Assembly (NCBI GenBank): GCA_027491295.1
Contig: JAIXWK010000002.1
Span: 494,032 to 558,031, forward strand
Origin: Microbacteriaceae bacterium
GTDB taxonomy: Bacteria > Actinomycetota > Actinomycetes > Actinomycetales > Microbacteriaceae
Direction: 5' to 3'
Length of the DNA stretch: 64,000 bases
The notes beneath the pieces were generated by a model that saw only the letters and a program-made list of their open reading frames with translations, was not told where the DNA came from and ran no database searches. Shown here piece after piece: positions 1-64,000 of this stretch. Both the position numbers and the translations under genes were made by a program. Positions within the stretch are counted from its first letter, which is position 1. The number at the start of each line of letters is the position of its first letter.

Positions 1-1241
1 GTGAGCGTCAGCTTGCACTGCTAAAAATCGCAGATGCCATTGAGGCTAGATCGGAAGAGATTGTTTCGGTTGAGTCGCGCGACACCGGAAAGCCTCTTGC
101 GGCAGTCAGGGGCGAAACCCGTGCAATTCTGAATCAGATCAGATTCTTCGCTGGAGCAGCCAGGAGCCTAGAGGGCAGAGCTGCCGGTGAGTATCTTCGG
201 AATCACACCTCTTTCATTCGCAGGGAGCCAATCGGCGTGGTTGGCCAAATCGCGCCTTGGAACTACCCGCTGGTAATGGCCACCTGGAAGTTCGCACCGG
301 CACTCGCGGCTGGAAACACGGTTGTTCTCAAGCCCAGCGATACCACCCCCGCCGTGACATTGCTACTTGCAGAGATCGCCTCTGAGTTCTTGCCGACTGG
401 CACATTCAATGTTGTTTTGGGAGACCGTTCTACCGGCCAAGCCTTGGTGGAGGATGCCATTCCACAGATGATTGCTATTACCGGTTCGGTCGGTGCGGGA
501 ATGCAGGTTGCCAAGACCGCTGCCTTAGACCTCAAGCGAGTTCACTTGGAACTCGGCGGCAAAGCCCCGGTAGTTATTTTTGAAGATGCCGACTTGGAGA
601 AAGCGGCAAACTCTCTGGTTGAAGCCGCTTTCTACAACGGTGGGCAAGACTGCACAGCGGCAACACGGTTCTTGGTGCATGAGTCGGTGGTTGCAGACTT
701 CACCGAGTTGTTTAAGTTGGCCATCAAGAAATCCGCCAAGGTCGGAACCCCTGAGAAAGACGGCATTCTTTTCGGTGCGATCAACAACGCGGCCCAACTC
801 GAAAGAGTCAGAGGTTTTGTCAACCGGCTCCCCGATCATGCTCGCTTGGAACTTGGCGGAGACGATCCAATTGGTAATGGTGGCTACTTCCACTCCGCCA
901 CCCTGCTCACCGGCCTGCGACAGACCGACGAACATATTCAAGATGAAATCTTTGGCCCAGTCGTTACCGTGCAGTCTTTCAAGGATGAGGCTCAAGCCCT
1001 GACCTTTGCCAATGATGTGAAGTACGGATTGGCCGCTTCGGTTTGGACCAAGGATCACGCTAGGGCGATGAGAATGTCAAAGCACTTGAGTTTTGGAGCG
1101 GTTTGGATCAACACCCATGGACCGCTGACCCCGGAGATGCCGCACGGTGGCTATCGTCACTCCGGCTACGGCAAGGATCTGTCAATGTACGGCTTTGAGG
1201 ATTACACCCGAATCAAGCACGTCATGTCCGCTATAGATTGA
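1..1241 (+). CDS. gamma-aminobutyraldehyde dehydrogenase-like aldehyde dehydrogenase (5' end outside window)
   Basis: NAD(P)-dependent oxidation of an aldehyde, probably an aminoaldehyde, to the acid. The frame is open from base 3, so the listed ORF start at 237 is internal and the true N-terminus lies outside the window. Visible landmarks are the nucleotide-binding stretch IAPWNYPL, the ELGGK segment with the general base Glu, the catalytic Cys in GGQDCTAATR, and the tail EMPHGG..SGYGKD..YGFEDYT. The GQDCTAA and SGYGKDxSxYGxEDYT signatures resemble E. coli PatD rather than generic ALDHs. The stop overlaps the convergent PLP decarboxylase by 11 bp. A role in putrescine/GABA-type catabolism is inferred; betaine aldehyde dehydrogenase is the main alternative. 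Confidence 0.9.
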   Translation, partial: ERQLALLKIADAIEARSEEIVSVESRDTGKPLAAVRGETRAILNQIRFFAGAARSLEGRAAGEYLRNHTSFIRREPIGVVGQIAPWNYPLVMATWKFAPALAAGNTVVLKPSDTTPAVTLLLAEIASEFLPTGTFNVVLGDRSTGQALVEDAIPQMIAITGSVGAGMQVAKTAALDLKRVHLELGGKAPVVIFEDADLEKAANSLVEAAFYNGGQDCTAATRFLVHESVVADFTELFKLAIKKSAKVGTPEKDGILFGAINNAAQLERVRGFVNRLPDHARLELGGDDPIGNGGYFHSATLLTGLRQTDEHIQDEIFGPVVTVQSFKDEAQALTFANDVKYGLAASVWTKDHARAMRMSKHLSFGAVWINTHGPLTPEMPHGGYRHSGYGKDLSMYGFEDYTRIKHVMSAID

Positions 1242-2637
1242 TGCTCTTCGCAACCTCTTCAAGCACTTCGAATAAATCGTCGACATCTTCACGTGTGGTG
1301 CGGAAGTTTGTGAAGCAGGGTCTCAACCAGGTTTCGCCATCGATTTGCGCCTCCGACAGGAAGAAGCGCCCGTCTTGAACTACGGCTTCGGTGAGCAACT
1401 GATTCAGTTTTGAAGTTTTTGCTGAATCTGCATGCTGCAGTTGGATTGGCACCACCGAGAGCTGTGGTCGGTTATCCAGCACTCTAAAGTTTCCCCTGCT
1501 GGATGCAATCGAGTAGCAGTACTGAGCTAGATCAAGGTTGCTCTCCAGTGCAGCCCTGAAGCCTTCTGCCCCAAAGGCGGCAAGCGCCATCCAAAGTTTT
1601 AGTGCACGCAAGGGTCGTGAATACTCCAGGGTGAGATCGACAGGATTTGCGGCCTGGGTGTCGTGCGGCATGTATGCCTCATCGTGACCAAACGTGCTCT
1701 GTAGGACTGAGAGGTCCTTCACCAAAAGCACGCTGCAAGCCTTGGGCACAAACATCCACTTATGGGCATCGATGGTTACCGAGTGCGCTCGGTCGATTCC
1801 GGCAAACAACGCTGCTCCGGTCAGGGTTCCAGCTGCCGGCGCACCATAGGCACCGTCCACGTGCAGCCAAACTCTAAACTCGTCTGCCAAGTCTGCAATC
1901 TGACTCATTGGATCGACCGCACCAGTCAATGTGGTGCCGGCGGTGGCGATGATTGCCATTGGCGTGAAGCCGGCTGCTAAGTCTTGCTGGATTTGAGCCC
2001 GCAGTAAGTCAGTCCTCATCCTTCTGTTGCCATCGACTCCAATGGCTCGCATTGAGTTTGAGCCAAGCCCTAAAAGCTCAACAGCCCTAGTGTTGGAGTA
2101 GTGGGACTCCACCGAGCAATACACAGTCAACTTCTTGGAGTTACCTAGCTTGCGGGCATCGGGATCAACTCGCTGTCTAGCGGCCGCAAGCGCGGTCAGG
2201 TTGCTAACGGTTCCGCCGCTGGTAAAGAGCCCTTCGGCGTCATGAAAACCAACGAATTGCCCCAGCCAGCGAGCGGTTTGCTGTTCTAGCAGCGAAGCTG
2301 CCTTGGAGTCGATGGCAAGGTTGAAGTCATAGGAAGCTGCCAGAAAATCGGCCACCGCTCCAATCTCCAAGCCCGAAGAGCCGATGTAGGCAAGGAAGCG
2401 CGGCCGGGACTGGGCAAGGGACTGGTCGAGAACCTTGGAGGCGACCTCCAGAGTGATTCTGTCTCCCCAACCGGTTTCGGGAAGCTGGGTGGATAACACC
2501 GATTTGGTTTCGGCTGTCAGTTCTGGCTCAGTTGGCCTAGGGTGATCAATTTCGGACCAGGTTTGGCTGATTCTGCGCTTGACATCATCTAGCAGTAACT
2601 CTCGAGCCCCATTGTTCAAGCGTTCTTCGAATCGCAT
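1231..2637 (-). CDS. PLP-dependent group II amino acid decarboxylase
   Basis: Decarboxylates an amino acid using pyridoxal phosphate; the fold is that of aromatic-amino-acid, glutamate and diaminobutyrate decarboxylases. At 468 aa it is of normal family length. SVESHYS (His about 179) stacks on PLP, HVDGAYG (Asp about 261) contacts the pyridine nitrogen, and DAHKW holds the Schiff-base Lys (about 293). The mobile loop FGHDEAYMPHD carries the expected Tyr. Substrate cannot be read from sequence; aromatic amino acids or 2,4-diaminobutyrate are possible. The ATG at 2637 is supported by a TAGACT -10 box 7 nt upstream, which suggests a leaderless mRNA. It converges on the aldehyde dehydrogenase, so the two are not one operon. 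Confidence 0.9.
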   Translation of the reverse strand: MRFEERLNNGARELLLDDVKRRISQTWSEIDHPRPTEPELTAETKSVLSTQLPETGWGDRITLEVASKVLDQSLAQSRPRFLAYIGSSGLEIGAVADFLAASYDFNLAIDSKAASLLEQQTARWLGQFVGFHDAEGLFTSGGTVSNLTALAAARQRVDPDARKLGNSKKLTVYCSVESHYSNTRAVELLGLGSNSMRAIGVDGNRRMRTDLLRAQIQQDLAAGFTPMAIIATAGTTLTGAVDPMSQIADLADEFRVWLHVDGAYGAPAAGTLTGAALFAGIDRAHSVTIDAHKWMFVPKACSVLLVKDLSVLQSTFGHDEAYMPHDTQAANPVDLTLEYSRPLRALKLWMALAAFGAEGFRAALESNLDLAQYCYSIASSRGNFRVLDNRPQLSVVPIQLQHADSAKTSKLNQLLTEAVVQDGRFFLSEAQIDGETWLRPCFTNFRTTREDVDDLFEVLEEVAKSINL

Positions 2638-2644
2638 ATTTGGA

Positions 2645-2650
2645 AGTCTA
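2645..2650 (-). promoter_or_regulatory. leaderless -10 box TAGACT for the PLP decarboxylase
   Basis: On the minus strand TAGACT lies 7 nt before the ATG and there is no Shine-Dalgarno sequence. This matches the actinobacterial TANNNT-N6/8-ATG layout of leaderless transcripts. No convincing -35 was identified. Confidence 0.5.
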
Positions 2651-2666
2651 TGTGAAGCCGACCAAA

Positions 2667-2688
2667 CACCGACCTATTCGACTCGGTG
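2667..2688 (-). terminator. possible weak terminator of the two-component operon
   Basis: Inverted repeat CACCGA-N10-TCGGTG, followed on the minus strand by a short T run, between the end of the sensor kinase gene and the start of the decarboxylase. The 6-bp stem and short T tract make it a weak candidate. Confidence 0.3.
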
Positions 2689-2705
2689 CCAAGCACGAGA
2701 AGCTG

Positions 2706-3971
2706 TCAGAAGTTCTCGGAGGTGCGAGGAAGGCTAATAGTAATGCGTGCTCCACCAAGGTCAGATGCCCCAAGTGCGACACTTCCGCGGTGGTTTTCTA
2801 CCACCTCGTAAATCATCGATAGCCCCAAGCCAGTGCTACCGGTCTTCTGGCTATCTCCCTTTCGAAAGCGAACCGGCTTGGCATCGTCGCCGAGGATTCC
2901 CTCTGGGAAACCAGGGCCACCATCTTCGAATGACAGCGTCACGGATTCAGCTTCCTGAGTAAGTCGAACTGCCACCTTGGAGCCACTTGAGACGTGAGCC
3001 TGAATATTGCCAATCAGGTTTGATAGCAGTCTTTCGATTTGCTCGGGGTTGCCTTGAATCAAAACCGAATTTGGGATTTCAATTTCCAGGACGTGACCGG
3101 AATCCAGGTTGGCTAGATCCTCTAGGGCCTCTTTGACTGCCACTGCGAGATCGATTGGGGTATCGAGCCTTGCCTCACTGCCCCGGATTTCGGCTAGCTG
3201 CAGCAGGTCGTCGATGATCCTCTGCATTCTTATCGACTGCTTGAGGGCTTTCTGTGCACTCAGCCTGACGTCCTCAGAGACATTGGGCTGAGACAGAATG
3301 TCTAAGTAACCGCGAACCACCGTCAAAGGGGTCTTGAGTTCGTGGGAGGCATCGGAGAGGAACTTCTGCAGAGCCTTCTCGTTGCCATCGAGCGATTGAA
3401 TCATTTTGGATAGCGAGTCGGTAAGGGTGTGGACCTCCCAGCTGCCCTGTGGATCCTTTAGCTTTCGCTCGCCACCGAGCGCGATGGTTCTTGCCTGACG
3501 AATGATTTGGTTCAGCGATGAGATGTCCCGCTTGAGTATCAGGTGGGTAACCAAAGTCGCAAGCAGGATTACGAGCAGGGTAATCAGGGCCAATGGGGCA
3601 ATTGTGGCTTGGGCTCCGGCGTAGGCGGCGTCGGTGGAGACGGCCAAGGTAATTGATTCGCTCTCCGCAAGAACCAGCTCTTGGGTCACCTGATTGCCGG
3701 CACCTATGAGGCCGGCATTTTCCTGGAGGTAGGTCTCAACACCAAACCCATCTTTGTAGAGCGCAGTTAGTTCGCGAGTGGAGCCCTCAAATAGCGCAGT
3801 GGAGACCGGGTCTTCGGAATCCAAAATCAATTGAGCAAGTTGGTCAAGACTCTGCTCGCTCTGTCTGATGTTTTGATCCAGGCTCATCAGTACCGAAACG
3901 CTGGAGACCGAAACTGAGGCTAGTCCGATCAGGATTCCAACCGATGCTGTGACCTTGGTTTGGAGTTTCAT
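2706..3971 (-). CDS. sensor histidine kinase
   Basis: Membrane sensor of a two-component system that phosphorylates the response regulator encoded just upstream. The 421-aa protein has a first membrane helix near residues 8-30, an extracellular sensor loop of about 90 residues, a second helix near 123-146, a HAMP-like linker, the HisKA dimerization helix with the phosphoacceptor His in DASHELKTPL, an N-box (LLSNLIGN), and ATP-lid glycine motifs EDGGPGF and TGLGLSM. Its start overlaps the regulator stop by 4 nt, so the two are translationally coupled. The sensed signal is unknown. The nearby secreted protein gene carries a PhoP-like box and is a plausible target. Confidence 0.93.
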   Translation of the reverse strand: MKLQTKVTASVGILIGLASVSVSSVSVLMSLDQNIRQSEQSLDQLAQLILDSEDPVSTALFEGSTRELTALYKDGFGVETYLQENAGLIGAGNQVTQELVLAESESITLAVSTDAAYAGAQATIAPLALITLLVILLATLVTHLILKRDISSLNQIIRQARTIALGGERKLKDPQGSWEVHTLTDSLSKMIQSLDGNEKALQKFLSDASHELKTPLTVVRGYLDILSQPNVSEDVRLSAQKALKQSIRMQRIIDDLLQLAEIRGSEARLDTPIDLAVAVKEALEDLANLDSGHVLEIEIPNSVLIQGNPEQIERLLSNLIGNIQAHVSSGSKVAVRLTQEAESVTLSFEDGGPGFPEGILGDDAKPVRFRKGDSQKTGSTGLGLSMIYEVVENHRGSVALGASDLGGARITISLPRTSENF

Positions 3972-4651
3972 TTGGCATCTTCAATCTTGAAGCCAAAGCC
4001 TCGAACGGTTTTTATGCCCTGGAATGATTCGGTGTGCAGCTTTTTTCTCAGGTATGAGATGTAGGTGTCGACCACATTGGTTTGATCCGCAAAGCCCATG
4101 CTCCAGATATCTTCCAGCAGCTGCTGCTTTGAGAGCACGTGCCCCTTCGATTCCATAAGGGCGACTAGGAGTTTGAATTCGGTGGGCGAGAGGGTGACCT
4201 CTTTGCCATCGAGCCTCACAACAAACTCGTTGACCTCAACCTCAATTGGACCAACAGTTAGAGTTTTGCCCTCTGGCTTGTGCCCACTTGCTCTGCGCAG
4301 GATGGCTGCGACCCTTAGGGCTAACTCCTCTATGCCAAATGGCTTGGCGATGAAATCATCTGCACCCAAGCGAAACCCGGTGCTCAGGTGAGGGCGGTCT
4401 TTGCTCGCGGTTAGCAATACAAATGGAGTGCTGTCGCCTTTGAGGCGCAAGCTCTCAAGGAGCTGGAAGCCATCGAGTTTCGGCATGTTGATGTCCGAAA
4501 CAATTAGGTCGACCGAATTGGAGCGAAGCAGATTTATGGCTTCCAGGCCATCACTTGCCGAAAGAGTTCGGTAGCCGGCCAGCGATAGCGCATCACCGAT
4601 CATCTCCCGAACCGGAGCTTCGTCATCGACAACAAGAATCAAACTGGACAC
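3968..4651 (-). CDS. OmpR/PhoB-family response regulator
   Basis: DNA-binding response regulator of 227 aa paired with the downstream kinase. The receiver domain shows the acidic pocket VVDDE, the phosphoacceptor Asp53 in VSDINMP, the conserved Thr in LLTAS and Lys in AKPF. The C-terminal winged helix contains LSPTEFKLL and the recognition region VVDTYISYLRKKL, and ends with the wing TVRGFGFK. The start is GTG at 4651, preceded by TAACAT 6 nt upstream, so the mRNA is probably leaderless. The C-terminal domain resembles mycobacterial PhoP, which agrees with the TCACA direct repeat in the divergent intergenic region. Autoregulation through that box is inferred. Confidence 0.93.
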   Translation of the reverse strand: MSSLILVVDDEAPVREMIGDALSLAGYRTLSASDGLEAINLLRSNSVDLIVSDINMPKLDGFQLLESLRLKGDSTPFVLLTASKDRPHLSTGFRLGADDFIAKPFGIEELALRVAAILRRASGHKPEGKTLTVGPIEVEVNEFVVRLDGKEVTLSPTEFKLLVALMESKGHVLSKQQLLEDIWSMGFADQTNVVDTYISYLRKKLHTESFQGIKTVRGFGFKIEDAK

Positions 4652-4657
4652 AGCTTC

Positions 4658-4663
4658 ATGTTA
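4658..4663 (-). promoter_or_regulatory. leaderless -10 box TAACAT for the response regulator
   Basis: TAACAT lies exactly 6 nt before the GTG start on the minus strand and no Shine-Dalgarno sequence is present, matching the leaderless layout seen before several other genes here. Confidence 0.5.
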
Positions 4664-4711
4664 GAGCGGCTTTGGACTCGGTTGGAATTCCACTAGCAAC
4701 CCAAGTGAATC

Positions 4712-4729
4712 TCACATGAAGTTCACACA
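4712..4729 (+). promoter_or_regulatory. PhoP-box-like direct repeat
   Basis: TCACATG-AAGT-TCACACA: two 7-bp direct repeats sharing TCACA, separated by 4 bp (11-bp period). This is the layout of the M. tuberculosis PhoP box (TCACAGC-N4-TCACAGC) and of operators bound by OmpR-family dimers. It lies in the 122-bp divergent region between the response regulator and the secreted protein gene, 45 bp upstream of the latter's ATG. Confidence 0.55.
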
Positions 4730-4773
4730 ATCGCTATCGAGACTTATCTCACTGGCTTAGAGAGAGATAGCAA

Positions 4774-5334
4774 ATGAAAGCAACAAATGCCAAGCAGGTC
4801 ATAGTTCTTCTGACCGCTTTGACCCTCGGATTCGTTGGAGCACCAGCTCAGGCTGCTGAACCAACCGTCACCGAAGCTGCTGGAGGCGCCGCAGCTGGCA
4901 ACTCCTCCAGCAGCAGCACCGTCGCACCTCGCGATGCCGCAGCTATTGCCGCATTCAGAGCCTCGATGGTTGACTTTAGGGCCGCCATGGTTACCTACCG
5001 CTCATCTATGGAGAACTTCAAGGTCCAGATTGAGGCCTATAAGCTCGCAATGGAAGAGATCAAGCCTGCACTTGTGGCATACAACACCGCAAGGAAAACC
5101 ATCGGACAGACCTTTGCCGCTTCGATGACCGTCTCTGCCACCGCCTACAAGGCTGTGCAGCAAAACCCAAGCGCCAGCCCTGAGGCCAAGCTTGCGGCAA
5201 AAACCACCTTTGAGGCAGCCAAGACTGCAGCTGTTACTGCCCGCCAGGCAGCAATCACTGCCCTTGGTGCCGCCCCTGTAAAGCCAGCGAAGCCGGAGAA
5301 ACCAACTATGCCAGTCAGGCCGGTTCGCCCATAA
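4774..5334 (+). CDS. secreted Ala-rich protein with aromatic-basic-Met heptad repeats
   Basis: I recognise no family. The 186-aa protein starts with a Sec signal peptide (basic start, hydrophobic 9-25, cleavage after AQA at about 27), then a Ser/Ala linker. From residue 61 a long helix follows a strict 7-residue pattern: F61, F68, Y75, F82, Y89, I96, Y103 and I110 at one position, with Met/Ile/Leu four residues later (M65, M72, M79, I86, M93, L100) and Lys/Arg after the aromatic in the first five units. The tail is Pro/Lys/Arg-rich (PAKPEKPTMPVRPVRP) and could contact the wall. It lies divergent to a two-component system, with a PhoP-like box upstream and a strong terminator downstream, so it is a single-gene unit. 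A coiled-coil or envelope-stress role is a guess. Confidence 0.8.
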   Translation: MKATNAKQVIVLLTALTLGFVGAPAQAAEPTVTEAAGGAAAGNSSSSSTVAPRDAAAIAAFRASMVDFRAAMVTYRSSMENFKVQIEAYKLAMEEIKPALVAYNTARKTIGQTFAASMTVSATAYKAVQQNPSASPEAKLAAKTTFEAAKTAAVTARQAAITALGAAPVKPAKPEKPTMPVRPVRP

Positions 5335-5358
5335 CCCTTCCTCCTTTTGGGTTAGGAA

Positions 5359-5392
5359 AGATCCCCCGTGTGATGCGGGGGATCTTTTTTTT
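5359..5392 (+). terminator. intrinsic terminator
   Basis: Perfect 10-bp stem AGATCCCCCG / CGGGGGATCT with a 7-nt loop followed by eight T residues. It ends the secreted protein transcript and insulates the S10 operon. Confidence 0.93.
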
Positions 5393-5739
5393 GCCACTTT
5401 TAACTTGCACTCACCCTTTGCAATGTGGCAGACTTGCGGGGTTCATGAGTATTCATGCCTTTTTGGTGTGAACCACTGTTGGCAATGTGCACAGGAAACT
5501 GGGCCGGCCGCAGCTAATGACAAAAAACTTATCTGAGATCTTTTCTCTGGTAATCGCGAGTTCATTCTTGCGACACGCCCGAGTCAAGGTGTCGGACCGG
5601 GTCCTAGAAATAGGGCGTTGACAGAAGAACAGTGCATCAGCATCACGGCAGTCAATAAAGTTCGCAAGCTTGCGAATTGAATTGGCTCCAAAAACATGTG
5701 GCTCGAAAGAGACACCTGACCCAATGGAAGGCAGTCATT
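5393..5739 (+). other. S10 operon upstream/leader region
   Basis: About 350 bp with no gene I would call with confidence. It holds a 37-codon cysteine-rich ORF (5423-5536, no Shine-Dalgarno), the hyphenated palindrome GGACC-G-GGTCC (5594-5604), a consensus TTGACA (5618-5623) as possible -35 element, a perfect 16-bp palindrome TTCGCAAGCTTGCGAA (5661-5676), and the rpsJ ribosome-binding site GGAAG near 5726. The palindromes sit around or just after the presumed promoter and could be an operator or a leader hairpin. Confidence 0.5.
5618..5646 (+). promoter_or_regulatory. tentative S10 operon promoter
   Basis: Consensus -35 TTGACA followed after 17 bp by a poor -10 (CATCAC). The -35 is convincing but the -10 is weak, so the exact promoter position is uncertain. 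Confidence 0.3.
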
Positions 5740-6048
5740 ATGGCGGCTAACAAGATTCGCATTCGACTGAAGTCGTATGATCACGAGATCATCGACTCCT
5801 CGGCGAGCAAGATCGTCGACACAGTCACCCGCGCCGGTGCCAAGGTAGTAGGCCCAGTTCCACTGCCGACCGAGAAGAACATTGTGACGGTTATTCGTTC
5901 GCCACATAAGTACAAGGACAGCCGTGAGCACTTTGAGATGCGTACCCACAAGCGTCTCATTGACATCATCGACCCGACTCCAAAGGCCGTTGATTCGCTG
6001 ATGCGCCTGGACCTACCAGCAGATGTCAACATCGAGATCAAGCTTTAA
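5740..6048 (+). CDS. rpsJ: 30S ribosomal protein S10
   Basis: Small-subunit head protein, first gene of the S10 operon. The listed ORF starts 21 codons too early; the family start is the ATG at 5740 ([16 protein letters not shown]), 8 nt after GGAAG, giving 102 aa. The conserved blocks [10 protein letters not shown] and [17 protein letters not shown] are intact. A leader of about 100 nt or more containing a perfect palindrome precedes it. rplC follows after 10 nt. The str operon (rpsL-rpsG-fusA-tuf), often adjacent in actinobacteria, is not immediately upstream. Confidence 0.98.
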
Positions 6049-6058
6049 GGATTTAGAA

Positions 6059-6715
6059 ATGACTACAGAGACTAGGACCGTAAAGGGTCTGCTGGGCACC
6101 AAGCTTGGCATGACTCAAGCATGGGATGCGAACAACAAGCTTGTTCCTATCACCGTTGTTGAGGCTGGCGAAAACGTCATCACTCAAATCAAGAATTTAG
6201 ACGCCGACGGCTACGAAGCAATTCAGATTGCATACGGCGCGATCGACCCACGTAAGACCGACAAGCCAACCGCAGGCCACTTCGCCAAGGCTGGTTCAAC
6301 CCCACGTCGCTTCCTTGCAGAAATCCGCACCGCAGACACCACTAACTATGCAGTTGGTCAGGCTATCGGCGTGGACATCTTCGAGGTAGGCACCAAGGTT
6401 GACGTTGTTGGAACTTCAAAGGGTAAGGGCTTTGCCGGTGTTATGAAGCGCCACGGCTTCTCCGGTATTCACTCTTCCCACGGTGCTCACAAGAACCACC
6501 GTAAGCCTGGTTCCATCGGTGCCGGTACTACCCCTGCAAAGGTCATCAAGGGCAAGAAGATGCCTGGCCGCATGGGACAAGACCGCGTAACCACCCTGAA
6601 CCTCACCCTGCACGGAGTTGACCTTGAGCGCGGCTTGCTGCTTATCAAGGGTGCCGTACCTGGTCCTAAGGGCCAGTTGGTGTTCGTTCGTAACGCCGTG
6701 AAGGAGAGCAACTAA
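6059..6715 (+). CDS. rplC: 50S ribosomal protein L3
   Basis: Large-subunit protein that binds 23S rRNA early in assembly and reaches toward the peptidyl transferase centre. The ORF track begins 12 codons too early; the true start is ATG 6059 ([20 protein letters not shown]), giving 218 aa. The signature region [31 protein letters not shown] is complete. The stop and the rplD start share one base (TAATG), so translation is coupled. Confidence 0.98.
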
Positions 6716-7362
6716 TGTCTACCGTTGACGTAATTGACGTTAAGGGCAAGAAGTCTGGCTCTGTCGACCTGCCTGGTGCACTGTTCGATGTACAGACCAA
6801 TGTTCCGCTAATCCACCAGGTTGTAGTTGCTCAGTTGGCAGCTGCTCGCCAGGGAACCCAGTCTGCGCTTCGCCGCGGCGAGGTATCTGGTTCTGGTAAG
6901 AAGCCTTTCAAGCAGAAGGGTACCGGCCGCGCACGTCAGGGTTCGGTTCGTATGCCTCAGCACCGCGGTGGTGGCGTGATCCACGCTCCAAAGCCTCGTG
7001 ACTACTCACAGCGCACCCCAAAGAAGATGATTGTTGCCGCTCTTCGCGGTGCACTATCTGACCGCGCTCGCAATGGCCGCGTTCACGTTATTGACCAGTT
7101 TGCTCTTGGAGAGCAGCCATCGACCAAGGCAGCTGCAAGCTTCTTGGCTCAGGTTGCAACCAGCAAGAACATCTTGGTTGTGCTGGACCGCTCAGACGAG
7201 TTGTCTTACAAGTCGCTGCGTAACCTGCAGACCGTCCACGTGCTAGCTGTTGACCAGCTAAACGCTTACGACGTGCTGCACTCAGACGACATCATTTTCA
7301 CCGCCAGCGCCCTAACTCAGTTCGTTGAGGCTGCTGCAGGAAGCCAGGAGGCTAGCGAATGA
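6715..7362 (+). CDS. rplD: 50S ribosomal protein L4
   Basis: Large-subunit protein lining the peptide exit tunnel (215 aa). The extended tunnel loop [19 protein letters not shown] and the block [14 protein letters not shown] are present. Its start overlaps the rplC stop by 1 nt, and its own stop overlaps the rplW start by 4 nt (ATGA). In E. coli L4 represses its own operon by binding the S10 leader; whether that applies here is unknown. Confidence 0.98.
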
Positions 7363-7658
7363 GCACCCTAAACAAGGACCCACGCGACGTCATCATCAAG
7401 CCAATCATCTCTGAGAAGAGCTATTCGCTGATTGACCAGGGCAAGTACACCTTCGAGGTGGACCCTCGCTCGAACAAGACCGAGATCAAGCAGGCTGTTG
7501 AGCACATTTTCAATGTGAAGGTTGACACCATCAACACTCTGAACCGCCAGGGCAAGACCCGCAAAACCCGCTTCGGACTAGGTAAGCGCAAGGACACCAA
7601 GCGTGCCATTGTGACCCTGAAGTCGGGCTCCATCGACATCTTTACCTACATCGGCTAA
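7359..7658 (+). CDS. rplW: 50S ribosomal protein L23
   Basis: Protein at the exit-tunnel rim that docks trigger factor and SRP. At 99 aa it has the family start motif [12 protein letters not shown], the central [19 protein letters not shown] loop, and the C-terminal [13 protein letters not shown] strand. It overlaps rplD by 4 nt and is followed by rplB after 11 nt with a GGGAGAG ribosome-binding site. Confidence 0.98.
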
Positions 7659-7669
7659 GGGAGAGACAA

Positions 7670-8503
7670 ATGGCAATCCGTAAATACAAGCCAACGACTC
7701 CAGGTCGTCGTGGTTCATCTGTTGCAGACTTTGCAGAGATCACCCGCTCGACTCCTGAGAAGTCGCTGTTAAAGCCGCTACCTAAGACCGGTGGACGTAA
7801 CGCAGCTGGCCGCATCACCACTCGTCACATCGGTGGTGGCCACAAGCGTCAGTACCGCGTGATCGATTTCCGTCGTCACGACAAGGATGGTGTACCTGCA
7901 AAGGTTGCACACATCGAGTACGACCCAAACCGTACCGCTCGAATTGCACTGATTCACTACATCGATGGCACCAAGCGCTACATCATCGCCCCTAACAAGC
8001 TAAAGCAGGGCGACGCTATCGAGCAGGGACCAAACGCAGACATCAAGCCAGGCAACAACCTGCCGCTTCGCAACATCCCGGTGGGTACCGTTATCCACGC
8101 GATTGAGCTGAAGCCAGGCGGCGGTGCCAAGATGGCTCGATCTGCTGGTGCATCAGTTCGTCTAGTTGCTAAGGACGGCCCTAACGCTCAGCTTCGTCTA
8201 CCTTCCGGTGAAATCCGCAACGTAGATGCAAACTGCCGCGCAACCATCGGTGAAGTTGGAAACGCAGAGCAGTCCAACATCAACTGGGGTAAGGCTGGCC
8301 GCATGCGCTGGAAGGGCGTTCGCCCAACCGTCCGTGGTGTTGTTATGAACCCGGTTGACCACCCACACGGTGGTGGTGAGGGTAAGACCTCCGGTGGTCG
8401 TCACCCAGTTACCCCTTGGGGTCAGAAGGAAGGCCGCACTCGTAAGCCAAACCTTCCATCTGACAAGCAAATCGTTCGTCGTCGTTACGTCGGCAAGAAG
8501 TAG
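7670..8503 (+). CDS. rplB: 50S ribosomal protein L2
   Basis: Core large-subunit protein needed for subunit joining and peptidyl transferase activity (277 aa, normal). It carries the RNA-binding blocks [19 protein letters not shown] and [14 protein letters not shown], including the conserved His region near the active centre. rpsS follows after 11 nt. Confidence 0.98.
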
Positions 8504-8514
8504 GAGATCTCTAT

Positions 8515-8796
8515 ATGCCACGCAGTTTGAAGAAGGGCCCCTTCGTCGACGAGCACCTAATGAAGAAGGTGCGCGTACAGAACGAGGCCAGTACCAAGAA
8601 CGTGATCAAGACCTGGTCTCGCCGCTCGATGATTGTTCCAGCCATGCTGGGCCACACCATCGCGGTTCACGACGGTCGCAAGCACATTCCAGTTTTCGTC
8701 ACCGAGACCATGGTTGGTCACAAGCTTGGCGAATTCGCACCTACCCGCACCTTCCGTGGACACGTGAAGGACGACAAGAAGGGTCGCCGCGGCTAA
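8515..8796 (+). CDS. rpsS: 30S ribosomal protein S19
   Basis: Small-subunit head protein that forms a pair with S13 and contacts A-site tRNA. The 93-aa sequence is typical: [14 protein letters not shown] at the N-terminus, [20 protein letters not shown] in the middle, and [16 protein letters not shown] near the end. A 32-nt gap with the AAAGGAG ribosome-binding site leads to rplV. Confidence 0.98.
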
Positions 8797-8828
8797 GCCG
8801 GGGCGCCTAGAGAGTAAAGGAGAAAACG

Positions 8829-9203
8829 ATGGAAGCAATCGCCAAAGTGCGTAACATCCGCGTGACCCCAATGAAGGCTCGCCGTGTCGTCAACTTGATC
8901 CGCGGCAAGCAGGCCACTGAGGCCCTGGGTATTTTGAAGTTTGCCCCACAGGCGGCATCCGAGCCGATTTACAAGCTCGTTGCAGCAGCGGTGGCTAACG
9001 CCAAGGTAAAGGGCGAGAAGGCCGGCACCATTGTGGACGAGGACGACCTAGTCGTTTCGGCAGCTTTCGTGGACGATGGCGTAACGCTAAAGCGTTTCCG
9101 CCCACGTGCACAGGGACGTGCATTCAAGATCAACAAGAGAACCAGCCACATCACCGTGGTTGTTGCAACTCCTGACGAGCTGCAGAAGAAGGCAGGTAAG
9201 TAA
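8829..9203 (+). CDS. rplV: 50S ribosomal protein L22
   Basis: Large-subunit protein whose beta hairpin lines the exit tunnel and takes part in macrolide interactions (124 aa). N-terminal [20 protein letters not shown] and the hairpin/loop [21 protein letters not shown] are intact. A short KKAGK tail ends the protein. The stop overlaps the rpsC start by one base. Confidence 0.98.
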
Positions 9204-9952
9204 TGGGCCAGAAAGTCAATCCCTACGGCTTCCGCCTAGGAATCACCACCGAGCACCGCTCTCGCTGGTTCACTGACTCCACCAAGAAGGGTCAGCGCTA
9301 CGCCGACTACGTGATCGAGGACACCAAGATCCGTGCCTTCTTGCAGGAGAAGCTGGACCGCGCAGGTATCTCTCGCATCGAGCTTGAGCGCACCCGTGAC
9401 CGTGTTCGCGTTGACATCTTTGCCGCTCGCCCAGGTCTAGTTATCGGTCGCCGTGGCGCCGAGGCAGAGACTCTACGCAGCGACCTAGAGAAGCTAACCG
9501 GCAAGCAGGTGTTGCTAAACATCCTCGAGGTCAAGAACCCAGAGGCTGACTCGCAGCTTGTTGCACAGGGTATTGCAGAGCAGCTCGCTGCTCGTGTGGC
9601 TTTCCGCCGCGCAATGCGTAAGGGCATCCAGGGTGCACTTAGAAGCGGTGCAAAGGGTATTCGTATCCAGTGCTCCGGCCGTCTAGGTGGCGCTGAAATG
9701 TCGCGCAGCGAGTTCTACCGTGAAGGCCGTGTGCCACTGCACACCCTTCGCTCGAACATCGACTACGGCTTCTACGAGGCTAAGACCACCTTTGGTCGCA
9801 TCGGTGTAAAGGTTTGGATCTACAAGGGTGACCTAACCGCTAGGGAGCTTGCAGCAGTGCAGGCAAACCAGCGCGGACCTCGCCCAGCGGGTGCTGGCCG
9901 TCGCGGCCCACGCCCTGACGCTGCACCAGTCGCAGCAGGAAGTGAAGGCTAA
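9203..9952 (+). CDS. rpsC: 30S ribosomal protein S3
   Basis: Small-subunit head protein at the mRNA entry tunnel (249 aa). It starts [13 protein letters not shown], contains a type II KH domain with the GRRG loop ([10 protein letters not shown]), then the C-terminal domain [20 protein letters not shown] disordered tail rich in Arg, Pro, Gly and Ala (from about 222) exceeds the E. coli length and is usual for actinobacteria. It overlaps rplV by 1 nt; rplP follows after 2 nt. Confidence 0.98.
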
Positions 9953-9954
9953 TA

Positions 9955-10374
9955 ATGCTGATTCCTCGCAAAGTAAAGCACCGCAAGCAGCACAGCCCGA
10001 AGCGCTCCGGTCACGCGACCGGTGGCACCAAGGTGTCGTTCGGTGAGTACGGTATCCAGGCACTAACCCCTGCTTACCTGACTAACCGTCAGATCGAAGC
10101 TGCTCGTATTGCTATGACTCGTCACATCAAGCGTGGTGGAAAGGTTTGGATCAACGTATTCCCAGACCGTTCGCTAACCAAGAAGCCAGCGGAAACCCGC
10201 ATGGGTTCCGGTAAGGGTTCACCGGAGTGGTGGGTAGTAAACGTAAAGCCAGGCCGCGTGCTCTTTGAGCTAGCCGGCGTATCCGAGGAAATTGCTCGTG
10301 AAGCAATGACCCGTGCGATCCACAAGCTTCCGCTGAAGGCTCGCATCATCAAGCGTGAAGAAGGTGACGCATAA
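9955..10374 (+). CDS. rplP: 50S ribosomal protein L16
   Basis: Large-subunit protein that organises the A-site tRNA elbow region (139 aa). [20 protein letters not shown] at the start, the block [16 protein letters not shown] and [18 protein letters not shown] are diagnostic. The stop overlaps the rpmC ATG by one base (TAATG). Confidence 0.98.
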
Positions 10375-10676
10375 TGATCGGTTCAAAGAACCTCACCCCT
10401 GAGGACCTAGACAAGGTCGAAGACTCCCTGCTAGTTGAGGAACTGCGCAAGGCGAAGGAAGAACTATTCAACCTACGCTTTCAGTCCGCAACCGGACAGC
10501 TGGATGCTCACGGTCGTCTAAAGGCCGTCAAGCGTGACATCGCACGTATTTACACCGTGCTGCGTGAGCGTGAGCTCGGCATTCGTGCCGTGCCAGTCGC
10601 TGCCCCAGCACCTAAGACCACTAAGAAGGCAGCGGCTGAGAAGCCAGTTGCTGAGAAGCCTGCCGAGGAGGCATAA
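10374..10676 (+). CDS. rpmC: 50S ribosomal protein L29 with C-terminal extension
   Basis: Exit-tunnel rim protein near L23. The core helical hairpin spans about residues 1-73 ([18 protein letters not shown], then [16 protein letters not shown]). The last ~27 residues are an Ala/Lys/Pro/Glu-rich tail ([22 protein letters not shown]), making the protein 100 aa against about 65-80 in most bacteria. The next gene, rpsQ, begins with a similar low-complexity tail, so the junction carries two facing extensions. Confidence 0.97.
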
Positions 10677-10678
10677 AG

Positions 10679-11071
10679 ATGGCCGACGAGACCAAGCCAG
10701 CAGCTAAGGCTGCACCAAAGGCCGCTGCCAAGGCAGCTCCAAAAGCAGCTCCAAAGGCAGCCGCACCTAAGGCTGCAAAGCCAAAGGTTGCAAAGGCTCC
10801 TAAGGAGATCAAGGAAGTCGAGCGCGGTTACCGCAAGTCACGTCGTGGCTATGTTGTCTCCGACAAGATGGACAAGACCATCGTTGTAATGGTTGAAGAC
10901 CGCAAGAAGCACCCGCTATACGGAAAAGTTATGCGCGTGTCGACCAAGGTCAAGGCTCACGACGAGAACAACACTGCAGGTATCGGCGACCTCGTGCTAA
11001 TCAGCGAGACCCGTCCACTATCTGCCACCAAGAACTGGCGCCTAGTCGAGATCCTCGAGAAGGCCAAGTAA
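10679..11071 (+). CDS. rpsQ: 30S ribosomal protein S17 with N-terminal extension
   Basis: 16S rRNA-binding OB-fold protein. The family core begins near residue 48 ([19 protein letters not shown]) and includes [24 protein letters not shown] and [16 protein letters not shown]. The first ~45 residues are a repetitive APKAAAK-type extension, giving 130 aa instead of about 85. The ATG at 10679, 2 nt after rpmC, is the only sensible coupled start. A 55-nt gap separates it from rplN. Confidence 0.96.
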
Positions 11072-11126
11072 CAAAAACCCTAGGGCTAACGGTCGGAATC
11101 GTTATCCGTAAAACAAGGAGAAAAAA

Positions 11127-11495
11127 GTGCTTCAGCAAGAATCCAGACTCAAGGTTGCCGATAACACCGGCGCCAAAGAGCTGCTGACCATTCGCGTATT
11201 GGGCGGCTCACTGCGTCGCTACGCAGGTCTTGGTGACATCATCGTTGCCACTGTCAAGGACGCAATCCCAGGCGGAAACGTCAAGAAGGGCGATGTCGTA
11301 AAGGCAGTTGTCGTTCGCACCGTGAAGGAGACCCGTCGTGCAGATGGTTCCTACATCAAGTTCGACGAGAACGCAGCCGTAATCATCAAGAACGATGGCG
11401 AGCCACGCGGAACCCGTATTTTCGGACCAATTGGTCGTGAGCTTCGCGAGAAGAAGTTCATGAAGATCATCTCGTTGGCACCGGAGGTTATTTAA
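11127..11495 (+). CDS. rplN: 50S ribosomal protein L14
   Basis: Large-subunit protein at the intersubunit bridge and binding site of the silencing factor RsfS (122 aa). The start is GTG with AAGGAG upstream; the sequence [17 protein letters not shown] is the family N-terminus. [21 protein letters not shown] near the end is diagnostic. It begins the spc-type half of the cluster after a 55-nt gap containing the palindrome CCCTAGGG; no terminator is evident. Confidence 0.98.
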
Positions 11496-11497
11496 TC

Positions 11498-11848
11498 ATG
11501 GCGAACATCAAAAAGGGCGACCTGGTTCAGGTCATCACCGGTAAGAAGCAGGACCGCGGCGGCGACCGTGGCAAGCAGGGCCACGTGCTATCGGTACTAG
11601 TTGAGCAGAATCGCGTAATCGTCGAGGGCGTCAACGTAGTGACCAAGCACACCAAGGCTGGTCAGACTGACAAGGGTTCCAAGACCGGTGGCATCATCAC
11701 CCAGGAATCTCCAATTCACATTTCTAACGTTGCTCTAGTTGACCCAAGCACCAAGAAGCCAACCAAGGTTGGCTACAAGCTTGTAACTGCCAAGGATGGC
11801 AAGGTCACCAAGACTCGTGTTGCTCGCAAGACCGGGAAGGACATCTAA
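11498..11848 (+). CDS. rplX: 50S ribosomal protein L24
   Basis: Assembly initiator protein binding the 5' domain of 23S rRNA (116 aa). KOW motif [27 protein letters not shown] at the N-terminus, then [12 protein letters not shown] and [14 protein letters not shown]. Starts 2 nt after rplN and overlaps rplE by one base. Confidence 0.98.
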
Positions 11849-12429
11849 TGGCTACCGCAACCAAGAAGGCTGCTGCCGCAGGTAAGGCTCTTCCTCGCCT
11901 AAAGGCTCAGTACCGCAAGGAGATCGTTCCTGCGCTAACCGCAGAGTTCAGCTTCCAGAACCCAATGCAGGTTCCAGGCCTCACCAAGATTGTTGTAAAC
12001 ATGGGTGTTGGCGCTGCTGCTAAGGACGGCAAGCTAATCGAAGGTGCTATCCGTGACCTCACCGCAATCACCGGTCAGAAGCCACAGGTAAACATCGCGA
12101 AGAAGTCAATCGCTCAGTTCAAGTTGCGCGAGGGCCAGCCAATTGGTGCTCACGTTACTTTGCGCGGCGACAGAATGTGGGAGTTCCTAGACCGCCTACT
12201 ATCCCTATCGCTTCCTCGTATCCGCGACTTCCGCGGTCTATCGGACAAGCAGTTCGATGGCCGTGGCAACTACACCTTTGGTCTATCCGAGCAGTCAATG
12301 TTCCACGAAATTGACCAGGACAAGATCGATCACGTTCGTGGTATGGACATCACTGTCGTTACCACCGCAAAGACCGACGATGAGGGCCGCGCACTGCTAA
12401 AGGCGCTCGGCTTCCCATTCAAGGCATAA
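11848..12429 (+). CDS. rplE: 50S ribosomal protein L5
   Basis: 5S rRNA-binding protein contacting P-site tRNA and S13 (193 aa). A short Ala/Lys-rich start precedes the core [45 protein letters not shown] and [10 protein letters not shown] are conserved family blocks. After it comes a 72-nt gap where actinobacteria commonly encode the small zinc-type S14 (rpsN); no such ORF is present here. Confidence 0.98.
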
Positions 12430-12501
12430 TCCACCCCAATTGAGAAAGGTCCCCGAGCTTGTAAAGCGCTGGGAAACCACCTCGAGAAAGAAGACACACA
12501 A

Positions 12502-12900
12502 ATGACAATGACAGACCCGGTAGCAGATTTTCTGACCCGGCTGCGCAACGCGAACAACGCACACCACGATTCGCTGAGCCTCCCATATTCAAAGCTCAAG
12601 GGAAACATCGCCCAGATCCTAAAGTCCGAGGGTTACATCGCGGACTACAAGGTTGAGGACGCCAAGGTCGGTAAGACCATGACTGTTGACCTAAAGTTCG
12701 GCCCAAACCGCGAGTCCAGCATCACCGGAATCAAGCGTGTTTCTAAGCCTGGTCTTCGCGTTTACGCAAAGTCCACCGAGCTACCAAGAGTCCTCGGCGG
12801 CCTAGGTATTGCAATCCTGTCCACTTCATCCGGTCTGCTAACTGACCGTCAGGCTGCAAAGAAGGGAGTAGGCGGAGAAGTCATCGCCTACGTCTGGTAA
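12502..12900 (+). CDS. rpsH: 30S ribosomal protein S8
   Basis: Central-domain 16S rRNA binder (132 aa). [21 protein letters not shown] at the N-terminus and [26 protein letters not shown] at the C-terminus are typical. Two in-frame ATGs (12502 and 12508) lie at the start; the first is used in the ORF track. In E. coli S8 regulates the spc operon; no such site is recognised here. Confidence 0.98.
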
Positions 12901-12906
12901 TCACCT

Positions 12907-13443
12907 ATGTCACGTATTGGAAAAATGCCAATCCCGCTTCCAGCGGGTGTAACCGTAACCATTAACGGTCAAGATGTCTTGGTAAAGGGACCTAAGGGTG
13001 AACTATCCCTAACCGTCGTCGAGCCAATCAAGGTACTACTTGAGGACAACACTGTTATCGTTTCCCGTCCAGACGATGAGGCTAAGTCCAAGTCACTGCA
13101 CGGTCTAACCCGTACTTTGATCGCGAACGACGTTCACGGCGTTTCGACTGGATTCTCTAAGGCACTAGACATCGTTGGTACTGGTTACCGCGCTGCTGCT
13201 AAGGGTTCGAATATCGAACTTGCTTTGGGATTCAGCCACCCGGTTGTCGTTACCCCACCGGCAGGCATCACCCTGACCGTTGAGGGAAACACCAAGATCA
13301 TCGTCTCCGGAACCTCAAAGCAGGCAGTTGGAGAAGTTGCCGCAAACATTCGCAAGCTACGTAAGCCTGAGCCATACAAGGGCAAGGGTGTTCGCTACGA
13401 AGGCGAGAAGGTACGTCGCAAGGCTGGAAAGGCTGGTAAGTAA
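12907..13443 (+). CDS. rplF: 50S ribosomal protein L6
   Basis: Protein at the factor-binding region near the sarcin-ricin loop (178 aa). N-terminal [14 protein letters not shown], central [19 protein letters not shown] and C-terminal [16 protein letters not shown] identify it. Followed after 2 nt by rplR. Confidence 0.98.
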
Positions 13444-13445
13444 GA

Positions 13446-13805
13446 ATGGCTGTTAAGTCAAAGTCAGCTGCCCGTGACAAGCGTCACGGCCGCCTGCGCA
13501 AGAAGATTGAGGGCACTGCATCTCGTCCTCGCCTAGTCGTAACTCGTTCGGCACGTCACGTGTTCGTCCAGGTTGTCGATGACTCCAAGGGCCACACCCT
13601 AGCTTCGGCTTCCACCATGGAAGTTGAGCTGCGTAAGGCTGACGGCACCAAGACCGACAAGGCGACTGAGGTTGGCAAGCTAATTGCTGAGCGCGCTAAG
13701 AAGGCCGGTGTCACCGAGGTGGTATTCGACCGTGGCGGTAACCGCTACGCAGGTCGCGTTGCAGCAATTGCTGCCGCAGCCCGCGAGTCAGGATTGACAC
13801 TGTGA
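13446..13805 (+). CDS. rplR: 50S ribosomal protein L18
   Basis: 5S rRNA-binding protein (119 aa). The basic N-terminus ([21 protein letters not shown]) and the C-terminal block [21 protein letters not shown] are complete. Stop and the GTG start of rpsE overlap by 4 nt (GTGA). Confidence 0.98.
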
Positions 13806-14467
13806 GCGAAGAGAAGAAGGAAATGGACGTGGCAGAAGCTACCGTGGTCGTAGAGGCCACAACCGTTGATCCAAACGAGCGCGAGCAGCGTCGCGGTTCA
13901 CGTGAGCGTGGACCAAAGACCGAGCGTCGTGACCGCGAGGACACCAAGAGCCCATTCTTGGAGCGTGTTGTAACCATCAACCGTGTATCCAAGGTGGTCA
14001 AGGGTGGTCGTCGCTTCGCATTCACCGCACTAGTTGTGGTTGGCGATGGCGAGGGTCTAGTTGGTGTTGGCTACGGCAAGGCTAAGGAAGTTCCTGCAGC
14101 TATTGCCAAGGGTGTTGAGGACGCGAAGAAGAACTTCTTCCGCATCCCACGCGCTGGCTCCACCATTCCTCACCCGGTTCAGGGCGAGGCAGCCGCAGGT
14201 GTAGTTCTACTTCGTCCAGCCGCTGAGGGTACCGGTGTTATCGCCGGTGGTCCAGTTCGTGCGGTTCTGGAGTGCGCCGGTGTTCACGACGTACTTTCCA
14301 AGTCATTGGGATCGTCAAACACCCTAAACATCGTTCACGCCACTGTGGCAGCACTAAAGCAGCTCGAAGAGCCGCAGGCAGTTGCTGACCGTCGTGGCAA
14401 GTCATTGGCAGAGGTAGCTCCGGCTCGCCTACTACCAGCTAAGACTGAGAAGGCAGGTGCCAAATAA
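13802..14467 (+). CDS. rpsE: 30S ribosomal protein S5
   Basis: Small-subunit protein at the mRNA entry site that influences decoding fidelity. The start is GTG overlapping rplR. A ~50-residue charged N-terminal extension rich in Glu and Arg precedes the core [21 protein letters not shown], followed by [21 protein letters not shown] and [19 protein letters not shown]. At 221 aa it is longer than the ~165-aa E. coli protein, as is usual in actinobacteria. Confidence 0.98.
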
Positions 14468-14652
14468 TGGCAAAGCGTCTGAAGGTTACCCAAGTAAAGA
14501 GTTCAAACGGTGGCAAGCAGAACCAGCGCGATTCACTTCGCACCCTGGGTCTGAAGCGCATCGGTGACATCATCGTGAAGGAAGACAACAAGTCTGTTCG
14601 CGGTCTGGTGATGACCGTTGCCCACCTCGTCAAGGTTGAGGAGATCGACTAA
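14467..14652 (+). CDS. rpmD: 50S ribosomal protein L30
   Basis: Small large-subunit protein of 61 aa: [27 protein letters not shown] followed by [16 protein letters not shown], full family length. Overlaps both neighbours by one base, so it is tightly coupled between rpsE and rplO. Confidence 0.98.
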
Positions 14653-15338
14653 TGGCTGAAGAGAAGAAGCCAGCCGCTAAGGCTGCTGCAAAGCCTGCAG
14701 CGAAGACCACCGCAGCGAAGCCAGCCGCAGCAAAGGCAGCCCCTAAGGCTGCTGCTGCCAAGGCTCCAGCCGCTAAGGCCGCAGCCCCAAAGGTTGCTGC
14801 CCCAAAGGCCGCTGCTAAGCCAGTGGCTGAGAAGGTTGCTGCCCCAAAGGCCGCTGCTAAGCCAGCTGCAAAGAAGACTGAGGAGAAGGCTGAGAGAAGC
14901 CAGATCCTGAAGCTTCACCACCTTCGCCCTGCAAAGGGTGCCAAGAAGGAGAAGACTCGTAAGGGTCTTGGTGAGGGTTCAAAGGGTAAGACCGCAGGTC
15001 GCGGTACCAAGGGAACCGGTGCTCGCACCACTACCCGTTTGGGCTTCGAAGGTGGTGGCGTTAACCTCGTTATGCGCACCCCTAAGCTTCGCGGCTTCAA
15101 GAACCCATTCCGCGTTGAGTACCAGGTGGTAAACCTAGACAAGCTGTCTGAGCTTTACCCAAAGGGCGGCGCCGTGACCGTAACCGACCTAGTAGCTAAG
15201 GGTGCAGTCCGCAAGGGCGAGCCTGTAAAGGTACTTGGAAACGGCGATGTCTCGGTTAAGCTTGTGGTCACTGTTGACAAGGTTTCTGCGTCAGCAAAGA
15301 CCAAGATTGAAGCTGCCGGCGGCAGCATCAGCGCCTAA
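14652..15338 (+). CDS. rplO: 50S ribosomal protein L15 with long Ala/Lys/Pro N-terminal extension
   Basis: Large-subunit assembly protein. The recognisable L15 core starts near residue 84 ([43 protein letters not shown]). The first ~83 residues are almost only Ala, Lys, Pro, Val and Glu, reminiscent of histone H1/HU tails. The extension includes a 42-bp tandem duplication. No alternative Met lies between the coupled ATG at 14652 and the core, so the extension is probably translated. At 228 aa the protein is about 80 residues longer than typical L15. secY follows after 25 nt. Confidence 0.96.
14790..14864 (+). repeat. 42-bp tandem duplication inside rplO
   Basis: An identical 33-bp stretch occurs at 14790-14822 and 14832-14864, a 42-bp (14-codon) period that keeps frame and duplicates [10 protein letters not shown]. 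Near-perfect DNA identity points to a recent slippage or duplication event. Confidence 0.85.
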
Positions 15339-15363
15339 GAAGATTCGCGAGGAGAGGTTCACC

Positions 15364-16680
15364 ATGTTTCAGGCCATTGCACGCGCATTCCGCACCCCGG
15401 ATTTGCGCAACAAGCTTGCATTTACCCTGGGCATGGTGGCCATCTTCCGCTTAGGTTCCTTCATCCCGGCACCAAACGTTGACTACACCAACGTCCAGCA
15501 GTGTTTGGCTCAGAGCCAGTCCACCTCAGGTCTTTACGAATTGGTAAACCTGTTCTCCGGTGGAGCGCTGCTACAGCTTTCGATCTTTGCGCTGGGCATC
15601 ATGCCTTACATCACCGCATCGATCATCACTCAGTTGCTTCGCGTGGTAATTCCGCGCTTTGAGACCCTTTACAAAGAGGGTCCTCAGGGTCAGGCGAAGC
15701 TAACCCAGTACACCCGCTACCTAACCATCGCGCTTGGTCTGTTGCAGGCCACCACCCTGATTGCGGTTGCCCGCCAGGGAGCGCTATTCGGTGCGGACTG
15801 TACGCTGCCAATTTTGGTAAACACCGACGCGCTTTCGATCACCCTGATGGTGATGGTTATGACCGCCGGTACCGGTTTGATCATGTGGATTGGTGAGCTA
15901 ATCACCGAGCGCGGTGTCGGTAACGGTATGTCGCTCTTGATCTTCACCTCGATCGCATCGACCTTCCCTGCCAGCTTGCTTCAGATCCTGCAGACCCGCT
16001 CCATCGAAATCTTCGTGATTGTTATGGCGGTTGGTTTCGTAGTGGTCGCACTGGTTGTGCTCGTTGAGCAGTCCCAGCGTCGTATTCCGGTTCAGTACGC
16101 CAAGCGTATGGTTGGCCGCAAGGAATACGGTGGCCAGGCTACCTACATCCCGGTCAAGGTAAACACCGCCGGTGTTATCCCGGTTATCTTCGCTTCCTCA
16201 ATGCTTTACCTCCCGGCTCTGCTAGCTCAGTTCAGCCAGCCAGATCCAACCACCGGTCAGGTAGCTCCTTGGGTTACCTTCATCTCGACTTACCTAACCT
16301 CAGGTTCGAACCCGCTATACATGGCGGTCTACTTCGCCCTGATTGTTGGCTTTACCTACTTCTACGTAGCGATCACCCTGAACCCTGAGGAGATCAGCGA
16401 CAACATGAAGAAGTACGGTGGATTCATCCCTGGTATTCGTGCCGGTCGTCCGACCACCGAGTACCTCGAGTACGTAATCAGCCGCATCACCTTCCCAGGT
16501 GCTATCTACCTAGGTTTGATCGCATTGATTCCGCTAGTTGCCTTCACCGCAATTGGAACCAACCAGAACTTCCCATTCGGTGGTACTTCAATCTTGATCA
16601 TCGTTGGTGTTGGTCTGGAAACCGTCAAGCAGATCAACGCTCAGATGCAGCAGCGTAACTACGAGGGTCTACTGAAGTGA
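15364..16680 (+). CDS. secY: preprotein translocase subunit SecY
   Basis: Channel subunit of the Sec translocon with ten membrane helices. The ORF track extends too far upstream; the true start is ATG 15364 (MFQAIARAFRTPDLRNKLAFTLGM), with GAGGAGAGG just before it, giving 438 aa. Conserved SecY blocks include LFSGGALLQLSIFALGIMPYI, GVGNGMSLLIF and RRIPVQYAKRM. The stop overlaps the adk GTG by 4 nt, so secY-adk-map form one coupled unit, the usual actinobacterial order. Confidence 0.98.
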   Translation: MFQAIARAFRTPDLRNKLAFTLGMVAIFRLGSFIPAPNVDYTNVQQCLAQSQSTSGLYELVNLFSGGALLQLSIFALGIMPYITASIITQLLRVVIPRFETLYKEGPQGQAKLTQYTRYLTIALGLLQATTLIAVARQGALFGADCTLPILVNTDALSITLMVMVMTAGTGLIMWIGELITERGVGNGMSLLIFTSIASTFPASLLQILQTRSIEIFVIVMAVGFVVVALVVLVEQSQRRIPVQYAKRMVGRKEYGGQATYIPVKVNTAGVIPVIFASSMLYLPALLAQFSQPDPTTGQVAPWVTFISTYLTSGSNPLYMAVYFALIVGFTYFYVAITLNPEEISDNMKKYGGFIPGIRAGRPTTEYLEYVISRITFPGAIYLGLIALIPLVAFTAIGTNQNFPFGGTSILIIVGVGLETVKQINAQMQQRNYEGLLK

Positions 16681-17264
16681 CGCGTCTCCTACTAATCGGC
16701 CCTCCTGGTGCCGGTAAGGGAACCCAAGCCGCACTTTTGTCACAGCACTTTGGCATTCCCGCAATCTCAACCGGAGACATCTTTCGCTACAACGTGAAGA
16801 ACCAGACTCCGCTTGGCGTTGAGGCCAAGGGCTTTATGGACCGTGGTGAGTACGTGCCAGATTCACTGACTAATTCTTTGGTTCGCGACCGACTTTCGCA
16901 CGATGATGCGCTCGGTGGCTTTTTGCTTGATGGCTACCCTCGCACCATTGACCAGGTGCACGAGCTAGACAGCATCCTTTCCGATGCCGGCAAGCGACTA
17001 GATGTTGTGGTGCAGCTAACCGCCGACAGCGAAGAGTTGGTTCGTCGCCTGGCTCACCGAGCTGAGGTTGAAGGCCGTGCAGATGACACCCCGGATGTTA
17101 TTCGTCGTCGCCTTGAGGTTTACGAATCTCAGACCGCACCACTTATCGATGTCTATGCCGCTCGCGGCCTGGTCGCCATGATCGATGGCCTAGGCGAGAT
17201 TGCAGATGTAACCGGACGCATCGTTGAGGCACTTGATGCTCGCGGGCTAACCAAAGATGCGTAA
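16677..17264 (+). CDS. adk: adenylate kinase
   Basis: Interconverts ATP + AMP and 2 ADP in the cytoplasm. 195 aa, GTG start overlapping secY by 4 nt. The P-loop GPPGAGKGTQ, the AMP-binding GDIFRYNV, and the DGYPRT motif are present. The LID is the short, zinc-free form (AEVEGRADDTPDVIRRRL), explaining the length below ~215 aa. Its stop overlaps the map start by 8 nt. Confidence 0.97.
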   Translation: MTRLLLIGPPGAGKGTQAALLSQHFGIPAISTGDIFRYNVKNQTPLGVEAKGFMDRGEYVPDSLTNSLVRDRLSHDDALGGFLLDGYPRTIDQVHELDSILSDAGKRLDVVVQLTADSEELVRRLAHRAEVEGRADDTPDVIRRRLEVYESQTAPLIDVYAARGLVAMIDGLGEIADVTGRIVEALDARGLTKDA

Positions 17265-18081
17265 AAAGTACGAAATCAAAACCAATGATCAAATCCGCAA
17301 AATGCGGGTTGCTGGTCTATTGACGGCAAAGGCTTTAGAGAACGTTCGCGCTGCAATTTGCCCCGGTGTCACCACCTTGGAGCTTGATCAAATCGCCGAG
17401 AGAACTATTCGCGATGGCGGCGGACGCCCTAATTTCCAATTGGTTCCCGGCTACCACCACACCATTTGCGCGAGCGTAAATTCTGAGGTTGTGCACGGAA
17501 TTCCTTCCAACCGTGCTCTCGAAGCTGGAGACCTTGTCTCGATTGACTGCGGTGCTGAGGTCGATGGCTGGAATGGAGATAGCGCTTTCTCGATCGTGGT
17601 TCCAGGCTTGGATAACGACCTAACCAAGCAGCGTCAGCTGCAGTCCGATGTCTGCGAGGGTTCGCTTTGGGCCGGTATCGCTGCCCTGGCCGGAGCCAAG
17701 CGACTGAATGAGGTTGGCGTTGCAATTGAGCATTACATCGCCCAGCGGGGCAAGTGGGGGATTCTAGAGCAGTACGTAGGTCACGGCATTGGTCGCTCAA
17801 TGCACGAAGACCCGGCAGTTTTCAACTACGCGGTCCGCGATGCCGGCCCGAAGGTTGAACCTGGCCTATGTGTCGCCATCGAGCCAATGATCACATCTGG
17901 AGATCAAAAGACCTTCATTCACGAGGACGACTGGACGGTAGTAACCAAAGACAGCGGTGATGGCGCGCACTGGGAGCACTCGATTGCGGTGCACTCGAAG
18001 GGTATTTGGGTGCTGACTGCACCCGATGGTGGCGTCGAGGGCCTTAAGAGCTTTGGGATTACGCCAATTTCTTTGGATTAG
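17257..18081 (+). CDS. map: methionine aminopeptidase type I
   Basis: Removes the initiator Met from nascent proteins. 274 aa pita-bread fold. Metal ligands are visible as Asp in DCGAEVDGWNGDSAFS (two), His in GHGIGRSMHEDP, Glu in AIEPM and Glu in HWEHSIAV; the catalytic His of YHHTICASVN is also present. It is the last gene of the secY-adk-map unit; 125 bp separates it from infA. Confidence 0.97.
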   Translation: MRKKYEIKTNDQIRKMRVAGLLTAKALENVRAAICPGVTTLELDQIAERTIRDGGGRPNFQLVPGYHHTICASVNSEVVHGIPSNRALEAGDLVSIDCGAEVDGWNGDSAFSIVVPGLDNDLTKQRQLQSDVCEGSLWAGIAALAGAKRLNEVGVAIEHYIAQRGKWGILEQYVGHGIGRSMHEDPAVFNYAVRDAGPKVEPGLCVAIEPMITSGDQKTFIHEDDWTVVTKDSGDGAHWEHSIAVHSKGIWVLTAPDGGVEGLKSFGITPISLD

Positions 18082-18206
18082 CCACTAGCATTCGCCCCAA
18101 TTTCCCCCTAGGATTGTTCCTCGGCGTTTCTAACGTGAAATCATTCTGAATTTTGAGCGGTTTTGCGTGTTTGTGACGCTACCAAAAGTAGTGAATAAGT
18201 GAGTGC

Positions 18207-18428
18207 ATGGCCAACAAAGACGGCGTCATCGAGATCGAGGGATCGGTTGTTGAAGCTCTACCGAACGCAATGTTTCGTGTGGAGTTAACCAACGGGCACA
18301 TAGTCCTCGCCCACATCTCGGGCAAAATGCGTCAGCACTACATCCGCATTCTCCCCGGAGACCGCGTGATCGTAGAGCTGTCCACGTACGACCTGACTCG
18401 CGGCCGCATCATTTACCGCTACAAGTAG
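18207..18428 (+). CDS. infA: translation initiation factor IF-1
   Basis: OB-fold factor occupying the 30S A site during initiation. 73 aa, full length: [24 protein letters not shown], then [25 protein letters not shown]. It heads the infA-rpmJ-rpsM-rpsK-rpoA-rplQ cluster; the 125-bp upstream gap probably holds a promoter, though I cannot place clear boxes. Confidence 0.98.
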
Positions 18429-18439
18429 AAAGTAAGAGC

Positions 18440-18553
18440 ATGAAGGTTAACCCGAGCGTTAAGAAGATCTGCGACAAGTGCAAGGTGATTCGTCGTCACG
18501 GCAACGTGATGGTTATTTGCGAAAACCCTCGTCACAAGCAGCGCCAGGGCTAA
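18440..18553 (+). CDS. rpmJ: 50S ribosomal protein L36
   Basis: Too short for the ORF track. 37-aa zinc-ribbon protein [20 protein letters not shown]...: ligands Cys11, Cys14, Cys27 and His32 (C-x2-C-x12-C-x4-H), so it is the zinc-containing form. It sits 11 nt after infA, preceded by a GAAAGTAAGAG ribosome-binding region, in the normal bacterial infA-rpmJ-rpsM order. Confidence 0.97.
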
Positions 18554-18605
18554 TTGCCCTAACCCACAACTAAATATTCAAGGAATCACCAAGCGTAAAG
18601 CTAAC

Positions 18606-18642
18606 CCCCGGAAAGAAGGCCGGGGCCCGATCCGCCAGATCG
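18606..18642 (+). promoter_or_regulatory. two hairpins in the rpsM leader
   Basis: In the 134-nt gap between rpmJ and rpsM: CCCCGG-N8-CCGGGG (18606-18625) followed directly by CGATC-N5-GATCG (18628-18642). Neither is followed by a T tract, so they are leader structures or a processing site rather than a terminator. Autoregulation by a ribosomal protein is possible but not shown. Confidence 0.45.
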
Positions 18643-18687
18643 AGATGGTGATGCCGAAGACCTTCTTTCAAACAGGAGAAAATCCAA

Positions 18688-19065
18688 ATGGCACGTATTG
18701 CTGGAGTAGATATCCCTCGCGACAAGCGCGTGGTTATCTCCCTTACCTACATCTACGGCGTTGGCCGTACTCGCTCAAGCGAGATTCTAAAGACCACCAA
18801 GATCGACGAGTCGGTTCGCGTCAAGGACCTAACCGACGACCAGTTGATTGCACTTCGCGACGAGATCGAGAAGAACTACAAGGTTGAGGGTGACCTGCGA
18901 CGCGACGTTGCAGCAGACATCCGCCGCAAGGTTGAAATCGGTTCCTATGAGGGAATTCGCCACCGCAAGGGACTTCCGGTCCGCGGACAGCGCACCAAGA
19001 CAAACGCTCGTACTCGCAAGGGTCCAAAGCGTACTGTCGCCGGTAAGAAGAAGGCAGCCCGCTAA
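18688..19065 (+). CDS. rpsM: 30S ribosomal protein S13
   Basis: Small-subunit head protein contacting P-site tRNA and L5 (125 aa). [24 protein letters not shown] at the start and [23 protein letters not shown] near the end. ATG preceded by CAGGAGAA. A 134-nt leader with two hairpins separates it from rpmJ. Confidence 0.98.
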
Positions 19066-19094
19066 TAGCGGCCGAAGGATTTAGGAGATAAAAA

Positions 19095-19499
19095 ATGGCA
19101 GCACCTAAGGCATCCGCAGCGGCCCGCAAGCCACGTCGCAAGGATAAGAAGAACATCCCAACCGGTCAGGCGCACATCCGCTCGACCTTCAACAACACCA
19201 TCATCACCATCACCGACCCAACCGGAGCAGTTATCTCTTGGTCGTCTTCTGGTGACGTGGGCTTCAAGGGTTCTCGTAAGTCAACCCCGTTCGCCGCACA
19301 GATGGCAGCCGAGTCTGCAGCCCGCAAGGCGCAGGAGCACGGACTGAAGAAGGTAGACGTTTTCGTCAAGGGCCCAGGCTCTGGTCGTGAGACTGCAATT
19401 CGTTCGCTTCAGGCCGCAGGCCTAGAGGTTGGCTCAATTTCCGATGTGACCCCACAGGCTCACAACGGTTGCCGCCCTCCAAAGCGTCGTCGCGTCTAA
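19095..19499 (+). CDS. rpsK: 30S ribosomal protein S11
   Basis: Platform protein of the 30S subunit near the mRNA exit (134 aa). [38 protein letters not shown] and [18 protein letters not shown] are diagnostic. Between it and rpoA there is no rpsD, which several other actinobacteria carry at this place; the 113-nt gap instead holds a hairpin. Confidence 0.98.
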
Positions 19500-19571
19500 C
19501 AAAAGCTTTTTCGGATTCACCAGCACAACAAAAGATTCAAAGCATTCAGCTAAGCCACTGAGTGTAAAGAC

Positions 19572-19593
19572 GAGTATCAAATAGCGGATACTC
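19572..19593 (+). promoter_or_regulatory. hairpin in the rpoA leader
   Basis: Perfect inverted repeat GAGTATC-N8-GATACTC lies 19 nt before the rpoA GTG and just upstream of its AAAGGAA ribosome-binding site. It may modulate rpoA translation or be an operator. Confidence 0.4.
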
Positions 19594-19612
19594 AGATGAA
19601 AGGAACCAAATA

Positions 19613-20602
19613 GTGCTAATTGCACAGCGTCCAACTCTTCACGAAGAAGTACTAGGTCCTAACCGTTCACGTTTCATCCTGGATCCACTGGAGCCAGGAT
19701 TTGGTTACACCCTTGGAAACTCACTACGCCGCACCCTGCTTTCTTCGATTCCAGGTGCAGCAGTGACCAACATCCGTATTCAGGGTGTTAGCCACGAGTT
19801 CTCCACCATCCCAGGTGTCAAGGAAGACGTTGTTGAGGTAATCCTCAACATCAAGAACCTTGTGGTTTCCTCCGAGCACGACGCTCCAGTTGTTGCTCAC
19901 CTCACCAAGAGCGCTGCCGGTCCTGTTACCGCAGCTGACATCCAGGTTCCTGCTGGTGTTGAGGTGCACAACCCAGAGCTACTAATCGGAACCCTAAACG
20001 CCAAGGGCAAGTTAGAGATCGAGTTCGTTATCGAGCGCGGTCGCGGCTACGTTCAGGCTTCCCAGAACCGCAACGCAGATGCCGAGGCTGGCGTAATCCC
20101 AGTTGACTCCATCTACAGCCCGGTTCTAAAGGTTTCCTACCGCGTTGAGGCAACTCGTGCGGGTGAGTTCACCAACTTCGACAAGCTAATTGTTGACGTT
20201 GAGACCAAGCCTTCGGTTGAGCCTCGCGATGCAGTTGCATCTGCTGGTTCCACCCTGGTTGAGCTATTTGGCCTAGCCAAGGAGCTAAACGCTGAGGCCG
20301 AGGGTATCGAGATTGGACCAGCACCGGTTGAGGTTGCAGCTTCTAACGAGCTGTCAACTCCAATTGAGGACCTGGACCTAACCGTTCGTTCTTACAACTG
20401 CCTAAAGCGCGAGGGCATCAACACCGTTTCAGAGCTAATCGCTCTAAGCGAAGACCAGTTGATGAACATTCGCAACTTTGGTTCCAAGTCTGTTGACGAG
20501 GTTCGCGAGAAGCTTGCTTCTCTAGGTCTTCGCTTCAAGGACGCAGTTCCAGGATTCGACAGCGCCTACTTCGGTGGCGGCTTCGACGACGACCAGATCT
20601 AA
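19613..20602 (+). CDS. rpoA: DNA-directed RNA polymerase subunit alpha
   Basis: Assembly platform of RNA polymerase; the C-terminal domain contacts UP elements and activators. 329 aa, GTG start after AAAGGAACC. N-terminal dimerization domain includes [22 protein letters not shown]; the C-terminal domain has [18 protein letters not shown] and [14 protein letters not shown]. The last residues are acidic and Gly-rich. Confidence 0.98.
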
Positions 20603-20628
20603 ACGCTTAGAAACTCAAGGAGAAAGAA

Positions 20629-21234
20629 ATGCCAACCCCAACTAAGGGCCCACGTCTCGGAGGCGGTCCAGCCCACGAGCGTCTGATGCTCAACAACATG
20701 GCAACCTCGCTGTTCAAGCACAAGCGCATCGTGACAACTGAGACCAAGGCCAAGCGCCTACGTCCAATTGCCGAGCGCCTAGTGTCTTTCGCAAAGCGCG
20801 GTGACCTACACGCACGTCGCCGCGTAATGCAGCAGATCCTAGACAAGGGTGTCGTTCACGAGCTATTCGTTGAAATTGCACCGCTAGTGGCAGAGCGCGA
20901 GGGCGGCTACACCCGCATCACCAAGCTTGGCTACCGTAAGGGCGACAACGCTCCTATGGCAGTTATCGAGCTAGTGCTTGAGGCTGTAAACCCAAAGCCA
21001 AAGTCCAACAAGGTCAAGCTAACTAACAACATCGCAACCACCGCAGCAGCAGCTGTTGTGGCAGACGAGGCTGTCGAGGAAGCTCCAGTTGAGGTCGAAA
21101 CCCCAGCCGTTGTTGAGACCGAAGCGCCAGAAGTTGCTGAGACCGAATCAGCTGCCGCCGAGGTAGTTGAAGAGGCTCCAGCAGCAGAGGCTGAGGCACC
21201 TGCCGCAGAGGCTGACGCATCTTCCGCTGAATAA
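20629..21234 (+). CDS. rplQ: 50S ribosomal protein L17 with acidic C-terminal extension
   Basis: Exit-tunnel side protein. The core (about 1-122) starts [21 protein letters not shown] and ends near [14 protein letters not shown]. About 80 extra residues follow, rich in Glu, Ala and Val ([19 protein letters not shown]), opposite in charge to the basic tails of S17 and L15. Total 201 aa against about 125 in E. coli. A terminator-like hairpin falls just after the stop, inside the start of truA. Confidence 0.97.
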
Positions 21235-21244
21235 GGAATTGCAA

Positions 21245-22108
21245 ATGAGTGAACCCGCTGGTCTTGCTGGCGGGTTTTCTCGTTTCCGGGTTGACTTCGC
21301 CTACGACGGCACTGACTTCAACGGTTGGGCAAAACAGCCAAGGCTTCGAACCGTCCAGGGCGATTTGCTAAAGGTGCTGGAGCAGATTTTTGGGCCAACC
21401 GAAAACGATTTTGGGATGCGTATCGCAGGTCGCACCGATGCCGGTGTCCACGCCGATCACCAGGTTTGTCACTTTGACCTCTCACCTGAGCAGAAAAAGC
21501 GCCTTGGGAGAACCCCACTTACCGCTAGAAGACTAAACAACCTGCTACCAGCGGACATTGCGGTTCACAGCATCGCGCCTGCGGCCGATGGCTTTGATGC
21601 CAGATTTTCGGCGATTGGTCGCAGCTACAAGTATTTGATTACCGACGGATCTTGCAAGCCAAATCCAAAGCGCGCGAGATATGCCTTGAGCGTGAAAAAA
21701 GAGCTTGATGTTGATTTGATGCAGCAGGGCACCAAATTGTTGGTCGGTCTTCGGGATTTTGGTGCCTTTTGCAAGCCTCGCGAGGGTGCAACCACCATTC
21801 GAGACCTGCGCACCCTCAGCGTCACAAGACTTCCGGATAACGCCATTGAAGTCTTTTTGGAAGCCGATGCTTTCTGCCACAACATGGTCAGGGCAATCGT
21901 CGGATCCTTGATAGCAGTTGGAGAAAAGCGTCAGAGCCTGGCCGAACTCAAAGCCATGCAGGAGTCGGCTGTTCGAGGCGCAAAAGTCAAGGTAATCGCC
22001 CCTAGAGGGCTAACTTTGGATGCAATTTCATACCCGAGTGATGAGAAATTGGGCGAACAGGCTCAGCGCGCTAGAAGAAGGCGCACTGCAGAGGAAATAT
22101 CTGTTTGA
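21245..22108 (+). CDS. truA: tRNA pseudouridine(38-40) synthase
   Basis: Isomerises uridines 38-40 in the anticodon arm. The ORF track begins inside rplQ; the start is ATG 21245 (MSEPAGLAGGFSRFRVDFAYDGTDF) after TAAGGAATTG, giving 287 aa. The catalytic Asp is in AGRTDAGVHADHQVCHF; FCKPREGATTIRDL and the late FCHNMVRAIVGSL motif are present. Codons 3-11 form a terminator-like hairpin, so expression may depend on read-through from the rpoA-rplQ transcript. Confidence 0.96.
   Translation: MSEPAGLAGGFSRFRVDFAYDGTDFNGWAKQPRLRTVQGDLLKVLEQIFGPTENDFGMRIAGRTDAGVHADHQVCHFDLSPEQKKRLGRTPLTARRLNNLLPADIAVHSIAPAADGFDARFSAIGRSYKYLITDGSCKPNPKRARYALSVKKELDVDLMQQGTKLLVGLRDFGAFCKPREGATTIRDLRTLSVTRLPDNAIEVFLEADAFCHNMVRAIVGSLIAVGEKRQSLAELKAMQESAVRGAKVKVIAPRGLTLDAISYPSDEKLGEQAQRARRRRTAEEISV
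21252..21283 (+). terminator. terminator-like hairpin overlapping truA codons 3-11
   Basis: AACCCGC...GCGGGTT with a 10-bp stem (two G-U pairs), loop TCTTG, and a T-rich run TTTTCTCGTTT. The position right after rplQ suggests partial termination or attenuation of the alpha operon, with the hairpin encoded in truA itself. Confidence 0.55.
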
Positions 22109-22166
22109 CCTAAGGCTAATTAGTCCCCTAGAATTAGCCCTTGGTTCGGCTCTGCCGAAAGGGTTT
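22109..22166 (+). promoter_or_regulatory. two alternative hairpins between truA and rplM
   Basis: First stem: GGCTAAT (22114-22120) with ATTAGCC (22133-22139), extendable past a bulged C. Second stem: TTCGGC-TCT-GCCGAA (22145-22159), extendable by pairing CCTT (22139-22142) with AGGG (22160-22163), followed by TTT. The two extended forms compete for bases 22139-22142. It could be the truA terminator, a ribosomal leader switch, or both. Confidence 0.45.
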
Positions 22167-22220
22167 GAAACCGCGATACTGATGCGGAATCACACATAAG
22201 AAACTAAGAGGTAATTTAGC

Positions 22221-22664
22221 GTGCGTACTTATTCGCCAAAGGCCAGCGAGCTGTCCCACGAGTGGTTCATCATTGACGCCACCGACGTGGTTTTGGGTCG
22301 CCTAGCTTCTCACGCCGCAGTTTTGCTGCGCGGAAAGCACAAGCCAACCTTTGCTGCTCACATGGACAACGGTGACTTCGTCATCATCATCAACGCGGAG
22401 AAGGTTGCTCTAACCGGTTCTAAGTTGGCCCAGAAGAAGGCTTACCGTCACTCTGGTTACCCAGGTGGTCTAACCGCTACCACTTACTCTGAGCTTTTAG
22501 AGAAGAACCCAGAGCGTGCAGTTGAGAAGGCGATCCGCGGCATGTTGCCAAAGAACACCCTTGGTGACCAGCAGCTCTCCAAGCTAAAGGTTTATAAGGG
22601 CGCTGTCCACCCACACGTTGCACAGCAGCCAAAGCCATTCGTCATTGACCAGATTGCCCAGTAA
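22221..22664 (+). CDS. rplM: 50S ribosomal protein L13
   Basis: Early large-subunit assembly protein (147 aa). GTG start with AAGAGG upstream. [41 protein letters not shown] and [22 protein letters not shown] are typical. It is preceded by a 112-nt region with two competing hairpins and followed by rpsI after 10 nt. Confidence 0.98.
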
Positions 22665-22674
22665 GGAATACCAA

Positions 22675-23178
22675 TTGGCTGAGAAAATCGTCGCAGAAGT
22701 TGCAGAAGTCGCAGAAGAGGCAGTAGTAGAGACCTCTTACACCACCGAGAGTGCTCCTGAGAAGCCTGTGCGCTCTCGTGGCAACCTGACTCAGAATGGC
22801 GCTGGCACTGGCCGTCGCAAGGAGGCAGTTGCTCGCGTTCGCCTAATCCCAGGTACTGGCACGATCACCGTGAATGGTCGCACCCTAGAGGACTACTTCC
22901 CAAACAAGCTGCACCAGCAGCTAATCACCGACCCATTCAAGGTGCTAGAGCTACAGGGCGCATACGACGTCATCTCTCGCATCGATGGTGGCGGTATCGC
23001 TGGTCAGGCTGGAGCACTTCGTCTAGGCATCTCTCGCGCACTGAACGAGATTGACACCGACAACAACCGCGCTGCTTTGAAGAAGGCTGGCTTCCTCCGC
23101 CGTGACTCTCGAATCATTGAGAGCAAGAAGGCCGGTTTGAAGAAGGCCCGCAAAGCTTCTCAGTTCTCAAAGCGCTAA
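22675..23178 (+). CDS. rpsI: 30S ribosomal protein S9
   Basis: Head protein whose C-terminal tail reaches the P-site tRNA (ends in SKR). The listed ORF start lies inside rplM; the better start is TTG 22675 with AAGGAA 7 nt upstream, giving 167 aa. A ~35-residue Glu/Val/Ala-rich N-terminal extension precedes the core [14 protein letters not shown], then [19 protein letters not shown] and [18 protein letters not shown]. Confidence 0.96.
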
Positions 23179-23181
23179 AGA

Positions 23182-23187
23182 TACGCT
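23182..23187 (+). promoter_or_regulatory. leaderless -10 box TACGCT for glmM
   Basis: TACGCT is followed by 6 nt and the glmM ATG; there is no Shine-Dalgarno sequence. It lies in the 15-nt gap after rpsI, suggesting an additional internal promoter. Confidence 0.45.
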
Positions 23188-23193
23188 TCTGCC

Positions 23194-24537
23194 ATGGGCA
23201 GGCTATTTGGCACTGACGGTGTTCGCGGAACCGCGAACAAAGAAATCACTGCAGAATTCACGCTTCGTTTGGCGCAGGCTGCTGCCCTGGTTTTGGGTGC
23301 AGATGCCAGAAAGCGCGGCGATCGCCCAAGAGCAGTTATTGCTCACGACCCAAGAATCTCAAGTGACTTTATTTCGGCTGCCGTCGCAGCAGGACTAGCC
23401 TCATCCGGCGTTGACGTCTTTGACGCGGGAGTAGTCCCAACCCCGGCAGCGGCTTATCTAACAGCTGACATAGGTGCCGATTTTGGTGTCATGATTTCGG
23501 CCAGTCACAACTCTGCACCTGACAACGGCATTAAGTTCTTTGCACGCGGCGGTCACAAGTTGGCAGATGCCACCGAAGACCAAATTGCCGAGGCCATGGG
23601 CCAGGCCCTAACCCCAATTGGGTCTGAAGTTGGTCGAGTAACTAGGTTCTCAGACGCCGAAGACCGCTACATCATTCACCTGCTTGGCACGCTACCGAAT
23701 CGCCTTGACGGCTTGAAGATTGTGCTGGACTGTGCTCACGGTGCAGCGAGTGCTATTTCTCCGCAGATTTTCTCCGACGCCGGAGCCAAGGTAATCGTTA
23801 TCGGTGCCGATCCGGATGGCAACAACATCAACTCCGGATACGGCTCCACCCACCTCTCCGCGCTGCAGGCTGCAGTTATCAGCCACAAGGCTGACCTCGG
23901 TATCGCACACGATGGTGATGCTGATCGCTGCTTAGCGGTTGATCACACCGGCGCAATTGTGGATGGCGATCACCTGATGACCATTTTGGCTTTGGCACTT
24001 CGCGAAACCGGAAGCCTGGCTAGAAACACCCTGGTCACTACGGTGATGTCGAACCTGGGACTAAAGGTTGCAATGCGTGGCGCTGGAATCGACATCGTCG
24101 AGACCAGTGTTGGCGACCGCTACGTTCTTGAGGCAATGCGCGAGGGCGGCTACTCACTAGGTGGCGAGCAGTCCGGGCACGTGATTTTTGCACAGTACGC
24201 AACCACCGGCGATGGCGTGCTAACCGGATTGCACATCGCTGCCAAGGTGGCATCCTCTGGGCAAACCCTGCGTGAGCTGGCTGCAGTTATGCCTAATTTC
24301 CCACAGGTTTTGATTAATGTCCCAGGGGTAGACAAGACCAAGTTGAGCACCGACGAAGAGCTAAAGCAGTTGGTTGCAGCCGCAGAAGCTGAGCTTGGTG
24401 ACAACGGGCGCGTGCTCCTTCGTGCATCTGGCACGGAGTCCTTGGTTCGCGTAATGGTGGAGGCTCAAGATCAGGGCACCGCGCAGAGCTGGGCCGAGAG
24501 AATCGCACTCGCTGTTGAGCGCAGGCTCGGGCTTTAG
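23194..24537 (+). CDS. glmM: phosphoglucosamine mutase
   Basis: Converts glucosamine-6-phosphate to glucosamine-1-phosphate for UDP-GlcNAc and peptidoglycan. 447 aa. [10 protein letters not shown] at the start, phosphoserine loop ISASHN (Ser104), metal loop DGDADRC, sugar-binding GGEQSGH, and phosphate-binding [12 protein letters not shown] at the end. glmS, which makes its substrate, lies just beyond the divergent coaA. Confidence 0.98.
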
Positions 24538-24538
24538 G

Positions 24539-25486
24539 TTAGATCTTCCTAAGAAGAACCTGCTGGACGCGGTGTTCATCGCCTTTTTGCATCACTAACT
24601 TCGCACGTGACCTAGTTGGTTCGATGTTCTCGCGCAAATTCGGGAGGTTAATGTCCTGCCAAAAACCCTTTGCTCGCTCGGTTGCCTGATCCAGGTTCAG
24701 CTCTTTGGTTAGCTGGTGAAAGTAGGAGCGTGGGTTGGTAAAGGCGCTGGTCCAAAGCTGCAAAAAGCGCGACAGGTACCACCTCTCAATGGTCTTAGGA
24801 TTCGCGTCGATGTAAATCGTGAAATCAAAGAAATCACTCAGTGCCAACTCTTGGCCGATTGCCGGCGGCTGCAAAACATTTAGACCCTCGAGAATCAAAA
24901 CATCCGGAGTTCTAACCTCTTCAAATTCACCATCGACAATGTCGTAAGACAGGTGGGAGTAAACCGGCGCGGTTACGCTCTCGACGCCGGATTTCACATC
25001 GCTTACAAACTTTAGAAGGCGCTTGCGGTCGTAGCTCTCCGGGAAACCTTTGCGATCCAAAATCCCTCGGCGCTCAAGCTCAGCATTTGGATATAGGAAG
25101 CCGTCGGTGGTTACCAGTTCGACACTCGGGGTTCCCTCCCAGCGCGACATCAGTTCCTTTAGAAGCCTTGCGACTGTGGATTTACCAACCGCTACCGAAC
25201 CTGCGATGCCAATAATGAAGGGGGTTTTAGCGGATCTTGCGCCCATAAAATCTGATGCTGCGGAGTGAAGTTTTTGTGTTTGGTTGGCGTGCAGTGAGAG
25301 CAGGTGGGAAACCGGAAGGTAGACCTCTTCCACTTCTTTCATGTCCAGAAAATCGCCGAGGCTCTTGAGGTTTGTAAGCTCTTTTTCGGTGAGCGGCAAC
25401 TGAGTATTTTTGCCAAGTTCAGCCCAGTCTGCTCGCTCAATTGCGAGGTATGGAGAAAGCTCCCCAAGGACCTGTGCTGCGCTCAT
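24539..25486 (-). CDS. coaA: pantothenate kinase, type I
   Basis: First and regulated step of coenzyme A synthesis: phosphorylates pantothenate. 315 aa, P-loop-kinase family, Walker A GIAGSVAVGKST, TTDGFLYPN and the CoaA motif KGFPESYD; LILEGLNVLQ and the C-terminal IEPTRSRAKLVMQKG region are also typical. It converges on glmM (1-bp spacing) and is divergent from glmS with only 30 bp between starts. Confidence 0.97.
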   Translation of the reverse strand: MSAAQVLGELSPYLAIERADWAELGKNTQLPLTEKELTNLKSLGDFLDMKEVEEVYLPVSHLLSLHANQTQKLHSAASDFMGARSAKTPFIIGIAGSVAVGKSTVARLLKELMSRWEGTPSVELVTTDGFLYPNAELERRGILDRKGFPESYDRKRLLKFVSDVKSGVESVTAPVYSHLSYDIVDGEFEEVRTPDVLILEGLNVLQPPAIGQELALSDFFDFTIYIDANPKTIERWYLSRFLQLWTSAFTNPRSYFHQLTKELNLDQATERAKGFWQDINLPNLRENIEPTRSRAKLVMQKGDEHRVQQVLLRKI

Positions 25487-25503
25487 AATTGGCTATTCTG
25501 CCG

Positions 25504-25509
25504 TAGATT
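25504..25509 (+). promoter_or_regulatory. leaderless -10 box TAGATT for glmS
   Basis: TAGATT-N7-ATG with no ribosome-binding site in the 30-bp divergent coaA/glmS gap, so glmS is probably translated from a leaderless mRNA. A glmS ribozyme cannot fit in this gap. Confidence 0.55.
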
Positions 25510-25516
25510 AGTAGTC

Positions 25517-27367
25517 ATGTGTGGAATCGTCGGCTATGTAGGGCCGGGGTCAACACTCGATGTACTTCTTGGAGGCCTCAAGCGCCTGGAATATCGAGGC
25601 TATGACTCCGCTGGTATTTCTGTAATTGACCCAGATTTGGGTCTGCAGACGCGTAAGCGCGCTGGCAAATTGCAGGTGCTGGTCGATTACCTAAAGGAGT
25701 CTCCACTGGAAGATGCCCACATCGGCATTGGACACACCCGCTGGGCAACTCACGGCGCTCCTACCGATGGCAATGCCCACCCGCACCTTGGTGGCGATGG
25801 CCTAAAGCTTTCCCTTATTCACAACGGCATCATCGAAAACTTCTCCGAGCTAAAAGCTGAGCTTTTGTCCCAGGGAGTGAAGTTTGCCTCTGAGACCGAC
25901 TCCGAGGTAGCAGCTCACCTAGTGGCTCGCGCATATGAAGAAACCAAGGATCTGAAAGCGGCTTTTGTTTCGGTGGTAAACCGATTGCACGGAGCTTTCA
26001 CACTGCTTTGCATTCACGAGGATTACAAGGACCTCATCCTTGCTGCTCGCAGAAACTCTCCGCTGGTGATTGGACTCGGCGTCAACGAGAACTTCCTCGG
26101 AAGCGATGTTGCAGCCTTTGTTGAACACACCAAGCGAGCAGTTTCGGTAGGTCAAGACCAGATTGTTGAACTAAGAAGCGACTCGGTAAAGATTTCAACT
26201 TTCCATGGCGAGAGCGTGGAGTTAGAGGAATTCACTGTCGATTGGGATGCCACCAGCGCATCCAAGGGCGGTTGGCCATCGTTTATGGCCAAAGAGATTG
26301 CCGACCAACCACAGGCGGTTGGCGACACCCTGATGGGCCGCCTGGATTCTGACGGCCGGGTAAAGCTCGATGAATTTGCGGGGCTGGAAAAACTCTCCGA
26401 GGTAACTCGCATCATCATCACCGCCTGCGGCACCGCCGCCTATGCCGGTGAAGTGGCTAAGTACGCAATTGAGAAGTGGGCCAAGATTCCAGTGAGTGTT
26501 GAGCTAGCGCATGAATTCCGCTACCGCGATCCAGTCATTGATGAAAACACTTTGATCCTGGCGATTAGCCAGTCTGGCGAGACCATGGACACTCTGATGG
26601 CGATTCGCTACGCCAAGGAAAAGGGCGCGAAGGTCCTGAGTATCTGCAACACCCAGGGTGCAACTCTGGCTCGTGAATCGGATGCAACCATCTACACCCA
26701 TGCAGGTCCTGAGGTTGCAGTGGCATCCACCAAAGCCTTCACCGCGCAGATCACCGCTGGCCTGCTAGTTGCGCTTTCGCTTGGCTGGTTGCGCAAAGCG
26801 CTGCCAGAAGCAGAACTTACAGACTTGGGCAAGGAACTGCTAAAGCTTCCACGTCAGGTCAAGACCGTACTTGAGTCACTTGATCGCATGCGCGATCTTG
26901 GTCGCGAGTACTCCAACGCTAAGTCGGTGCTGTTCTTGGGCCGCAACGTTGGATACCCAATCTCGATGGAAGGCGCGCTAAAGCTCAAAGAGCTGGCCTA
27001 TATCCACGCTGAAGGTTTTGCAGCCGGGGAGCTCAAGCACGGTCCAATTGCGCTTATCGAAGCCGGCCAGCCAGTAATTGTTGTCGTGCCATCGCCTAAG
27101 GGCGAAGATTCACTGCACCCGAAGGTGATCTCGAATATTCAGGAGATTAAGGCTAGAGGCGCAAAGGTGATTGCAATCGCTGAGGCTGGCGATGAGCTAG
27201 TCGCTCAGTTTGCCGATGAGGTGTTTAGCATCCCTGCCTCTCACCCGATGATGGCAGCTGTGCTCTCAGTGATTCCTTTGCAGACCTTCGCGCTCGAACT
27301 TGCTTCAGCCAAGGGTCTGGATGTTGACCAGCCAAGAAACTTGGCAAAGAGCGTTACGGTCGAATAA
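25517..27367 (+). CDS. glmS: glutamine-fructose-6-phosphate aminotransferase (isomerizing)
   Basis: Makes glucosamine-6-phosphate from fructose-6-phosphate and glutamine. The ORF track starts 71 codons too early inside coaA; the mature enzyme needs Cys2 as nucleophile, so the start is ATG 25517 (MCGIVGYVG), 616 aa. GATase II region with GHTRWATHG and DGNAHPH, two SIS domains with TACGTAAYAGE and SQSGETMDT, and the usual C-terminus LAKSVTVE. First gene of a run continuing acpS-alr-tsaE-tsaB-rimI/tsaD. Confidence 0.98.
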   Translation: MCGIVGYVGPGSTLDVLLGGLKRLEYRGYDSAGISVIDPDLGLQTRKRAGKLQVLVDYLKESPLEDAHIGIGHTRWATHGAPTDGNAHPHLGGDGLKLSLIHNGIIENFSELKAELLSQGVKFASETDSEVAAHLVARAYEETKDLKAAFVSVVNRLHGAFTLLCIHEDYKDLILAARRNSPLVIGLGVNENFLGSDVAAFVEHTKRAVSVGQDQIVELRSDSVKISTFHGESVELEEFTVDWDATSASKGGWPSFMAKEIADQPQAVGDTLMGRLDSDGRVKLDEFAGLEKLSEVTRIIITACGTAAYAGEVAKYAIEKWAKIPVSVELAHEFRYRDPVIDENTLILAISQSGETMDTLMAIRYAKEKGAKVLSICNTQGATLARESDATIYTHAGPEVAVASTKAFTAQITAGLLVALSLGWLRKALPEAELTDLGKELLKLPRQVKTVLESLDRMRDLGREYSNAKSVLFLGRNVGYPISMEGALKLKELAYIHAEGFAAGELKHGPIALIEAGQPVIVVVPSPKGEDSLHPKVISNIQEIKARGAKVIAIAEAGDELVAQFADEVFSIPASHPMMAAVLSVIPLQTFALELASAKGLDVDQPRNLAKSVTVE

Positions 27368-27721
27368 GTGATCTACGGGGTCGGCACTGACCTTTGCTCA
27401 GTGGTGCGCATGGCCGATTCGTTGGCGCGGACTCCTAATCTCAAAGAGCGACTTTTCCACCCAAACGAGTATTCACTTGCCAACTCATCCCTGGCTGCCA
27501 GGTTTGCTGCCAAAGAGGCCCTTGCCAAAGCATTGGGTGACCCAAAACTTTTGAGTTGGTCAGAGATTGAAATCGTGAAAGATGATTTGGGTAAACCAAG
27601 CATTCAACTGCATGGTCTTACTAAGCAGCGAGTAGAGACCCTCGGCATCACAGCTATTCAGCTTTCACTAACGCATGAGCAAGAACTTGCGTCTGCCTTT
27701 GTTGTGTTGGAGGCTAACTAG
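27368..27721 (+). CDS. acpS: holo-[acyl-carrier-protein] synthase
   Basis: Transfers 4'-phosphopantetheine from CoA to acyl carrier protein. 117 aa, GTG start directly after the glmS stop. Mg-binding Asp in GVGTDLCSV and Glu in FAAKEALAKAL are the family signatures, and LSLTHEQELASAFVVL closes the fold. alr abuts it with no spacing. Confidence 0.96.
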   Translation: MIYGVGTDLCSVVRMADSLARTPNLKERLFHPNEYSLANSSLAARFAAKEALAKALGDPKLLSWSEIEIVKDDLGKPSIQLHGLTKQRVETLGITAIQLSLTHEQELASAFVVLEAN

Positions 27722-28783
27722 ATGCGCGAAATTCAAGTGGACCTAGCCAAGATACAGAGCAACTATCGAACGCTCAAGGCACTTGTCGCTCCCAGTGAGG
27801 TGATGGCTGTTGTAAAGGCAAATGGCTACGGTCACGGCATGCACGAGGTTGCGCAGGCTCTGGAAGAAATCTCAGTAGATGCACTCGGGGTTGCTGACTT
27901 AGACGAGGCAATCGCGCTGCGCGCAGCCGGCATCAAGTCTCGCTTGATGTGCTGGATCCTCAGTGCTGACGATGATTTTCAAATGGCTGCCGAGCAGGAC
28001 ATTGAGCTTGGAGTTTCTAACTTCGTAGTTTTGGAAGCGGCGCTTGCGGCCAAGGTCAAAACAATCCACATCAAGGTCGACACCGGTCTGGGGCGTGCTG
28101 GTTTTGCCAAGGCTCAGTGGGCAGAGGTCTTTGAGAAACTCTCCGGCAAGACCATCGGCCTGTTCTCCCACCTGGCTAACACCTCGGAGGAGGAAGACCT
28201 AGGCCAAGAGCAGCTGTTTTTGGAAGCCGAGACTCTGGCACTGGCTTCTGGGGTCAACATATCGCAGCGTCATCTGGCGGCAACCGCAGGAGCGATTAGC
28301 TACCCGAGTATGAGATACGAAATGGTGCGCGCTGGCATTGGGATTTACGGTCTAAACCCATGGGAAGACCGCGAATACGCGCAGTATCAGTTGCAACCTG
28401 CAATGCGAGCTGTGTCAGAGGTGGTAAATCTAAAGCGAGTGCCAGCCGGCCAGGGTGTTTCCTACGGATACCGGTATCGCACCGATCATGAGACCACTTT
28501 GGCGCTTGTGCCATTTGGATACTCCGAAGGCATGCCAAGAATTGCAGTTGGAGCAAAGGTTCTAATTGCAGGCAAGCAGTTTGAGGTTTCAGGCAGGGTG
28601 GCGATGGATCAGTTTGTCGTCGATATAGGTGACCACGAGGTGTCTCTTGGTGATGAGGTTGTGATCTTTGGAGATCCTGCGAAGGGCGAACCATCGGCTG
28701 AAGACCTTGGTGCATCCGCCGGGACAATCAACTATGAGGTTGTGACCCGGATTGGCGGAAGAGCAAAAAGGGTTTACCTCTAG
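27722..28783 (+). CDS. alr: alanine racemase
   Basis: PLP enzyme making D-alanine for peptidoglycan. 353 aa. The PLP lysine is Lys32 in VVKANGYGHGM; the second catalytic base Tyr is in GVSYGYRYRT; HIKVDTGLGRAGF and GRVAMDQFVVDIG are family blocks. It lies between acpS and tsaE in a tight operon (0 and 2 nt spacing). Confidence 0.97.
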   Translation: MREIQVDLAKIQSNYRTLKALVAPSEVMAVVKANGYGHGMHEVAQALEEISVDALGVADLDEAIALRAAGIKSRLMCWILSADDDFQMAAEQDIELGVSNFVVLEAALAAKVKTIHIKVDTGLGRAGFAKAQWAEVFEKLSGKTIGLFSHLANTSEEEDLGQEQLFLEAETLALASGVNISQRHLAATAGAISYPSMRYEMVRAGIGIYGLNPWEDREYAQYQLQPAMRAVSEVVNLKRVPAGQGVSYGYRYRTDHETTLALVPFGYSEGMPRIAVGAKVLIAGKQFEVSGRVAMDQFVVDIGDHEVSLGDEVVIFGDPAKGEPSAEDLGASAGTINYEVVTRIGGRAKRVYL

Positions 28784-28785
28784 GT

Positions 28786-29238
28786 ATGGAATTTAGAATT
28801 CAAGACCCAGAACATATGCACCTGCTTGGTTTAGCGATATCCAAAGCTCTTCGTGCTGGTGATTTGCTGTTGCTCAATGGCCCTTTGGGTGCTGGTAAAA
28901 CAACCCTGACCCGAGGAATCGGGGAGGGTCTTGGCGCTCAAGGAACCGTGCAGTCGCCAACCTTTGTTTTGGCAAGAACTCACAGAACTGCCGTTGGACC
29001 AAAGCTGGTTCACGTTGATGCTTACCGTTTGAATTCGGCGGTTGAGCTGGATGATCTAGATATCGATTTTGCTAATTCAATTGTTGTGGTCGAATGGGCT
29101 AGGGACTACGTCGATGGCATTGCTGACCACTTTTTGCAGGTCGATATCAATCGGGAGTCCGAGGACGAATCTCGCCTGGTGAATATTTCCGGAGTGGGCA
29201 AGCGTTGGGAAGGGGTGGAAATTGCTATTGGCAATTGA
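28786..29238 (+). CDS. tsaE: tRNA t6A37 threonylcarbamoyltransferase ATPase TsaE
   Basis: ATPase partner of the TsaB-TsaD complex that installs t6A at position 37 of ANN-decoding tRNAs. 150 aa with Walker A GPLGAGKTTLTRG, SPTFVLARTH, VHVDAYRL and the late VVEWARDY. It starts 2 nt after alr and overlaps tsaB by 17 nt. Confidence 0.96.
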   Translation: MEFRIQDPEHMHLLGLAISKALRAGDLLLLNGPLGAGKTTLTRGIGEGLGAQGTVQSPTFVLARTHRTAVGPKLVHVDAYRLNSAVELDDLDIDFANSIVVVEWARDYVDGIADHFLQVDINRESEDESRLVNISGVGKRWEGVEIAIGN

Positions 29239-29806
29239 TACCTCGGCCGGCACATCGACTGCAGTTTTCGAAGGGGAGAAACTTCTAGGTTTTGTCGAAT
29301 ACGACGACCCGTTTGGTCACGCTGAAAACATCGGCAATGCAATTGCAGAGGTTATGGCGAAAGCTGGCATCTCAGCCAGCGAAGTAACTGCGGTCGCGAT
29401 TGGTCGGGGACCTGCTCCCTACACCGGACTTCGAGTGGGAATGGCTGCCGGGGCTTCCTTTGCAATGGCACTGGGCATTCCGCTGCAGTCGATCATGAAC
29501 CTAGATGCCGTCGCACTTTCTCAAGGACAGGCCAAGATTTTGGTGTCCTCGGATGCCAAACGTAAAGAGCTTTTTGTCGCCACCTACGACCAAGGCAAAC
29601 GAGTCTTTGGGCCGGCCGTGCTCAAGCCCGAAGAGCTTGGCCAATTTGGAGGCTTTGCCCAGGTCGAAGGCAAATGCAATGCGGAGCTAGTTGGAAGGTA
29701 TGCACTCTGGGCGCAGGCTTCCGGCATCGATCTCAGCGACTCGTCAGCGCTTTATTTGAGATCACCAGATGTGGCCCCGTCAGCTGGAAAGCGGGTGACT
29801 GGCTAA
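29222..29806 (+). CDS. tsaB: t6A complex dimerization protein TsaB
   Basis: Inactive TsaD paralogue that scaffolds the t6A complex. 194 aa. [29 protein letters not shown] and [21 protein letters not shown] are characteristic. The start is TTG (29222, or 29228) inside the end of tsaE. Its stop shares one base with the next ATG. The C-terminal lobe is short, as in many TsaB proteins. Confidence 0.93.
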
Positions 29807-31284
29807 TGGAGTTTTTGCAACTTGGCAAAGAGCACCTCACGACCGTGATGGATTTAGAGCAAAAACTATTTCCCGATGACGCATGGTCCTCGGCCAGCAT
29901 GGCTGCCGAGCTTTACGCTAGTCACACCTATTACCTAGGGATCTTTGATCCTGAATTGATTGGCTATGCCGGGCTCTCAACACCTGTGGGTTCATTGAGT
30001 TCGGATATCCAAACCATTGGTATTGCCGCTGACAAGCGTGGCCAAGGGCTTGGCCGCCAGCTTATGCAGCACTTGATCGCAAAGGCTACCCAGCTCGGTT
30101 CTGAGCAGCTGATGCTCGAGGTCAGGGCAGACAACCAAGCGGCGATCGCGCTTTACTTAGATTTAGGTTTTGTTCAGATTGATCTTAGAAAGCGCTACTA
30201 CCAACCTGCCGGCATCGACGCACTAATCATGCGCCTTGCGATCAGGCAGCCAATCGTGCTCGGCATCGAATCCACCTGCGATGAAACCGGAGTTGGCATC
30301 GTGCAGGGAAATCGACTGTTGGCTAATGCTCTTCACAGCTCCATGGACGAACATTCCAAATACGGTGGCGTGGTTCCAGAGGTTGCCGCGAGAGCGCACC
30401 TTGAGGCCATTAGACCAACCCTAGAAAAAGCCCTCGCAGAGGCCAAGCTTTCCATGACCGATATCGATGCAATTGCGGTTGCCAATGGACCTGGGTTGGC
30501 CGGTGCACTGATGGTTGGAATCGGTGCAGCCAAGGGTCTTGCCCTCGCCCACAACAAACCGCTCTATGCCGTAAATCACCTGGTCGGACATGTCGGCGCA
30601 GATGTTCTAGAGCGCGGAGCGGTTGAGCTCCCAACAATTGCGCTACTGGTATCCGGTGGGCACACCTCTTTGCTTTTGGTCAGGCACCTACTAAACGATG
30701 TTGAGCTTTTGGGAGAGACCATCGACGATGCTGCCGGAGAAGCATTCGACAAAGTTGCCAGGGTCTTGGGTTTGCCCTATCCGGGAGGTCCGCAAATCGA
30801 TAAGTTGGCCGCCGATGGGACTGCAAACATTCGTTTCCCCAGGGGACTTACGCTTCCAAAGGATATGGAGAAGCATCGCTATGACTTCTCGTTCTCCGGT
30901 CTCAAGACTGCGGTTGCAAGACATGTCGAGAAGTCTCAGGATGCCGGCGAAGAGTTTTCAAAGGCGGACGTCGCGGCGAGCTTCCGTGAGGCGGTTGTTG
31001 ATGTGTTACTGACAAAAGCGATCAATGCCTGCAAAGACTTTGGGGTAAATCGACTGCTTCTGGGTGGCGGCGTTGTGGCGAATGCCAGGCTTCGCGAAGA
31101 AGCACAAAAACGCTGTGATGCCAACGGCATCGAACTTCGAATTCCAAGATTCCAGCTCTGCACCGATAACGGTGCGATGATCGCAGCTTTGGGATCGCAG
31201 CTGGTGATGGCCGGACGTGAACCATCTGGAATGGGCTTTGGCTCTGAGTCCACGCTCGACGTCACCCAGGTTCAGACTCCCTAG
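29806..31284 (+). CDS. tsaD: RimI N-acetyltransferase fused to TsaD
   Basis: One 492-aa reading frame from ATG 29806 joins two enzymes; the listed upstream start lies within tsaB. Residues ~1-145 are a GNAT acetyltransferase of the RimI type with acetyl-CoA loop [11 protein letters not shown] and ALYLDLGF. From ~148 it becomes TsaD, the catalytic subunit of t6A synthesis: [16 protein letters not shown], metal-site His residues in AARAHLEAI and [28 protein letters not shown] and [12 protein letters not shown]. No stop or start signal separates the halves. Most bacteria encode rimI and tsaD separately but adjacent. Confidence 0.94.
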
Positions 31285-31358
31285 AACCTCCCAGCTTTCC
31301 CCCAGCGTTCTATCACGATGACCTGCCAGTCTTTGGCTCTACCAACCAAAGGAAATAC

Positions 31359-31751
31359 ATGGCAGAAAAGAAATCAGAACCTCAGGCAGTTGCCGAGGAA
31401 GTTGTTGCTGCAGCGCCGGCAGGGAACAAGAAGTTTGACTGGGCGTCGCTCAACACCCTTTCAGTCGTCTCACTGGCAAGCGCAGTTAGCGTTGTGGGTG
31501 CGCTGGTAGCGGTAATCACCGGTCACATCGCGCTCAAGCAAATCAAGCAAACCGCAGAGGCTGGCCGAGCCTTGGCGCTAACTGGAGTTGTACTCGGTTA
31601 CATCCACCTAGCCGGCTGGATTCTTTTCGGAATCCTCGGGGTAATTGCCCAGGTGTTCCTATTCTCGGGCGGATTCGGACTCGATCACATGGGTCCAGAT
31701 TTCTATGAATTCGAGCGCGGAATGGGCGGCATGCACTTCGGTGACCGCTAA
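31359..31751 (+). CDS. DUF4190-type small membrane protein
   Basis: Function unknown. 130 aa with a charged Ala/Glu-rich cytoplasmic start, helix 1 at about 31-56 (TLSVVSLASAVSVVGALVAVITGHIAL), the conserved Lys-Gln-Ile-Lys and EAGRALALTGVVLGY segment typical of DUF4190, helix 2 at about 71-97, and a Gly/Asp/His-rich tail. Preceded by AAAGGAAATAC. It meets the methyltransferase tail to tail with 4-bp overlap. Confidence 0.82.
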   Translation: MAEKKSEPQAVAEEVVAAAPAGNKKFDWASLNTLSVVSLASAVSVVGALVAVITGHIALKQIKQTAEAGRALALTGVVLGYIHLAGWILFGILGVIAQVFLFSGGFGLDHMGPDFYEFERGMGGMHFGDR

Positions 31752-32917
31752 ACGCGAATCGGTTGAACGATAAGAGCTCGACGGGCGTCGCCTACCTTGG
31801 TGAGAATCAAGGAGGCGGCGCCTTCTCCCTTTAACTTAAGTTTTGGACGCAGTTGCTCGGGTGTGATATCGACCCCGCGTTTTTTGATTTCAAGCTTTCC
31901 AATTCCTCTTGCGGCAAGGGCTTTGCGAATTGCTCCCTCATCCAGCGGCAGGTTCTCGACCAGTTCGTAGGCCTTGAGCCAAGGTGATTGGGTCAGGTTG
32001 TGGCTAGTGAGATATGCAATCCCATCTGAAACCGTTGTCAGGTTTTGCTGGTTGGCAAATTCGCCCATCAGCTGGGAACGGATCAGCGAGTTGTCCGGCT
32101 CGTAAAGGAATTGACCTAACTCAGCGGTTTCGGCCCGCTCCTGGCCCGCTCCTTCAAAGAGGTAGCGCTTGCCATCTCGCATCATCAGAGCTGAGCGCCC
32201 AACTCTTGCACTTAGGCCCTCGAACCAAAGAGTTAGCTCCACAAGGTCACCCTGGTGTGAGACCCATTGGGCTTCAACACCGTCGGGGATCAGATCCAAC
32301 GGGAATGCCGGCCCAAGTTTTATGCCCTTGGGCTTAGGTTGCGAATAGCACCAATCCAAATCTGGGCTGAAATCAGCGGGTGAGAGCGTGATGTGTTTGG
32401 AGGCTTTTCGCTCGAGGTCACGTCTTGCCGGATCAAGCCAGAGGGCATCAAAACCTGAGGTGTCGAATGTTGTGGCATCTGCGACATCAACCTTGGCGCT
32501 GGGAAATGCCGCCAGGTTGTAAGCGGCCAAGGCTGCAGTGTCTGAATCTTGCTCGACAGCGGTAACAGACAACCCCAGGGCCGCAAAGGCCAAAGAGTCA
32601 GCACCAATACCGGACCCTAAGTCTGCGATGTTGGTGAAGCCGTTTTCTTTGAATCTCTCGGCATGCATGGCTGCAACCTGCAGCCTTGTGGCCTGCTCTA
32701 ATCCCGCCTCAGTGAAGAGCAGGTTTTTGGCAAAATCTCCGAATTTTGTTTTCGCTCTAGTTCTCAGCCTGGCCTGGGTAATGACCTCGGTGACCAACAG
32801 TGCCGGATGTCCGGCTTTGCGAAGTTTGGTGATGATTGAGAGCACATCGGCTTTGGAATCAATCTCGCCAACCTCGTCCAAAAGGCGCAGGGCCTCGGCG
32901 GTCAGCAGATGATTCAT
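31748..32917 (-). CDS. class I SAM-dependent methyltransferase with THUMP-like domain
   Basis: 389 aa. An N-terminal helical region is followed by a Rossmann methyltransferase domain with SAM motif I IADLGSGIGADSLAFA, acidic AVEQD, and motif IV DALWLDPARRD; the C-terminal part resembles the THUMP-like domain of uncharacterised actinobacterial methyltransferases (GKLEIKKRGVDITPEQLRPKLKLKG). An RNA substrate is inferred. ATG 32917 has TAGCCT 6 nt upstream, suggesting a leaderless mRNA, and its promoter is back to back with groES. Confidence 0.85.
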   Translation of the reverse strand: MNHLLTAEALRLLDEVGEIDSKADVLSIITKLRKAGHPALLVTEVITQARLRTRAKTKFGDFAKNLLFTEAGLEQATRLQVAAMHAERFKENGFTNIADLGSGIGADSLAFAALGLSVTAVEQDSDTAALAAYNLAAFPSAKVDVADATTFDTSGFDALWLDPARRDLERKASKHITLSPADFSPDLDWCYSQPKPKGIKLGPAFPLDLIPDGVEAQWVSHQGDLVELTLWFEGLSARVGRSALMMRDGKRYLFEGAGQERAETAELGQFLYEPDNSLIRSQLMGEFANQQNLTTVSDGIAYLTSHNLTQSPWLKAYELVENLPLDEGAIRKALAARGIGKLEIKKRGVDITPEQLRPKLKLKGEGAASLILTKVGDARRALIVQPIRV

Positions 32918-32923
32918 GGATCA

Positions 32924-32929
32924 AGGCTA
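32924..32929 (-). promoter_or_regulatory. leaderless -10 box TAGCCT for the methyltransferase
   Basis: Minus-strand TAGCCT-N6-ATG with no Shine-Dalgarno; it sits about 13 bp from the first CIRCE element of the divergent groES promoter. Confidence 0.45.
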
Positions 32930-32941
32930 TCGGTCCTGCTA

Positions 32942-32968
32942 CTAGCACTCACCTTGACTGAGTGCTAA
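32942..32968 (+). promoter_or_regulatory. CIRCE operator 1 (HrcA site)
   Basis: CTAGCACTC-N9-GAGTGCTAA, one mismatch from the HrcA operator consensus TTAGCACTC-N9-GAGTGCTAA. The groES -35 box lies within its spacer. Confidence 0.93.
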
Positions 32969-32982
32969 TTTCGCCGTAAAGT
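32954..32982 (+). promoter_or_regulatory. groES promoter
   Basis: -35 TTGACT (32954-32959), 17-bp spacer, -10 TAAAGT (32977-32982). The -35 is inside CIRCE 1 and the expected start site falls in CIRCE 2, so HrcA would block polymerase. Confidence 0.8.
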
Positions 32983-32986
32983 TTTA

Positions 32987-33013
32987 TTAGCACTCAAACA
33001 CCGAGTCTGCTAA
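32987..33013 (+). promoter_or_regulatory. CIRCE operator 2 (degenerate right arm)
   Basis: Perfect left arm TTAGCACTC, 9-nt spacer, right arm GTCTGCTAA (7 of 9 matches). It starts 18 bp after the first CIRCE, overlapping the expected transcription start. Confidence 0.75.
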
Positions 33014-33044
33014 ATCACAAATCTTAAGAAAAGAAGAGGTCAAA

Positions 33045-33341
33045 GTGTCGGTTTCTATCAAGCCACTCGAAGATCGCATTGTTGTTCAGCCAATTGAGGC
33101 AGAGCAGGTAACCGCATCCGGTCTGGTTATTCCAGACACCGCAAAGGAGAAGCCTCAGGAGGCTGAGGTTGTCGCGGTAGGTCCAGGTCGTTTCAGCGAC
33201 GAGGGTGACCGCATCCCAGTTGACGTAAAGGTCGGTGACCGCGTTATCTTCTCGAAGTACGGCGGCACCGAGCTAAAGTACGACGGCAAGGAGTACCTAG
33301 TACTTTCTGCCCGCGACGTACTAGCGATCATCGAGCGCTAA
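33045..33341 (+). CDS. groES: co-chaperonin GroES
   Basis: Heptameric lid of the GroEL chaperonin. 98 aa, GTG start after [19 protein letters not shown], the mobile loop around [11 protein letters not shown], and [14 protein letters not shown] are canonical. It is followed directly by a terminator and rarD, so groEL is not in this operon. Heat-shock control by HrcA is strongly indicated by two CIRCE elements. Confidence 0.98.
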
Positions 33342-33353
33342 ATCATTTAGAGG

Positions 33354-33385
33354 ACGACCCAGGGAAACCTGGGTCGTTTTCGTTT
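33354..33385 (+). terminator. intrinsic terminator of groES
   Basis: Perfect 10-bp stem ACGACCCAGG / CCTGGGTCGT, GAAA tetraloop, then TTTTCGTTT. Confidence 0.93.
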
Positions 33386-33391
33386 AACCCC

Positions 33392-33397
33392 TAGGCT
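33392..33397 (+). promoter_or_regulatory. leaderless -10 box TAGGCT for rarD
   Basis: TAGGCT-N6-GTG directly after the groES terminator; no Shine-Dalgarno. This favours GTG 33404 as the rarD start. Confidence 0.45.
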
Positions 33398-33403
33398 TTG
33401 GGG

Positions 33404-34315
33404 GTGATGACACGTTCGAGCCACTCCACCGGTTTGCTGCTGGGCGTAAGCGCATATCTGATCTGGGGATCATTCCCGCTGATTATTACCGCAACTAACT
33501 TTGCCAACCCGCTCGAGGTGGTGGTTTGGCGAGTGGTTTTTGGATTCTTGTTCGCAGCCGTGGTGCTCACAGTAATGCGCGGTTGGGGAAAGATTGTCGA
33601 GCTTCTGAAATCTCCCAAGAAACTCAAGTGGCTGGCAGTCGCCTCAATTTTTATCTTCATCAACTGGGAGACTTACGTGGTTGCGGTGGCAACCGGAAAC
33701 ACAATTGAGTCCTCGCTTGGCTACTTCATAAACCCTCTGATCACGATCTTGTTCGCAGTGGTGTTTTTAGGAGAGCGTCTCAGGACCCCGCAGTGGATCG
33801 CGCTTGCGATTGGCTTGGTTGCGGTTGTGGTATTGACCTTGGACTATGGCCGACCACCTTGGATTGCATTGATCTTGGCTTTCAGTTTTGCAATTTACTC
33901 GCTATCGAAAAACAAGGTTGGCGGCAAGATTCAAGCCACTCAGTCCTTCGCTCTGGAGTCTTTGCTCGTCATTCCAATTGCACTTGCCCAGCTGGCGTTC
34001 GTTGCATCCATTGAGCACATCACGCTTTTGGATTCCCCTAGTAATGCATTTGTGCTGATCGGCTTTGGAATCCTCACCGCGGTGCCGCTGATCCTGTTTG
34101 GTGCCGCAGCCTCCAGGATTCCACTGTCCACAATTGGCTTTATCCAATACATGACTCCGGTGTTGCAATTTCTAACCGCCTTCTTTATCTTGGGCGAGCC
34201 AATGCCCGCGGTTCGTTGGGTTGGCTTTGGTTTGGTTTGGCTTTCACTGGTGGTGCTCACCTTCGACGCGATCCGAAACAAGCGCCGTGCGATGCCTGTA
34301 ATTGACCAGGGCTAG
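33404..34315 (+). CDS. rarD: EamA-family transporter RarD
   Basis: Polytopic inner-membrane transporter of the drug/metabolite superfamily, about ten helices in two EamA repeats; substrate unknown. It has the RarD N-terminus GLLLGVSAYLIWGSFPL, then VAVATGNTIESSLGYFINPL and GFIQYMTPVLQFL. Candidate starts are TTG 33398, GTG 33404 and ATG 33407; the -10 box 6 nt before GTG favours that one (303 aa). It stands alone after the groES terminator. Confidence 0.9.
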   Translation: MMTRSSHSTGLLLGVSAYLIWGSFPLIITATNFANPLEVVVWRVVFGFLFAAVVLTVMRGWGKIVELLKSPKKLKWLAVASIFIFINWETYVVAVATGNTIESSLGYFINPLITILFAVVFLGERLRTPQWIALAIGLVAVVVLTLDYGRPPWIALILAFSFAIYSLSKNKVGGKIQATQSFALESLLVIPIALAQLAFVASIEHITLLDSPSNAFVLIGFGILTAVPLILFGAAASRIPLSTIGFIQYMTPVLQFLTAFFILGEPMPAVRWVGFGLVWLSLVVLTFDAIRNKRRAMPVIDQG

Positions 34316-34565
34316 CTGAAACCTAATTGTTACCCACTGCTCACTTGGCGGAACATTCAACCAATTTCGAAGAGGGACTTGTCCGATTGCTTCTGATTTA
34401 GAAGCAAATTCAACACTAATCTACGGAATTCGATTAGTTAGGGCTCGCGGGCTCGTCTTTTCCTTAGCTTTTGCTACTTGATATCGGGCAATTTCAGTAT
34501 GCTTTTGCCTAGCAGTGTGAGCGTTTGCCCACACTTGCCCTCTAATTGCTATTCAAGGAGCAAGA
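34316..34565 (+). promoter_or_regulatory. regulatory region of the Liv-type binding protein gene
   Basis: 250 bp without a gene. It contains three inverted repeats: TTGCTTC-N7-GAAGCAA (34387-34407), ACTAATC-N10-GATTAGT (34415-34438) and an imperfect AGTGTGAGC-GTTT-GCCCACACT (34514-34535). A possible -10 TATGCT lies at 34498-34503, which would put the third repeat at the 5' end of the mRNA as a stem-loop. The ribosome-binding site CAAGGAG precedes the ATG. The first two repeats look like operators. Confidence 0.5.
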
Positions 34566-35888
34566 ATGACTGAAATCGACATCAAGTCACGCTTGGCCCT
34601 CAAGACCGCTTCGGTACTAGGTGTATTTGCACTTAGCGCAGCGGCTTTGGCGGGTTGTGCGGCGACTACCACTGAGACTGAAGCCACCGAGTCGGAGACC
34701 AGCGCAGCTGCTACCACCACTCCTGGCGGTTGTGAGCTTGGCCCAGAGCAGGAAGGCGACCTAACTCTAAAGCTAGGAACCGCTCTACCGCTTACCGGTA
34801 ACCTCGCATTCCTAGGACCACCTGAAGAGGCTGGTGTTGCACTAGCTATCAAGGACATCAACGAGGCCGGCAAGGGCATCACCATCGAGGCCACCTTGGG
34901 TGACTCTGGTGACACCGACAACAAGGCATACGACACCGAGATCCCACGTCTGCTAAACGCAGGCGTTGAGGCTGTTGTCGGTGCTGCATCGTCCGGTACC
35001 TCTCTACAGTTCATCGACCGTTTGGTTGCAGAGTGTGTGATTCAGTTCTCCCCTGCAAACACTTCGGCAGCACTAACCAACTACGAGGACAAGGGTCTGT
35101 ACTTCCGTACCGCTCCATCTGACGTCCTTCAGGGTGAGGTGCTAGGTAACCTAATCGCAGAAGACGGACACCAGAAGATCTCGATGATCGTTCTGAACGA
35201 CTCCTACGGAACCGGTCTAGCTGAGTTCGTAACCGCAGCATTCACTGCTGCTGGTGGCGAGGTTCTAGCTGCACCTACCTACAACACTGGTGACACTAAC
35301 TTCACCAGCCAGATCGCAGAAGCACTTGCTGGTGGACCAGACGCTATCGTTTTGATCACCTTCGACGAGGCTAAGACCATCGTTCCTGAGCTAACCGCTC
35401 AGTTCCCTGGTAACAAGCTGTACTTCGTTGACGGTAACCTAACCAACTACTCTGAGGTATTCCCAGCTGGCACCCTTGAGGGTGCTAAGGGTACCTACCC
35501 AGGTGTAAACGAGTCCAAGATTGGTGACTTCATCAAGCGTATGGACGAGAACTGGCAGGCACAGGGCAACGCAGCACTAGAGCTAAACGCTTACGGTCCT
35601 GAGTCCTACGACGCAGTTGTTCTTCTAGCTCTTGCAGCTCTTGAGGCACGTAGCACCGAAGGTGCAAACATGTCCGTGAAGCTACAGGAAGTTTCCGGTG
35701 GATCCGGTAACGGCCAGAAGTGCACCAGCTTCGCCGAGTGTGCTGACATCATCAATGCCGGCGGAACCGCCGACTACGATGGCCCATCGGGCAACGTTAC
35801 CTTCAACGAGTTGGGTGACCCAACCGACGGTAACATCCTGATTCAGCAGTTCGACGGAAACAACGTTCCAGCTACCATCCGTGGCTAG
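34566..35888 (+). CDS. branched-chain amino acid-type ABC transporter substrate-binding lipoprotein
   Basis: Extracellular solute receptor of a Liv/HAAT-type transporter (periplasmic-binding fold type I). 440 aa, lipoprotein signal with lipobox LAGC (Cys31) followed by a Thr/Ser/Glu linker. Mature part has LKLGTALPLTGNLAFLGPPEEAG, GAASSGTSLQFIDRLV and SYGTGLAEF. Two late Cys (KCTSFAECAD) may form a disulfide. It converges on the livHMGF operon, separated by a bidirectional terminator and a small ORF, so it is transcribed separately; this allows higher expression than the membrane parts. The ligand is not determined. Confidence 0.93.
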   Translation: MTEIDIKSRLALKTASVLGVFALSAAALAGCAATTTETEATESETSAAATTTPGGCELGPEQEGDLTLKLGTALPLTGNLAFLGPPEEAGVALAIKDINEAGKGITIEATLGDSGDTDNKAYDTEIPRLLNAGVEAVVGAASSGTSLQFIDRLVAECVIQFSPANTSAALTNYEDKGLYFRTAPSDVLQGEVLGNLIAEDGHQKISMIVLNDSYGTGLAEFVTAAFTAAGGEVLAAPTYNTGDTNFTSQIAEALAGGPDAIVLITFDEAKTIVPELTAQFPGNKLYFVDGNLTNYSEVFPAGTLEGAKGTYPGVNESKIGDFIKRMDENWQAQGNAALELNAYGPESYDAVVLLALAALEARSTEGANMSVKLQEVSGGSGNGQKCTSFAECADIINAGGTADYDGPSGNVTFNELGDPTDGNILIQQFDGNNVPATIRG

Positions 35889-35902
35889 TAACTAGTTACC
35901 AA

Positions 35903-35940
35903 AAAGAACCCCCCGGCCATTGGTCGGGGGGTTCTTTGCT
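35903..35940. terminator. bidirectional intrinsic terminator
   Basis: 13-bp perfect stem AAAGAACCCCCCG / CGGGGGGTTCTTT extended by three pairs. On the plus strand it ends the binding-protein transcript; on the minus strand the stem is followed by a T run (complement of the leading A run), so it also ends the liv operon. Confidence 0.92.
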
Positions 35941-35946
35941 TAAGTT

Positions 35947-36135
35947 CTATTTCTTGCGGGTGAAGAAGTCCATTACGGCACCAGCAGTTACGCCAACTGC
36001 GAGGGAAATGGCGACATTATTGATGGAAACCCCAACAGCGACACCTACGCCAGCCCCTACGGCCAGCCAGAGACCAGGAGAAGGCCTCTTAGGCACCCAG
36101 GGTTCCGAGGTAGAGGCCAATGACCTGTGGGTCAT
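35947..36135 (-). CDS. small glycine-rich membrane protein (hypothetical)
   Basis: 62 aa, family not recognised. A short polar N-terminus is followed from about residue 21 by a long Gly/Ala/Val stretch (GLWLAVGAGVGVAVGVS... ISLAVGVTAGAVMDFF) with glycine-zipper character that could form one or two membrane helices, then a basic end FFTRKK. The ATG lies within the end of livF (47-bp overlap), and the gene is last in the liv operon before the terminator. The hydrophobic pattern and basic end look like a real membrane protein rather than a shadow; a role in transport is unproven. Confidence 0.6.
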   Translation of the reverse strand: MTHRSLASTSEPWVPKRPSPGLWLAVGAGVGVAVGVSINNVAISLAVGVTAGAVMDFFTRKK

Positions 36136-36808
36136 TTAGAAGCTCACGGCCGGTTCCTACGACTGCATCCTTGCCCTGATCCAAAACATAGGCACGGTCA
36201 GCGATCTGCAGGCAGCGGCGGGCGTTCTGTTCAACCATGATGCAGGTCACGCCAGCCTTGTTGATCTCGGAGACTCGAAGGAATGCCTCGTCCTGGCGGA
36301 CTGGAGACAGACCTGCGGAAGGCTCATCAAGCAAAAGAACTGCAGGGTTCATCATCAGTGCGCGACCCATGGCCACCATCTGGCGCTCACCACCTGAAAG
36401 CGAACCAGCACGCTGCTTTAGACGCTTGCCCAGCTCTTCGAAAATCGAAACTACGAACTCCAAGCGCTCGTTGTATTTCGAAGGCTCCTGGAAGATGCCC
36501 ATCTGCAGGTTCTCTTCAATGGTTAGGGAGGGGAAGACGTTGTTGCTCTGCGGGATAAAGCCCACACCCTTTGAAACCAGCTGGTTTGGCTTGAGACCGG
36601 TGATGTTCTCACCGTTTAGGGTGATCGATCCCTCACGAACCTTAACCAGACCAAAGATCGCCTTCAGCAGGGTGGACTTACCGGCACCGTTAGGGCCGAT
36701 GATTCCAATGAGCTCGCCCTTGTCGGCATAGAGGTTGGTGCTGTTGAGGATGTTTACACCCGGTAGGTAACCGGCTACTAGATCTTTAACTTCTACAACG
36801 CGAGTCAT
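36089..36808 (-). CDS. livF: branched-chain amino acid-type ABC transporter ATPase LivF
   Basis: Cytoplasmic ATPase of the Liv-type importer. 239 aa: Walker A GPNGAGKST, Q-loop IPQSNNVFPSLTIEENL, signature LSGGERQMVAMGRALM, Walker B VLLLDEPSAGLSP, and the switch His replaced by Gln (MVEQNA), which is usual for LivF. The ATG directly abuts the livG stop. Confidence 0.95.
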   Translation of the reverse strand: MTRVVEVKDLVAGYLPGVNILNSTNLYADKGELIGIIGPNGAGKSTLLKAIFGLVKVREGSITLNGENITGLKPNQLVSKGVGFIPQSNNVFPSLTIEENLQMGIFQEPSKYNERLEFVVSIFEELGKRLKQRAGSLSGGERQMVAMGRALMMNPAVLLLDEPSAGLSPVRQDEAFLRVSEINKAGVTCIMVEQNARRCLQIADRAYVLDQGKDAVVGTGRELLNDPQVIGLYLGTLGA

Positions 36809-37699
36809 TTACTTGCCTTCCTCGCTGATGACTTTGATGCGACCGGTAACAACACCTAGGTCGGTGTCCTGGTGGGCACCTAGGTAGGCATCGATAACTG
36901 CCTGTTCCTTCATAACGGTGTCTGGAGCACCTTCTGCCACGACCTTACCTTCGGCCATTACGATCACCCAGTCGGCGATGTGGCGAACCATGTGCATATC
37001 GTGCTCGACGAAGAGCACGGTCATGCCCTCCTTCTTGAGGTTTAGCACGTGCTCAAGTAGTGACTGCGTCAAAGCCGGGTTCACACCCGCCATTGGCTCA
37101 TCCAACATAACTAGCACCGGATCGGTCATTAGAGCACGAGCCATTTCTAGAAGCTTGCGCTGACCACCGGATAGTGAGGCTGCGAAGTCGTCTTTCTTGG
37201 CATCCAGCTTGAATCGTCTGAGCAGCTCCATTGCCTTGACCTCAAGCTCGTTGTCTTGCTTGCGCCAAAGGAATGGGAATAGCGAGTTCAACAGCTTCTC
37301 ACCGGTCTGGTTCTTAGCGCCGAGCTTCATGTTCTCAAGCACGGTCAATAGGCTCAGCGCCTTGGTGAGCTGGAAGGTTCTAACCTGACCCATCTTGGCG
37401 ACCTTGAAAGACGAAATGCCAGCCAACTGCTTGCCCTCAAAAGACCAAGCACCAGTGTCAGGGTTGTCGAAACCGGTTAGCAGGTTGAACAGGGTGGTCT
37501 TACCGGCACCGTTAGGGCCGATTAGTGCGGTGATTGCCCCGCGAGGAATTTCCAGGTGCTCGACATCTACCGCGGTTAGACCGCCGAAGCTTTTCTTCAC
37601 GCTGTCGATGACCAGAATCGGGTCAACCTTTTTCACGCCTGGAGCTGCAACTCCGATGTGTAGTCCGGTTGACTTCTGGCTCTCTGAATTACTTGACAA
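36809..37699 (-). CDS. livG: branched-chain amino acid-type ABC transporter ATPase LivG
   Basis: Second ATPase of the importer, 296 aa. A ~25-residue variable N-terminus precedes DSVKKSFGGLTAVD; Walker A GPNGAGKTT, the LivG-type insertion around GQVRTFQLTKALSLLTVLENM, signature SLSGGQRKLLEMARALM, Walker B VMLDEPMAGVNP, switch His in FVEHDM. Its start overlaps livM by 11 nt. Confidence 0.95.
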   Translation of the reverse strand: MSSNSESQKSTGLHIGVAAPGVKKVDPILVIDSVKKSFGGLTAVDVEHLEIPRGAITALIGPNGAGKTTLFNLLTGFDNPDTGAWSFEGKQLAGISSFKVAKMGQVRTFQLTKALSLLTVLENMKLGAKNQTGEKLLNSLFPFLWRKQDNELEVKAMELLRRFKLDAKKDDFAASLSGGQRKLLEMARALMTDPVLVMLDEPMAGVNPALTQSLLEHVLNLKKEGMTVLFVEHDMHMVRHIADWVIVMAEGKVVAEGAPDTVMKEQAVIDAYLGAHQDTDLGVVTGRIKVISEEGK

Positions 37700-38672
37700 A
37701 GGTCATCTCCCTCTTGTCTCCGAAAATACCCTGCGGACGGTAGATCACAATCAGCATCAAACCGATACCAACTAGCACGTAGCGCAAGGTGGCTGCCTGG
37801 ATACCAGATACCGGCAGGATGCCGGACTCTGCTAGGGCAGGCAAGATGTTGGTCAGGAAGGCCTGCAGCACCCAGAAGATGATCGAACCCAGAACCGGAC
37901 CAAAGATTGTTGCAGCGCCTCCAAGAAGCAGTGCAGTCCAAAGGAAGAAGGTCAACGAAGTTACATAGACACCAGGCGATACGTTGGTGCTGGTTGCCAG
38001 CACGATGCCACCGAGGGCACCAAAGACACCACCGATGATCAGCGCCTGCATCTTGTAAGCAAAGACATTCTTACCCAAAGCGCGAACAGCATCCTCATCC
38101 TCGCGGATGCCCTTCACAACGCGACCCCAAGGCGAGCGCATTAGAGCCCAGAGCAACAGGGTTGCAACCGCCAGCACGATTAGACCAAATACCAGCATCC
38201 AAAGAGTCTGCTCGTTATAGGTCCATGGACCCCAGCCGTAGTCACCAACCGGGAATGGGTTTGCCTCCGCAAAGCCACCGGAGTTGTTGTAACCGAATAG
38301 GCCGTCGGCGCTACCGGTCACTGGCTCAAACGCTGTGGTTAGGAACAAAAGACGCAGAATTTCAGCCGCCGCGATGGTCACAATGGCTAGGTAGTCACCG
38401 CGAAGTCGCAGGGTTGGAATACCCATGATGAGCGCGAACACCACGGAAGCGGCAACACCCATAATCATGCCGGCCCACCAAGGTAGTCCGAAGGTGAGCA
38501 CGCTGATCGCGTATCCGTAAGCACCTACGGCCATAAAGCCCGCGATACCAAAGTTCAACAATCCGGCAAAACCGAAGTGCATAGCCAGACCCAGGGTTGC
38601 CAGGGCAAACGCCAAAATGGTTGGAGTTAGTAGGCCCGCGAGGGTGTTATTGAGAATTGATCCCCAGTCCAT
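37689..38672 (-). CDS. livM: branched-chain amino acid-type ABC transporter permease LivM
   Basis: Membrane permease of the importer (327 aa, about nine helices). GLLNFGIAGFMAVGAYGYA and LRLRGDYLAIVTIAAAEILRLLF followed by the ATPase-docking region WGRVVKGIREDEDAVRALGKN are typical. Starts 10 nt after livH and overlaps livG by 11 nt. Confidence 0.95.
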   Translation of the reverse strand: MDWGSILNNTLAGLLTPTILAFALATLGLAMHFGFAGLLNFGIAGFMAVGAYGYAISVLTFGLPWWAGMIMGVAASVVFALIMGIPTLRLRGDYLAIVTIAAAEILRLLFLTTAFEPVTGSADGLFGYNNSGGFAEANPFPVGDYGWGPWTYNEQTLWMLVFGLIVLAVATLLLWALMRSPWGRVVKGIREDEDAVRALGKNVFAYKMQALIIGGVFGALGGIVLATSTNVSPGVYVTSLTFFLWTALLLGGAATIFGPVLGSIIFWVLQAFLTNILPALAESGILPVSGIQAATLRYVLVGIGLMLIVIYRPQGIFGDKREMTFVK

Positions 38673-38682
38673 GGTTGACCTC

Positions 38683-39993
38683 CTAACCTATCCGCTGTTT
38701 TTTGCCGAGCAAACCTTGAGGTCTGAACAGCAAGATTCCGATGAGAACTACCAGTGCACCGACGTACTTGAGGTCGGCAGGGATAAACAGCGAGCTGGTT
38801 TCAACCAGGATGCCAACCACTAGCGAACCGATTAGCGCTCCGAATGCAGTGCCCAATCCACCCAAGGTGACGGCTGCGAAAATCAATAGCAAAATCTGGG
38901 CACCCATGTCCCACTTGATTCCCGGGCGGAAGTAAGCCCAAAGCACACCGGCAAGACCTGCGAGTGCTCCAGAGATGATCCAAACTGTGCGAATCACCTT
39001 GTCGACGTCAATACCCGAGGCTGCAGCTAGATCTGGGTTGTCGGAGATAGCGCGGGTTGCCTTACCGGTCTTGGTCCTAAGTAGCCACCAAGCAAATCCC
39101 ATGATCACAACGATCGAGATAGCCATGGAAACCAAGTCGGTCATTGAAAGTGCAACTGAACCAAAGAGTGGGACCATGGTTGAGTCGGCACCAGGAAGCT
39201 GCTCGGTGCCACCGCCTACGAAGTACTGGAACAGGTAGCGAGCGGTCAGCGATAGACCAATGGACACAATCATCAGCTGAACCAGCGCAAGTCCGCGCTT
39301 TCTCAAAGGTTTCCAGAGCCCGGCGTCCAGCGCCCAACCCATAGCACCGGAGAGCAATACAGCGGCTGGGATAGCCACCCACATTGGAAGCTGCAGTCCC
39401 GCACCCAAAACCAACGCTGCAACCGCACCGAAGGTAACCATTTCAGAGTGTGCAAAGTTTGAAAGGCCGGTGGTGCCAAAGACCAGCGACAGACCAACCG
39501 CAGCTAGACCAAGCATTAGACCGAAGTTCAGACCGTAGATCAAACGCGCAACGACCTGGTCAAACATAGATACGGTGACTCGAGTTCCCTCACCGATAAA
39601 GAAGTTTGCAACCAGCGGACTGGTCTTTCCAAGGACAACTTCCTTAGTTGCGCCACCCTCACCGGTAACTGCGATGCCCTCGGGCAGAGTCTCCTGGTCC
39701 AAGGTGACCTTGTATGTGTCGCCTTCGACACCTGGAACACCGATGTACCACTTGCCATCAGCTCCGGTAACGGTTTCGGCGGTGTAGCCACCACCGTCAA
39801 CGCTCATGCGGACGCCACCAAGTGGCTCACCATCAAGCTTTACGTTTCCGGTAATTCCGCGCTCTAAATCTTCACCGACGCTGTCGGCGCTCGCAGGGGT
39901 TGCACCTAGGCCAAAACCGAGAACCGTAGCGATCAGAAGCAGTAAAAGGGATGAGAGCAATCGCTTGGGATTGCTGGCAGAGAGGAATTGCAC
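38683..39993 (-). CDS. livH: LivH-type permease with signal peptide and extracellular beta domain
   Basis: Permease of the importer, 436 aa instead of about 300. A signal peptide (hydrophobic ~13-30, cleavage near ASA at ~36) leads into a ~90-residue extracellular segment resembling carboxypeptidase-regulatory/transthyretin-like beta domains (NVKLDGEPLGGVRMSVDGGG, TGADGKWYIGVPG). The LivH core begins near residue 145: ARLIYGLNFGLMLGLAAVGLSLVFGTTGLSNFAHSE, later TKTGKATRAISDNPDLAAASGID. GTG start with GGAGGA upstream. The added domain could help dock the binding lipoprotein (inference). First gene of the operon. Confidence 0.93.
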   Translation of the reverse strand: MQFLSASNPKRLLSSLLLLLIATVLGFGLGATPASADSVGEDLERGITGNVKLDGEPLGGVRMSVDGGGYTAETVTGADGKWYIGVPGVEGDTYKVTLDQETLPEGIAVTGEGGATKEVVLGKTSPLVANFFIGEGTRVTVSMFDQVVARLIYGLNFGLMLGLAAVGLSLVFGTTGLSNFAHSEMVTFGAVAALVLGAGLQLPMWVAIPAAVLLSGAMGWALDAGLWKPLRKRGLALVQLMIVSIGLSLTARYLFQYFVGGGTEQLPGADSTMVPLFGSVALSMTDLVSMAISIVVIMGFAWWLLRTKTGKATRAISDNPDLAAASGIDVDKVIRTVWIISGALAGLAGVLWAYFRPGIKWDMGAQILLLIFAAVTLGGLGTAFGALIGSLVVGILVETSSLFIPADLKYVGALVVLIGILLFRPQGLLGKKQRIG

Positions 39994-40016
39994 CTGTCCT
40001 CCAAATCGTCATGAGC

Positions 40017-40066
40017 TACTTTGCTCAGAAGCCCCGTTGGGAACTCTCAAAAACATTAGCAAAGTA
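40017..40066 (-). promoter_or_regulatory. structured leader RNA candidate upstream of livH
   Basis: Outer 9-bp perfect pairing UACUUUGCU / AGCAAAGUA encloses an inner stem (40027-40035 with 40039-40047, loop AAC) that includes two G-U pairs valid only in the minus-strand RNA. It lies about 25 nt before the livH GTG and close to its ribosome-binding site. No known riboswitch class is recognised. Confidence 0.5.
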
Positions 40067-40093
40067 AACCTAGTGGCATTCGGCTCAGGCCAT

Positions 40094-40117
40094 AAATCTT
40101 TGGTTTCAGAAAGATTT
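40094..40117. promoter_or_regulatory. inverted repeat between livH and guaB
   Basis: Perfect 8-bp inverted repeat AAATCTTT-N8-AAAGATTT in the 212-bp divergent region. A possible -10 TAGAAT for guaB lies downstream at 40164-40169. It may be an operator for either gene. Confidence 0.4.
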
Positions 40118-40172
40118 CAAGACCTGCGAAAATCCACCTTATTTATAGGGGTGATTGCTTGGCTAGAATTAG

Positions 40173-41711
<1,539 letters not shown>

Positions 41712-41720
41712 GAGGCCCGG

Positions 41721-42836
41721 ATGAATCAGGTTGAAATTGGTCGCGGCAAGGATGCCCGCAGGGCATTTTCTTTCGACGACATCGCGGTAGTGCCGACTCG
41801 CCGAACTCGCGACCCGGAGGACGTATCTACCACCTGGGCGATCGATGCCTACAAGTTCGATCTTCCGGTTGTGGCAGCACCGATGGACTCGGCAATGAGC
41901 CCAGCCACCGCAATTGCTCTTGGCAAGCTAGGTGGACTTGGTGTTTTGGATCTTGAGGGACTTTGGACTCGCTACGAAGACCCAACTCAGAAGCTTGAGG
42001 AAATTGCAAACGCCAAAGAGGCTGATGCCACCGCAGTTTTGCAGCGCATCTACTCCCAGCCAATTCAGCCGGAGCTAATCACCGCCCGCCTGGCAGAGAT
42101 TCGTGCAGCCGGAGTAACCGTTGCCGGAGCACTCTCCCCGCAGCGCACTCAGGAGTTCTCGAGTGTCGTGCTCAAGGCCGGTGTTGAGATGTTCGTAATT
42201 CGCGGAAACACTGTTTCTGCAGAGCACGTCTCTAAGACCCAGGAACCACTGAACCTTAAAGAGTTCATCTACAAACTCGATGTCCCTGTCATGGTCGGTG
42301 GCGCTGCAAGCTACAAGGCTGCGCTGCACTTGATGCGCACCGGTGCTGCCGGTGTGCTGGTTGGTTTTGGTGGCGGTGCCGCTTCGTCAACTCGCAAGAT
42401 CTTGGGCATTCACGCTCCAATGGCAACCGCGGTTGCTGATGTGGCAGCTGCCCGCCGTGACTACATGGACGAATCAGGCGGTCGCTATGTTCACGTGATC
42501 GCAGACGGTGGCCTTGGCACCTCCGGAGATATCGTGAAGGCAATCGCCTGTGGTGCGGATGCCGTGATGCTTGGAACCGTTTTGGCACGATCTGCTGAGG
42601 CACCGGGGCACGGTTGGCACTGGGGTCAAGAAGCAGTTAGCGAGAAGCTACCGAGGGGCAACCGTGTGTGGGTTGGCTCACATGCTCCGATGAAAAACAT
42701 TTTGCTTGGACCTGCCGATAACGCCGAGGGCACCAGCAACCTAATTGGCGCACTTCGCCGCTCGATGGCGAGCACTGGATATTCCGATCTCAAGGAGTTC
42801 CAGCGCGTGGACGTCGTAGTCAACCAGTACCAGTAA
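41721..42836 (+). CDS. guaB3: IMP dehydrogenase-related protein GuaB3
   Basis: Actinobacterial IMPDH/GMP-reductase paralogue of 371 aa lacking CBS domains. Barrel motifs are present (DSAMSPATAIALGKLGGLGVLDLEG, HVIADGGLGTSGDIVKAIACGADAVMLG), but the catalytic-Cys loop GSICTTR of GuaB corresponds here to GGAASSTRK, without Cys. It is therefore unlikely to work as a normal IMPDH; a GMP-reductase-like or other role has been considered for the family. Lies between guaB and a SURF1 gene, the usual order. Confidence 0.93.
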   Translation: MNQVEIGRGKDARRAFSFDDIAVVPTRRTRDPEDVSTTWAIDAYKFDLPVVAAPMDSAMSPATAIALGKLGGLGVLDLEGLWTRYEDPTQKLEEIANAKEADATAVLQRIYSQPIQPELITARLAEIRAAGVTVAGALSPQRTQEFSSVVLKAGVEMFVIRGNTVSAEHVSKTQEPLNLKEFIYKLDVPVMVGGAASYKAALHLMRTGAAGVLVGFGGGAASSTRKILGIHAPMATAVADVAAARRDYMDESGGRYVHVIADGGLGTSGDIVKAIACGADAVMLGTVLARSAEAPGHGWHWGQEAVSEKLPRGNRVWVGSHAPMKNILLGPADNAEGTSNLIGALRRSMASTGYSDLKEFQRVDVVVNQYQ

Positions 42837-43601
42837 ATGGGACAGCCCAGTTTTTGGGAGGTTGCCCGCAGACCCAAGTGGATCGCGGGATTACTAATCG
42901 CAATGCTGACCGCAGCGGCATTCGCTTTTGCAATGCAGTGGCAACTTTCTCGCACCTTCAATACGGTCGGTGTGAGCGTCGAGGAGGCTGCCCCTCGGCC
43001 ACTGGTGGATTTGATTGCACCAAACACTCCGATTGACAAACCGGTCTATGACCGGCTTGCCACCTTCACGGCAACAATCGATCCGCAGAACTCCAACATA
43101 ATCGGTGGTCGCCTTCAACTTGAGCCGGATGGTTCGACCAGAGACGGTTATTGGCTAATCACAAACTCTTTAGTTCAAGATGCATCGCTAACTCTTGCAA
43201 TTGGCTTCTCGGAAGATCTAGAAGCGCTGAAATCTGCGCAGCAGAAACTTGAAAACATCGAGATTTCCGCTGTTGGATACATCGAACCAAGCGAACCGGT
43301 CAAAAGATCAAGCGATGCCGATTTTGATTCGGTAGCGCTTGGCCAATTGATCAATGTTTACTCTCAAACGCCTATTGCCTCTTACCCGGCATATTTGATT
43401 TTGCAGTCCGGAATTGAGCACGATCTTGAACCAATCACGATTGGCATAAGGCAGCAGGAAGTCGAAATTAACTGGCTCACAGCTTTTTACGCGGTGGAGT
43501 GGGCTTTCTTCGCACTTGCTGCTTTCTACCTCTGGTGGCGTCTGGTGATGGACCAGCGTGCCAGGGAATCTAATGACCAAGGTTTGCAAGACCCGAATTA
43601 G
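42837..43601 (+). CDS. SURF1-family cytochrome oxidase assembly protein
   Basis: Membrane protein thought to assist heme insertion into aa3-type cytochrome c oxidase. 254 aa: N-terminal helix after ARRPKWIAGLLIAM, a large extracytoplasmic domain with YWLITNSLVQDASLTLAIGF, and a second helix near the C-terminus (WLTAFYAVEWAFFALAAFYLWWRL). The ATG follows the guaB3 stop directly, so it depends on that transcript. The family is divergent; assignment rests on topology, termini and context. Confidence 0.82.
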   Translation: MGQPSFWEVARRPKWIAGLLIAMLTAAAFAFAMQWQLSRTFNTVGVSVEEAAPRPLVDLIAPNTPIDKPVYDRLATFTATIDPQNSNIIGGRLQLEPDGSTRDGYWLITNSLVQDASLTLAIGFSEDLEALKSAQQKLENIEISAVGYIEPSEPVKRSSDADFDSVALGQLINVYSQTPIASYPAYLILQSGIEHDLEPITIGIRQQEVEINWLTAFYAVEWAFFALAAFYLWWRLVMDQRARESNDQGLQDPN

Positions 43602-43652
43602 CGGGGTAATTCTTGTTATTCTCGAACGATAACCAGGAGGTAAGTCGCATCG

Positions 43653-43916
43653 ATGATCACCACGACCGTAACCATTGAAGATCCAATCGGCTTGCACGCT
43701 AGACCAGCAGGTCAAATTGTGAAGCTAGTCAAGGAGTCCGGACTTACCGTTCGCATGGGCAAGGCAGGCGAGGATCTAGTGCTCGCCAACTCACCGCTAC
43801 GCATGATGGCTCTAAAAGCCAAAACTGGTGAGCAGATGGTTGTCGAGGTAGAAACCGACGATCAGGCTGTCGCAGATGCACTTTTTGCCCAGATTCAAGA
43901 TTTCTTGAAGGGCTAG
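43653..43916 (+). CDS. ptsH: phosphocarrier protein HPr
   Basis: Carries phosphate from enzyme I to sugar-specific EIIA proteins of the PTS. 87 aa, active-site His in IGLHARPAGQIV, later NSPLRMMALKAKTGEQM with a Ser at the position of the regulatory Ser46. ATG preceded by AGGAGGTAAG. Its stop overlaps the GTG of ptsI by one base. Confidence 0.96.
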   Translation: MITTTVTIEDPIGLHARPAGQIVKLVKESGLTVRMGKAGEDLVLANSPLRMMALKAKTGEQMVVEVETDDQAVADALFAQIQDFLKG

Positions 43917-45547
43917 TGGTGACGCCAGCTTCCGGAACAATCCTTACTGGCTTAGGCGTTGGCCTAAATGCCGTCCGCGGCGAAGTCTTTCGCGTAAAGC
44001 CTCAGGCAACACTGCCGGGACCTGCCAAGCACGCTGGCGATGCAGCGGGCGAAAAGGAAACCCTCAGAGGTGCAATTCATCACGTCGCTGGATATCTAGA
44101 TGAGCTGTCAGTAAAAGCAGGCGAGACCAGCGCGGAGATTTTCGAAGCCTTGAAAATGCTTTTGGAAGATGAAGATTTATTTGAAACCGCGATTGCCGAA
44201 ATCGAATCCGGTTGGAATGCTGCCACCGCATTTTATGTCGCAGTTGATTCACTGGATGCAATTTTTGCCGGCGATGCCGCCTTCGAAGAGCGCTTGGTTG
44301 ACCTAAAGGATCTAGCTAGAAGAGTTGCCGCTCATATCTCTGGCATTCACATGGGCCTAGATCTTCCAACCACTGGGTCTTACGTAATAGTGGGCGATGA
44401 CTTTTCTCCAGCTGATACCGCGCAGTTCACAGATGCTGTTGTAGGTGTTGTGACCATCAAGGGTGGACCAACCTCTCACACCGCAATCATTTGCCGTTCC
44501 AAATCAATCCCAGCGCTGGTCTCCTGCGCCCAGGCGGTTGAACTGGTCGACGGCATGCAGGTTTTGGTTGATCCGGTCGGCGATCGCGTGGTTGTCGGTG
44601 GCAATGCGTCGATGGCAACCAAGGCAATCAGCTTTTTAGCAAAGAGCTTGGACCCGATCATTCCGGTGCGCGCAAACATCGGCTCGCTAGAGGACTCCAT
44701 ACAGGCAGCGACCACCGCTGCCAATGGCGTGGGGCTATTCCGCACCGAGCTGCTTTATCTGTCCGAGACCACCATGCCATCGGCTACCAAGCAGGCAAAG
44801 TCTTATGCAGAGATTCTTAGCGCAGCACCAGAGGGGCCAATTGTGGTCCGCACCATCGATGCCGGTAGCGATAAGCCGGTGCCGTTTTTAGACATGCCTC
44901 ACGAGGAAAACCCAGCCCTTGGTATTCGTGGTTTCCGCCTAATTCAAGACCACCGTCAGTTCCTAATCGATCAGCTGGAATCTTTGGAGGTTGCTCGCAA
45001 AGAAACCGGCCGCGAGGTTTGGGTAATGGCACCAATGATTGCCACCGCATCCGAAGCAATTGAGTTTGCCGAGCTAGCCAGAGGCTCAGGTGACTACAAG
45101 GTCGGCATCATGGTTGAGACTCCGGCCATTGCAATGGCGCTAGCAGATTTAGCCGGCAAGCTTGATTTCATCTCGGTTGGCACTAACGACCTATCGCAGT
45201 ATTTGTTTGCCGCTGACCGCATGAATGCCGGCCTGGGAGCACTACTGAACCCCTGGCAACCGGCATTGGTTCGAATGCTGCAGGTGATCGCGAGTGAGTC
45301 AGAGAAAGCTGGAATTTCTTCCGGTGTTTGTGGTGAATCGGCATCTGACCCAGCGTTTGCTGTTGTGTTGGCTGGTTTGGGTTTCAACTCTGTTTCTGCA
45401 TCAAGGAGCCAGGTAGGTGCGGTTAGGTCAGCGCTTTCTGCGGTGACTTTAGAGCAAGCACAAGAGGTTGCGAAGGTCGCACTCGCGGCCACCACGGCTG
45501 ATCAGTGCAAGTCTGCTGTTCTGGACGCACTAGCCAAGCTTGCCTAA
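43916..45547 (+). CDS. ptsI: phosphoenolpyruvate-protein phosphotransferase (PTS enzyme I)
   Basis: First phosphotransfer protein of the PTS: takes phosphate from PEP and passes it to HPr. 543 aa. GTG start (two adjacent GTGs). Phosphohistidine in GGPTSHTAIICRS; PEP-binding barrel with GVGLFRTELLYL, NPALGIRGFRLIQ, VGIMVETPA, SVGTNDLSQYLFAADR and active Cys in GVCGE. No EII gene lies in the window, so the sugar is unknown. Confidence 0.96.
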   Translation: MVTPASGTILTGLGVGLNAVRGEVFRVKPQATLPGPAKHAGDAAGEKETLRGAIHHVAGYLDELSVKAGETSAEIFEALKMLLEDEDLFETAIAEIESGWNAATAFYVAVDSLDAIFAGDAAFEERLVDLKDLARRVAAHISGIHMGLDLPTTGSYVIVGDDFSPADTAQFTDAVVGVVTIKGGPTSHTAIICRSKSIPALVSCAQAVELVDGMQVLVDPVGDRVVVGGNASMATKAISFLAKSLDPIIPVRANIGSLEDSIQAATTAANGVGLFRTELLYLSETTMPSATKQAKSYAEILSAAPEGPIVVRTIDAGSDKPVPFLDMPHEENPALGIRGFRLIQDHRQFLIDQLESLEVARKETGREVWVMAPMIATASEAIEFAELARGSGDYKVGIMVETPAIAMALADLAGKLDFISVGTNDLSQYLFAADRMNAGLGALLNPWQPALVRMLQVIASESEKAGISSGVCGESASDPAFAVVLAGLGFNSVSASRSQVGAVRSALSAVTLEQAQEVAKVALAATTADQCKSAVLDALAKLA

Positions 45548-45549
45548 AG

Positions 45550-45555
45550 TAAACT
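45550..45555 (+). promoter_or_regulatory. leaderless -10 box TAAACT for the DUF3817 gene
   Basis: TAAACT-N6-ATG directly after ptsI with no Shine-Dalgarno sequence; suggests a new transcript start for DUF3817-guaA. Confidence 0.5.
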
Positions 45556-45561
45556 TCTTTT

Positions 45562-45999
45562 ATGACAGGCCCTGCCACTTCCCAAATTGAGCAAGTAAAA
45601 AAGGTTCTAAAACTATTTACTGCATCCAGCTACATCACTGGAACGTTCCTGTTGCTTCTGATGATCACCTGGGGAATCCGCCGCCTACCATTTCTAGGTT
45701 TTGACCTTTGGCTGTTCGGCCCTAACGGGTTTATCACTTTCGAGCAGTACGGCATCGAAGGTGAGGGGCTACCGGAGGTTGGGGTGAACCTAACGGTTGC
45801 AATCCTTATCGTTCACGGCTGGCTATACGTTCTATATCTTTTTGCCGATTTCAGACTCTGGACTTTGATGCGCTGGTCGTTCTTTAGGTTCTTGATCATT
45901 GCTGCCGGTGGTGTTGTGCCGCTGCTTAGCTTTTTCACCGAGTCCTACTACGCCAAGCTAGCTCGCAAGCAACTGAGTGAAATTGGAGGTCAAAAATGA
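45562..45999 (+). CDS. DUF3817 integral membrane protein
   Basis: 145-aa membrane protein of unknown function with three or four helices (first near 18-37 [20 protein letters not shown], then [20 protein letters not shown], then [19 protein letters not shown]). The family is commonly found beside guaA/guaB in actinobacteria. Stop overlaps the guaA ATG by 4 nt, so translation is coupled. Confidence 0.85.
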
Positions 46000-47549
46000 A
46001 GCCGGTGCTGGTTGTTGATTTTGGTGCTCAGTACGCACAGTTGATTGCAAGACGAGTTCGCGAAGCAAATGTCTACTCCGAGATCGTGCACCACAACATC
46101 ACCGCAAGTGAGGTGGCTGCCAAGAACCCGGCAGCGATCATTCTCTCCGGTGGTCCATCGAGCGTTTACGAGGAGAACTCTCCTCAGCTAGATCCAGGGA
46201 TTCTCAAACTAGGGATTCCGGTGTTGGGAATTTGCTATGGCTTCCAGGTCCTAGCCCAGGCCCTTGGTGGTCGAGTGGATAAGACCGGGAAGCGCGAGTA
46301 TGGCGCGACTCAGCTAAACCTAAACAACTCCGGTGTTTTGCTAGGCAACCAGCCAATGCAGCAAATTTGCTGGATGAGCCACGGTGACCAGGTAATGGTG
46401 GCACCGGATGGCTTTGATGTTTTGGCATCCACCGACACAACTCCGGTTGCAGCCTTTGAATCTAAAGAGCAGCGAATCTTTGGCGTGCAGTGGCACCCCG
46501 AGGTCAAGCACTCCGAGCAGGGTCAGAACGTCCTGACTAACTTCCTCTACCAAGGAGCCGGCATTGAGCCGACTTGGAATTCCGGCAATGTAATTGCCGA
46601 GCAAATCGAAAAGATTCGCGCTCAGGTCGGAGACGCCAGAGTAATTTGCGGCCTATCCGGTGGAGTCGACTCAGCGGTTGCCGCAGCACTAGTTCACAAG
46701 GCTGTGGGCGATCAACTGACCGGCGTGTTTGTGGATCACGGACTATTGCGTAAGGGCGAGCGTGAGCAGGTTGAGCGCGACTATGTGGCAGCCACTGGAA
46801 TTCGTTTGATCACCGTCGATGCCGAGGAGAAGTTTCTATCGGCGCTCGCTGGTGTATCGGACCCAGAAACCAAACGCAAAATTATTGGTCGCGAATTCAT
46901 TCGCACCTTCGAAGAAGCAGAGCGCAAGCTAATCGCCGAAGCGGCTGCAGATTCTCGCCCAATCAAATTCTTGGTCCAGGGCACGCTCTACCCAGATGTT
47001 GTTGAATCCGGTGGTGGCGCAACCGCTGGCATCAAGTCTCACCACAACGTTGGAGGTCTGCCAGAGGACCTGCAGTTTGAACTGGTGGAACCGCTTCGCA
47101 CGCTGTTTAAAGACGAGGTGCGAGCAATCGGTGCCGAGCTTGGCTTGCCGCACGAGATAGTTCAGCGCCAACCATTCCCAGGTCCTGGTCTCGGGATTCG
47201 CATCGTTGGTGAGGTAACCAAGCAGCGCCTAGAGCTTTTGCGCGAGGCAGATGCCATTGTTCGCGAGGAACTAAGCGCAGCCGGCAAGGACCTAGAGATT
47301 TGGCAGTGTCCAGTTGTCCTGCTCGCTGATGTTCGCTCAGTCGGTGTGCAGGGCGATGGCCGCAGCTACGGCCACCCGATTGTGCTTCGCCCGGTTTCTT
47401 CCGAAGATGCCATGACGGCGGACTGGTCCAGATTGCCCTATGACCTGCTAGCTAAGATTTCCAACCGAATCACCAATGAGGTTGCAGATGTCAACCGCGT
47501 GGTTTTGGATATCACCTCAAAGCCACCTGGAACTATCGAATGGGAGTAA
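45996..47549 (+). CDS. guaA: GMP synthase (glutamine-hydrolysing)
   Basis: Amidates XMP to GMP. 517 aa with an N-terminal class I glutaminase (Cys in [11 protein letters not shown], His in VQWHPEVKH), a PP-loop ATPase [17 protein letters not shown], and the C-terminal dimerization domain ending [17 protein letters not shown]. Completes the guaB-guaB3...guaA cluster. Overlaps the following phosphodiesterase gene by 10 nt. Confidence 0.98.
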
Positions 47550-48379
47550 GTGTTTTTGGTCACCGCGGTGCTTGCGGTTACCTGCCGGAAAACACTATGC
47601 CCTCGTTTGAGCTGGGCTTCGAGCTAGGTTCAGACGCCATTGAGTTTGATGTGGTGCTAACCAAGGACTCAGTGCCGGTGATTCTGCACGATATCGATCT
47701 CACCAAAACCACAAATGTCGTCTCTCACCCGCAGCTTGCAACTTCGGTTGATGAGCTGACCTTGTTGGAACTAAAGCAGCTGCGAGTGATGGAAAGATAC
47801 CCGGAGCAAAGAATTGAATCTGCAAAGCACAGCGGACAGTTTGAGATTCCGACACTTGGGGAACTGCTGGCCAATCCAGCATTTGATGGCAAGCATCTGA
47901 TTCTCGAACTCAAAGACGGCAAGCAACTGTTGGCTCGAAACCTCGATCTGGTGGCAGCAGTCGCCCAAGAACTTGCGGTTTCCAATTGGCAAGAGCGCAG
48001 AATCAAGCTCACTGTCGAAAGCTTCGAATTTTCAATTTTAAAAAATGCAAAGAGCGCCTTCGGCCCAGGCATTGACTTCGTCTTTCTATCTGCACCTGGA
48101 ACCTTGCCGGCTGGAAGAACAACCTTGGACGATGATTTGCTCGAGGAGATTGCGTCCGAGTTCGATGGAGTATCAGTCACTATCGAGATGCTTTGGGAAA
48201 ATGATTTTGTGGCCCGGTCAAAAGCGCTTGGTTTGACGCTGTTCACATACACCGCTCGAGTTGAAACCCCACAGGGCGATCTGGAGAGCTGGTTTGAGAA
48301 GCTGGTTCTAAGCGGAGTAGATGGAATCTTTGCAGACCAGCCAGACCGGCTAATCCAAACCGTCAGTCGGCTGACCTAA
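47540..48379 (+). CDS. glycerophosphodiester phosphodiesterase family protein
   Basis: Hydrolyses glycerophosphodiesters to glycerol-3-phosphate. 279 aa TIM barrel with the catalytic [12 protein letters not shown] (His and Arg), metal Glu/Asp in EFDVVLTKD, second catalytic His in VILHDIDL, and late Glu in ILELKDG. No signal peptide, so it is cytoplasmic. ATG 47540 overlaps the end of guaA. Confidence 0.93.
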
Positions 48380-48382
48380 GCT
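48377..48382 (+). promoter_or_regulatory. leaderless -10 box TAAGCT for pcrA
   Basis: TAAGCT-N7-ATG; the box overlaps the stop codon of the upstream gene and no Shine-Dalgarno sequence is visible. Confidence 0.45.
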
Positions 48383-48389
48383 ACCTCAG

Positions 48390-50657
48390 ATGCCATTAGA
48401 CCTCTTCGAACAAAATGACCCAGACGCCCTGCTTGCGGGATTGAACCCGCAACAGCGCGAGGCTGTCGAATACCGTGGCCGGGCACTTTTGATCGTTGCC
48501 GGTGCTGGCAGTGGCAAGACCAGAGTCCTTACCCACCGCATCGCACATTTCCTTGCGCAAAAGGAACTTTGGCCATCGCAAATCCTGGCCATCACCTTTA
48601 CAAATAAGGCTGCATCCGAAATGCGTGAACGCGTCGAAGCGCTTATTGGTGCATCAAGCGAGGGTATGTGGATCAAGACCTTCCACTCGGCCTGCCTGCA
48701 GATTCTTCGTCGCGAGGCAGATCGGCTTGGCCACGATTCAAACTTCACGGTTTATGACACCGGTGATACCCGTGCGCTTTTGAAGCGATTGCTTCGTGAG
48801 GCAGGGGCTGAGGATGCGGATATCAAACCGCAGCAGGCGGCCGCAATCATATCCAATTCCAAAAACGAACTAAAAGATGCCGAAGATTTTGCGCGCAATG
48901 CGGATCGCTCAAACCCGAAAGAGCGAATCGTTGCCGAGGTTTTCCAAGCCTATGAGCGCGAGCTGCTTCGCAATAATGCCTTTGACTTTGATGACCTAAT
49001 TTCTGAAACCGTTGGTTTGCTTCGCGCTCACCCTGAGGTGAGGGCACGCTACCAAAAGCGATTCAGACACCTACTTGTTGACGAGTATCAAGACACCAAC
49101 CACGCACAGTATGCGTTGATTCGAGAGTTCACCAGGCCGCTACCGGATGACTACGCAAACTTTGATGAGCGCACCGGCGAGGTCTTACAGCCAGCCCAGC
49201 TGACTGTGGTTGGTGACTCGGATCAGTCGATCTACGCTTTCCGCGGGGCTGACATTCGAAATATCACCGAATTTGAGCGTGACTTCCCTGGAGCGCAAAC
49301 CATCTTGCTGGAGCAGAACTATCGCTCTACCCAAAACATCCTCTCCGGAGCGAATGCTGTTATCTCACAGAATCCTTATCGTCCGGCTAAGAACCTCTGG
49401 ACCGACCAGGGCAGTGGCGAGCTAATTTCAATCTTTACCGGTTTTGATGAGCGCAATGAAGCCGCCTATGTGGTTGACCAGATCAAGAAATTGCACGCTG
49501 AGGGCACCGACTACAGAGACATATCAGTTCTCTACCGCACCAATGCGCTGACACCTTCTTTGGAAGCCGAGCTCAAAAGCCAGCTCATCCCGTATGCAGT
49601 CATCGGTGGCTTAAAGTTCTTCGAGCGCAGAGAAATCAAAGACGCGCTCGCCTACCTCACAGTGATTTCTAATGCGCGAAATGATGAGGCTGCCAGAAGG
49701 GTCCTAAACATCCCAGCCCGCGGCATCGGCGAAAAGACCGAACTCAAGATCGCACAGTTTGCAAGGGAAAACGACATGTCATTTAGGCAGGCGCTCTCCT
49801 TTGCAAACCAACTCGGTCTTGGGCCAAAACTGACGCTAACCGTCGAAGGTTTTGGCGAACTTCTGAACGAACTAGATGCGCTATCGGCAACCGAAGGCCC
49901 TGCAGAGGTGCTAAAACTCGTACTTGAGCGAAGCGGTTATCGCTCATCGCTTGAGGGATCGCGCGATCCGCAGGATGAAGCCCGGGTAGAGAACCTAGAT
50001 GCTCTGCTGGGTCAACTCTTTGACTGGCAGGCAAATAATCCAGAGGGAACTCTTGCCGATTACCTCGCTGAGGTAACTCTGGCAGCCGCTGCCGATGAAA
50101 TTGAAGATGAGTCGGGAAGCATTTCACTGATGACCCTTCACACCGCCAAGGGTCTCGAGTATCAGGTGGTGTTCCTGATTGGTCTTGAGCAGGGAACCTT
50201 GCCTCACGTGAGATCTTTCGATGAACCCGGTGGCCTGCAAGAAGAGCGCAGGTTGATGTATGTCGGCATGACCAGAGCCAAACAAAAGCTCTACATCTCG
50301 CACGCCCTGCAGCGCACCTTGTTTGGCAACACCGCTTCCTTTATACCTTCCAGCTTCCTCAGCGATATTCCGAGCGAACTGTGTGAGCAGGTTGGAGCAG
50401 AGCGTCGTGAACTTCGCACACCCGGCACGCAACCGGTTCGCTCGAGTTGGCAGGGAGCGGTCAATACCCCGGCAGCGATTCGAGACAACAAGGACCTAGA
50501 GCTTGCGGTCGGGGATTCTGTGCAGCACGACACCTTTGGTAAGGGTCGAGTAATCGCGGTGGCAGGCAATCCACCAAAGCAAACGGCCGAAGTTCGCTTC
50601 GACTCCGGAGTAACCAAGCGATTGCTTGTGAAAATGGCACCAATTACCAAGCTCTAG
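48390..50657 (+). CDS. pcrA: ATP-dependent DNA helicase PcrA/UvrD
   Basis: SF1A 3'-5' helicase for nucleotide-excision repair and replication-fork maintenance. 755 aa. Q motif LNPQQREAVE, motif I GAGSGKTRVLTHRI, motif Ia TFTNKAASEMRERV, motif II LLVDEYQDTN, motif III GDSDQSIYAFRGA, motif IV QNYRS, motif V TLHTAKGLEYQVV, motif VI YVGMTRAKQ. C-terminal tudor-like DSVQHDTFGKGRVIAV domain that binds RNA polymerase in homologues. Confidence 0.97.
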   Translation: MPLDLFEQNDPDALLAGLNPQQREAVEYRGRALLIVAGAGSGKTRVLTHRIAHFLAQKELWPSQILAITFTNKAASEMRERVEALIGASSEGMWIKTFHSACLQILRREADRLGHDSNFTVYDTGDTRALLKRLLREAGAEDADIKPQQAAAIISNSKNELKDAEDFARNADRSNPKERIVAEVFQAYERELLRNNAFDFDDLISETVGLLRAHPEVRARYQKRFRHLLVDEYQDTNHAQYALIREFTRPLPDDYANFDERTGEVLQPAQLTVVGDSDQSIYAFRGADIRNITEFERDFPGAQTILLEQNYRSTQNILSGANAVISQNPYRPAKNLWTDQGSGELISIFTGFDERNEAAYVVDQIKKLHAEGTDYRDISVLYRTNALTPSLEAELKSQLIPYAVIGGLKFFERREIKDALAYLTVISNARNDEAARRVLNIPARGIGEKTELKIAQFARENDMSFRQALSFANQLGLGPKLTLTVEGFGELLNELDALSATEGPAEVLKLVLERSGYRSSLEGSRDPQDEARVENLDALLGQLFDWQANNPEGTLADYLAEVTLAAAADEIEDESGSISLMTLHTAKGLEYQVVFLIGLEQGTLPHVRSFDEPGGLQEERRLMYVGMTRAKQKLYISHALQRTLFGNTASFIPSSFLSDIPSELCEQVGAERRELRTPGTQPVRSSWQGAVNTPAAIRDNKDLELAVGDSVQHDTFGKGRVIAVAGNPPKQTAEVRFDSGVTKRLLVKMAPITKL

Positions 50658-50726
50658 GGATATTGGGCCAGCCTGATTCACTAGACTTGACCCTGTTGTC
50701 CGCTGACTCAAGAAACGGAAATACCC

Positions 50727-51884
50727 TTGGATTTATTTGAATATCAAGCGCGCGATCTTTTCGAGAAATACGGTGTTCCGGTTCTCGCAGGTCGCATTGC
50801 AGACACCCCTGAAGAAGCTGAAGCGGCCGCAAAGGCTATCGGCGGAACCGTTGTTGTAAAGGCTCAGGTCAAGACCGGTGGTCGAGGCAAAGCCGGCGGT
50901 GTTAAGGTCGCTCACTCCCCAGCTGAAGCTCGCGAAAAGGCTGAGGCAATTTTGGGTCTAGACATCAAGGGTCACGTTGTGAAGCGCGTGATGATTGCCC
51001 AGGGTGCATCGATTGATAAAGAGTTCTACTTCTCAGTTTTGCTAGACAGATCAAACCGCACCTTCCTTTCGCTATGCAGCGTTGAGGGCGGCATGGAGAT
51101 CGAGCAGCTAGCCGTTGAGCGCCCAGAGGCACTGGCAAAGATTCCGGTATCTGCAGTTCACGGTATCGACAAGGCCAAGGCGGTTGAGATTGCAACCGCT
51201 GCTAAGTTCCCAGCCGAACTAATCGATGCAGTTTCTGATGTGTTCGTAAAGCTTTACGACGTATTCAAAAAAGAAGACGCTACTTTGGTGGAGGTCAACC
51301 CACTGGTTCTAACCACTGGTGGAGAGATCGTTGCCCTTGACGGCAAGGTCACCTTCGACGACAACGCCGAGTTCCGTCACGAGCGCGAGGAAATGGAGCG
51401 CGACCAGCTTGATCCTCTCGAGGCTAAGGCCAAGGAGATGGACCTCAACTACGTCAAGCTCGATGGCGAAGTTGGAATCATCGGTAACGGTGCTGGATTG
51501 GTGATGAGCACCCTGGACGTAGTTGCCTACGCCGGTGAGCGTCACGGCAATGTGAAGCCAGCTAACTTCCTAGACATCGGTGGCGGTGCCTCTGCCGAGG
51601 TAATGGCTGCAGGTCTGGACGTTATCTTGAACGACCCTCAGGTTCGCAGCGTGTTTGTAAACGTCTTCGGTGGAATCACCGCCTGTGACGCTGTTGCCAA
51701 TGGAATCGTTGGTGCGCTAAACACCCTAGGTGCCCGCGCCAGCAAGCCACTGGTTGTTCGACTAGACGGCAACAACGTTGAGGAGGGTCGCCGTATTCTC
51801 TCCCAGTTCAACCACCCGCTGGTATCGCTAGCGGACACCATGGATGGCGGAGCCGATAAGGCCGCTCAGTTGGCTAACAAGTAA
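50727..51884 (+). CDS. sucC: succinyl-CoA synthetase subunit beta
   Basis: TCA-cycle enzyme converting succinyl-CoA to succinate with ATP/GTP formation. 385 aa, TTG start ([16 protein letters not shown]). ATP-grasp domain with [17 protein letters not shown] and [10 protein letters not shown], CoA-ligase domain with [17 protein letters not shown]. sucD starts 10 nt after it. Confidence 0.97.
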
Positions 51885-51894
51885 GGCTTTAGAA

Positions 51895-52782
51895 ATGGCA
51901 ATTTACCTAGATAAAAACTCAAAGATTATCGTCCAGGGCATGACCGGTGCCGAGGGCATGAAGCACACCACCCGCATGCTTGCAGGTGGCTCGAACATCG
52001 TCGGTGGCGTGAACCCACGCAAGGCCGGCGAGAGCGTCGATATTGCTGGCAAGTCACTTCCGGTATTCGGATCGGTCAAGGAAGCTATGGCTGCCACCGG
52101 TGCGAATGTTTCGGTTATCTTCGTTCCTCCCGCCTTCGCAAAGTCTGCAATCATCGAGGCTATTGACGCCGAGATCGCGCTTGCGGTTGCAATCACCGAG
52201 GGCATCCCAGTTCACGACAGCGCAGAGGCCTGGGCATACAACGTTGAGAAGGGTAAGAAGACCCGCCTAATTGGACCTAACTGCCCTGGAATCATTTCCC
52301 CTGAGCAGTCCAACGCAGGTATTACCCCCTCGAACATCGCTGGCAAGGGTCCAATCGGTTTGGTCTCCAAGTCCGGAACCCTTACCTACCAGATGATGTT
52401 CGAACTTCGCGACATCGGATTCTCAACCGCTATCGGTATTGGTGGAGACCCAGTTATTGGAACCACTCACATCGATGCCCTTGAGGCATTCCAGAACGAC
52501 CCTGAGACCAAGGCGATTGTGCTTATCGGTGAGATCGGTGGCGACTCTGAGGAGAAGGCTGCCGACTACATCTCGAAGCACGTCACCAAGCCAGTGGTTG
52601 CATATGTAGCCGGCTTCACCGCTCCTGAGGGTAAGACCATGGGTCACGCAGGTGCAATTGTTTCAGGCTCGGCCGGAACCGCTCAGGCTAAGAAGGAAGC
52701 ATTTGAGGCTGTCGGCGTGAAGGTTGGCAAGACCCCATCCGAGACCGCTGCGCTTATGCGCGAGATTATCTCCAAGCTCTAA
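51895..52782 (+). CDS. sucD: succinyl-CoA synthetase subunit alpha
   Basis: CoA-binding and phosphohistidine subunit. The ORF track begins inside sucC; true start ATG 51895 ([18 protein letters not shown]), 295 aa. CoA site [19 protein letters not shown], and the phosphorylated His in [13 protein letters not shown] of perM follows 2 nt later. Confidence 0.97.
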
Positions 52783-52784
52783 AG

Positions 52785-54035
52785 GTGAATCGGGGGCTTA
52801 GCTTCGCAATTTCAGCGCTGCAAGCGCTGATTATTGCGGCTGTCACGATTGGTTTAGTGATTGCCCCACTCACCTTGGCCTGGTTCATCGAGGGCGACGG
52901 ATCTGTTGACTGGATGGTGGCATTTCGCGTCGCAGCGTATGCCTTTTTGCTAGCCTGCGGCGTTCCACTGCAGTTCAATGCGGGTGAGATTCTGGGGATT
53001 GCGGTCCCCGCGTTCACAATGTCGACCTTGCCACTTGGCCTTACTGCACTGATGGCGGTTTTGATCATTCGCATCGGTCACCGACTCTCAGCTGCCAGTT
53101 CAATCTGGCCGGCATGGGTTGGAGGCGCGGTGGCATTTGGTGGCATTGGACTTGCGGTTTCGATGTTGAGCACCAACGAAGCCGTCGTGGTGGCCGAATG
53201 GGCACCGTTTATCTCCCCAGCATTCTTCTTCGGTGGAATTTTGTTTCTGGCATCGGTGCTTGGACCGCGCTACGAACTTTTCGAAGGCGCTAACCCAACT
53301 GAGGCAAAAGAGCGCATCTGGGTTAGAAACCAAACCAAAGCAATTTTCTCCAAACTGCACTGGGCCTTGGCATCGGCGCTATCTCCGGCCTCCAGGGTTG
53401 GTCTTGGGGTGGTTGCGGCACTGCTTTTGGTTAGCTCCGCAATGATCGCTCTTGCACTGGGTTTTGGTTGGATTGAAGTTGTTCGGCTATACGAAGCAAT
53501 GCGAGTGAGTGTCCTCGGTGGTGTGATGTTGACCATCGGGCAGCTGGCAATCCTTCCAAACCTGATTGTCTATGGCATGAGCTGGATAGCAGGTCCTGGG
53601 TTTTCAATCGGAGTTGGATCTTCTGTCTCGGCACTGGGAACTCAGCTTGGGCCAATGCCAGCCCTGCCGGTATTCGTCGCCATCCCGACCGCCGGTTTTG
53701 ATCGCGCAATTTTGTTTGCACTGATTCCAATCGTGGTGGCCTTTGTTGGAACGCTCTTGGCCCATCGCTACACCGATCAGATGCGCTGGGAGTATGCAAC
53801 TCGGTTCTCGGCGGCTGCAGCTTTTGCTTTTATGGCGGCGCTTATTGCTGCACTGACTGCATTTGCAATTGCCCTTTTGGCTTCTGGAAGTTTTGGACCC
53901 GGCAGATTTAGTGAAGTGGGCATCAACCCTCTGCTTTTTGCTGGAGTGCTGTTCTTAGAGGTCTTGATTCCAAGTTTTGTGGCTGGTTTAGTTGTCATCA
54001 AGCCATACAGCGATCAGCAAGAGCGCGGAAAGTAG
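52785..54035 (+). CDS. DUF6350/PerM-like membrane protein
   Basis: Polytopic membrane protein of 416 aa with about ten helices separated by short loops; hydrophobic stretches run from SALQALIIAAVTIGLVIAPL to LFAGVLFLEVLIPSFVAGLVVI. The position between sucD and purN is that of M. tuberculosis perM (Rv0955), linked there to cell division and persistence, and of DUF6350 proteins in other actinobacteria. Assignment rests on context, length and topology. GTG start coupled to sucD. Confidence 0.8.
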   Translation: MNRGLSFAISALQALIIAAVTIGLVIAPLTLAWFIEGDGSVDWMVAFRVAAYAFLLACGVPLQFNAGEILGIAVPAFTMSTLPLGLTALMAVLIIRIGHRLSAASSIWPAWVGGAVAFGGIGLAVSMLSTNEAVVVAEWAPFISPAFFFGGILFLASVLGPRYELFEGANPTEAKERIWVRNQTKAIFSKLHWALASALSPASRVGLGVVAALLLVSSAMIALALGFGWIEVVRLYEAMRVSVLGGVMLTIGQLAILPNLIVYGMSWIAGPGFSIGVGSSVSALGTQLGPMPALPVFVAIPTAGFDRAILFALIPIVVAFVGTLLAHRYTDQMRWEYATRFSAAAAFAFMAALIAALTAFAIALLASGSFGPGRFSEVGINPLLFAGVLFLEVLIPSFVAGLVVIKPYSDQQERGK

Positions 54036-54042
54036 GAGTCAG

Positions 54043-54633
54043 ATGCTTTCGATTGTGGTCTTGATTTCGGGTTCGGGCTCAAACCTTCGGGCGCTTTTGG
54101 AAGCCTGTGACAACCCGTTGTTTCCGGCCAAGATTTTGGCGGTCGGAGCCGATAACCCAGCAGCCGGACTTGCCCACGCCGAACAGTTTGGTGTCCCAAC
54201 CTTTGTGGTTGAGCCCGGGCTTTTTGATTCTCGAGAAAATTGGGCTGAAGTATTGCTTCGCAACCTTGAGTACCACAAGCCAGACCTCGTTGTCCTAGCC
54301 GGCTTTATGAAGGTGCTGCCTGCGGGCTTTGTCGCCGCACTGAGCCCAAACATCATCAACCTGCACCCATCGCTGTTGCCAGCTTTCCCAGGCGCACACG
54401 CGGTCCGTGACGCCCTTAGCGCTGGGGCCGACGCAACTGGTGCAACGGTTCACATCGTTGACGCAGGGGTCGACACCGGGCCGATCCTCGCACAGCGAGA
54501 GATTGCGATTCCGACAGGAATTTCGGAGTCTGACCTGCATGAGCAGATCAAGACCATCGAGCGCTCGTTGATTGTTGAAGTTGTATCCCAGATTGCCGAG
54601 GGCAAGCTCAACCTCTCAGAAAGGTCTAGCTGA
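54043..54633 (+). CDS. purN: phosphoribosylglycinamide formyltransferase
   Basis: Formylates GAR with 10-formyl-THF in purine synthesis. Listed start is too early (inside perM); ATG 54043 ([21 protein letters not shown]) with AGGAG upstream gives 196 aa. Catalytic Asn/His in [13 protein letters not shown] and Asp in [12 protein letters not shown] are intact. Overlaps purH by one base. Confidence 0.96.
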
Positions 54634-56237
54634 TGGCTACCAATCCTGCTGGTCGAAACTACAAAGAGCGCGACCAGGTAAAGATTCGCAGGGCACTCAT
54701 CTCAGTCTCTGACAAGACCGGACTTATCGAGCTAGCCAAAGGACTCAGCGCACAAGGCGTTCAGTTGGTCTCCACCGGCTCCACCGCAAAGCAGATTGCA
54801 GATGCTGGCCTAGCCGTAAAAGAAGTTTCCGAGGTGACTGGCTTCCCAGAGTCGCTAGATGGTCGCGTGAAGACCCTGCACCCAAAAATCCACGGTGGAA
54901 TTTTGGCGGATCTCAGACTGGATGAGCACGCTCAAGAACTTGCCAAGCTAGATATCGAAGCTTTTGAGTTGGTAGTTGTAAACCTCTACCCATTTGTTCA
55001 AACCGTCGCAGCCGGAGCAACAGGGGACGCTGCAGTTGAGCAGATTGACATCGGTGGTCCGGCGATGGTGCGAGCCGCAGCCAAGAACCACGCCAATGTC
55101 GCAATTGTCGTGAACCCAGATAATTACTCAAAAGTTTTAGAGGCCAACGCAAATGGTGGAACTTCTCTTGCTCTTCGCAGGGAGCTAGCCCAAGCAGCCT
55201 TTAGTCACACCGCGCAATACGACAGCGCGGTGGCAAATTGGATGCTTGGCGAGATAACTGGCGACAACAGTGGTTCTGATTTCGCCCAGCAGGTCAACTT
55301 CGGATTTGAACTAAAGAACGTGCTTCGCTACGGCGAGAACTCTCACCAGAAGGCAGCTTTGTATTCTGCCAATGCAGGACGGGCGGGCGTAGCACAGGCG
55401 AAGCTGCTCGGCGGCAAAGAGATGTCTTACAACAACTACGTTGATGTCGATGCAGCGCTGCGCGCAGCATACGACTTCACAGCGCCTGCGGTTGCGATTA
55501 TCAAGCACGCAAACCCCTGCGGTATTGCAGTAGGGCAAGCAGGTAGTGCGGATGCGATCGCCTCCGCACATGCCAGAGCTCATCAAACTGACCCGGTCTC
55601 TGCATTCGGCGGCGTGATTGCCGCTAACCGAGTTGTTACCGAGAAGATGGCGCTTCAGGTTGCGGAGATTTTCACCGAGGTGATTGCAGCACCGGGTTAT
55701 GAACCGGCTGCGCTTGAAGTTTTGAGTAAGAAAAAGAACTTGCGAATCTTGGAACTTGAGGCTGGCTATCTAAGACCTGCCCGAGAGATCAGGCAGTTAT
55801 CCGGAGGCGCACTGATTCAGGAATCTGATGGTTTCGAGAATCTTGACACCTCGAAGTGGCAGTTGGTTACCGGTGAGCCTGCCGATAAAGCACTTATGGC
55901 TGATTTGGAATTTGCCTGGCGAGCATCCCGCGCTGTGAAGTCAAATGCAATTTTGCTTGCAAAGTCACTGGCCGCAGTTGGCATTGGCATGGGCCAGGTC
56001 AACCGAGTGGATTCCTGTCGATTGGCAGTATCGAGAGCTGGAGACCGAGTTGTCGGTTCGGTAGCCGCATCGGATGCGTTCTTCCCGTTCGCAGACGGAC
56101 TGCAGGTACTTCTAGATGCAGGCGTTAGGGCAGTGGTTCAGCCCGGTGGTAGCGTCCGCGATGAAGAGGTAATTGAGGTAGCCAAGGCTGCCGGTGTCAC
56201 CATGTACTTCACCGCGGAACGCCACTTTTACCACTAG
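54633..56237 (+). CDS. purH: bifunctional AICAR formyltransferase/IMP cyclohydrolase
   Basis: Last two steps of IMP synthesis. 534 aa: N-terminal IMP cyclohydrolase ([45 protein letters not shown]) and C-terminal formyltransferase ([29 protein letters not shown] with catalytic Lys-His, [18 protein letters not shown]). Coupled to purN; a ~140-bp gap with a weak hairpin follows. Confidence 0.97.
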
Positions 56238-56261
56238 TTAGCGACAACCTCGGATTGGTGA

Positions 56262-56284
56262 CCGGCCTCTTTTGGTCGGGTTTG
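56262..56284 (+). terminator. possible purH terminator
   Basis: 6-bp stem CCGGCC-TCTTTT-GGTCGG with one G-U pair, followed by GTTTGT. A weak candidate in the gap between purH and the ABC exporter genes. Confidence 0.4.
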
Positions 56285-56378
56285 TAGCGGATCTGGTCAC
56301 GTTTTTGGGGACTAACGACCTGCTGTTTTTGGTTGGTGCTATTCTGAGTGGCTGCCCTAAGGGCGGCGGAAGAGACAA

Positions 56379-58151
56379 ATGCAACCCGAACTAAGTACGT
56401 TCAAAACGCTGTGGCGATTGGTGCCATTTGCTAAAAAGGCCCTACCCAGAATCATCTTGGGCATGGTGGCTGCAATTGGCGCTCACATGTTTGCACTCTC
56501 TATCCCGCAGTTTTTGCAAAATCTCGTCAACTCCTTGGTTGCCGGCGGCATCGATGCCCTAATTCCAGCGGTTGTGCTGATTCTGGCTCTGGGAATTGCC
56601 GAAGCGCTATTTGTGCTGCTTCGTCGCTGGTTGGTGTTGACCCCGGGCACATTCGTTGAAGCCGATATGCGAAATGCCCTTTACGCAAAACTTCAAGACC
56701 TCCCGGTTGCCTTCCACGATCGCTGGCCATCGGGTCAGCTGCTCTCCAGGGCAGTTGGCGACCTGAGCATGATCAGGCGTTGGTTGAGCTTTGGTTTGGT
56801 GCTTTTGGTTGCCAACTTGCTTACTTTGATTGTTGGACTGGTAATTCTCTTTAGCTTCAACTTCTGGCTGGGGTTGATCTTCTTTATTGCATCCCTGCCG
56901 ATTGTCGTTATTGGTTTCCGATTCGAGAAATCCTTTGGCGAAGTGGCTCGTCTCTCTCAAGACCAGTCCGGAGACCTAGCGACCCGAGTCGAGCAGGCTG
57001 TGCACGGCGTGAGGGTTCTGAAGGCGTTTGGTCGCGGAGGATTTGCGGCAGATCAGTTTGCAACCGATGCCAAGGCTCTATTAGGCACTGAAATCCGCAA
57101 AGCCAAGGCAGTTGCAAATATTTGGCTGTATTTGATCTTGCTTCCGGAATTTGCACTCGGACTTTCGCTATTTGCCGGTGTGCTCTTGGTTGCCGATGGT
57201 CAGATCACGGTTGGAACATTGGTGGCATTCGTTGCAACAGCGATGGTGCTGCGCTGGCCAACCGAGTCCTTGGGATTCCTTTTGGGCTTTACCCTGGAGG
57301 CAAAGTCCGCGGTTACCAGATTCTTTGAGGTCATTGACGAACCGGATCTGATTTCTGATCCTGAAAAGCCTAAAACAGTCGCCGAGCCCCGGGGCCTACT
57401 GGAATTCAAGGACGTCAGCTTCCGCTATCCAGACACGGCAGCGGATCAACCAGATCTAATCTCTAACTTCAGCCTCAGGCTAGAGCCCGGTCAATCGGTT
57501 GCACTTATTGGGCTAACCGGTTGCGGCAAGACCACACTGACTGCGTTGAGCACCAGACTCTATGAGGTCACCGGTGGTGCTGTCGAGATCGATGGCGTCG
57601 ACATTAGAGACATGACCCGCGGTGAGCTTCGAACCCTGATTGCCATGGCTTTCGAGGATGCAACCCTGTTCTCGTCCTCGGTTCGCGACAATGTTCTGCT
57701 TGGAAATCCAACCCAGAGCGAAGAGGATCTCAAGCAAGCTTTGGAAATTGCTCAAGCGCAATTTGTCTACGACCTGCCAGATGGCCTAGACACCAAGATC
57801 GGCGAAGAAGGACTATCGCTCTCCGGTGGTCAGCGCCAACGTCTAGCGCTTGCTAGAGCTGTTGCCGCTAAGCCAAGAATCCTGGTTTTGGATGACCCGC
57901 TGTCTGCACTTGATGTTGATACCGAAGCCATGGTTGAAGACGCCCTGCGCCATGTTCTGACCACCACGACCGCTTTGATTGTTGCTCACCGTCCATCGAC
58001 TGTGATGCTGGCGGACAAGGTAGCGCTGATGCACGAGGGCAAGGTTGTCGCCTTCGGAACCCACCAGGAACTTTTGAAAACCTCCGATCACTACAGGTAC
58101 GTAATCAGCTCGCTGGATGCGGCAGAAAAGGCCAGGGAGGTGAACCTATGA
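56379..58151 (+). CDS. ABC exporter half-transporter, degenerate-site subunit
   Basis: 590-aa type IV ABC half-exporter: six helices (about 20-310) then an ATPase domain. Walker [11 protein letters not shown]-loop [11 protein letters not shown] where Q is replaced, signature [16 protein letters not shown], Walker [12 protein letters not shown] in which the catalytic Glu is Asp, and switch IVAHRPST with His kept. The Asp points to the degenerate ATP site of a heterodimer. Stop overlaps the partner ATG by 4 nt. Substrate unknown (multidrug or lipid are both possible). ATG preceded by GGAAGAG. Confidence 0.93.
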
Positions 58152-59953
58152 GCATGCGCGGAACCAACGATGAGGAGAAAACCGACCTCACAAAAGAAGA
58201 GTCTCGATATGTAAGAGCACGCTCTAGGGATCTACTCGGTTCGCTGCTCTTGCCAATTAGAGCAAGGGTAATTGCAGCGGTCTTCCTCGTAATCATTTCT
58301 ACTGCCCTGAGAGTTTCTGGCCCGGCGCTGATTGCGTTTGGTATCGACAGCGCTCTGCCTAAGGCCTTGGTCGGGGACTACACGCCAATCTCGCTGACAG
58401 TGTTTGTCTACCTCTCGGCAGCTGCCTTGACCGCGACACTGACCTACTTCTTCCTAATGGTGACCGCTCGCGCTTCTCAGGCAATGTTGTTCGACCTTCG
58501 AAACCGAGTGTTTGTTCACACCCAGAAACTTTCGGTCGAATTCCACGAGCGCTACACCGCGGGTCGAGTCATTGCCCGCCAAACCTCGGACCTTGAATCG
58601 ATTGGCGAATTGCTATCGGGTGGCCTGAGCGAACTTGTGGTTGGTGGAATGTTCATGCTCTTCACCGCTGGTGCGCTGTTCTTGCTTGATCCAGAGAGCT
58701 TCCTAATCTTGCTGGTTGCACTTATTCCGCTTGCGGTGCTGACCCGTTGGTTCCAGCTTGGAACCAACAAGGGCTATCGCCAGCAGCGAGTAGCCTCCTC
58801 GCGATTGATCCAGTACTTCGTTGAGACCATGACCGGTATTCGTGCGGTGAAGGCTTTCCGCAAGGAGAAGGCCAACGAGAACCACTTCGGTGGGCTGGTT
58901 GAGGACTATCGCGGACACAACGCCAGGCTGATCCAGCTCTTTGGTATCTACGACCCGGGTCTGATCCTCATCGGCAATGTCACCGTGGCCGCAATCTTGC
59001 TCTTCGGTGGATTCCGAGTTCTCGAGGGTTCTTTGGGTATCGGTGTGCTAACCGCTGCAATTTTGTATTCCAGAAGGTTTTTTGACCCGATGGAAGAAAT
59101 CGCGATGTTCTATAACTCCTATCAGTCGGCAGCCTCTGCACTGGAGAAGATTTCCGGTGTTCTGCAGGAGGAACCAACTGTTCCTGATCCTGAGAAGCCG
59201 GTTGTCCTCAAGGACGTGAAGGGCGAGGTTGCTTTCTCGGATGTGGAATTCAAATACGCCACCGGTTCAACGGTGCTGCATCCATTTAGCCTGACCATAC
59301 CCGCCGGTCAGACCGTGGCACTAGTCGGCACCACCGGTGCCGGTAAGTCGACACTCGCCAAACTCATCGCGCGTTTCTACGACCCTTCATCAGGATCGGT
59401 GAGCCTTGACGGAGTAAATCTTCGAGACATTTCAAATGCGTCTCTTAGACACGAAGTTGTCATGGTGACCCAGGAGGCCTACCTGTTCTCGGGATCGGTT
59501 GCCGAGAACATCCAACTTGGTAAGCCGGATGCCTCAATAGAAGAGGTCATTGCCGCAGCTCAAGCAGTAGGTGCTCACGAGTTCATCCTCTCGCTTCCCG
59601 ATGGCTATCAGACCGATGTGAATAAGCGAGGTGGCAGAGTTTCCTCTGGTCAGCGCCAGTTGATTTCCTTCGCAAGGGCGTTTTTGGCAAACCCAGCAGT
59701 CTTGATTTTGGATGAGGCAACCAGCTCGCTGGATATTCCATCTGAGCGCTTGGTTCAGCAGGGCCTAAAGACCCTGCTTCACAACCGCACCGCCGTGATC
59801 ATTGCTCACCGCCTATCAACGGTTTCAATCGCGCAGCGCGTGCTGGTGATGGAGCACGGTCGAGTAATCGAGGACGGCAGCCCAGAGCAGCTATCTCAAT
59901 CGGGCGGTAAGTTCGCGGCCCTCTACAAGGCCTGGCGAGACTCGCTGGTCTAG
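58148..59953 (+). CDS. ABC exporter half-transporter, catalytic subunit
   Basis: 601-aa partner of the preceding protein. A charged N-terminus precedes six helices; the ATPase domain has Walker [11 protein letters not shown]-loop [18 protein letters not shown], Walker [12 protein letters not shown] with the catalytic Glu, switch IIAHRLST, but a signature VSSGQRQL in place of LSGGQ. Together with the Asp in the partner this gives one canonical and one degenerate site, as in TM287/288. The stop shares CTAG with the convergent amylase gene. Confidence 0.93.
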
Positions 59954-61356
59954 CGCTTTATCAGCGCAATCGCCTGGTTTGCCGCTAGGTCAGTTTTCAC
60001 AACACCACCAGAGATTTCAAGCTCTTTGCCGGAGATGTAGTCGAGGTACTTGCCGTCGGCAAGGAGTGTTGTGATTTCCACTCCGCTTTGATCGACGGTG
60101 GTGACATTGACCGCAAAGAAGCCGATATCACCGCGTTCAAAACTCAAAACCGAATCACTGGCCTGCGGGTTGGTGAGCTTCTCTCCCGAGGTTTCATCGC
60201 GGAACTGAATCATTCCGTTGACCGAGTTCATACGGTGTTGACACAACCAGGTGCCAGCCTCGTGATTTGTGAAGTAGATAGCACTGGATTGAGCGCATTT
60301 AGCATCCAGCATCCGACCGTTCTCGTCTTTTGGAGCCCAGTCATAGCTATCGAAGGCAAACGAGCTGTAGAGCATTGGCTGTCCATAGTCCAAAGCGAGC
60401 ATCAAAGCGGTCGCCGCCTCAAACTGAGCGGGCTGGCTGTAGTTGATGGCCTGACCATTGCGCTCGGTGTCATGGTTGGAAACCATCACCACAGTCTGGT
60501 TTGAAGGCGTAACCCAAGGGGACTCGGTTGAAGTGTCAGGCAAAAAAGCAACCTGCTGGGTGAAAATCGAGGCCAGCTGGTAGGCAAGATCAAACCCGAA
60601 GATATCTCCAATGCCGAGGTAATCGGTTGGCTCGGCTTCCGGGGTGCCCGGAACTACCTCTTGGATGTATTTGATTGTCGCTGGAAGTTTCGCCTTGATG
60701 GCTTCCATGTCTGCCAGGGCAATGTGCTTGGCAGCATCGATGCGGAAGCCGGTGACACCAAGATCGACAAGGGATTGCAAATAGCCAACAATCTTGGCGC
60801 GAACACTGTCATCTTCGGTGCGCAGGTCGGCAAGGTTCAGGAGCTCACACTCCTGCACCTGGTCAACACTCGTCCAGTCGGCAATTTGACTATCCAGGGT
60901 CTGAGTGCAGGCGTGGAAATCGTCTCTGGTGTAAAGGTCGCCATACTCATACTTGGCATACTCGGTTCCGGCAGTGCCAACACCTTCGCTGCTACCGGTC
61001 ATGTGGTTGATTACCGCGTCAACATAAATCTCGACATTGCTATCGCCGCAGGTTTTTACCATTGCTTCAAATTCGCTCTGGGTTCCCAGTTGCGACTCAA
61101 GCTGATAGCTCACAGCTTGGTAGCCAACCCACCACTGCTCACCCTGAATGTGCTCCTGTGGAGGAGAGACCAAAACCCAATCGATGCCCTGGACGCCAAG
61201 GTACTCACACTCTTGGGCAATGGAATTGAAGTTCCACAAAAACATCTGCACACCAACCTGATCCTCGAACCGGTCAGAGTCGGCATTTGGGCTGCAACCA
61301 GCAAGCGCTAAAACGCTAATCAGAGCGATGGTGAGTTGCTTCAAAGTAAATCTCAT
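59950..61356 (-). CDS. GH13 alpha-amylase family lipoprotein
   Basis: Surface-anchored glycoside hydrolase acting on alpha-1,4-glucans. 468 aa with lipoprotein signal (lipobox LAGC, Cys about 21). The four GH13 regions are visible: [16 protein letters not shown] (nucleophile Asp), YIQEVV (acid/base Glu) and VSNHDTERN (transition-state Asp). [16 protein letters not shown] near the N-terminus is close to secreted alpha-amylases such as those of Streptomyces. No starch-binding module follows. ATG has TAGCAT 6 nt upstream. Stands alone, convergent with the ABC exporter. Confidence 0.94.
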
Positions 61357-61362
61357 GGGGCC

Positions 61363-61368
61363 ATGCTA
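61363..61368 (-). promoter_or_regulatory. leaderless -10 box TAGCAT for the amylase
   Basis: Minus-strand TAGCAT-N6-ATG; no ribosome-binding site is present between box and start codon. Confidence 0.5.
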
Positions 61369-61426
61369 ACCGATAGGCTTACTCAGGCTAATTCGCGCAT
61401 TCAGCGCAGGTTTATCAGGAGAAAAA

Positions 61427-62644
61427 TTGAGCAAAATTAAGGTGATTGGCAAGGTCGTTGAGCTTGACGGCGACGAGATGACTCGCATCATTTGGCAGGA
61501 CATCAAGGACCACCTAATCCTTCCGTTTCTAGACGTTGATCTTGAGTACTATGACCTATCGGTCGAGAACCGCGACGCTACCGACGACCAGGTGACCATC
61601 GATGCAGCGCACGCTATTCGCGAGCACGGTGTTGGCGTGAAGTGCGCAACCATCACCCCTGATGAGGCACGCGTTACCGAGTTCAAGCTAAAGAAGATGT
61701 GGAAGAGCCCTAACGGCACCATCCGTAACATCCTCGACGGCGTTGTTTTCCGCGAGCCAATCATCATCTCGAACGTGCCACGTTTGGTGCCGGGCTGGAC
61801 CAAGCCAATCATCATTGGCCGTCACGCTCACGGTGACCAGTACAAGGCAACTGACTTCAAGGTTCCGGGCAAGGGCCGCGTAACCATCACGTGGACCCCA
61901 GCTGATGGTTCAGAGCCACAGACCATGACCGTTGCGGACTACCCAGAAAACGGTGGCGTTGCAATGGGTATGTACAACTACATGGACTCGATCCGTGACT
62001 TTGCTCGCGCATCGTTCAATTACGGTCTGTCTCGCAACTACCCGGTTTACCTCTCCACCAAGAACACCATCTTGAAGGCATACGACGGCGCGTTCAAAGA
62101 CGCTTTCGAAGAGGTCTTCCAGGCTGAGTACGCAGCCAAGTTTGAGGCAGCCGGCATCACCTATGAGCACCGCCTAATCGACGACATGGTCGCGGCTGCG
62201 CTCAAGTGGGAGGGTGGCTACGTTTGGGCCTGTAAGAACTACGACGGTGACGTGCAGTCTGACACCGTGGCTCAGGGTTTTGGCTCACTTGGCCTTATGA
62301 CTTCGGTGCTAACCACCCCAGATGGCAAGACCGCATTGGCAGAGGCTGCCCACGGCACCGTGACTCGTCACTACCGCCAGTGGCAGAAGGGCGAGAAGAC
62401 CTCGACCAACCCAATCGCGTCGATCTTTGCCTGGACCAGAGGCCTTATGCACCGCGCCAAGCTAGACGGCACCCCTGAGGTTCACGAATTTGCCGAAACC
62501 CTAGAGGACGTCATTATCAAGACTGTTGAGGCCGGTCACATGACCAAGGACCTTGCAGCTTTGGTTGGCAAGCAGCAGGCTTGGCAGACCACCGAGGAGT
62601 TCATGGCTACCTTGGCTCAGAACCTTAAGGCCAGAATCGGTTAA
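61427..62644 (+). CDS. icd: isocitrate dehydrogenase (NADP+), homodimeric type
   Basis: Oxidative decarboxylation of isocitrate to 2-oxoglutarate. 405 aa, TTG start with CAGGAG upstream. The sequence is of the dimeric eukaryote-like type ([58 protein letters not shown]), not the ~740-aa monomeric form of Corynebacterium and Streptomyces. The NADP-type pocket motif [12 protein letters not shown] is complete. Followed by a strong terminator. Confidence 0.97.
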
Positions 62645-62659
62645 TCGATAAGGCTGTGG

Positions 62660-62699
62660 AAAACCCCCTGCAAGAAATTGCTGGGGGTTTTACTTTTTT
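62660..62699 (+). terminator. intrinsic terminator of icd
   Basis: AAAACCCCC-T-GCAA-GAAA-TTGC-T-GGGGGTTTT: 13 base pairs around one T-T mismatch with a GAAA loop, then TACTTTTTT. The T-rich tail includes TACTTT, the presumed -10 of the next gene. Confidence 0.92.
62691..62696 (+). promoter_or_regulatory. leaderless -10 box TACTTT overlapping the icd terminator tail
   Basis: TACTTT-N6-ATG before the surface protein gene; no Shine-Dalgarno. The terminator T tract and the promoter element share bases. Confidence 0.45.
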
Positions 62700-62702
62700 G
62701 CC

Positions 62703-63608
62703 ATGGCTAATCAAATACGAATCTTGCTGGTATCCGCACTAATTGGACTTACTGCGCTCCCAGCGGGGGCAACTGGAGACCGAGCTCCAGCGGTGATGGG
62801 ATCATTCGCAGAACAGGTGTCACTCAAAACGACGCGGTTTATCTTGATGTTTGATGCACCAATCGAAAACCTGACCGGTGATGACTTTCGAATAACCGCT
62901 GGCTGCTCTTTCGGCTATTTAGAGGTGCAAGATGCCACCGCACAGGTTGAGCTTCTGGATTGCCCTTCGGGGTTGGTAGAACTGGTGCTCCTGGCTAACA
63001 CAGTTGGATCAAGCACCCTAGGGCCATCGCAGAACCACGTTGTCGGCATCGAAATCGTTGCCACAGTTCCAAGCGTGCCAACTCCGACACCAAGCCCAAC
63101 TGCACCACCAACCTCGAGTCCAGAACCAACTCCACCACCAATCCCAACTCCACCACCAATCGCGAATCCAGAACCAGTTCCAAATCCAGAACCAGTCCAG
63201 GTTCCACCAGCTATAACTGAGTTGCCAACAACCTCGTCTGAGGTTCAGCAGTCGTCGAGCCCATCGGTTTCGGATTCGGCAGTGGCGACTATTTCCGAAT
63301 CGGTAGCCGTCGAATGGGATACGGAGCTAGTTGTGGTGACAGTCACTCCGCCTGCCAGTAGCGAACCAGAAGAGACTGCTTTGAACCAAGAATCTTTAAT
63401 TGCAGCCCTTCAAGAAGAGGACGATAAACAACAGGAGGTATCCCTGAAGCCGGTGGAGGTGCCTTCGGAGGAAGTGGTTATCGAGTCGGTCGCCGGAGAG
63501 GAGCTCGAATTCGATCAAACCAGAGGTTCGCAATGGATCTGGTTTATTGGTTTGGGGTCGCTGACCCTTCTTACCATCGGATTAGTAAGGCGATTTAGCG
63601 GAAGATAA
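62703..63608 (+). CDS. secreted Ig-like/proline-rich surface protein with C-terminal anchor
   Basis: 301 aa. Signal peptide (hydrophobic 7-20, cleavage near AGA at ~23), an Ig-like domain of about 95 residues resembling actinobacterial Big-type repeats (FILMFDAPIENLTGDDFRI, two Cys in AGCSF and LLDCPSG, ending VVGIEIVA), a Pro/Thr/Ser linker from ~121 with short tandem repeats, an acidic region, and a C-terminal membrane helix (WIWFIGLGSLTLLTIGLV) followed by RRFSGR. There is no LPxTG motif, so anchoring is by the helix. Likely a surface or adhesion stalk protein; function unknown. Confidence 0.82.
   Translation: MANQIRILLVSALIGLTALPAGATGDRAPAVMGSFAEQVSLKTTRFILMFDAPIENLTGDDFRITAGCSFGYLEVQDATAQVELLDCPSGLVELVLLANTVGSSTLGPSQNHVVGIEIVATVPSVPTPTPSPTAPPTSSPEPTPPPIPTPPPIANPEPVPNPEPVQVPPAITELPTTSSEVQQSSSPSVSDSAVATISESVAVEWDTELVVVTVTPPASSEPEETALNQESLIAALQEEDDKQQEVSLKPVEVPSEEVVIESVAGEELEFDQTRGSQWIWFIGLGSLTLLTIGLVRRFSGR
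63126..63161 (+). repeat. 18-bp tandem repeat in the Pro-rich linker
   Basis: CCAACTCCACCACCAATC occurs twice head to tail without mismatch (63126-63143 and 63144-63161), followed by a further imperfect duplication of AATCCAGAACCAGT. In-frame units, so copy-number change would only alter linker length. Confidence 0.8.
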
Positions 63609-64000
63609 TGGTGCGCTGGCCATCCAGCAGGACACGGTGTTCCGCGAACCACTTGACCGCCTGAGTCAAAGTCTTTGACTCAGCATCCTGACCAATCTCG
63701 ACCAAGTGCTGTTTGGAATCGGAGTGCTCAACGCGAGTGACGTTTTGTTCGATTATTGGACCCTCATCGAGATCCTCGGTCACAAAGTGAGCGGTCGCTC
63801 CAATCAGTTTCACGCCGCGGGCGTGAGCCTGGGCATAAGGGTTTGCACCCTTGAAGCCAGGTAGGAAGCTGTGGTGAATGTTGATGATTCGGCCGGCAAA
63901 GTCCTTGCAGAACTCAGGGGAGAGGATTTGCATGTAGCGGGCTAAAACAATTAGCTCAATGCCCTGCTCGGCAATCAACTGGCGAAGGTGATTCTCGAAG
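63595..64000 (-). CDS. purU: formyltetrahydrofolate deformylase (5' part outside window)
   Basis: Hydrolyses 10-formyl-THF to formate and THF, feeding one-carbon and purine metabolism. Only the C-terminal ~135 residues are in the window; the frame stays open to base 64000 (FENHLRQLIAEQG upstream of the listed Met). VLARYMQILSPEF, catalytic Asn-His in INIHHSFLPGFKGANPY, and Asp in VTEDLDEGPIIEQ are diagnostic for PurU over PurN. It overlaps the convergent surface protein gene by 14 bp. Confidence 0.94.
   Translation of the reverse strand, partial: FENHLRQLIAEQGIELIVLARYMQILSPEFCKDFAGRIINIHHSFLPGFKGANPYAQAHARGVKLIGATAHFVTEDLDEGPIIEQNVTRVEHSDSKQHLVEIGQDAESKTLTQAVKWFAEHRVLLDGQRTIIFR

Follow-up and report, generated by a model that had tools for sequence, protein, structure and literature searches.

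A secreted heptad-repeat protein divergent from an OmpR/PhoB-type two-component system in a Microbacteriaceae genome, and its relatives in streamlined actinobacteria

The window, meaning the whole stretch of 64,000 nucleotides analysed here, was taken from a 1.45-Mb Microbacteriaceae genome (assembly GCA_027491295.1, contig JAIXWK010000002.1, positions 494,032 to 558,031). As the initial annotation had stated, a gene for a secreted protein lies divergent from a response regulator and sensor kinase pair, and the gap between this gene and the regulator gene is 122 bp. The features of the locus are as follows.

2706-3971, minus strand: sensor histidine kinase, 421 aa, with two membrane helices, a Cys-free extracytoplasmic sensor of about 95 aa, HisKA and HATPase_c (Pfam)
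3968-4651, minus strand: OmpR/PhoB-family response regulator, 227 aa (Pfam Response_reg and Trans_reg_C)
4711-4727, plus strand: predicted regulator box, CTCACA (4711-4716), N5, TTCACA (4722-4727), with an 11-bp period, CTCACATGAAGTTCACA; invariant in three genus genomes
4739-4744, plus strand: predicted -10 hexamer GAGACT, 11 bp past the box (promoter alignment)
4751, plus strand: predicted transcription start, the A of a conserved CA (inferred from the promoter alignment)
4760-4766, plus strand: ribosome-binding site GAGAGAG (direct reading)
4774-5334, plus strand: secreted heptad coiled-coil protein, 186 aa (ORF reading; purifying selection)
4774-4854, plus strand: signal peptide, cleavage likely after AQA (residue 27) (direct reading; kept in four genomes)
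4945-5115, plus strand: heptad helix, residues 58-114, with F/Y/I at d, M/I/L at a and R/K at e
5176-5265, plus strand: second helix (residues 135-164), Ala-rich and better conserved across the wider family than any other part
5275-5331, plus strand: Pro/Lys/Arg tail PVKPAKPEKPTMPVRPVRP, no regular structure predicted (a KP-rich tail is found in most relatives)
5355-5392, plus strand: intrinsic terminator, a 15-bp hairpin and T-run

Rereading confirmed the secreted protein as first described in its coordinates, its length, its signal peptide and its residue numbering. The gene also has the terminator of its own that had been ascribed to it; the hairpin and T-run are strong (-31.3 kcal/mol for a 71-nt segment, z -4.9), and the gene that follows is rpsJ. 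The heptad recurrence is real. Eight [FYI] residues in phase at a spacing of 7 were never reached in 200,000 shuffles of the mature sequence, the largest number being 6, and a hydrophobic run of 14 alternating a/d positions did not arise in any of 40,000 shuffles. In this register, F61, F68, Y75, F82, Y89, I96, Y103 and I110 occupy the d positions, M65, M72, M79, I86, M93 and L100 the a positions, and Arg or Lys the e positions. Met, Ile or Leu had been said to follow each d residue by four; this holds for six of the eight, but the last two are followed by R107 and F114. The notion of separate aromatic and Met faces was mistaken, since the register is that of an ordinary coiled coil, in which the aromatic residues at d and the Met residues at a belong to a single seam. 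Among own-genus orthologues, dN of the heptad segment was 0-0.025 vs dS of 0.16-0.61, by which measure the segment is under strong purifying selection in the genus.

A structure prediction of the monomer had been suggested as a check. The AlphaFold model, made from four near-identical sequences and hence of limited depth, had a mean pLDDT of 81 and consisted of a helix at about residues 51-129, a turn and a helix at about residues 135-164, with irregular ends; the long helix that had been expected was thus borne out by the model. The fold search against solved structures returned nothing significant (best E 0.89, helical look-alikes only), and the PDB sequence search with the secreted protein likewise gave only non-significant helical look-alikes. 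The structure prediction of the kinase sensor reached a pLDDT of 41 and was left unused.

Orthologues of the secreted protein (89-99% identity) were found in 4 of 23 genus genomes, the window's genome included. They are located before rpsJ and, wherever the contig reaches, beside the same regulator; one contig ends at the gene. At E <= 1e-60, the window regulator was found only in genus genomes with the secreted gene. The site was also examined in 13 further genomes of the genus; there, tuf, followed in some of them by another gene, stands before rpsJ and the block is absent. In the genomes with the secreted gene, tuf is missing from this place, and rpsJ is preceded by the three-gene module and by genes for an aldehyde dehydrogenase and a PLP decarboxylase (237-5334 in the window). 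These two enzyme genes, aminobutyraldehyde-dehydrogenase-like and diaminobutyrate-decarboxylase-like, respectively, are convergent (237-2637). Further along the window, at 10374-11071, two ribosomal proteins carry extensions: an Ala/Lys-rich one at the C-terminus of uL29, and an Ala/Lys/Pro-rich one of about 45 aa at the N-terminus of uS17.

When 300 genomes of the family and 397 of the phylum were searched broadly with HMMs, everything returned beyond the known copies was judged by eye to be a chance match. The secreted protein was not found in the phages, plasmids and viral contigs searched, and a search for the heptad DNA pattern returned the known copies and chance matches only. Since the protein appeared from the broad searches to be an orphan, a targeted search was carried out in a streamlined group located via actinorhodopsin. 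This group, labelled f98, is a family of complete 1.2-1.5-Mb genomes from the same class, which we infer to be acI/Nanopelagicaceae, tiny freshwater actinobacteria, judging by the genome size, the actinorhodopsin and how many of the genomes are closed. Relatives of the secreted protein were present in 53 of 121 f98 genomes at E <= 1, the best at 1.9e-13. They share a signal peptide, aromatic heptads, an Ala-rich helix that closes with [IL]xALG, and a tail rich in KP, all of which the window protein also has. In 48 family members, the count of aromatic pairs seven residues apart was 241 where 30 were expected; spacings of 11, 14, 18 and 25 also gave peaks. The relatives differ in the number and length of their helices. 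The Met core is limited to the window clade; in the relatives the aromatic heptads persist, but Ala, Leu or Val stands where the window clade has Met, and the Met core is therefore not essential to the function of the family. Met-based copper binding was considered and rejected, the Met residues being replaced in the relatives.

The initial annotation had recognised no family for the protein, and indeed no Pfam, NCBIfam or PHROG model covers this one; the few weak matches in these collections each involved one member and a low-complexity model of no relation to it. The open-access literature searched yielded no description of either the family or its box. As far as this search goes, the family is undescribed; the overall arrangement, in which a secreted output gene diverges from its two-component system, is of a known kind. 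One f98 region (L136:5482-8426) holds three tandem family copies of 336, 314 and 300 aa with no regulator nearby.

For the analysis of linkage, 40 regions and then 19 further ones were picked only by the presence of a relative of the secreted protein. In 31 of the first 40, this relative was divergent from and adjoining an OmpR-type regulator, nearly always with the kinase next to it, and the same arrangement was found in 11 of the further 19. The orientation was identical in all 42 linked regions. At least one divergent module was present in 42 of the 44 sampled genomes, and the two exceptions were represented by short or cut contigs or by solo copies only. The check whether homologues always lie beside an OmpR-family regulator thus came out positive for most genomes but not for every copy, as 17 of the 59 regions were unlinked; most of these hold extra copies from genomes that also contain a linked one. 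This linkage, together with a conserved regulator-type box placed for activation, lends strong support to the proposal that the two-component system has the secreted protein as its output.

That box was present upstream of the gene in 5 of the 17 unlinked f98 regions as well (L140, L157, L163, L189 and L192). Boxes were also observed upstream of other short secreted Ala-rich proteins (L169:1521-1976, L171:1035-1445, L172:1600-1965 and L182:1055-1420). From the distribution of the box, several exported helical proteins of f98 may make up a small regulon. In two genomes (L176:1590-3020 and L179:1590-3020; TTTCACAGCATCTTCACA), a box lies upstream of a gene for a larger secreted protein, 476 aa or more in length, a possible second target.

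The divergent pair in the window comprises a receiver and winged-helix regulator adjoining a HisKA/HATPase kinase, the composition of an OmpR/PhoB-type two-component system (kinase Pfam matches: HisKA 7.8e-17, HATPase_c 1e-16). The kinase aligned over its full length, sensor included, with the kinases beside the relatives of the secreted protein. By phmmer, the window regulator showed 45-54% identity and 220-257 bits to the module regulators of f98, compared with at most 120 bits to a Microbacteriaceae comparison set, which consisted of the available regulators beside the best kinase matches. In the regulator tree, the window regulator fell among the module regulators and was split from the comparison set with an SH-aLRT of 99; finer placement was not supported. 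Because the regulator is closer to the f98 module regulators than to the Microbacteriaceae comparison set, its sequence fits a horizontal acquisition of the module by the window clade, to which inheritance with many losses is the alternative.

The divergent intergenic regions, 31 from f98 and that of the window, were scored for two CACA words 11 bp apart. The tandem TCACA-N6-TCACA box was found in 26 of these 32 regions vs 0.21 expected from dinucleotide shuffles, and only the 11-bp period was enriched. Most of the other regions have a one-base variant or were sampled too short. When 28 promoters were aligned on the box, A at +12 occurred in 28 and T at +16 in 27, followed by C at +22 in 22 and A at +23 in 24, and the distance from the box to the -10 element was fixed. 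Within the genus, the window stretch from the box through A4751 is almost invariant. A pattern search of the window's own genome returned the strict box once, at the promoter of the secreted gene; the reversed-pattern control also gave one match, and the single occurrence therefore proves little by itself. In five f98 regions (L133, L146, L153, L158 and L162) the predicted start is at, or within one base of, an ATG, suggesting leaderless messages from some of these promoters.

The target promoter thus carries a tandem direct repeat with a period of about 11 bp, the operator type of the OmpR/PhoB regulators, and as predicted from the alignment the box-to--10 geometry is that of a PhoB/OmpR-activated promoter. 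At the pho-box promoters of Escherichia coli PhoB, a pair of 11-bp repeats lies immediately before the -10 and serves instead of a -35 element. The window box shares these repeats in place of the -35, but its half-site is TCACA where that of PhoB is TGTCA; no phosphate genes were seen beside the module. The box and the regulator also resemble those of Mycobacterium tuberculosis PhoP, which binds TCACAGC repeats with a 4-bp spacer and hence an 11-bp period, and which reads bases through Asn212, Val213, Glu215, Ser216, Tyr217 and Tyr220 (PMC4832192). The nearest solved structures to the window regulator were M. tuberculosis PrrA (160 bits) and PhoP (155 bits). Its recognition helix, NVVDTYISYL, is near-identical to that of PhoP and carries N, V, D, T, Y and Y at the six base-reading positions, of which four are identical and two are conservative changes (Glu to Asp and Ser to Thr); at the first position, Asn in the window, most f98 regulators have Ser, Thr or Gly. 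The window thus combines PhoP-type base-reading residues in helix alpha-8 with tandem TCACA half-sites. Since both the residues and the box resemble those of PhoP, the prediction that the window regulator reads the TCACA box is well supported. Unlike for M. tuberculosis PhoP, the sole strict target found in the window genome is the gene of a secreted coiled-coil protein.

With moderate confidence, we propose that the secreted ORF is the dedicated output of a three-gene module and that its product is an exported, self-associating wall or surface rod that strengthens the envelope. An extracytoplasmic signal would activate the kinase, which would then phosphorylate the regulator. Two regulator molecules would bind the TCACA-N6-TCACA box in tandem. 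The box, 11 bp ahead of a poor -10, would stand in for the -35 element, and the bound regulator would recruit RNA polymerase to the secreted gene. The protein would be exported by Sec and trimmed after AQA. The mature protein is predicted to have a flexible Ser/Gly linker, then a long rod over residues 51-129 whose coiled-coil seam is made of aromatic and Met residues, a short Ala-rich helix folded back, and finally a cationic Pro/Lys tail, which from its composition may bind the wall. Outside the membrane, the rod would associate with itself at the wall or surface and reinforce or shield the envelope under the stress sensed by the kinase. The gene order, the box, the spacing of the -10, the periodicity across the family and the conservation are direct sequence observations, on which the proposed activation, phosphorelay, oligomerisation, wall binding and envelope role are built.

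As the main rival reading, the protein would be a chaperone of the periplasm that also exerts feedback inhibition, like CpxP, Spy or ZraP. Once induced by the regulator, it would bind to the sensor of the kinase and so damp signalling, and misfolded envelope proteins would titrate it off. In CpxP-CpxRA, as in the Spy and ZraP-ZraSR systems, a small, helical, exported protein is encoded beside or divergent from an envelope-sensing two-component system that induces it; cpxP itself is divergent from cpxRA (review PMC6737893), and the secreted family has this same divergence from a kinase-regulator operon. ZraP even appeared in the fold list, but at rank 45 with a non-significant E of 4.8. The LTXXQ model of Pfam, however, was matched by none of 27 members, and the family has no sequence similarity to these chaperones, from which it also differs in its long heptad rod and KP tail. 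CpxP, Spy and ZraP are Gram-negative proteins, whereas the window family occurs in Gram-positive actinobacteria and often as several paralogues; the several unlinked copies in many genomes suit an output better than a dedicated inhibitor. Co-variation of the secreted protein with the sensor, a test of low power, gave a rank correlation of 0.17, or 0.08 with the regulator removed, which does not exceed the background. We consider such a chaperone unlikely.

It is quite unlikely, in our estimate, that the protein forms no polymer and that its amphipathic helices instead cover the membrane or attach to an external ligand such as a lipid, a phage or an antimicrobial peptide. The amphipathic helix with its aromatic/Met seam and Arg/Lys flank would suit this, as would the differences in helix number and length among relatives, but the a/d seam is narrow and coiled-coil-like and the hydrophobic moment is modest (0.22-0.24). 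A global regulator that merely neighbours a hitch-hiking low-complexity Ala/Lys protein would account for the Ala-rich composition and for the relatives with no regulator nearby. This appears highly improbable given the common orientation of all the linked regions, the invariant box-to--10 spacing, the purifying selection on the heptads and, subject to its control, the single strict box in the window's own genome. Streptomyces CutRS/CssRS offers a further comparison, as an actinobacterial two-component control of extracytoplasmic quality control; CutR binds TAWATAAA, CutS needs two cysteines, and the rare genomes without a kinase having at least two sensor cysteines are largely Nanopelagicales (PMC12802291). 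The window module differs in its TCACA repeats and its Cys-free sensor. Cys is absent from all 32 linked secreted proteins and from all sensors checked, and CutS-like disulphide sensing is therefore unlikely.

Returning to the envelope-strengthening rod, a bolder version of it, possible but doubtful, is that the two-component system, dedicated to this task, deploys a rapidly diversifying family of secreted coiled-coil rods, which would assemble by themselves into an inducible layer outside the cell, in f98 and in the one Microbacteriaceae clade that acquired the module. If true, this would be a regulated envelope armour of a sort not described before.

The present case indicates that what appears in broad searches to be a genus-restricted orphan may have a large family one order away. 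Streamlined genomes retain few regulators. Should the host group be acI/Nanopelagicaceae as supposed, a bacterial group that is among the commonest in lakes retains a full sensor-regulator-effector module, often with extra effector copies. The predicted operator, -10 element and start make the target of the regulator directly testable without host genetics, and the protein family provides an entry point to the cell envelope of these bacteria and to their stress biology, about which little is known.

Follow-up and report, generated by a model that had tools for sequence, protein, structure and literature searches.

A conserved livH leader in Aquiluna and close relatives, with three small predicted hairpins of which the last covers the ribosome-binding site

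This work concerns the 5′ end of livH in a 64,000-nucleotide stretch (referred to here as the window) of an Aquiluna-like Microbacteriaceae genome. According to the open reading frame list, livH (38683 to 39993, minus strand) begins with a GTG at 39993 and is the first gene of livHMGF; guaB lies divergent to it at 40206 on the plus strand. Orthologues of livH are present in 21/23 genomes of the genus and were also found on Rhodoluna-like contigs, and among these relatives the divergent guaB is retained next to livH wherever the contig extends far enough. A likely guaB promoter (TTTATA, 16 bp, TAGAAT) occupies 40142 to 40169 on the plus strand and no other promoter-like site was found for guaB; given its position, the predicted guaB transcript does not include the livH leader. 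In the portion of a metatranscriptome study drawn on here, livK and livGF transcripts from Luna-1 bacteria are recorded in an estuary, with livK highly transcribed (PMC12422013). As far as that portion goes, these transcripts show that the liv system is expressed, not how it is controlled.

The original prediction placed a structured RNA at 40017 to 40066 on the minus strand, and the inverted repeats on which it was based are present letter for letter. The arms of its outer helix, TACTTTGCT (40066 to 40058) and AGCAAAGTA (40025 to 40017), are complementary; its inner helix, GAGUUCC/GGGGCUU (40046 to 40040 with 40035 to 40029), contains the two U-G pairs claimed for it (40043/40032 and 40042/40033); and the element ends 24 nt ahead of the livH GTG, adjoining GGAGGA. 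Folding of these 50 nt gave −14.7 kcal/mol (z score, −1.99), a value equaled by 11/200 shuffles and only marginally better than chance. Because these statistics are marginal, one sequence alone cannot decide the matter.

We compared 25 leaders, consisting of those from 21 Aquiluna genomes and from 4 Rhodoluna-like loci, aligned in two ways (by anchors and by MAFFT). Common to the leaders are an extended −10 element, a short gap, a first hairpin (H1), a second hairpin (H2) with the loop RNNGNN, a linker (mostly GAYNT), GGAGG, and the start codon. Across the whole leader, folding energy was mildly below that of shuffles (mean z score, −1.5). From this comparison, the livH mRNA in Aquiluna and its close relatives is predicted to carry three small conserved hairpins at its 5′ end, the last of which (H3) covers the ribosome-binding site. 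A search of the literature library used here retrieved no description of this leader. As an observation, the original prediction survives in its inner helix, which is H1, and its interpretation survives insofar as the livH leader does contain a conserved, covarying structured RNA; the outer helix belongs to neither part and is discussed below.

The putative extended −10 promoter element of livH, TGCTAATGT (TGnTAnnnT; 40053 to 40061, minus strand), is conserved in 25/25 leaders and stands at a similar distance from the Shine-Dalgarno sequence in all of them. With the leaders anchored on this element, nothing else upstream of the hairpins was strongly conserved. A −35 was not conserved, and conservation further upstream was almost confined to a C located 3 nt ahead of the TG. 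Based on the spacing and on a conserved A/G, livH transcription is predicted to start approximately 7 bases after the −10, at about 40046 (40045 to 40047, minus strand), where a purine is enriched across lineages. Initiation from this promoter (40061 to 40053) would give a livH operon transcript with a leader of ∼53 nt ahead of the GUG. Just after the −10, three T residues (40050 to 40052, minus strand) are conserved in most lineages (76 to 88%).

The leader would fold into H1 at its very 5′ end, followed by H2 and H3. H1 (GAGUUCC/CAAC/GGGGCUU; 40029 to 40046, minus strand) is an inverted repeat in nearly all leaders, and its arms differ in sequence among them (e.g., ACUCU/AGAGU, AACCUUG/CAAGGUU, and GCGCGCC/GGUGCGC). 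Its mean z score over 13 lineages was −1.7, and it is weak in two of the leaders (L021 and L014). H2 (UGAGC/AAAGUA/GCUCA; 40012 to 40027, minus strand) has a six-base RNNGNN loop with an invariant G, and it displays compensatory changes, with both sides changed in 4/6 pairs across the 25 leaders. When H2 was scored together with H3, whose invariant pairs are thereby taken in, 26 double-change cells were observed versus 10.2 in shuffles, and the covariation score was 0.230 versus 0.106, a value reached by 0/500 shuffles in a test that, as the tool warns, kinship among leaders inflates. When the partner was slid along by 1 to 3 columns, the paired cells, again with the invariant H3 pairs counted, fell from 93% to between 49 and 58%. 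This slide control, as well as the occurrence of several pair types at single positions, argues against kinship as the source of the signal. Covariation among homologous livH leaders, which had been proposed as a check on the original prediction, is thus present, and it resides in H2.

The Shine-Dalgarno sequence GGAGGA (39997 to 40002, minus strand), of which GGAGG is invariant in 25/25 leaders, forms the 5′ arm of H3 (39981 to 40002, minus strand). In this hairpin, it would pair with UCCUCU of codons 3 to 5 and leave the GUG in a 10-nt loop. Among the 25 leaders, 96% of H3 cells are paired. The 6 bp of H3 alone amount to about −5.5 kcal/mol in Aquiluna, which is a moderate barrier, and are weaker in the Rhodoluna-like genes (−3.3 to −4.6 kcal/mol). 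H3 lacks covariation because the Shine-Dalgarno sequence is fixed; its support comes from codon choice and spacing.

We assign a probability of roughly 55% to the reading that this is a cis-acting leader in which H3 limits or sets the initiation of livH translation, while H1 and H2 are structural or stabilizing. Ribosomes would have to open H3 or wait for it, and H1 and H2 would probably shield the mRNA 5′ end and prevent competition from upstream sequence. Since the livH permease gene is first in the operon, such a leader could set the amount of membrane protein. Known Shine-Dalgarno-sequestering leaders include ribosome-binding-site hairpins and RNA thermometers of the zipper type. The livH leader resembles these in that the Shine-Dalgarno sequence is paired within a conserved hairpin and the start codon is placed in the loop. 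It differs in that the pairing partner lies inside the coding sequence, at codons 3 to 5, and in that we found no evidence of a response to temperature or ligand.

Constraint at codons 3 and 4 acts at the nucleotide level. Codon 4 is CTC in 21/21 Aquiluna livH genes, and it alone among 27 invariant leucine columns uses a single codon; CTC accounts for ∼20% of leucine codons, with the livH genes themselves as the reference. The third base of codon 3 is always C in the same genes. When each lineage was represented by one genome, codon 4 alone, of 45 columns with six-fold degeneracy, was uniform in its codon, and the signal peptide surrounding it is hypervariable. The Rhodoluna-like livH genes are one codon shorter in this region, and the C-rich CCUC shifts by 3 nt with the start; at one locus (L050), the leucine codon is replaced by a proline codon (CCC), with CCUC preserved in another frame.

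These observations bear directly on a passive leader, in which H1 and H2 would act merely as a 5′-end stabilizer and spacer of the Escherichia coli ompA type and UCCUC would have another reason, such as the signal peptide or codon effects. Stabilizers of that type carry a 5′-terminal hairpin and a second hairpin before the Shine-Dalgarno sequence. The livH leader has the same order, with a hairpin at the predicted 5′ end, a second hairpin, and then the Shine-Dalgarno sequence, but the last of these is itself paired. A passive role would suit the variable sequence of H1 and the simple hairpin form of H2; it does not account for the single leucine codon at codon 4, which the other 26 invariant leucine columns do not share, or for a CCUC motif that follows the start codon in the Rhodoluna-like genes. 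We therefore regard a passive leader as rather unlikely. For the favored reading of a leader acting through H3, an anti-Shine-Dalgarno element maintained within the coding sequence through codon choice makes a clear hypothesis that is cheap to test and also offers a way to search for other sites. In the genome from which the window comes, the GGAGG-start-TCCTC pattern occurs at a single site, at livH.

To describe the distribution of the leader, we used a covariance model (R1) built from H2 and H3. In 22/23 genomes of the genus, R1 had a single strong match (49 to 68 bits), which was at livH in every case, and the next-best match in those 22 genomes scored 19.6 bits. One genome outside the training set (G022) matched at 55 bits with all elements present. 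The exception was G020, a 77%-complete genome that yielded no livH at the threshold applied. No other strong copy was detected in the genomes of the genus, where the remaining R1 matches were weak (below 20 bits), and a scan of 400 family genomes added no strong match beyond two Rhodoluna-like loci that were already in the training set. Matches in G314 and G377 lie away from livH, look like chance, and were discarded; a family-wide scan for the pattern of H2 followed by GAYNT-GGAGG lacked the stringency to be of use. Little regulation would be expected in streamlined aquatic actinobacteria. Despite this expectation, the genus and its Rhodoluna-like relatives have retained the leader, at one gene only, that of a nutrient importer.

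Between H2 and H3 lies an unpaired linker, GAUUU (mostly GAYNT; 40003 to 40007, minus strand), that is conserved in A1 and A2, with its G and A at ≥90%. Its position beside the Shine-Dalgarno hairpin, the conserved unpaired R and G of the H2 loop, and the role of the operon in nutrient import would all be compatible with a ligand- or protein-controlled switch, i.e., a small riboswitch or RNA-binding protein site whose sensor consists of the RNNGNN loop, the GAYNT linker, and H3. The unpaired bases that are invariant are few, though, inspection of the leaders revealed no alternative pairing, and there is one site per genome. A pseudoknot between the H2 loop and the linker was considered and dropped, as its pairing was little above the control (2.38 versus 2.04, of 3). 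For control by CsrA in particular, PF02599 was detected in controls and not in this genome (98.8% complete). Rfam gave no gathering match in the window and no match at an E value of ≤5 in 39940 to 40215, in agreement with the earlier statement that the element fits no known riboswitch class. The accompanying suggestion that it senses an amino acid or purine state gained no support, with neither a conserved core resembling a ligand pocket nor an alternative switch pairing found. Overall, there is no evidence of a ligand or switch for the livH leader, and we consider such control quite unlikely. A shade less probable is that Luna-1 actinobacteria possess a new class of small regulatory RNA whose GAYNT linker and H2 loop would sense the cellular state and toggle H3; if this were true, codons 3 to 5 would serve as a built-in anti-Shine-Dalgarno sequence.

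Leader-peptide attenuation was also considered, and no terminator-like site was found. In Corynebacterium, ilvBNC is under the control of a conserved uORF, according to the portion of the report used here (PMC10272879). On that basis, ilvBNC and livH would both be branched-chain amino acid operons of Actinomycetota with cis-acting leaders. The livH leader is unlike that of ilvBNC in having no conserved leader peptide: a uORF from the ATG at 40012 was rejected, as this ATG is lost in close relatives.

H2 can also be viewed as DNA, namely, as a palindromic operator (GTGAGC-6-GCTCAC type) bound by a repressor ∼20 to 35 bp past the start site. Its six-base arms are two-fold symmetric and lie just downstream of the promoter, and palindromes likewise stay symmetric when both halves change. 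The loop, however, is asymmetric (R at position 1 and an invariant G at position 4, with no matching C at position 3), the arms vary among species, the genome holds no second copy, and H1 and H3 are conserved too; an operator is accordingly very unlikely. The RNA strand is the minus strand, since the leader is placed downstream of the livH promoter and ahead of the livH start, and outside the transcript from the likely guaB promoter. This position indicates the strand better than the G-U pairs invoked originally, an argument that is weak in relatives: on the minus strand, H2 shows 7 G-U versus 6 A-C cells, and its inner four pairs show 4 to 1.

An outer 9-bp helix enclosing H1, formed in a longer transcript, is the least probable reading and can be set aside as highly improbable: all 9/9 pairs form in the species of the window and in four of its close relatives, but there is no covariation in 12 other lineages, the 5′ arm falls inside the invariant −10 element, and the helix competes with the covarying H2. 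In the other lineages, 4 to 8 of 9 positions pair. With the closest clade left out, arms from the same species paired about as well as arms from different species (6.13 versus 5.76 of 9), and the helix is accordingly a coincidence confined to the clade of the window species. Part of it consists of two elements that are themselves conserved, namely, the TG of the putative −10 and the GC of H2. Owing to its overlap with the invariant extended −10, the 5′ arm is expected to fall ahead of the transcript, at approximately −20 to −12 relative to the predicted start. The 3′ arm would consume the loop of H2 together with its 5′ side, and H2 is the hairpin with the best support. Transcripts starting downstream of 40017 had been named as evidence against the original structure; the predicted start at 40046 comes close to this case in that it already lies past the outer 5′ arm.

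Beyond Aquiluna and the Rhodoluna-like relatives, four genomes in genus g70 had weak R1 matches (20 to 25 bits), all at livH and with an H2-like hairpin. At these loci (L229, L236, L237, and L233 in G397, G265, G093, and G162, respectively), the hairpin has an RNNGNN loop and is accompanied by (A/G)ACAT-GGAGGA before livH. The H2-like hairpin is missing in at least three g70 relatives, and the codon 3-to-5 element is absent from the g70 livH loci; we do not claim g70 as a carrier of the leader, and independent gain or loss of the hairpin is possible. In another Microbacteriaceae genus (L022), two tandem hairpins with GACC-TGGC-GGTC cores and an identical loop stand right before the livH Shine-Dalgarno sequence, and the livH leaders of two Microbacterium loci (L080 and L084) contain the inverted repeat AATGCCGA...TCGGCATT. 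Across the family, livH leaders look structured, with a sequence that differs from genus to genus.
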